IMG/VR virus record: IMGVR_UViG_3300046028_002233
Coordinates: 1-21,254 of that record
Strand: one strand, 5' to 3'
DNA from: a virus
Length of the DNA stretch: 21,254 nt
The notes under the pieces are model-generated. The model ran no database searches. It was not told the origin of the DNA and worked only from the letters and a program-made list of their open reading frames with translations. Both the position numbers and the translations under genes were made by a program. Positions 1-21,254 of this stretch are shown in pieces; position 1 is the first letter of the stretch, and each line of letters begins with the position of its first letter.

Positions 1-843
1 AGAGTGATTGTTGCTTTCAATTTGTGCAACTGAATCTAATAACTTCTCAACCTGAATGGTACGGAAACCTGTGTATGCCTCAGCATTAGTAATCAAACCG
101 CCTAGATTTGGAGAAACACCAGATCCGTTAAGTAATTGATTATCCTCAGCATCAAGATACTGCTCTAACAAACGGCTTTGAAGATAAGATCTCATTGCTG
201 AAATATCATCTAATGCCTTGCGAGTAATACGAAGGTAACCTGCAATAAACTCAGATGGTGCTACCTCTTCAGTTAAATCGTAATCAATTTGAGATTTTGT
301 ACCTGAATTATCTGCCCATGCAGCAACTGATCCCTCAGAACCTGTCTCTTGCAAGTAGTGAATTGCAGAAGTGTTCATAACTCCTGTTGGAAGTAATGCT
401 CTGATGTGCAATTTTCTAGGTGCAGCAGGAATGATGCCCGGTAACATCTGAACGTTTGCAGCAGCAAGATCAGTAATGTTAGCTAGTGACATATCACCTA
501 CAGTCTTCAATTCCATTGCAAACTGCTTGATTTCTTTTCTACGGAATTTCTCCAAATTATCAGAGTTCTCATCCATAGCAGTTGCAAATGCCTTATTGAA
601 AGATACTGGCTCTTTGCTTTGTGCATCCATTTTGATTCTGTTGTTTTCAGATTTGGCTTCAAGCAATGCTTTGTCCATTTCGTCTATACGAACATTTGCA
701 GATTTTACTGCATCTTCTAATTTTGCATCAACTGCTTTTGTAGCTTCGCTGATAGCGTTTGCGATGATGGTCTTTGCCTCATCTAGTGTTTTAGCTTTGT
801 TTGCATCTAGCAACTCCTGAGCCTTTAATTCTAAATTGTCCAT
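1..843 (-). CDS. HK97-fold major capsid protein, 3' end outside window
   Basis: This open frame starts at an ATG (841-843) and runs off the left edge, so only the first 281 residues are visible. Residues 1-75 are highly charged and helical (heptad-like A/L/K/E pattern), as expected for the scaffolding delta domain of HK97-type capsid precursors that the prohead protease removes. From about residue 115 the sequence becomes capsid-like: an LLPTG stretch near 151-155, AAWADN near 174-179, a TEEVAPSEFIAGYLRIT region at 191-207, and LLNGSG near 237-242, resembling the E-loop to P-domain part of HK97 gp5. It begins 3 bases after the stop of the protease gene and follows portal and protease in the canonical order. 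It forms the icosahedral shell. The cleavage site cannot be fixed from sequence alone. The family call is confident; the C-terminal end is missing. Confidence 0.9.
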   Translation of the reverse strand, partial: MDNLELKAQELLDANKAKTLDEAKTIIANAISEATKAVDAKLEDAVKSANVRIDEMDKALLEAKSENNRIKMDAQSKEPVSFNKAFATAMDENSDNLEKFRRKEIKQFAMELKTVGDMSLANITDLAAANVQMLPGIIPAAPRKLHIRALLPTGVMNTSAIHYLQETGSEGSVAAWADNSGTKSQIDYDLTEEVAPSEFIAGYLRITRKALDDISAMRSYLQSRLLEQYLDAEDNQLLNGSGVSPNLGGLITNAEAYTGFRTIQVEKLLDSVAQIESNNHS

Positions 844-846
844 TTT

Positions 847-1554
847 TTAGTTTTGTAAAACGTTAATTAAACTTGTTAATATATTCGGCTCATCAGCATC
901 TGGAGTGACCTTTGTCGGCTCTTTATCTAATAGTGAATTTTTACCTAAATTGAAAGCCTCTAATTGGAATTGCTTTAACGCTATTTCCAATCTACCAAAG
1001 CCTTCGTCTGTTAAACTACCATCTTTTAGTAGCTTAATCATTTTTGCAACCTGATCATTTATCTCTGCCATTGTCAAAGACTTGAACCCTGTGAATGGAG
1101 TCATAGGATTAGCACCCAAAGTTACATTTGATCCCTCGTATAATTTAATCTCTTTGATCATGCGAATCCCTGTCTTTTGATCATAGTCTGATTTAATAGT
1201 TGAAAAACCAATCGAATGCTGAACTACAATTCCCTCAGCGTAAAGAATCATTGCATCTCTGCCATATGATGTAGGTGCTATTTTACTTTCAAAGTATATA
1301 CCTCTCTCCTGAGCCTCTAAAACCATAGGCTTTCCATGCGGTTGAGCATAGTTATGCTGATTTAAAAAGAATATCTCATTCGATCCCATAGGACCACGCT
1401 CTGCGATTGTTTTTGTTGCGGCACCGGGCATGATAATATCATCATCATAATCCTCATTGCCAAAACTTGCAAAGTAGCCTGTAACTGTCATCCTTTCGGA
1501 ATCCATGTCCTTTATCTCGGCATTGTAGTTCTTAAATTCTAATAATCCTTTCAT
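847..1554 (-). CDS. Prohead protease, HK97 family (peptidase S78)
   Basis: This 235-residue protein matches the S78 prohead maturation protease family in length and motifs. The N-terminal strand region (residues 23-33, TVTGYFASFGN) leads to a DDDIIMPGA segment at 37-45. The likely catalytic histidine is His67 in FLNQHN and the likely nucleophile is Ser114 in HSIGF; an acidic residue Glu140 (LYEGS) and the GANPMTPF segment follow. These proteases act inside the prohead, removing the capsid delta domain and themselves before DNA packaging. The gene lies between the Mu F-like head protein and the major capsid gene, the usual place. The C-terminal 60 or so residues (MIKLLKDGSLTDEG onwards) are less conserved. 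The ATG at 1554 is preceded by a TATATTTG promoter-like box. Confidence 0.9.
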   Translation of the reverse strand: MKGLLEFKNYNAEIKDMDSERMTVTGYFASFGNEDYDDDIIMPGAATKTIAERGPMGSNEIFFLNQHNYAQPHGKPMVLEAQERGIYFESKIAPTSYGRDAMILYAEGIVVQHSIGFSTIKSDYDQKTGIRMIKEIKLYEGSNVTLGANPMTPFTGFKSLTMAEINDQVAKMIKLLKDGSLTDEGFGRLEIALKQFQLEAFNLGKNSLLDKEPTKVTPDADEPNILTSLINVLQN

Positions 1555-1559
1555 CTTTA

Positions 1560-1586
1560 CAAATATATTAATTTTTTAAATATCAA
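1560..1586 (-). promoter_or_regulatory. Possible promoter ahead of protease/capsid genes
   Basis: On the minus strand a TATATTTG box (1560-1567) fits the Bacteroidota -7 consensus TAnnTTTG, with TTG (1584-1586, within TTTTG) as a candidate -33 element 16 bases away. The predicted start of transcription falls almost on the protease ATG, so the mRNA would be nearly leaderless. The spacing is a little short. This 34-base interval is the only gap between the Mu F-like head protein and protease genes in an otherwise overlapping operon, which makes a separate promoter for protease and capsid plausible but unproven. Confidence 0.4.
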
Positions 1587-1588
1587 AA

Positions 1589-2725
1589 TTATTCAGCATC
1601 TATCTGTTTTAATTTTCTAATTGCCCATTCAACTCCTGCAGTTCCACCCCATGCATCCCACATCAAACCACCGCAACCCTCTGTATAAGGAACATCGGCA
1701 TGTTGCTGATGCCTTTTGAATGATGCCATTCTAGCTATTGTATCTCTTGACAAAGGCTCTCTGTTTGCCAACTGCCTTGCTCTAGCTTTGCCAACTGGTG
1801 TACCACATTCGCCCCATCCGTTTTCTTCTGCCCATTTTAAAGCACGTTTAGCATTATTTACCGCAGCATCTGGATAATCTGTATATGTTTTAGCTTTTAA
1901 GTCTTTTAAGTATGGAGGAGTTCTAGGCTTTAGTATTGGCAAACCATCTGAGTCTAATGTTGCTTCTGTAGCCATAACGCAACGGCAATTTACAACCTCA
2001 GCAGCTGGTGCCGACGGATCACCAGGATACATCATTGGAGTTATTCCAACTATAAAAGGTTGATTTATTTCAATAGGCTCCTGAGTCATTAATAAATGAG
2101 TTCTCCTAGTCCGTTTATCCTTTGTGTTAATCCAAAACTTTTTAACCTCATAATCAGAACTCTCAGCACCCATGTTAATTCCAAAGTTGGCAGCAGTTGT
2201 GGATTCTGTTCTTGCAATTACTAAAGACCTTGCCCTGTTAAATGCAGGATCGTTTAGCGTTTCCTCAAACAGTTTAGCCTGATCTCTTCTGGACAAATTT
2301 TGTCCTAAAATATTAGCTAAAAGATTTTTTATCTTATCAATAGTAGTTTCATCAATGCCTGTAACTTTATTACCTCCAATAAATCTAAAATACTCAACCA
2401 TCTCAATATACCATTGAGGATTAAAGAAATCTGTAATAAAATCCTTTTTTGTTTTTGGTACTGAATTACGTATCCAGTCATAAGAGAATGTCGCAGCTGA
2501 AACGCCAACCTTTGTATAGATTTTTTCTAATCCATCATATAAAGGTTTTTGATTTACTAAGAACTGAATATAAACCTGTAGGTCATCAAAGTTAGTATCA
2601 TCTATAAAATCAGTAATGGCTTTTGTCTGCTCATCTAATGCCTTCTTAATGATAGGATAAGCATAAGCCTCATACTCTTTATGTAGCTTTAAATAAGTTT
2701 TGTGGTATTTAACACTACTTGCCAT
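1589..2725 (-). CDS. Mu F-like phage head morphogenesis protein with extra C-terminal domain
   Basis: This 378-residue minor head protein has two parts. Residues about 130-255 are a Mu F-like head morphogenesis domain: a helical LGQNLSRRDQAKLFEETL region, RSLVIARTEST at 166-176, a KRTRRTH segment ending at His210, and the characteristic NCRC at 246-249. Proteins of this family bind the portal or inner head and act in DNA injection or head assembly. Residues about 280-376 are a separate module, joined by a Pro-rich linker, with a GTPVGKARARQLA helix (308-320), an RDTIARM helix (327-333) and a conserved CGGLMWDAWGG stretch (351-361). I have seen this module pattern on other phage head proteins but know no function for it. 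The N-terminal 120 residues are helical. The gene overlaps the portal gene by 11 bases. Confidence 0.85.
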   Translation of the reverse strand: MASSVKYHKTYLKLHKEYEAYAYPIIKKALDEQTKAITDFIDDTNFDDLQVYIQFLVNQKPLYDGLEKIYTKVGVSAATFSYDWIRNSVPKTKKDFITDFFNPQWYIEMVEYFRFIGGNKVTGIDETTIDKIKNLLANILGQNLSRRDQAKLFEETLNDPAFNRARSLVIARTESTTAANFGINMGAESSDYEVKKFWINTKDKRTRRTHLLMTQEPIEINQPFIVGITPMMYPGDPSAPAAEVVNCRCVMATEATLDSDGLPILKPRTPPYLKDLKAKTYTDYPDAAVNNAKRALKWAEENGWGECGTPVGKARARQLANREPLSRDTIARMASFKRHQQHADVPYTEGCGGLMWDAWGGTAGVEWAIRKLKQIDAE

Positions 2726-4166
2726 TTATGGTTGCATTGTTATACGCCTGGTCTAAAGATAATTCCTCAATAGGTACTAAGTTAGCAGGAACGTAAATGT
2801 TCTGCATCTCTGGAGTGCTTAACTTATCATAACCCTGAGCAATACGTTTCTCGTCTGGAGTTATCCAATATGAGTTAGCTAACCAGTCAGTTAGCTTTGC
2901 CATATCCTCTTGCATCTCAGGATAACTGCTAAAGTCAAAATCAAAGTAGTATTTCTTGCCGTATGCTTTAGCGTATGGCTCACAAACAAACTTATTTATA
3001 GCATCTCTAATCTTGCGAGATAATGGAGCAGTTGCGTTATAGATTAACTGCTTAGATGCCCAACCCATGTTATTATCTGTGGAGGCTGATTCGCTTCCTG
3101 AGAATTGAATAGGAACATGAAAAGCAGTAAATATCTTGCGAGTATCTATGTTAAGCGATTCTATTAACTGTAAGTCAGTAGATGGCATTCCTATCTGAGT
3201 CCATTTTAAAGGACCTGAACTCGGGAATATACGATCCATTAAAGTTTCGCCACGCTTTGCATCAACAATCTTTTCTTTTAACAGATTCATCTGGTCTTTA
3301 GTCAGATTAGCACCATTGCCATCAGGTGAAACAAAACCAAATGCACCTCCATTACGGATCTGCTTTAGTAATTCGTTATCGCCTTCATTCTCTTTAAGTA
3401 CGTTTCTGTAAATAGCTTTTATAGGTGACTGTCCGTATAATTGCGCTCCTGTTAAAGTAAAGTCAGGATTAAATGATTTGAAGTGAACAACCTGATTAGC
3501 AGGTAAAGGTACTTCCTCAATATAGATAGATGTTAAAGAATATCCTTTAATTGGCTCAAACATACCGCCTGATATAATCTCAATCCATTGACTAGGTAAG
3601 CAGTATAGTTGTGACCAGATTTGTTTCTCGGTCATCACATCATCCTTACCATTCCCAAAAATATAACCATCGCCTGTACATAGGTAAAACCCTGCAAGAT
3701 CAGTCATCCATTCTTCATAAGTCTGTAAAGGATTTGGTTTTGCTAATAAATCAAGTATAGGATTGTTTTCTACCTGATTAAACATCTGCTCCTTTAACTG
3801 CAATGTTCTCATCTTAGCAGATGCACCCTCAGCCATAGACATATTCTCATATATCTTTAAATCCTTTTTTGTTACGCCCTCTTTGATTTCATAAAGACAG
3901 TAAGCGCATTCCGCAACCTTTTTACTAATAATATCAATGCAAGTGTAAACATCAGCGTTCTTTTGGAATCCCTCTTCAACAAACTTAATCTTATCTGAAA
4001 AATCAACTATTACCTGATTATTGCCAATCCATCCAAATACGTTCTGGTTGTAAAGGTTAGCAGTTATGCTTTGCTGCAATCCGGGCATCAAAGACTGTAA
4101 TTGATTTTGGGCTGCCTTTTCAATATCAGCCTTAAAGAATTTTTGTAGTATGCCCATAATTACCAT
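2715..4166 (-). CDS. Phage portal protein (HK97 type)
   Basis: The 483-residue length, position after the large terminase and sequence pattern fit HK97-type portal proteins, which form the dodecameric ring at one capsid vertex through which DNA is pumped. Visible family features are NADVYTCIDIISKKVA near 70-85 (the early helix), NNPILDLLAKPNP near 134-146, a GDGYIFG segment (the G-N/D-aYi motif), VVHFKSFNPD with a GQSPI motif downstream, and RKIFTAFHVPIQFSG (the family's iaafGVPp-like stretch). The first ATG (4166) overlaps the terminase stop; a second ATG at 4157 gives MGILQKFF and is an equally good start. The N-terminal amphipathic LQKFFKADIEKAAQNQLQSL may help assembly. Confidence 0.9.
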   Translation of the reverse strand: MVIMGILQKFFKADIEKAAQNQLQSLMPGLQQSITANLYNQNVFGWIGNNQVIVDFSDKIKFVEEGFQKNADVYTCIDIISKKVAECAYCLYEIKEGVTKKDLKIYENMSMAEGASAKMRTLQLKEQMFNQVENNPILDLLAKPNPLQTYEEWMTDLAGFYLCTGDGYIFGNGKDDVMTEKQIWSQLYCLPSQWIEIISGGMFEPIKGYSLTSIYIEEVPLPANQVVHFKSFNPDFTLTGAQLYGQSPIKAIYRNVLKENEGDNELLKQIRNGGAFGFVSPDGNGANLTKDQMNLLKEKIVDAKRGETLMDRIFPSSGPLKWTQIGMPSTDLQLIESLNIDTRKIFTAFHVPIQFSGSESASTDNNMGWASKQLIYNATAPLSRKIRDAINKFVCEPYAKAYGKKYYFDFDFSSYPEMQEDMAKLTDWLANSYWITPDEKRIAQGYDKLSTPEMQNIYVPANLVPIEELSLDQAYNNATINGK

Positions 4167-5323
4167 TCAAATGAATATTCCTGTACAAATTTAGATGCCA
4201 ACTTATTTAATGCCACGTATCTCAAAGGATCTATGAGGTGATTAAAGGCATCAATCGGCTCATTTAACATTTTGCCTGTTTTATCTTTTTTCCAAATATA
4301 TGAATAAAGTTCCTTTTTTAGATTATGGCTATTTGCCGTTACATTTATCTTATATCTTTTAAGGATGTCTATGCCTTGCTTAATGGAGTCTGGTCCTTTG
4401 ATTGCTCCATGAATGTTAAAACCTTCAGCATAAATCTCTTGTATAGACTTTGGCTCTGCACTATCAGCTATTATCTCCTGCTCTGGACTTACCTTAAAAT
4501 CTCTTAGCTTTTGGCAAATATCCATATTTGTAAGCCTAGTTTCATAACACATCTCATTTACCCATAACTCGCCTTCAGACTTATAAACTTCTATAATCCC
4601 TGTAGGATCATTAGTAAATCCAAAGTCAATTCCGTAACTTATTAATTCGGCATCCTCAGGTATTGCCTCACATATTGCCCAGTTCCTAAAGATAACTCCT
4701 TCAATCTTGCCTGTTAAACCTCTGGCATATACGTTCCATAATTCCTGATCTAATTCCTTTATCGCTTCTATTCTTTGATGGTCTTCCTCTGATAGGAATG
4801 GATTATGCCGATGGTCTGAGATTATTAATTTTGTATCTGGCTGACCAATTAGCTTAGTATGCGCCCAAAATTCATTAGTAGGATTATAGTCAATGTATAT
4901 TTTATTCTTTGTCCTGATTGCTAACTGCCAGTAGATCTGGTAGCTTATACCATTAGCCTCATTCACAAAAAGGTAGTCACGCTTACCATTCTTTGCTGAC
5001 TGCTCATTCTCAAATGAAACAAACTCAATAAGTGAGCCATTCTTAAAATAAATAATCCGTTCAGTCTTATTCCAAAACTTTAACTGTGACTGTAAGTATT
5101 TGTTATCTGCAAAGATATTTTCAGCATCTCTGTATGCACCTTTACGCAAGTTAGGTAATGATTCTCCTGCTACTGTTATAACTGATCTAGCCTCATTAAC
5201 TGCATTATAAAATAGCAGTTGCATGATTGAATAGGTTTTACTTGAGGCAGTACCTCCCTGATTTATTAGGACTTTTTCTTTAGCCTCATAATTCTCATAA
5301 AATACTGGACTGCAATCAAACAT
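4160..5323 (-). CDS. terL: Terminase large subunit (ATPase/nuclease)
   Basis: This 387-residue DNA-packaging motor has both domains of the Terminase_3 type. The ATPase has a variant Walker A GGTASSKT at 23-30 and a Walker B-like LFVNE at 118-122, with Glu122 as the probable catalytic carboxylate and SDHRHNPFL (169-177) as the coupling region. The RNase H-fold nuclease has Asp233 in YGIDFGF, Asp287 in IIADSAEPK and Asp365 in NHLIDPLRYV, matching the family's three acidic metal ligands. It would translocate DNA through the portal and cut concatemers. The gene overlaps the small-subunit gene by 8 bases and the portal gene by 7, consistent with coupled translation. It is short but complete for this family. 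Confidence 0.95.
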   Translation of the reverse strand: MFDCSPVFYENYEAKEKVLINQGGTASSKTYSIMQLLFYNAVNEARSVITVAGESLPNLRKGAYRDAENIFADNKYLQSQLKFWNKTERIIYFKNGSLIEFVSFENEQSAKNGKRDYLFVNEANGISYQIYWQLAIRTKNKIYIDYNPTNEFWAHTKLIGQPDTKLIISDHRHNPFLSEEDHQRIEAIKELDQELWNVYARGLTGKIEGVIFRNWAICEAIPEDAELISYGIDFGFTNDPTGIIEVYKSEGELWVNEMCYETRLTNMDICQKLRDFKVSPEQEIIADSAEPKSIQEIYAEGFNIHGAIKGPDSIKQGIDILKRYKINVTANSHNLKKELYSYIWKKDKTGKMLNEPIDAFNHLIDPLRYVALNKLASKFVQEYSFEW

Positions 5324-5672
5324 CTATTTCATTTTCACTATGTGACAAAGGAGGCGCAGTATTGTAAACATTTGGAGCAGGTACTCTAAAATTAATATCT
5401 CCATCTAATGTCAGGCTTTGCGATGCTTTGCCATAGGCACGATCTAGTAATACCTCAGCTGCTCTAACATCACCTTTTACTGCCTTTGCTCTCAGAGCCA
5501 TTAAGATAGCTTTTGCTGCTTCTATTCCATCCTTCTCCTCACCTAATACATCAGCTAGTAAAACATCTAACTGTGGTATTTTTCTTATGCCTCCTTTAGG
5601 ATTGCCAGATACTCCTTTTTTAAATTGAGTATTAGCACCTCTGCGTAAAGCCTCTTCTGTACTATGTATCAT
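5316..5672 (-). CDS. Terminase small subunit-like protein (DUF5681-type N-terminus)
   Basis: This 118-residue protein lies directly before and overlapping terL, the standard place for the small terminase subunit. Residues 17-27 (QFKKGVSGNPK) carry the F-K-K-G-x-S-G-N-P-K/R signature of the DUF5681 family, which recurs next to large terminases and in some DNA-binding proteins. It is followed by two helices (LDVLLADVLG; AAKAILMALRAKAVKGDVRAAEVLLDRAYG) that resemble the DNA-binding helical region of small terminases. The C-terminal 30 residues are polar and probably flexible. The role of recognising phage DNA is inferred mainly from position. The start codon overlaps the HNH stop as ATGA. Confidence 0.7.
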   Translation of the reverse strand: MIHSTEEALRRGANTQFKKGVSGNPKGGIRKIPQLDVLLADVLGEEKDGIEAAKAILMALRAKAVKGDVRAAEVLLDRAYGKASQSLTLDGDINFRVPAPNVYNTAPPLSHSENEIDV

Positions 5673-5914
5673 AACTTTGAATTATGTATGTCTTGTAAAT
5701 ATTCTTTAAAATCCTTTTTGTCTCCATATTTAACATGGCATTCTCTACATAGTGCCATAATATTAGATATTACATCTGCTTTTTTACTACCTCCCATACC
5801 TCTGCAATCTATATGATGTATGTCTACTGCTTTATAATTACATACTTCGCATGGTATAAAATCTGATTCATCATACCCAAAATAAGTTAAATATAATTTA
5901 GTATGCTTTTTCAC
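5669..5914 (-). CDS. Small HNH endonuclease next to terminase
   Basis: This 81-residue protein is a compact HNH nuclease with a zinc finger. Cys22-x2-Cys25 and Cys56-x2-Cys59 are the likely zinc ligands. The core has DIHHID (31-36) with catalytic His34, Asn51 in SNIMAL, and His60 in CRECH. Stand-alone HNH proteins beside terS/terL are known in several phages to assist terminase cutting at cos or pac sites, so a packaging role is the best guess. The start is a GTG (5912-5914) overlapping the upstream stop as GTGA, and no ATG is available nearby in frame. A degenerate homing endonuclease is the alternative. Confidence 0.8.
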   Translation of the reverse strand: MKKHTKLYLTYFGYDESDFIPCEVCNYKAVDIHHIDCRGMGGSKKADVISNIMALCRECHVKYGDKKDFKEYLQDIHNSKL

Positions 5915-6408
5915 TTTACTTTCATTATGGCTGAATACTCATCGCAGATATTTTGCAACTTTTCATTCATTTCTATAAAAGCATGATTTGTTGCCTCAAT
6001 AGATATTTTAATAAAATCATTATTATTTACTTTAGGTATTTGATCAGGCTCAAAATTTGGTATATTTAAACCCCATTCTATTAATTGATTATCATCCCAT
6101 TCATTTGCAAGTCTATCATAATCCCAGCCTCCAACATTTGCATTTAGTCTTATGTTAAGTTCTTTTTCATCATCTTCATTCAAATTGACAATAACGCAAT
6201 CAATTTCTTTATAACCTAACTTTATTAATTCTCTAAGCCTAAAGTGACCGCCAACAATATATCCTGTTTTTCTATTAAAAATTATAGGCTCAACAATGCC
6301 AAACTTTTCTAAAGATGCCTTTAATTGCCTCTCTTGTTCTTTACTACTTTGCCTTGCATTATAAGGAGCAGGCTTTAACTCAGTAACTTTTATTTTTTCT
6401 ATAATCAT
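5911..6408 (-). CDS. ParB-like nuclease domain protein
   Basis: The 165-residue protein is a stand-alone ParB/Srx-type N-terminal domain. It starts with IEKIKVTELKPAPYNAR (the ParB box I-like start) and continues LKASLEKFGIVEPIIFN (about 29-45) and YIVGGHFRLRELIKLGYKEI (50-69), where GGHFRLREL corresponds to the GExRxxA box II. The next segment, NLNEDDEKELNIRLNANVG, is typical of phage ParB-like proteins whose larger relatives carry a C-terminal DNA methylase; that part is absent here. No helix-turn-helix partitioning domain is seen, so plasmid-type segregation is unlikely. It heads the packaging operon (ParB-like, HNH, small and large terminase), which suggests DNA recognition or modification linked to packaging. 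Its promoter and phased repeats lie just upstream. Confidence 0.8.
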   Translation of the reverse strand: MIIEKIKVTELKPAPYNARQSSKEQERQLKASLEKFGIVEPIIFNRKTGYIVGGHFRLRELIKLGYKEIDCVIVNLNEDDEKELNIRLNANVGGWDYDRLANEWDDNQLIEWGLNIPNFEPDQIPKVNNNDFIKISIEATNHAFIEMNEKLQNICDEYSAIMKVK

Positions 6409-6446
6409 GCCTGCTATTCTAAAATCATTGCCTGCGACTTGCCTGC
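6408..6446 (-). repeat. Three phased GCAGGCA direct repeats (operator-like)
   Basis: The heptamer GCAGGCA (TGCCTGC on the plus strand) occurs exactly three times, at 6440-6446, 6429-6435 and 6408-6414. The offsets are 11 and 21 bases, close to one and two helical turns. The repeats fill the leader between a good promoter and the ATG of the ParB-like gene, and the last one overlaps the start codon. GC-rich heptamers stand out in this AT-rich DNA. They could be an operator for autoregulation or a recognition site for packaging proteins. Confidence 0.6.
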
Positions 6447-6455
6447 AATTATATT

Positions 6456-6483
6456 CAAAGGTATTAAATTTCCACTATATCAA
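6456..6483 (-). promoter_or_regulatory. Bacteroidota-type promoter for packaging operon
   Basis: On the minus strand TTG (6481-6483) and TACCTTTG (6456-6463) are 17 bases apart and match the Bacteroidota promoter pattern of a -33 TTG and a -7 TAnnTTTG. Transcription would start near 6449, giving a leader of about 40 bases before the ParB-like ATG at 6408. This is one of the few true gaps between genes on this half of the window, at the junction of accessory DNA-metabolism genes and packaging genes. Confidence 0.6.
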
Positions 6484-6784
6484 TATTATATATCGCTTTT
6501 AGCAGTTTCTTCTTTAATCTATAGACTGGCAATTTCTTAGTCATTTCCGATTTAACATCTATAACCTCTAAAACCTTGCCATGTTTATAGGTGACAAAAT
6601 CAGCCTTATAAAATCCTATTTTAACTCCATTAACTACCAGATCATACCTGACTTGCATCTCAAAACGTTCTATTAATCTTGCCTTTTCTTTAAGCCTGAG
6701 AATGCCATAATACCCTGCTTCCTTTTTAGAATCAAAGGTAATTCCGTTAATTACTGTTTTGATGTTGTTATATTTTAATCCCAT
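6464..6784 (-). CDS. DUF1064 nuclease-like protein
   Basis: This 106-residue protein matches the DUF1064 pattern common in phages: KYNNIKTVINGITFDSKKEAGYY at the N-terminus, IGFYKADFVTYKHGK in the middle and VIDVKSEMTKKLPVYRLKKKLLKAIY at the end. The conserved residues Glu22, Asp62, Glu73, Asp76 and Lys78 (D-V-K) form a PD-(D/E)xK-like arrangement, so a nuclease activity, possibly on branched recombination intermediates, is likely but inferred. It overlaps the upstream gene by 10 bases and is the last gene before the packaging promoter. The length is normal for the family. Confidence 0.75.
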   Translation of the reverse strand: MGLKYNNIKTVINGITFDSKKEAGYYGILRLKEKARLIERFEMQVRYDLVVNGVKIGFYKADFVTYKHGKVLEVIDVKSEMTKKLPVYRLKKKLLKAIYNIDIVEI

Positions 6785-7014
6785 AGCTTATATAATGTCT
6801 CCTCTATTGCCAATTTTAAACTATCTAATTCTCCGGTATTCTTTTCTAATACTCTAAATGTATTTCTAGATGCACCTCTTAATTTCATTAGCTTATCATT
6901 AAACCTTCCATATTCAGGTTTACCCTTAACCTCTAAAATTACTATCTCTAAGTTTTCTATTAACAACTGGCTTAGTACGTAACTCATTGCTAGACTCTTT
7001 TCTTCTACTGTCAT
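6775..7014 (-). CDS. Hypothetical protein, 79 aa, helical
   Basis: I do not recognise this family. The protein is small, soluble and mostly helical: an initial MTVEEKSLAMSYVLSQLL helix, a hydrophobic strand IENLEIVILEVK, a basic middle (KLMKLRGASRNTFRVLEK) and a final helix DSLKLAIEETLYKLW. It has no transmembrane segment, cysteine cluster or nuclease motif. Its start overlaps the stop of the methyltransferase gene as ATGA and its end overlaps the DUF1064 gene by 10 bases, so translation is probably coupled with both. A function in DNA modification or recombination would be a guess from context only. Confidence 0.65.
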   Translation of the reverse strand: MTVEEKSLAMSYVLSQLLIENLEIVILEVKGKPEYGRFNDKLMKLRGASRNTFRVLEKNTGELDSLKLAIEETLYKLWD

Positions 7015-8276
7015 AAATATTTAAATATATGTGCAATTACATCTACTGTCCACCCATTTCCGAGCATCTTATATCTTTGGCTATCGCTTACATGGTTTGT
7101 GTAATTATCTTTTACTGTTTGTAGGCGTTCACATTCTAAAGGAGTTAGGCGGCGGATTCTATTATTGATTTTAGCTAATGCTTGACCAGAAAAATCATTG
7201 CCTTCGCTTCTGCCTCTTGCAGGTAAAGTTCCAGATTTATTATTATCTCTCCATCTAAATCCTTCATCATATCTATAATCGCCACCTAAAATTTCAACTG
7301 CATTAGTATTTCCAGTATCTAAGCAGTAAGTTTTAACATCTGTTCTAGTTAAATGTCCTGTACCACCTTTCTTAGGATCACCACTTCTAGGCATGGTGTT
7401 ATGTACTATTAAATCCATATCTGAATGATTGCCTCCAGAATGACCACCTGCACTAAAACAACTTGCTTTATCTTGATTTGTTTTTATATTACCTTTTTTG
7501 TCAATTTTTATATAATTACCATCATTACCTTGTTTATAATAATTCATTAATAATGGTGTAGATTTATCAGTTAATGGATTTCTAAATTCTTTACCAAAAT
7601 CAGATTTTAAAATTCTATTGATAGTATTTTCACTCAAAAAATACTTTTCATCGACCTCATTCTCCAAAACATCCTTTAACAAAATTCCTTTATCTTTTGG
7701 CTTCTGTATAATTGAAACTAAATCGCCAAACAATCCACCTGGTTGCATACCAATATTAGTCCAATAAATACGTTTCCTATTCTGAGCAGATACTAAAGAT
7801 GAGTTTATATGGATGCCATTTACTCCTATTGCTTTGCTCAATACCTTTTCCCATTTCTCGCCCATCTCTACATTTTCCAACAAAAAGTATTTAGGTTTAC
7901 ATTCGTTAAGCAACCTCATAAACTCCCAGAATAAATACGATTGTCCTTCAAACTCATAACCATCTGATTTTAATTCCAAATAGTGGTTTAAGGTTAATAT
8001 CTCTGTTTCGCATTTAGTAGCCATTCCTTTACGTTTACCTGCAAAGCTAAAGGACTGACAAGGACTACCACCTATCAATAAATCTATTTTAGGCAGATCA
8101 TAACCATTTACACTTACAACACTACCTAATTGCTTAGTATCTGGATAATTAGCCATTGTAACCTGCATTGCATATTTATCAATCTCAGATGCAAAGTAAT
8201 TATCTACTTCTATTCCTGCACGTTGTAATGCCTGTTGACCGCAACTCATGCCATCAAATAGGCTAAGTACATTCAT
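7011..8276 (-). CDS. C5-cytosine DNA methyltransferase
   Basis: All main motifs of cytosine-5 DNA methyltransferases are present. Counting from the ATG at 8282, they are motif I LSLFDGMSCG (6-15, AdoMet binding), motif IV GGSPCQSF with nucleophile Cys75, motif VI ENV at 136-138, motif VIII QNRKR at 167-171, RRLTPLECERLQ (377-388), and motif X MLGNGWTVDVIAHI (406-419). About 200 residues between motifs VIII and IX form the target-recognition region, including a GGHSGGNHSDMDL stretch. I chose the third-codon ATG (8274-8276), which overlaps the upstream stop as ATGA and gives the usual MNVLSLFDG start. No cognate restriction enzyme is seen, so it is an orphan enzyme that probably protects phage DNA from host restriction. 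Target sequence unknown. Confidence 0.93.
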   Translation of the reverse strand: MNVLSLFDGMSCGQQALQRAGIEVDNYFASEIDKYAMQVTMANYPDTKQLGSVVSVNGYDLPKIDLLIGGSPCQSFSFAGKRKGMATKCETEILTLNHYLELKSDGYEFEGQSYLFWEFMRLLNECKPKYFLLENVEMGEKWEKVLSKAIGVNGIHINSSLVSAQNRKRIYWTNIGMQPGGLFGDLVSIIQKPKDKGILLKDVLENEVDEKYFLSENTINRILKSDFGKEFRNPLTDKSTPLLMNYYKQGNDGNYIKIDKKGNIKTNQDKASCFSAGGHSGGNHSDMDLIVHNTMPRSGDPKKGGTGHLTRTDVKTYCLDTGNTNAVEILGGDYRYDEGFRWRDNNKSGTLPARGRSEGNDFSGQALAKINNRIRRLTPLECERLQTVKDNYTNHVSDSQRYKMLGNGWTVDVIAHIFKYL

Positions 8277-8617
8277 TCCCATGATTGGTAATTGGTTAAT
8301 AATTTGGTTAATTTTTCGTTTTCTAATTCCATCGCTAACATTCTAGCATTGTTTTTTATGACAATCATTTTCATTTGTTCTAACTGCTCAGATAATATAA
8401 AAAAATGATCATATATCTGTTTTAATTTCTCATTCCTATCTACAACCTCCTGAATCTTCTCATTTAAGCCATGTTTCATGCGATATGAGAATACATCTCC
8501 CTCTAGGTGGCAGATTATACCAGCGAAAGATAATAATGACTCTGAGGTCTTTATTTTGTCTTGATAGTATAAAGCAAATGCTTCAATCTCTAACTCTAGT
8601 TGTAAATTACTTTTCAT
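8273..8617 (-). CDS. Hypothetical coiled-coil protein, 114 aa
   Basis: The frame is open from 8671, but the better start is the ATG at 8615-8617, which overlaps the end of the ATPase gene by 11 bases and gives MKSNLQLELEIEAFALYY; the longer version would overlap by 65. The protein is helical with long charged and hydrophobic heptad-like segments (KIQEVVDRNEKLKQIYDHFFILSEQLEQMK and LAMELENEKLTKLLTNY), so coiled-coil oligomerisation is likely. I do not recognise a family. It sits between the ATPase and the methyltransferase and may work in replication, but nothing in the sequence shows this. Confidence 0.65.
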   Translation of the reverse strand: MKSNLQLELEIEAFALYYQDKIKTSESLLSFAGIICHLEGDVFSYRMKHGLNEKIQEVVDRNEKLKQIYDHFFILSEQLEQMKMIVIKNNARMLAMELENEKLTKLLTNYQSWE

Positions 8618-9494
8618 GTTCGAATGCGTAAAGTTTAGGAAATTCATAATATCTGTTTTTCTTCCAATCAAAGAATAGTTTAGTTTGACCTTTTTTAGCT
8701 ACGCCTTTAGGTTTAGCCTTTTCAATGTGTACTAACGTTATATTATCCTCAAATGGCATTCCGTTCTCATCTAGCATACCAGTTGGCGGTCTCCACAAAT
8801 TAATCCATGTCATTGCTTTTCTGAATAAGGCTTGACCTCCCGCCGCTTCTCTAGCCATAGGCATAGGATAATATCTTAACCCTGATCTGTCAACTAATGC
8901 TTGTTGGTTGGCAGGATGCAAAGTTAAGAGCCAATGCTTTTTATTTTTCTTGCAATATCTACGAATGTCTCCACATAAATCCTCTATGTACAAATCCTGC
9001 CTATTGCCATATTCGCTCATGTCATGCTTTAATTCATTGTAAGGATCAGTTAGTATTATTTTCTCATCCTTTACTAATTTTATCAAATCATTAAAGCCAT
9101 AGGCTCTCTCATCGCTATCTACAATAGAAAACATCTCATCTATGTAATTTACGGCATTATAAAACTGTTTATCCTCTACGGCTCCGGGAATAGATTTGTA
9201 GAATGGTTTACCTGTGTACTTGTGAATAAACTCAGCATAGATGTCCTCTGTGCTTCCTGTCTCTGGTGAATAGATTAATGTTTTCTTGCCGTATTTCTCT
9301 GCCTGAGTAAATGCTAACTCAAAAGCAAACTCAGATTTGCCCTGATGTGGAGGAGCAAGAATAAACGTATAAGAACCTTCCTTTATGGAATAAAATTCAT
9401 CTAAACATGCAAAGCCTGTATTTTCGCCTCTAGGATTTCCTTTTTCACGCATCTCAATTAGAGAGTCCTGAATATCTTTGAATTTTCTAATCAT
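8607..9494 (-). CDS. RecA/DnaB-like replicative ATPase or helicase
   Basis: This 295-residue protein has a RecA-fold ATPase core. A Walker A variant, APPHQGKS at 47-54, follows GSYTFIL, and a Walker B-like KIILTDPYNEL (145-155) has Asp150. TGFACLDEFYSIKEGSYTFILAPPHQGKS resembles the substrate-anchor and P-loop region of DnaB-type and phage helicase-like ATPases. WLLTLHPANQQAL (about 188-200) fits the sensor region (H-P/Q motif), and ITLVHIEKAKPKG the late strand with basic residues. It lacks the DnaB N-terminal domain, so it is closer to compact phage helicases or helicase loaders. It follows the initiator-like protein with a 1-base overlap (TGATG), the usual initiator-helicase pair. Helicase activity is inferred, ATP binding is well supported. 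Confidence 0.8.
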   Translation of the reverse strand: MIRKFKDIQDSLIEMREKGNPRGENTGFACLDEFYSIKEGSYTFILAPPHQGKSEFAFELAFTQAEKYGKKTLIYSPETGSTEDIYAEFIHKYTGKPFYKSIPGAVEDKQFYNAVNYIDEMFSIVDSDERAYGFNDLIKLVKDEKIILTDPYNELKHDMSEYGNRQDLYIEDLCGDIRRYCKKNKKHWLLTLHPANQQALVDRSGLRYYPMPMAREAAGGQALFRKAMTWINLWRPPTGMLDENGMPFEDNITLVHIEKAKPKGVAKKGQTKLFFDWKKNRYYEFPKLYAFEHEK

Positions 9495-10180
9495 CAGTTA
9501 CCTGGTCTAAAATCTATGTACTGCAAAGTAGCAGCTTTGTTTTCATCCTTAAACCAAACGCCTTGCATCTTCTGTTTCCAATTCTTAACCTGATTGTTTC
9601 TAGAATCCTTCCAATTATTTTCTTCGTAATAATGAAAAGCCTTTATAGCTGATTCTTTGGTATAGCCATTATCTTTAAAATACAACTCAACCTCAGAGAG
9701 AGATGGTGTGTATACTATTTCTTTTCTTTTCTTTTCTTTACATGAACTCGAGTTTAACTCAGTTGAAGTTAAGTTTAACTCAGTTGCGCTTGAGTTTAAG
9801 TCAGCTTCTTTTAATTTACGTGCATTTGCGCTATTAATACCTCCCTTACTTCGCCACCCTCTTTCCTTATCCATTTGCTCAAAATTCTTAAATACCCTAT
9901 TACTCCAGAAGTAATTACCATCCGTATTTAATAACTCTAATACATTAATTGCAAAATCTATAAACTCCTCAATTAACACATATTCGCATTTCATCTGCCC
10001 GGCTATTGCCCTGTATAGAAATTGCTTTTTAGGTAGTTTGTGGTCATCATCTGAATGTAGCATTTCAATTATTCGCCACCAGATCCCATAACCTAAACCA
10101 CCATACTCAGAAATCAATGCCTGTATCTTTGGATCAGAAGTAGGCTCAAAATCATGACTGAAATAAAATGTTTTCTTCAT
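9494..10180 (-). CDS. Replication initiator-like protein (Lin1244/Lin1753, DUF4373 N-terminal domain)
   Basis: The real start is probably the ATG at 10178-10180 (MKKTFYFSHD); the frame extends to 10237, but that part reads through a leader hairpin. The N-terminal 110 residues (FSHDFEPTSDPKIQALISEYGGLGYGIWWRIIEML) match the Lin1244/Lin1753-like winged-helix domain of phage replication proteins. A flexible Ser/Leu/Asn-rich linker has a 7-residue repeat (ADLNSSA, TELNLTS, TELNSSS), followed by a basic KEKKRKE. The C-terminal part (SEVELYFKDNGYTKESAIKAFHYYEENNWKD, then VKNWKQKMQGVW) resembles DnaD/DnaT-type primosome C-termini. It probably binds the origin and helps load the helicase encoded next. 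The linker DNA carries iteron-like repeats. Confidence 0.75.
   Translation of the reverse strand: MKKTFYFSHDFEPTSDPKIQALISEYGGLGYGIWWRIIEMLHSDDDHKLPKKQFLYRAIAGQMKCEYVLIEEFIDFAINVLELLNTDGNYFWSNRVFKNFEQMDKERGWRSKGGINSANARKLKEADLNSSATELNLTSTELNSSSCKEKKRKEIVYTPSLSEVELYFKDNGYTKESAIKAFHYYEENNWKDSRNNQVKNWKQKMQGVWFKDENKAATLQYIDFRPGN
9715..9813 (-). repeat. Three 21-bp tandem repeats plus polypyrimidine tract, origin-like
   Basis: On the plus strand three 21-base units start at 9751, 9772 and 9793. Units 1 and 2 share their first 15 bases (AGTTTAACTCAGTTG) exactly, and unit 3 matches 12 of these 15. Immediately to the left, about 9718-9740, is an almost pure pyrimidine tract of repeated CTTTT. The repeats encode the 7-residue linker repeat of the initiator-like protein. 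Repeats plus a strand-asymmetric AT-rich tract inside the initiator gene is the plan of the lambda origin, so this is a candidate replication origin; a simple coding repeat is the alternative. Confidence 0.5.
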
Positions 10181-10192
10181 TTGATTAAAATT

Positions 10193-10272
10193 AAAAAACC
10201 CATGCGGTTTCAAGGCATCCACTCCTATCCACCACATGGGTTTAAATGTTTTCTAATAGCTTATTGTGGATG
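10193..10272 (-). promoter_or_regulatory. Structured leader B: U-tailed hairpin with loop-complementary 7-mer
   Basis: On the minus strand a stem AAACCCATG/CATGGGTTT (10235-10243 with 10196-10204), one mismatch and three more pairs close a 22-nt loop (10209-10230). The stem runs into a T-tract, and the initiator-like ATG follows at 10180. An upstream 7-mer CATCCAC (10266-10272) is the perfect complement of GTGGATG in the loop (10216-10222). Leader A upstream of the ERF gene has the same plan with a 17/22 identical loop and unrelated stems. It may be an attenuator, a riboswitch-like or protein-binding RNA, or a DNA operator. Confidence 0.65.
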
Positions 10273-10285
10273 TCAGCTACCATTC

Positions 10286-10293
10286 CAAAGATA
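10286..10293 (-). promoter_or_regulatory. Candidate -7 box (TATCTTTG) before leader B
   Basis: TATCTTTG on the minus strand fits the TAnnTTTG consensus exactly. It lies just after the stop of the HTH gene (10300) and about 14 bases before the leader 7-mer, so transcription would start near 10279 and include the whole leader. I see no TTG at the right distance for a -33 element; the upstream DNA is AT-only. Confidence 0.45.
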
Positions 10294-10299
10294 TAAAAA

Positions 10300-10503
10300 T
10301 TAATTAATTAAATAATACTTTTTATACCTGGATCCTGTTTGATAATTAGTCTGCCATTCACCTTTTATGTTTAAGCCTCTAGTTTTCAAAACGCAAACAA
10401 TCTTGCGCAATTCAAAAGTCTTAAATAAGTTAAAACAATCTAATACTGTCAGCGGTTGCCCTGTTGTTAAAAACTCCTCAACCTGTTTAATTTTGATGTT
10501 CAT
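10300..10503 (-). CDS. Small helix-turn-helix protein (HTH_55-like)
   Basis: This 67-residue protein has the pattern of the small winged-helix HTH_55 family of phages. LTTGQPLTVLDCFNLFKTFELRKIVCVLKTRGLNIKGEW (about 12-50) contains the T-x-x-D-x-x-x-x-F helix, the recognition-helix region with xxIxxLKxRG, and a final basic YQTGSRYKKYYLI wing-like strand pair. It is probably a DNA-binding protein. Its start overlaps the upstream HTH gene's stop as ATGA (10500-10503). The candidate promoter for the replication gene lies right after its stop, so it closes the ERF operon. Target unknown. Confidence 0.7.
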   Translation of the reverse strand: MNIKIKQVEEFLTTGQPLTVLDCFNLFKTFELRKIVCVLKTRGLNIKGEWQTNYQTGSRYKKYYLIN

Positions 10504-10709
10504 ACGTTTGATTTTAAGATTAATACTATTGGATTATTTGGCTTTTGATAAAACCAGTATTTAGTCATCCATCCACAAACAGATGGCATTGATAGGTTTA
10601 GATATTTACTTGCATCAGCAGGAGTTACTCCCCTGCCAACAATCATTTCCAAAGTCAAAGCAATACGCTTCTTATCTGGAATCTTTAGGTACTTTTTTGG
10701 CTTATACAT
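10500..10709 (-). CDS. Small helix-turn-helix protein, 69 aa
   Basis: The protein is basic. Its centre, RIALTLEMIVGRGVTPADASKYLNLSMPSVCGWMTKYWF (about 15-53), looks like a helix-turn-helix: TPADASKYLNLSMPSVCGWM matches the usual pattern of helix 2, turn and recognition helix (x-A-A-x-x-L-x-x-S-x-x-x-V-x-x-W). It resembles HTH domains of phage adaptor or transposase-like proteins and could bind DNA. The start codon overlaps the stop of the preceding gene by one base, and its end overlaps the next small HTH gene, forming a pair of DNA-binding proteins behind the ERF gene. No specific family recognised. Confidence 0.6.
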   Translation of the reverse strand: MYKPKKYLKIPDKKRIALTLEMIVGRGVTPADASKYLNLSMPSVCGWMTKYWFYQKPNNPIVLILKSNV

Positions 10710-11143
10710 TAGAATGTAATTACTATTGATGGTTTATTAAATTTCTTGCTAACCTTTGGCACTTCGCAACCCTCTGAGTCAAATATAATCTCATCTGATT
10801 TACTTGCGGTCTTTAATAATTCCTGCCTTTGCTTTAGCTTATTCTCAAGCAGTACATATATATCATCCTCATCATAATTAAGGCTCTCAGCTCCGTTCTT
10901 TGGAGTAAATAGAACTCCATTATAGCTATCAGGCTCAGTAAGGTTTAAACGATCTCTAAATGTCCTATCTGCTGAATCAATTACTGCCTTTAACCTAGCT
11001 ATGTTAGAATAGAACTGAGTAGGTGTTTGATTGCCATCATCAAAGAGTTTATTAATCAGATTGATGCCTGTCTGCTCGGCTTGTTTCTTTGTGAAATCAG
11101 GCGCATACATTACGCCTGATAACTCTACTAACTCATTAGACAT
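10709..11143 (-). CDS. Hypothetical protein downstream of ERF, 144 aa
   Basis: I do not recognise this family. The protein is soluble and acidic in the middle, with a helical region (FTKKQAEQTGINLINKLFDDGN, then FYSNIARLKAVIDSADRTFRDRLNL), a glycine- and Asn-containing stretch, and a long charged helix (DIYVLLENKLKQRQELLKTASKSD) ending in a hydrophobic PSIVITF tail. It overlaps the ERF gene by 8 bases and probably shares its mRNA. A position directly after a single-strand annealing protein suggests a helper in recombination, such as a nuclease partner or modulator, but no nuclease motif is visible. Confidence 0.6.
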   Translation of the reverse strand: MSNELVELSGVMYAPDFTKKQAEQTGINLINKLFDDGNQTPTQFYSNIARLKAVIDSADRTFRDRLNLTEPDSYNGVLFTPKNGAESLNYDEDDIYVLLENKLKQRQELLKTASKSDEIIFDSEGCEVPKVSKKFNKPSIVITF

Positions 11144-11675
11144 TTGCAGCCTCCTTTTCTAATAACGCCTGGTTATCTGTGCTGATCTTGTATTTCTTTA
11201 ATATCACATCCATTGTATATCCATCCTTTAAGGCTTGAACAACGGATGCCCATTTATCGGTTTTAGGATTAAGCCATGCTCTTGAATCCTCAGCAGCTTT
11301 GTTGCCATCATCATCATCATCTATATTCAGACCTAATACTCCTGCTAAAGCATAACGCTTGGCATAGGTAATGGCAGAGCCTACGGCTTGAGGATCATTC
11401 TGTTTACTAACTGGCATAATAAAGGAATCCATTAAATACTCGCCTGATTCGGCATGAATTAAAATAGTACATAACCCATTCACTCCGCTAGGCATCTGGG
11501 AGTAAGCCAGACCAGACTCGGCTAATGGTTTGCTGATTGCATCCTGAATGTTAGATAACGATGCGTAATTAGATTTAAAGAATGGATTTTTAGCATCCTT
11601 TGAAATCTTCTGGACTCTGCCCTGAAAGTCTATTAAGGCTTTAGCTAGGCTTGTAATTGTTTCTGATTTTTCCAT
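11136..11675 (-). CDS. erf: ERF family single-strand annealing recombination protein
   Basis: I start the gene at the ATG 11673-11675 (MEKSETITSLAKAL), giving 179 residues; the upstream extension to 11825 reads through a leader hairpin. The ERF core is clear: ALIDFQGRVQKISKDAKNPFFKSNYASLSNIQDAI, LAESGLAYSQMP, LCTILIHAESGEYL, and the signature AVGSAITYAKRYALAGVLGLNIDDDDDGN with its Gly-Ser-x-x-Thr-Tyr-x-x-R-Tyr-x-Leu and acidic run. The C-terminal 50 residues (WASVVQALKDGYTMDVILKKYKIS) form a small helical domain. ERF proteins anneal complementary single strands and help circularise or recombine phage DNA. The gene is preceded by promoter-like sequence and structured leader A, so it is likely regulated at RNA level. 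Confidence 0.88.
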   Translation of the reverse strand: MEKSETITSLAKALIDFQGRVQKISKDAKNPFFKSNYASLSNIQDAISKPLAESGLAYSQMPSGVNGLCTILIHAESGEYLMDSFIMPVSKQNDPQAVGSAITYAKRYALAGVLGLNIDDDDDGNKAAEDSRAWLNPKTDKWASVVQALKDGYTMDVILKKYKISTDNQALLEKEAANV

Positions 11676-11679
11676 AATG

Positions 11680-11755
11680 AAAAAAGCGTATGCCGTCAAG
11701 GTGTCCACTCCCATCAGGCTATACGCTATGTTTTTTTGGTTAATAAATGTGGACA
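11680..11755 (-). promoter_or_regulatory. Structured leader A: U-tailed hairpin with loop-complementary 7-mer
   Basis: On the minus strand AGCGTAT/ATACGCT (11721-11727 with 11685-11691), a one-base bulge and GCC/GGC enclose a 22-nt loop (11695-11716). The stem ends in a T-tract (11680-11685) only 4 bases from the ERF ATG. The upstream 7-mer TGTCCAC (11749-11755) is the perfect complement of GTGGACA in the loop (11702-11708). Compared with leader B, two loop bases inside this 7-mer differ and the upstream 7-mer changes to match. The spacer from 7-mer to hairpin is 21 bases here and 22 in leader B. Confidence 0.65.
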
Positions 11756-11761
11756 TTGGGT

Positions 11762-11791
11762 TAAAGTTATAAAAATAATATTTTAAATCAA
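11762..11791 (-). promoter_or_regulatory. Candidate promoter for ERF operon
   Basis: Minus strand: TTG (11789-11791, within TTTTG), 19 bases, then TAACTTTA (11762-11769), which misses the last base of TAnnTTTG. The predicted transcription start near 11755 places the leader 7-mer at the very 5' end of the mRNA. The -33 element overlaps the end of the small membrane peptide gene. The spacing is good but the -7 match is imperfect. Confidence 0.45.
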
Positions 11792-11869
11792 AATAAATGC
11801 AATAATTAATAAAACAGCTGACCATAACAACATCGTAAATATGACCAAATCATCTTTCTTCTTATCCAT
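11783..11869 (-). CDS. 28-aa single-TM micropeptide
   Basis: Reading the gap after 11862 gives an ATG frame MDKKKDDLVIFTMLLWSAV followed by a hydrophobic LLIIAFILI end. It is a charged lysine/aspartate N-terminus followed by about 20 residues of membrane-spanning sequence, then a TAA stop at 11783. The ATG overlaps the stop of the upstream gene by 8 bases, the same coupling as neighbouring genes, which supports translation. I recognise no family. Such peptides in phage early regions can be membrane-active host-takeover or superinfection proteins, but this is inference. Confidence 0.55.
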   Translation of the reverse strand: MDKKKDDLVIFTMLLWSAVLLIIAFILI

Positions 11870-12122
11870 TTTCGATAATTGTTTCTAGTGCAAGTGAATA
11901 ATCTCCATCAAATAATATAGCAACTGTCTCTCTGCCATCTAGCACCTGAACGTTATCCTTAGTACCTTGAATAGTGCCATCAAAATAATCCTCAATCATC
12001 AACTCTCCTGAATGCTCAATGTGAATGATATTATCATCTGCATCATAGAATAGTAAATGGTTGTTTACATCTAGATCACAGTCATTTCCGAAATCTAGAA
12101 ATAGTTGAAGTATTGCTTTCAT
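11862..12122 (-). CDS. Hypothetical acidic protein, 86 aa
   Basis: This small protein is strongly acidic (many Asp and Glu) and beta-rich by pattern: LLFYDADDNIIHIEHSGELMIEDYF, then NVQVLDGRETVAILFDGDYSLALETII. The alternating hydrophobic pattern suggests a compact sheet fold. No catalytic motif or known family is recognised. Its ATG overlaps the previous small gene's stop as ATGA. Acidic small early phage proteins often bind host proteins or mimic DNA, but there is no direct evidence here. Confidence 0.6.
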   Translation of the reverse strand: MKAILQLFLDFGNDCDLDVNNHLLFYDADDNIIHIEHSGELMIEDYFDGTIQGTKDNVQVLDGRETVAILFDGDYSLALETIIENG

Positions 12123-12256
12123 TTCTTTTTATGAATAAAGTTAATCCATTTATTAAATTCTCTGGTATTGGGCGCTAAATTTATTTTAATGATTGCGCCA
12201 TTTTCATACTCAAATACCCTACCATCAGGGTAAACAGTTCTACAAATGCTTTTCAT
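12119..12256 (-). CDS. Small protein, 45 aa
   Basis: An ATG at 12254-12256 opens a 45-codon frame beginning MKSICRTVYPDGRVFEYENG and ending with a basic FIHKKK tail. It overlaps the upstream gene by 17 bases and its stop overlaps the downstream ATG as ATGA, so it fills the gap with the same coupling as its neighbours. The VYPDGRVFEYENGAIIKI segment reads as a beta hairpin. I recognise no family. Confidence 0.6.
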   Translation of the reverse strand: MKSICRTVYPDGRVFEYENGAIIKINLAPNTREFNKWINFIHKKK

Positions 12257-12470
12257 GATCAAATATTTTTTTTATAGCCTCAGGTGAATAATCATATTGC
12301 TTTACACCTAAATTAAAAATTAAATTGCAAATAGTACCATATTTTAAATCTGCCCATGATACATTATCTGATAATTCTCTCATCAATATTCTCATGGTTA
12401 CAGGGTACTTAACCTCTTCAGCCTTTAATCTTTTTAAATGATCTGGACTTAGTCTTTCTAGTAAGTTCAT
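12240..12470 (-). CDS. Hypothetical protein, 76 aa, helical
   Basis: The protein is soluble and helical: MNLLERLSPDHLKRLKAEEVKYPVTMRILMREL, then WADLKYGTICNLIFNLGVKQYDYSPEAIKKIFDHEKHL. It has no transmembrane segment or recognised motif. The start overlaps the upstream stop as ATGA (12467-12470). It belongs to the run of short early-type genes that begins at the promoter at 12833. The function is unknown. Confidence 0.6.
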   Translation of the reverse strand: MNLLERLSPDHLKRLKAEEVKYPVTMRILMRELSDNVSWADLKYGTICNLIFNLGVKQYDYSPEAIKKIFDHEKHL

Positions 12471-12724
12471 ATATTTTCAAATGCGTAATGATAATCGTGG
12501 TTAAATTCTGCTATTATGTAATCTTCGCCATAGCATGACTGCATGGTCTCATCTTCTGGATTGCCTGACTTACCAGATGTCCATGTTTTCATACCCTCAT
12601 AATGATCTTCAATCAGATACTTAGCATCCTCAGCTACTGTTTGATCATTCCAATAAATAGCATCCATGTCCGCATCATAATAGCAGTTAGGGTACTTTGT
12701 TTTTAAATCTTTTAGTACACTCAT
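12467..12724 (-). CDS. Hypothetical acidic protein, 85 aa
   Basis: This protein is rich in Asp, Glu, Tyr and Trp (for example YPNCYYDADMDAIYWNDQ and EDYIIAEFNHDYHYAFENI). A conserved-looking SGKSGNPEDETM loop lies in the middle, but it does not form a P-loop in the right context. No family is recognised. Its ATG overlaps the stop of the 29-residue membrane peptide as ATGA, and its own stop overlaps the next gene in the same way, so it is part of a coupled early operon. Confidence 0.6.
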   Translation of the reverse strand: MSVLKDLKTKYPNCYYDADMDAIYWNDQTVAEDAKYLIEDHYEGMKTWTSGKSGNPEDETMQSCYGEDYIIAEFNHDYHYAFENI

Positions 12725-12810
12725 TTTATTTTTTGGATTAAATAGTCACACAATCCGGCTACTGCTATCAGTATTGCCGACATAATAATAAAAAAGATGA
12801 TAATTTCCAT
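12721..12810 (-). CDS. 29-aa single-TM micropeptide
   Basis: An ATG at 12808-12810 opens a frame of 29 codons that starts MEIIIFFIIMSAILIAVAGL and ends in a basic QKIK. It is almost wholly one membrane-spanning helix with a short charged C-terminus. The TGA overlaps the ATG of the next gene (ATGA), and a good promoter lies 23 bases upstream, so it would be the first gene of the early operon. No family recognised; a membrane-active role is inferred from hydrophobicity only. Confidence 0.6.
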   Translation of the reverse strand: MEIIIFFIIMSAILIAVAGLCDYLIQKIK

Positions 12811-12832
12811 AGTTTGTTTTTTTTTGGTTATT

Positions 12833-12863
12833 CAAATATATAAAAGTTATTTTAATAATTCAA
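12833..12863 (-). promoter_or_regulatory. Strong Bacteroidota-type promoter for small early genes
   Basis: On the minus strand TTG (12861-12863) and TATATTTG (12833-12840) are separated by 20 bases, a good match to the -33/-7 arrangement. It lies in the only gene-free AT-rich interval of the region (about 12811-12882), with transcription starting near 12826, shortly before the 29-codon membrane peptide gene. No terminator-like hairpin is visible between it and the upstream gene. Confidence 0.65.
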
Positions 12864-12882
12864 TGAAATAAAAAATATATTT

Positions 12883-13047
12883 TTAAAATAGTCTAATAAT
12901 CATTGTATAATCCTTTAAATTCTTAATATGGAATACTTTTCCGCTCTCTTTATGCAATTTACTTGCATTGTTACGCCATACCTGCACGTTAGCAAATACG
13001 TTCATAACCTCGTTTATCTTTAGATTTTCTAGTTGTTTTCTATACAT
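12883..13047 (-). CDS. Small basic protein, 54 aa
   Basis: An ATG at 13045-13047 opens a 54-codon frame: MYRKQLENLKINEVMNVF, then VQVWRNNASKLHKESGKVFHI and a strand-like DYTMIIRLF end. The pattern of a short helix, then xRxxASxxxKxSGKxF and a final strand resembles very small basic proteins often seen in phage early regions, possibly nucleic-acid binding. It fills most of the apparent gap between 12725 and 13068. A TATATTTG box lies 4 bases upstream. An internal ATG at codon 15 is an alternative start. Confidence 0.5.
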   Translation of the reverse strand: MYRKQLENLKINEVMNVFANVQVWRNNASKLHKESGKVFHIKNLKDYTMIIRLF

Positions 13048-13051
13048 AGTG

Positions 13052-13059
13052 CAAATATA
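13052..13059 (-). promoter_or_regulatory. Weak -7-like box (TATATTTG)
   Basis: TATATTTG on the minus strand lies between the homing endonuclease stop and the ATG of the 54-residue protein. No TTG occurs at a suitable distance upstream, and the start of transcription would coincide with the ATG, so the evidence is weak. Confidence 0.3.
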
Positions 13060-13068
13060 TAATTATTT

Positions 13069-13608
13069 TTATAATATCTTGCCCTTATAAATCAATGATG
13101 TATTATTTTTGAGATTGCCATTTAATTTAGCGCTTAATGTACAAATAGGAATTTTATGCGCTATTGCAGCATCAGTCAAACTTTTATATGTAATTCCAGA
13201 TAAAACATCATAAACAATTTTAGATTTTGTTTGTTTATTAAAATTAATTGTTGCTAACCTTTTATTTTCTGTATTAACTTTTAATCCTGTAGACCAAGCA
13301 TGTTTATGATTTTCTGATTGTGTACACCACTCTAAATTTTCAACACAATTATCTGTTTTAATTCCATTTTTATGATTTACTATATCTTTCCCTGATATTA
13401 AAGGAATAAAAGCATTAGCAATTAACCTATGCAATAAAAAGTATTTTGGATTTTTATTTAAATAGAGGCACGCTTGTTTATATTTCTTTTTGCCATCAAA
13501 TCTATCTTTTAGTATTTTTTCCTTTTTATGATAAATGCTTTTAATTCTACCTAAATTACTAACCATATATAATTTTTCGTAACCTATAACATCTTTCCAA
13601 ATTTCCAT
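13069..13608 (-). CDS. NUMOD4/HNH homing-type endonuclease
   Basis: The 179-residue protein shows the modular order of phage homing endonucleases. A NUMOD4 motif at residues 2-24 (WKDVIGYEKLYMVSNLGRIKS region) comes first. An HNH_3 core follows: HRLIANAFIP (61-70), VNHKNG (78-83), NLEWCTQSENHKHAW (about 91-105). The C-terminal NUMOD1-like DNA-binding segment (TDAAIAHKIPICTLSAKLNG) is last. It would cut DNA lacking the gene and spread by repair. It starts 3 bases after the metallophosphoesterase stop and lies between that gene and the small early genes, consistent with a free-standing mobile gene placed between functional modules. Its last five codons encode the same KGKIL end as the upstream gene. 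Base composition is AT-rich like the neighbours. Confidence 0.9.
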   Translation of the reverse strand: MEIWKDVIGYEKLYMVSNLGRIKSIYHKKEKILKDRFDGKKKYKQACLYLNKNPKYFLLHRLIANAFIPLISGKDIVNHKNGIKTDNCVENLEWCTQSENHKHAWSTGLKVNTENKRLATINFNKQTKSKIVYDVLSGITYKSLTDAAIAHKIPICTLSAKLNGNLKNNTSLIYKGKIL

Positions 13609-13611
13609 ATT

Positions 13612-14610
13612 TTATAGTATTTTGCCTTTTAATATTCTAAAATTCCTAACATTATAATTACCATTTGAACTAGTTTTAATATGAGCAAAACCATGTGAGT
13701 AATTATTTGATACAGGATTATACTCAGGTTGTAATTCTGATAAGCAACCCATACTCCAACAGGTAATTAAATCGCCACCAAGTGAAATCTCAGAATGTTC
13801 TGATACTCGATGCGAATGACCAACAAGAGCACTTTCCTTTGTTTTAAGAAATAATCCCCTTGCTGGATTAACTGGTGCACCAAACCCTCTAAAAAATAAA
13901 TGACCATGATGTAAACTTAACTTACCAGCTTTTATAATAGTTTTATCATTTATTGTATGTATTCTTTCCTCATTTAAACGCAATCTTTCATCTAATCTAA
14001 AGTAAGGATCATCAAATATTTCAGGCGCTTTAGCCATTAGCCAATGTTCATAACGTACATCGTGATTGCCAAAAGCCCAATAAATTTGAGCATTAGGGAA
14101 TGTTTGTCTCAAAATAACTAAAAAGGCTTTAGTTGTATCAAACTCATGTTTTATTGAGCGCTTTCTTGGATCTTTTTCATATCTTGATACGCCATAAAAA
14201 TCCATGACATCGCCTAGCATGATAATTGTATTTACTTGCTGCTCTTTACCATAATTTAAAGCCGCAGTAATAGCATCAATCGAATGATAAGGAATATGTA
14301 AATCAGAAATCAATAGAATGTTATTATCAGCTACAGGTAAAACATAAGGCTCTCTTATCTTTTCTTCTGAGTCTGGGAGTTTATAAGGATTGTAGTTAAA
14401 GGTTTTTTCGACGTATAAAGATTTATCATTATATTCTCCATGCCAAATGCTTGCAGGTTTTTTGCCTTTTATTGCCCTGATTGAACTTCTAACTGTTTCA
14501 ATACCCTTCCAAACTAAAGGATGGTCAGCATATATCTTTTTAGCCATTGTCAAATCAGCATGGTCAGGAAATCGTTTTAAATACTCCCTGATTATTTCGT
14601 GTTTAAGCAT
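13612..14610 (-). CDS. Calcineurin-like metallophosphoesterase
   Basis: The catalytic domain (about residues 95-290) has all five metal-binding motifs: SDLH (102-105), GDVMDF (133-138), GNHD (181-184), HHGH (234-237) and GHSH (264-267). These bind two metal ions and hydrolyse phosphoesters; the true substrate, nucleic acid or nucleotide, cannot be read from sequence. The N-terminal 60 residues (HEIIREYLKRFPDHADLTMAKKIYADHP and following SSIRAIKGK) look like a small helical, possibly DNA-binding, domain as on some other phage phosphoesterases. The gene lies between the endolysin and the homing endonuclease. It is 332 residues long and appears intact. The last residues, KGKIL, are repeated at the end of the next gene. 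Confidence 0.88.
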   Translation of the reverse strand: MLKHEIIREYLKRFPDHADLTMAKKIYADHPLVWKGIETVRSSIRAIKGKKPASIWHGEYNDKSLYVEKTFNYNPYKLPDSEEKIREPYVLPVADNNILLISDLHIPYHSIDAITAALNYGKEQQVNTIIMLGDVMDFYGVSRYEKDPRKRSIKHEFDTTKAFLVILRQTFPNAQIYWAFGNHDVRYEHWLMAKAPEIFDDPYFRLDERLRLNEERIHTINDKTIIKAGKLSLHHGHLFFRGFGAPVNPARGLFLKTKESALVGHSHRVSEHSEISLGGDLITCWSMGCLSELQPEYNPVSNNYSHGFAHIKTSSNGNYNVRNFRILKGKIL

Positions 14611-14632
14611 AAGGAAATTTTTGTTTTTGCGT

Positions 14633-15112
14633 TCAAATCAAATCCTTATCGCTTTTGTATGGTATGTAAACAGTTTTACCATAAAGTTTTTTAGCAACTA
14701 GAATTTCATTTTTTAGATTCTTAGGATCGTATGATACATGAACCCAACTTGCTTGACCATTTACAGGAAATTCAAATATTAATTGTTTATATTTTAGGTT
14801 ATCCTTAATAAAATAAAATATTTCATTGTTAGTAACTGATGTTCCATCATTGTCAATATCTATGGCAAAACCAAAACAATGGTCAGATGTTTTACTAGCG
14901 CCTTTAGTAATAGCGTTTAACTCCTTGCTTCTATAACCTGAAGATATACGGATAGGAACGCCAAAATGCTCTCTGATAGGCTCGAATATCTTTTCAGCCA
15001 ATAGCATAAAGTTTGCTATATGTTCACCTGTTGGCATATTACTAATGCCGTTACGCTTAGCACTATCGCTACGTATAACCTCTGATAAATCTAAATGTGT
15101 AGATAGTTTCAT
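14633..15112 (-). CDS. Endolysin, M15 family peptidase (Peptidase_M15_3-like)
   Basis: This 159-residue enzyme matches the compact M15 (Peptidase_M15_3) type of phage and Bacteroidota peptidoglycan peptidase. After an N-terminal helical region (NMPTGEHIANFMLLAEKIFEPIREHFG) come RISSGYRSKELN (55-66), SDHCFGFAIDID (76-87) with zinc ligands His78 and Asp85, LIFEF with Glu114 as likely catalytic base, and SWVHVSY with zinc ligand His125. It would cut peptide cross-links of the cell wall. No signal peptide is seen, so release depends on the holin encoded just upstream, whose gene overlaps its start as ATGA. A short basic C-terminal extension follows. Confidence 0.88.
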   Translation of the reverse strand: MKLSTHLDLSEVIRSDSAKRNGISNMPTGEHIANFMLLAEKIFEPIREHFGVPIRISSGYRSKELNAITKGASKTSDHCFGFAIDIDNDGTSVTNNEIFYFIKDNLKYKQLIFEFPVNGQASWVHVSYDPKNLKNEILVAKKLYGKTVYIPYKSDKDLI

Positions 15113-15321
15113 TTCTTTTTAAGTATTTTATCTGCGCTAGTCAATGAAAGGCAACCAAATGCCAACAAAGCTACTGATTCCACAAGTATAGTTGATGGTG
15201 CAGTATGCTCCTCGCTAAATGAGTTATGATACATAGTCACACATAAAGCAATTACACAAAGTAATCCGCATAAACGCTTCATGCTTAGATTTCCGTTCTC
15301 ATCTTTAAAAAACTCTGTCAT
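15109..15321 (-). CDS. Holin candidate, two transmembrane segments
   Basis: This 70-residue protein has a polar N-terminus (MTEFFKDENGNLSMKR), a first hydrophobic segment (LCGLLCVIALCVTMYH, about 17-32), a short polar loop, a second hydrophobic segment (ILVESVALLAFGCLSL, 45-60) and a basic end (ADKILKKK). Two TM helices with a charged tail, and overlap with the endolysin gene, are typical of small phage holins. The E-x-G-x-x-S/M-x-x-R start is common to putative holins of Bacteroidota phages. The holin role is inferred from topology and location. Confidence 0.7.
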   Translation of the reverse strand: MTEFFKDENGNLSMKRLCGLLCVIALCVTMYHNSFSEEHTAPSTILVESVALLAFGCLSLTSADKILKKK

Positions 15322-15653
15322 AATGTATCCTTTTTACTTTTGCCCCAAAAGTTTTTCTTCTCTGTAACAAAAACAGTATCTCTAATAGTCTGCACTTGTA
15401 TCTCAACTCTAGTGTTTGCTTTTGCTTCAGCTACCTGAGTAACTAATTCTGCTATTTGCTTTTTGTCTTGGATAATGCTTTGAACAGTTTTATTAATTAT
15501 TTTAGCCTCCTTTTTTGTAGCCTCAACAATACTGCTATCCATTACCTTTTGGCTTTGCTCTATTTTTAAGAGTAAAGTATCGTATTTATTTACCTGCTCA
15601 ATTTCAGCCGTAGAACATGAAGATAAAAGCAGTATGAATGCTAAATATCTCAT
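15318..15653 (-). CDS. Short lipoprotein, outer-spanin-like
   Basis: The 111-residue protein begins with MRYLAFILLLSSC, a minimal lipoprotein signal with a lipobox-like LLSSC and acceptor Cys13, followed by STAEIEQ. The mature part has coiled-coil-like helix (KIEQSQKVMDSSIVEATKKEAKIINKTVQSIIQDKKQIAELV), then a strand-like VEIQVQTIRDTVFV and a basic end. It lies between the holin and one-TM coiled-coil genes, as an outer-membrane spanin subunit would. The short signal is unusual. The spanin role is inferred; a general envelope lipoprotein is the alternative. Confidence 0.6.
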   Translation of the reverse strand: MRYLAFILLLSSCSTAEIEQVNKYDTLLLKIEQSQKVMDSSIVEATKKEAKIINKTVQSIIQDKKQIAELVTQVAEAKANTRVEIQVQTIRDTVFVTEKKNFWGKSKKDTL

Positions 15654-15943
15654 TTGATTTTCTGTATTTTACCTAGTGATTCCAATGTGCTTAACTTTGC
15701 AGATGCTCCACTCATTGCGCTCTCGCACTTAATTAGTGACTGCCCCATAGCATCCATCTTGGCTTCTAGCTTTTCAATCTTAGCACTCTGAGCCTCTAAT
15801 TGACTATTAAAGTTACCTCTAATGTCTATGTATAAAACGCTAATGCCAATGATGACTAAAAACATTGTACCAACTACAGGATTACGAGAAAAATCTTTAA
15901 ATGATACAGGTAACGGATTTGTTAAATTTTGTTTGATTGCCAT
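15650..15943 (-). CDS. One-TM coiled-coil protein, inner-spanin-like
   Basis: This 97-residue protein has one membrane segment (VVGTMFLVIIGISVLYI, about 23-39) and then a long heptad-patterned helix (LEAQSAKIEKLEAKMDAMGQSLIKCESAMSGASAKLSTLESLG). One N-terminal TM plus a periplasmic coiled coil is the plan of inner-membrane spanins. The gene overlaps the start of the lipoprotein gene by 4 bases (ATGA), which is the natural spanin pairing. No family recognised by name; function inferred from topology and cassette position. Confidence 0.6.
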   Translation of the reverse strand: MAIKQNLTNPLPVSFKDFSRNPVVGTMFLVIIGISVLYIDIRGNFNSQLEAQSAKIEKLEAKMDAMGQSLIKCESAMSGASAKLSTLESLGKIQKIK

Positions 15944-15945
15944 AT

Positions 15946-16476
15946 TTATAATTTTAATGAATAACCGATTGAATACCCAGACATTCCATAACCAACGCTA
16001 AATAAGCCTCTCTGCCGAGTTTTAAATGATAGGCTAATGTTGTGTTCCATTCTGCTCATATCATTGCTTAAATCGCTTCTAATGCCTATGTATAACGCTG
16101 ATTTAGGTTTGGCTTGTATATTGTTAGTAATTGTTATGGTTTTTTCTTGGATTTTGGCTTGGAATGACCTGCCGATGATTGTGTTTTGGCTGATGGTATC
16201 TCGGATGACAAAGAGGTTGCTATCTTGTCTGATTGAATCAGTAAACTCTTTAACTTGGTTATAATCTTTAACAATGTAGGTAGTATCATAATTTTGCTTA
16301 TAAATAGTGTCTAAAATCTTGTAAGGTATTTTATCGCCTTTTGTAAACTTGGTAAATTCTTTAGTGACTGTTACTGTATCAACTGTAGTTGTTGTAATGG
16401 TTTTATCTTTTCGTTTAAGAGAAAACAAAAAAACGGACATTAATATCAATAAAAATATCAGTCCGTTCTTAATCAT
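15946..16476 (-). CDS. Membrane-anchored protein with beta-barrel-like C-terminus
   Basis: The 176-residue protein starts with an uncleaved signal-anchor (MIKNGLIFLLILMSVFLFSL), then a long Thr/Asp-rich region with repeated valine-threonine runs (TTTTVDTVTVTKEFTKFTK; TIYKQNYDTTYIVKD). The C-terminal 40 residues alternate hydrophobic and polar residues and end in a Leu after aromatic and Gly strands (ALYIGIRSDL, HNISLSFKT, LFSVGYGMSGYSIGYSLKL), like the last strands of outer-membrane barrels. It lies in the lysis cassette, overlapping the upstream small TM gene by 8 bases. It could bridge inner and outer membranes as a one-piece spanin. No family recognised. Confidence 0.6.
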   Translation of the reverse strand: MIKNGLIFLLILMSVFLFSLKRKDKTITTTTVDTVTVTKEFTKFTKGDKIPYKILDTIYKQNYDTTYIVKDYNQVKEFTDSIRQDSNLFVIRDTISQNTIIGRSFQAKIQEKTITITNNIQAKPKSALYIGIRSDLSNDMSRMEHNISLSFKTRQRGLFSVGYGMSGYSIGYSLKL

Positions 16477-16639
16477 CTAAATTTTTAGTTGCTCGGTAAT
16501 AATACCTAATCGCAAATAATCCACTGATAATGGCAACCAAAGAGGCTAACAAGGTAACTATTGGTTGAAAGTTTCCTATGCTAACTATGGCACTTGAAAT
16601 GCTTAATATGGTTGCTAAATCGGCGTTATGGTTTGTCAT
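16469..16639 (-). CDS. 56-aa one-TM protein in lysis cassette
   Basis: Reading the interval between neighbouring genes gives an ATG at 16637-16639 and a 56-codon frame: a polar start MTNHNADLATI, hydrophobic SISSAIVSIGNFQPI, a clear membrane helix (VTLLASLVAIISGLFAI, about 28-44) and a basic YYYRATKNLDD tail. It overlaps the upstream gene by 14 bases and the downstream one by 8, which supports translation. Position at the head of the lysis genes suggests a second holin or antiholin, inferred only from topology. Confidence 0.65.
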   Translation of the reverse strand: MTNHNADLATILSISSAIVSIGNFQPIVTLLASLVAIISGLFAIRYYYRATKNLDD

Positions 16640-16820
16640 CTTTTATTTGCGGTTGTAACTGTTTAACTAATTCTGCGGCTACTGATTTAACTTGAATGTG
16701 CGGACTTGTGCTTTGCTCTATAACTGCTAAAACTGCTTCCCATTCTTGTACTGTTAATTCTACTTTTAATTTTTGTACTTCTGTTTGTACTTCTGGTTGT
16801 ACTTCTTCTTTGGTTTTCAT
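16626..16820 (-). CDS. Small charged protein, 64 aa
   Basis: The protein starts with a short repetitive charged segment (KEEVQPEVQTEVQKLKVEL), where EVQ recurs, then two helices (TVQEWEAVLAVIEQ and VKSVAAELVKQLQPQ). It has no membrane segment or known motif. The TVQEWEAVLAVIEQ pattern resembles small proteins found just after the tail fibre gene in other Bacteroidota phages, but I cannot name a family. It has its own possible promoter box upstream and overlaps the 56-residue TM gene. Confidence 0.6.
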   Translation of the reverse strand: MKTKEEVQPEVQTEVQKLKVELTVQEWEAVLAVIEQSTSPHIQVKSVAAELVKQLQPQIKDDKP

Positions 16821-16837
16821 TTTTGTTTTTGGTTTAT

Positions 16838-16845
16838 CAAATGTA
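16838..16845 (-). promoter_or_regulatory. Candidate -7 box between tail fibre and lysis genes
   Basis: TACATTTG on the minus strand fits TAnnTTTG and lies in the 31-base gap between the tail fibre stop and the first lysis-cassette gene. No TTG at a suitable -33 distance is visible. Transcription would start near 16831, 11 bases before the ATG. Confidence 0.35.
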
Positions 16846-16851
16846 CTTGTT

Positions 16852-19800
16852 TTATTCTAAATTATTATCAGTCTCAGATTCAGGCTCAGTCGTAACTTCT
16901 GGTGCTATCGGCTCAATAGGTTTTATTAATGCTTTTAGTTCTTCTATTTGTGCTTGTTGTTCTTGAATTGCTTTTACAAGTACAGGTATAAGACCAGCTT
17001 GACCTAATGTTTTATAAGTAATTTTATCATCTTTTTTAAACTTCCACTCATCAACAATATCTGGGAAAACCTCTTCTACCTCTTGAGCTATAAATCCTAA
17101 TTGATTTTTTCTATTATTACCAAATCCACCTTTAAAGTCAAACCTAACTGGTCTTAATGAATTAATTATATTTAATCCATCAATAGAATTTTGAATATTT
17201 TCTTTTGTTCTTATATCTGAAATAGATTGGACACTTGTATTTTGAGCAAAAATAACACCTGCCCCACTAACCCTAAATAAAGCAGTGCCACCAGTATAAT
17301 TATATGTATCTATAACTGGATAAGTACCACCTGCTTGAATATATAAACCATATCCATCTGAATTGGAATTTGAAACAGTAAATCCATAATCAGATATATT
17401 ATTTGTTACTTGAACTTTACCACCTGATGTGATACGCATACGTTCGGTGTCGTTAGTAATAATAGCAAAATCATAATTGTTTTGACTACCAATAAAAGGG
17501 CAATTTGATGTACTACGATTACCACCTAACAATAATGTACCCTCAGAAGTCTTAAAAAATCTTGCTTGGCAATCTATATTTGAAGCACCACCTACATCTA
17601 ATTTAACACTTGGACTTGCAGTTCCTATACCTACGTTACCACCTAAAGGTTGCAATACTATTGGATAAGATACACCTGCTGCACCTGTATTTCTACCTTG
17701 TAACCAAACGTAAGTACCACCTGTTGAACCAATACCTCCAGCTAACATACCTCCAGGAGATGTACTCATACCAAATACATTTGTAGTTGGTGTTAAAGTT
17801 AAAGCAGTTGGGTCGGCTGATGATGTATTATTAACGTGTAAAGTAGCTGCGTTTGTTATAGAAGCTCCCGCAGTAACCGATGAACTAAACGTAGCTGCAC
17901 TTGTATTAAAAAGTAAAGGTTTATATGCTACTCCATATTCAAGAGCAGTAAAATAAAAATTATCTGCCGAATCGTTATATCCAAATATTGCGCCTTTTGT
18001 ATTTGCAGTATTGTTTACGTATAACGATGAATTAGCAAAATTAACACCTGAGCTGCTTAAAGATGTGCCAATTCTGCCTGTAAACGTAGCACTTGTACCA
18101 CTTAATGCTCCTGTAAGCGTCTTAGCACCTGCAAAGGTTTGAGTTCCTGTGGTAATAACACCTCTAGCAGTTGCACTTGCATCAGGTACGTTTAGCGTAA
18201 TTACAGGCGTTGTAGTGCCATTTGCTACTGTAGATGATAAATCAGTACCGCTTGTTCCTAAAGTAATAGCAGCTACGCTTGTAACAGTTCCTACACCTGC
18301 ACCACCTACTAAAGCTATTGTACCAGTAGCACTTGGCAAAGTATACGTATAAGTTCCATTGGTTATGGTTGAACCTAATGTAAGCTGACCTGTAAAATTT
18401 GCAGTTGTTGCACTTATTCCGCCTAATAAGGTTACTAAATTAGTTGTAGAATTTATTTTTAATGATGTTTGATTAGCACCTGCAGCGTAATTAGTTATTT
18501 CAAAATCATTATTTCCTGTAAAATTTCCAGCATACCAATTTGGGGTTGCGGTTGTTTGTAAAGCACCTGTTCTAAATGCAATATTATAAGTTTGTGTACT
18601 TAAAAATCTGGTTACGCTTAATGAACTTGCAAAATAAGACGAACCAGTGGCTAACATTGTTTGCGACATATCAAACGTAGAACCACCTGTAATTGTTAAA
18701 TTACCAGTAATTGTTGTATTTCCAACACCGTCTACATAAAGAACTGGTGAGCCACCAGAATTATGAACTTCAAATTTTCTTCCAGCCCCAGTATTTTTAA
18801 TTATTACTGTCGGATTAGCTGAAGCACTTGTAAAGGTTTTATCACCTCCAATCGTTTGCGCTCCTGTGGTTATTAAACCTCTATTACTCGCTGATGCATC
18901 CGGAATATTAAAAGTATGAGTATCAACAGAACTTGCAATATTAAAATCTGTACCTGTACTTCCAACTGCAAAATATTGAGCCTGTTTTGTTAATCCGTTA
19001 AGCGCCGTTAATCCATTTGAGAAAGTTGTAACTATCTCTGATAAATGATTATCCTCTGTATGTAGCGTAATTGTCCTGCCTGAATGGGTAACATAAACCC
19101 GAATAGCTAACCTATCTGTTATTGTTAAAACTGTTTCAGGGATACCAACCGATGTGTAATAAATATCTATTGCCGTTCCATTTGTTATGCCCTCTGGCGT
19201 AGTTGCGCTAGAACCTAACAGAGTAAATGTAGTGCCGTTATATTTGTAAACCTCTACGTAAAATGATGGAGTACCTCCGCTAGATGATGCACTAAAATAC
19301 ATCTCTACGTTCCAATTTCCTGCCGGTATTAGTAAAGATGCAGGGTCATTTGCATCTGTTATAAATTGCGCAATATATCCATTTGCGTTAATAGTAAAAT
19401 CAGTACCTGTCCCGATAACAGGAGTTTTATTCATTTCATAATAGGCATTGCCTCCTATTGTACCCTGACTAATTGAGCCGTTAAGATAATAGGAAACAGA
19501 AGAACCACCGCCTCCGCTTGTTGGGAAATCAGCTAATGCTCCATCGCCTCTAATGTACTGAGAGGCTGCACCTATTGCCGTTACTGCCAAAGTCCCTGCG
19601 CTTGTAATTGGAGAGTTAGCAACCGAAAAAGCCGATGGCATTGTTAAACCAACTGAACTAACTTTGCTATTAATTTGGTTTTGTACTTTGCCAAATGCCT
19701 GTAGAATAGTATCAGTAGCAACTACCGCACCTCCTGTGACTGATAAGCCTGTAAGTAACTTGCTTGTTACTCTGGCATCCGTAACAATACCTCCAACAGT

Positions 19801-19914
19801 TGTCCTATACGCTATCTGATTGCCTGAGATTGCAATAGGTATGATGTTAGCATCAACTACTGCGCTAGGTAAAGCAGCAAAATCCTTTAAATAAACTCCA
19901 TTAATTACTGGCAT
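16852..19914 (-). CDS. Tail fibre with C-terminal S74 intramolecular chaperone
   Basis: This 1020-residue protein is Gly/Ser/Thr/Ala-rich and repetitive, like trimeric phage fibres. Similar modules occur at about residues 333-360 (NIPDASASNRGLITTGAQTIGGDKTFT) and 575-600 (NVPDASATARGVITTGTQTFAGAKTLTG). The C-terminal domain from about 899 is a peptidase S74/endosialidase-type chaperone: SDIRTKENI (899-907) with Ser899 and Lys904 as the probable autocleavage dyad, LGFIAQEVEEVFPDIV, YKTLGQAGLIPVLVKAIQEQQAQIEELKAL (final coiled coil), then a low-complexity Pro/Glu tail that is unusual. In this family the chaperone folds the trimer and then cuts itself off. It probably carries host-receptor binding. 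The N-terminal part should attach to the tail. Confidence 0.88.
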   Translation of the reverse strand: MPVINGVYLKDFAALPSAVVDANIIPIAISGNQIAYRTTVGGIVTDARVTSKLLTGLSVTGGAVVATDTILQAFGKVQNQINSKVSSVGLTMPSAFSVANSPITSAGTLAVTAIGAASQYIRGDGALADFPTSGGGGSSVSYYLNGSISQGTIGGNAYYEMNKTPVIGTGTDFTINANGYIAQFITDANDPASLLIPAGNWNVEMYFSASSSGGTPSFYVEVYKYNGTTFTLLGSSATTPEGITNGTAIDIYYTSVGIPETVLTITDRLAIRVYVTHSGRTITLHTEDNHLSEIVTTFSNGLTALNGLTKQAQYFAVGSTGTDFNIASSVDTHTFNIPDASASNRGLITTGAQTIGGDKTFTSASANPTVIIKNTGAGRKFEVHNSGGSPVLYVDGVGNTTITGNLTITGGSTFDMSQTMLATGSSYFASSLSVTRFLSTQTYNIAFRTGALQTTATPNWYAGNFTGNNDFEITNYAAGANQTSLKINSTTNLVTLLGGISATTANFTGQLTLGSTITNGTYTYTLPSATGTIALVGGAGVGTVTSVAAITLGTSGTDLSSTVANGTTTPVITLNVPDASATARGVITTGTQTFAGAKTLTGALSGTSATFTGRIGTSLSSSGVNFANSSLYVNNTANTKGAIFGYNDSADNFYFTALEYGVAYKPLLFNTSAATFSSSVTAGASITNAATLHVNNTSSADPTALTLTPTTNVFGMSTSPGGMLAGGIGSTGGTYVWLQGRNTGAAGVSYPIVLQPLGGNVGIGTASPSVKLDVGGASNIDCQARFFKTSEGTLLLGGNRSTSNCPFIGSQNNYDFAIITNDTERMRITSGGKVQVTNNISDYGFTVSNSNSDGYGLYIQAGGTYPVIDTYNYTGGTALFRVSGAGVIFAQNTSVQSISDIRTKENIQNSIDGLNIINSLRPVRFDFKGGFGNNRKNQLGFIAQEVEEVFPDIVDEWKFKKDDKITYKTLGQAGLIPVLVKAIQEQQAQIEELKALIKPIEPIAPEVTTEPESETDNNLE

Positions 19915-19919
19915 ATCTT

Positions 19920-20375
19920 TTAATTTACAAGTACATATTCATCACCGCCATTATCAACATAGGTATCAGTATCAGATGCCCAAACGTAGAATATTTGATT
20001 AGAATCAATTATTGCTCCATATCCTGTTATCGTTCCTGCAAATTTAATAAAATCCTCTGATGTTCCTGTTATCTCCAAATTCTCTAAAAATCCCTCTCCT
20101 GCATCTCCTTCGTTTGTATCTAAGTTTACCATAGACCAATCCATCATCTTCCTAGACCTGCCTAAATCCTTAATATCATTCCATCCTATGATTGCCTGAT
20201 CTACGGCATAAACCGCCTCAAAATTTACAGAATAAGAATGCAACTGACCTAACTGCTTCTGTCCCATTTCCTCAGTGCTTTTGCAAGTCTTAATAAAACT
20301 AATAGATTCGCTCAAGCTATTGCTTAATAAGCAACCTACTGGCAAGTCATTGATGTAAAGCATTAAATTAGTCAT
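19920..20375 (-). CDS. Tail-tube-like protein, paralogue 1
   Basis: The 151-residue protein and the upstream neighbour are clear paralogues. Shared blocks are YINDLPVGCL against FINDIPVGCL, ESISFIKTCKSTEE against EQISFIGTCKTTQS, QLGQLHSYSVNFEAV against QLGRLYTYSIPFEGV, and GFLENLEITGTSEDFIKFAGTITGYG against the same block upstream. The pattern (strand, TCK..., Q-L-G-x-L, EG/EAV, W..L, ENLEI.G..EDF..F.G.ITG) resembles TP901-1-type major tail tube proteins. It has an extra C-terminal 30 residues (FYVWASDTDTYVDNGG) that its paralogue lacks. The second in-frame ATG (20363) aligns with the paralogue start. The structural role is inferred. Confidence 0.65.
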   Translation of the reverse strand: MTNLMLYINDLPVGCLLSNSLSESISFIKTCKSTEEMGQKQLGQLHSYSVNFEAVYAVDQAIIGWNDIKDLGRSRKMMDWSMVNLDTNEGDAGEGFLENLEITGTSEDFIKFAGTITGYGAIIDSNQIFYVWASDTDTYVDNGGDEYVLVN

Positions 20376-20706
20376 AGCCTGTTATACTCCCACTAAATTT
20401 TATAAAATCTGTAACCTCACCTAATATCTCAAGATTCTCAATAAATCCTTGCCCTGCTTCAATATCAGGACCAACAATTTCCCAATTTACCTTAATTCTT
20501 TCTAACGCTTTTAAGCCTGTCCATGACATTATACTGTTATCTGTAGTCATAACACCTTCAAATGGAATTGAGTAGGTGTAGAGCCTCCCTAATTGCGTCT
20601 GAGCGCCTGACTGTGTAGTCTTGCAAGTACCGATAAAAGATATCTGCTCTGATCTACTCACAGAACTTAAACACCCTACAGGTATATCGTTTATAAATAG
20701 CATCAT
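20368..20706 (-). CDS. Tail-tube-like protein, paralogue 2
   Basis: This 112-residue protein is the shorter member of a tandem pair with the next gene, which overlaps it by 8 bases. It shows the same N-terminal INDIPVGC strand, ISFIGTCKTT, QLGRLYTYSIPFEG, a W-containing helix (SWTGLKALERIKVNWEIVG) and a GQGFIENLEILGEVTDFIKFSGSITGY end, a pattern like tail tube subunits of TP901-1-like phages. It ends right at the position where its paralogue continues. ATGA overlap with the upstream tail gene. Which of the two forms the tube, if either, is not clear; host-attachment decoration is another option. Confidence 0.65.
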   Translation of the reverse strand: MMLFINDIPVGCLSSVSRSEQISFIGTCKTTQSGAQTQLGRLYTYSIPFEGVMTTDNSIMSWTGLKALERIKVNWEIVGPDIEAGQGFIENLEILGEVTDFIKFSGSITGYD

Positions 20707-21254
20707 GGCGTTCCTTTTACTGTTACCCGAGTTGTTGCTCCATAGTCTGGAGTTTTTACATAATCTAAAGCTATCTCTTCATTTACAATCCTGCCTAAAA
20801 CTGCTTTACAGATATTCTGTTGCAAATCATAGTTTAGGCTCAAATTCATAAAATAGCTATCTGGAATAAGATTTATAGTCCACCTCTGCAATGGGTTAAA
20901 GTAGCCAAATATAGAACCCTCAAAGCGCACAAATGGTCCTGCGTATAACCTTTGTTTTTCTTCAACCGCAATCCTTAGAAATTCCTTATTAACCTCATAA
21001 GGCTCTGCTAATATACTCTCAGATAATCCACGCCTTACCCATCGTTCTGTTAAAGTAACCTCATCATCCTGATAAATAGCACCAACGTACATTACATTAG
21101 GACTATCACCATTAAATACATTGATAGTCTCAGGCACAAAAGTAAATTTACCTGTTTGTGTTGCCGTATGTATCTCACCTATCTCATCTCCAAAGTCTAA
21201 AAATACATAAGCAGAAATCCGAGTATAAACTATATCATTTACAGTACCTGAAGG
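20703..21254 (-). CDS. Tail/baseplate-like protein, 5' end outside window
   Basis: The frame is open to the right edge, so the 5' part is missing; a GTG at 21137 is just an internal codon (39 codons upstream remain open). The visible 183 residues include a GKFTFVPETINVFNG strand region and a C-terminal RWVRRGLSESILAEPYEVNKEFLRIAVEEKQRLYAGPFVRFEGSIFGYFNPLQRWTINLIPDSYFMNLSLNYDLQQNI. This C-terminal pattern (RfeGsifG, pL.RW.I, flnlslnYDl) resembles the end of large tail or baseplate proteins in Bacteroidota phages, but I cannot name a family with certainty. It overlaps the tail-tube-like gene as ATGA and so belongs to the tail operon. Confidence 0.6.
   Translation of the reverse strand, partial: PSGTVNDIVYTRISAYVFLDFGDEIGEIHTATQTGKFTFVPETINVFNGDSPNVMYVGAIYQDDEVTLTERWVRRGLSESILAEPYEVNKEFLRIAVEEKQRLYAGPFVRFEGSIFGYFNPLQRWTINLIPDSYFMNLSLNYDLQQNICKAVLGRIVNEEIALDYVKTPDYGATTRVTVKGTP

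Follow-up and report, generated by a model that had tools for sequence, protein, structure and literature searches.

Kissing-hairpin leaders, possible attenuators, ahead of early-type genes in phages inferred to infect Bacteroidetes

RESULTS

Two leaders and the genes behind them

The window, by which we mean the whole stretch of DNA that was analyzed, is a fragment, 21,254 bases long, of an AT-rich phage in which almost every gene lies on the minus strand. A Bacteroidetes host is inferred from the promoter motif, from related proteins in phages of Flavobacterium and Porphyromonas, and from composition. Leader A precedes a gene for an Erf-like ssDNA annealing protein and leader B a gene for a replication initiation protein; their features are as follows, with the basis for each in parentheses.

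10286 to 10293, minus strand: leader B promoter -7 box, TATCTTTG (sequence; consensus TAnnTTTG; predicted +1 at 10281)
10254 to 10282, minus strand: leader B hairpin 1, 5'-terminal, 8 bp with a 13-nt loop (minimum free energy fold)
10266 to 10272, minus strand: leader B kissing 7-mer CATCCAC, inside the hairpin 1 loop (exact complement of loop 2; covariation)
10196 to 10243, minus strand: leader B hairpin 2 (fold, covariation, model R1 at 77.6 bits)
10185 to 10198, minus strand: T-rich tract 3' of leader B hairpin 2 (the A-rich 5' flank pairs with the start of the tract)
9494 to 10180, minus strand: replication initiation protein gene behind leader B, ATG at 10180 (phrog_2562, E 4.5e-17)
11769 to 11762, minus strand: leader A box-like sequence TAACTTTA (sequence)
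11749 to 11755, minus strand: leader A kissing 7-mer TGTCCAC, pairing with loop GTGGACA (sequence)
11685 to 11727, minus strand: leader A hairpin 2, loop A plus GTGGACA, then TTTTTT (fold, model R1 at 58.7 bits)
11136 to 11675, minus strand: Erf-like ssDNA annealing protein gene behind leader A (phrog_155, E 1.2e-44)

The earlier note on this DNA, which rested on these two copies, held that both leaders follow one plan, with 22-nt loops identical at 17 of 22 positions and with 7-mers that each pair perfectly with their own loop across spacers to hairpin 2 of 22 nt in B and 21 nt in A; re-reading the coordinates bore this out. The loop is indeed 22 nt long but is not open, since by fold AGG pairs with CCU inside it and GAU/UGA forms an internal loop of tandem G.A type. 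In leader B, hairpin 2 consists of an outer stem of 10 to 13 bp, the GAU/UGA internal loop, AGG/CCU, and an 8-nt loop, A plus GTGGATG. The letters of the internal loop suggest a tandem sheared G.A arrangement plus U.U. Pairing between the loop and the upstream 7-mer likewise stands, but the 7-mer of leader B is not free: by fold it lies in the loop of the 5' hairpin, and the contact in leader B is therefore a loop-loop kiss. Hairpin 1 of leader B begins one base from the predicted first nucleotide of the transcript, and the same hairpin was folded in contig L044, which has the same sequence in this region. Leader A and its close relatives have no strong or clear hairpin 1, so that the contact there is nearer to a simple pseudoknot. 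The gene start of leader A (ATG at 11675) lies about 10 nt past the stem. Within the window the loop core, GGAGTGGAYRCCTTGA, is confined to two places, leaders A and B, against a chance expectation of 0.22 matches even with three mismatches allowed. What is added here is the hairpin at the 5' end, the tandem G.A loop, and the further sequence classes and homing endonuclease link described below.

Conservation and covariation in class I

Homologs of leaders A and B (class I) were started from an exact loop-core scan of viral contigs, which gave 86 matches; those that are AT-rich and have both a stem and a T-tract are the members. Later scans relaxed further positions; some scans required TCCAC upstream, while the loop-core scan and one later scan did not. 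When leaders were chosen by hairpin 2 alone (model R1), an exact upstream 7-mer complement was present in 66 of the 66 members with upstream DNA, in nine versions of the kissing 7-mer. The sole apparent miss, L027, begins at a contig edge and has no upstream DNA. Because all 66 homologs keep the match, chance is excluded as its source.

Across 27 distinct class I leaders, 189 of 189 kissing cells pair, with 33 compensatory, 0 one-sided, and 0 broken; three of the seven pairs of the kissing helix vary on both sides and none on one, and slid controls reach at most 42 percent. An alignment of hairpin 2 (n = 35) has two-sided changes at 12 of 14 pairs and a covariation of 0.598, versus 0.19 when shuffled. 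Invariance at other class I loop positions is not evidence, because the search patterns partly fixed them. The counterpart of leader B in contig L231 has upstream DNA that is 98 percent identical, and through the end of hairpin 2 the two leaders differ at eight bases, which together form four compensated pairs, the kiss and the stem of hairpin 2 each accounting for two; contig L002 carries the same eight differences. A coding explanation, in which both loops read GVD.L in the gene frame, was rejected since the loop-to-ATG distance of 19 to 44 nt covers all three phases and the changes are compensated pair by pair.

A further motif, AATAGTTATCGGTAATCTTTAAACCG, was observed between hairpin 2 and the ATG in several leaders, where it can fold a small CGGT/ACCG hairpin before the start codon. 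It was located as follows, with similar cases in L002, L357, L363, and L365.

L222, about 14290 to 14333: AATAGTTATCGGTAATCTTTAAACCG motif leader
L224, about 12743 to 12778: AATAGTTATCGGTAATCTTTAAACCG motif leader
L298, about 10452 to 10494: AATAGTTATCGGTAATCTTTAAACCG motif leader

One architecture in unrelated sequences

Weak R1 matches in Flavobacterium phage tooticki6-1 and other contigs had the same plan in unrelated letters. Demanding only a TAnnTTTG box, a kiss of at least 7, a stem, and a T-rich tail, a promoter-anchored scan returned 44 real places, versus 4, 1, and 3 in reversed, complemented, and direct controls. Contigs fetched later gave 54, versus 0, 3, and 1; 26 of these 54 are class II, the basis on which those contigs were picked, and 28 are other sequences. 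Chance as an explanation of the leaders is ruled out by these control scans (44 versus 1 to 4; 54 versus 0 to 3) together with the 66 of 66 upstream matches of class I. When the promoter box was dropped and hairpins alone were sought, detection in single genomes was too noisy. Members were found in the cultured phages tooticki6-1 (two leaders, at 11590 and 12625), morran9-1, elemoA, elemoC, 11b, and Cellulophaga phi19:1; sequences matching the two tooticki leaders occur in 34 and 46 Flavobacterium phage records.

A scan for the class II loop led to 82 contigs. Selection on hairpin 2 alone left 57 distinct hairpins, 55 of which have a perfect upstream complement, the other two being coding chance matches. 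There are six class II kissing sequences. Covariation is seen in hairpin 1, in the kiss, and in the outer stem; the inner stem, which the search pattern had fixed, does not vary. Both class I and class II have the tandem G.A loop, parts of which were in the search patterns. As regards a riboswitch-like ligand pocket, conserved loops exist but are class specific, with no sequence common to the classes. The order throughout the superfamily is a TAnnTTTG promoter, a hairpin at the predicted +1, an A-rich linker, hairpin 2, a U-rich tract, and the start codon, with loop 2 pairing with loop 1 over 7 to 9 nt; the +1 hairpin is clear in leader B and most others and weak in leader A. Given the class I pairing counts and the agreement of an independent class, the functional RNA fold with a covarying 7-mer read by the earlier note is strongly supported. 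The further copies in related phages that it had suggested seeking were found in many contigs by alignment and scans, homologs with mismatched 7-mers, which it had named as a refuting result, were sought without any being found, and its preference for RNA pairing over a fixed protein operator is strengthened because unrelated sequences use one architecture.

The genes behind class II leaders are nearly all free-standing homing endonucleases (NUMOD4-HNH, GIY-YIG with NUMOD3, and T5orf172). Overall the leader-borne genes form a DNA-metabolism regulon, many of them non-SSB, and leaders of several unrelated sequence classes coexist in one phage before unrelated genes. In several contigs, a conserved protein of 78 to 79 amino acids (MNTISVQGFKIDINHFDTQ...) lies behind class II leaders where other contigs carry homing endonucleases (L317, 969 to 1208; relatives in L316, L347, L355, L368, L380, and L383); this protein had no Pfam match. 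The window itself has an ORF at 13069 to 13608 whose translation (MEIWKDVIGYEKLY...) resembles a NUMOD4-HNH homing endonuclease, judged by inspection without a family search; it has no kissing leader of its own, because it starts 4 nt past the upstream gene. An A-rich stretch (AAAACATTTAA / AACAATATTATAAAATT) also recurs in the linkers between the hairpins of classes I and II, for example at 10244 to 10256 of the window (minus strand), and could dock into the kissing helix.

Promoter register and terminator-like tail

In Flavobacterium psychrophilum the TAnnTTTG box occupies -12 to -5 (PMC9723704), and we therefore took the fifth base past the box as +1. The start sites so obtained are motif predictions only. 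Of the 31 leaders in the promoter-anchored set that have a hairpin 1, 26 begin it no more than 2 nt from the predicted +1.

The ten bases 3' of hairpin 2, without T being required, are 67% T and 21% A, versus 33% and 43% upstream of ordinary ATGs in the same contigs. Hairpin 2 has a median energy of -18 kcal/mol, and it meets the criterion for an intrinsic terminator of a GC-containing stem followed immediately by a T-tract, although the tract is interrupted in some leaders, such as those of L030 and L034. The tail thus resembles an intrinsic terminator, and termination at the T-tract is plausible, there being no transcript data. A simple terminator scan called neither hairpin in A or B because it accepts loops of at most 8 nt. 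The kiss does not exclude hairpin 2, so the leaders show no classic terminator/antiterminator switch.

Leaders at gene-swap junctions

Siblings of leader A in contigs L012, L037, and L047 have upstream DNA 95 to 96 percent and a leader 94 to 98 percent identical to the window, and the gene that follows is unrelated to that of the window (54 to 57 percent identity, the random level being 55). There the Erf gene is replaced by a RecT-like gene, named by sequence inspection without a family search. Comparison of 11136 to 11675 of the window with L012, L037, L047, L068, and L083 shows the Erf or RecT-like recombinase cleanly swapped behind a near-identical leader A. The same pattern was found for leader B in L002, L076, L231, and L009, and in L018, L024, L242, and L247 leader B alone is in common with the window. 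Among the sibling contigs compared, 12 have a leader 76 to 100% identical with one or both flanks at random level.

Where one record carries two class II leaders, their kissing sequences differ in 5 of 5 cases (permutation P = 0.016), and the three rarest class II versions are confined to such two-leader records. With two class I leaders they differ in 14 of 14, in phages that are related. These differences hint that cross-pairing between leaders of one phage is avoided. The two class II leaders of L356 (about 3470 to 3535 and 5340 to 5405) are near duplicates, one compensated kiss pair apart (GTGGTCG and GTGGTAG).

Searches outside the superfamily

Rfam 15 gave no family at the curated threshold in the window and none relevant at E up to 5, and on tooticki6-1, phi19:1, and 11b it gave tRNAs only. 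A host origin of the leaders found no support: models R1 and R2 had no match in 395 Bacteroidota genomes each under strict filters, without a positive control there, and a scan of genome contigs found no Bacteroidota-chromosome match that passed the pairing and stem test. BLAST of leader B against named phages returned short spurious matches only. In 40 kb of the T4-like phage RB49, kissing was not in excess, regions rich in promoter-early stem-loops not having been targeted. Among individual candidates, the L139 match was rejected as a tRNA-Leu and those at L028, L041:4116, L170, L182, L320, and L383 as coding matches; L282 and L281:3117 were kept out of the member set.

DISCUSSION

The comparisons establish from sequence an RNA fold under strong selection that lies behind predicted promoters and ahead of early-type genes. 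That leaders A and B fold as RNA we regard as nearly certain, and that they act in cis is very probable. What the fold does is inferred, and attenuation, for which there are no transcript data, is an evenly balanced proposition. Taken whole, the best explanation is that these are self-contained attenuator leaders belonging to a large superfamily in Bacteroidetes phages, a reading we hold with confidence barely past the midpoint. Hairpin 2 would be an intrinsic terminator within the 5' untranslated region, and the kissing complex could form as loop 2 exits RNA polymerase and might then set the frequency of stopping versus read-through. Such an attenuator would limit or time the expression of recombination, replication, and homing endonuclease genes that have their own promoters. 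The cassette would remain at the joint when the downstream gene is swapped, because promoter and attenuator move together. A bolder version, in which a protein-independent RNA module programs its own termination as the 5' hairpin kisses the terminator hairpin, and in which pure architecture, orthogonal in each phage, has spread with its promoter and with homing endonucleases, remains speculative and is rather unlikely to hold in full.

The leaders could instead stabilize the mRNA, with a paired 5' end and kissing fold shielding it from 5'-end-dependent decay and leaving a U-rich, unstructured landing zone for the ribosome. Precedents exist in the ompA 5' stem-loop and the T7 gene 10 leader, and Bacteroidetes translation, which proceeds mostly without Shine-Dalgarno pairing, would suit the U-rich tract. 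The placement of hairpin 1 at the predicted +1 in most leaders serves this function equally well, and an architecture that stays constant while its sequence varies is what would be expected if no sequence were read. Protection does not, however, need hairpin 2 to be long and to run straight into Ts, and leader A has no clear hairpin 1 and a stem ending 10 nt before the ATG, within the ribosome footprint. We therefore consider stabilization unlikely, if still a serious contender.

Less probable again is a translational operator, in which a phage protein (SSB, Erf, or another) recognizes or is nucleated by the kissing complex and then covers the start codon in the manner of gp32. T4 gene 32 indeed has a comparable arrangement, in which an A+U-rich stretch and the AUG come after a compact pseudoknot-type fold (PMC3014915), several of the downstream genes encode DNA-binding proteins, and the tandem G.A loop of classes I and II could be a protein site, allowing that it was partly in the search patterns. 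A single autogenous regulator nonetheless fits poorly with phages that carry several unrelated leader classes before unrelated genes, homing endonucleases included.

Kissing in trans would require the leaders of one phage to differ, as terminated leader fragments from a gene would pair with its nascent leaders, providing a concentration feedback like that of plasmid antisense attenuation. The 7-mers do differ in every record with two class II leaders (five records, P = 0.016) or two class I leaders (14 records), but the latter come from related phages, independent records are few, single base-pair differences such as that in L356 may not block cross-pairing, and an intramolecular kiss should win kinetically; this we judge quite improbable. 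That the element works only as DNA, as a fixed protein operator or recombination site without RNA function, is scarcely credible, for although the 7-mers double as a DNA inverted repeat and the leaders lie at gene-swap junctions, several separate helices covary in stems and kiss, unrelated sequences share one architecture, and both the T-rich tail and the +1 register are features that belong to a transcript.

The leaders bear on gene control in Bacteroidetes phages, about which little is known, as a recognizable and widespread RNA element with testable pairing that is present in cultured phages. They would also serve as a signature for homing endonuclease genes and supply orthogonal RNA parts for Bacteroidetes.

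Kissing-loop control is familiar from ColE1 RNAI/RNAII and attenuation of the pT181 type, where a loop-loop contact of about 7 bp is made with an antisense partner. The contact here is of similar length, and attenuation is again a possible output, but both partners lie in cis within one leader and there is no antisense RNA. Among phages, T4-like genomes reportedly carry promoter-early stem-loops (PeSLs; work associated with Arbiol in 2010 and Comeau in 2014), each a promoter plus a terminator-like stem-loop between early genes. As cited in PMC4503421, PeSLs sit at junctions of swapped unrelated genes. The present leaders likewise place a promoter, identified by motif only, directly before a terminator-like stem-loop between genes, and they too are conserved at junctions of swapped genes; they would provide a modular gene-swapping route outside the T4-like phages. 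In contrast to PeSLs, they have a TAnnTTTG Bacteroidetes box in place of the T4 early (sigma-70) promoter, the phages are not T4-like, and the leaders add a 5'-terminal hairpin whose kiss with the terminator-like loop covaries strongly.

The T4 gene 32 mRNA has a 5' leader pseudoknot of the H type followed by an A+U-rich stretch to the AUG, and it serves one gene and one autoregulatory protein (PMC3014915). The leaders described here are also of pseudoknot type, precede phage DNA-metabolism genes, and are A+U-rich up to the AUG, and they would add another regulatory phage leader pseudoknot; they differ in that two hairpins kiss at +1, a T-tract follows, and the downstream genes are many and unrelated. 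In the T4 homing endonuclease genes (I-TevI, segB, and mobE), leader hairpins mostly hide the Shine-Dalgarno sequence in long early transcripts, and seg43(25) has a strong hairpin ending before the ribosome site (PMC2988022). RNA structure lies just 5' of the start codon in both systems, whereas the present leaders have their own promoter and do not pair with the start region. As the T4 homing endonuclease genes are held back by their leader hairpins, a damping role for these leaders would fit by analogy.
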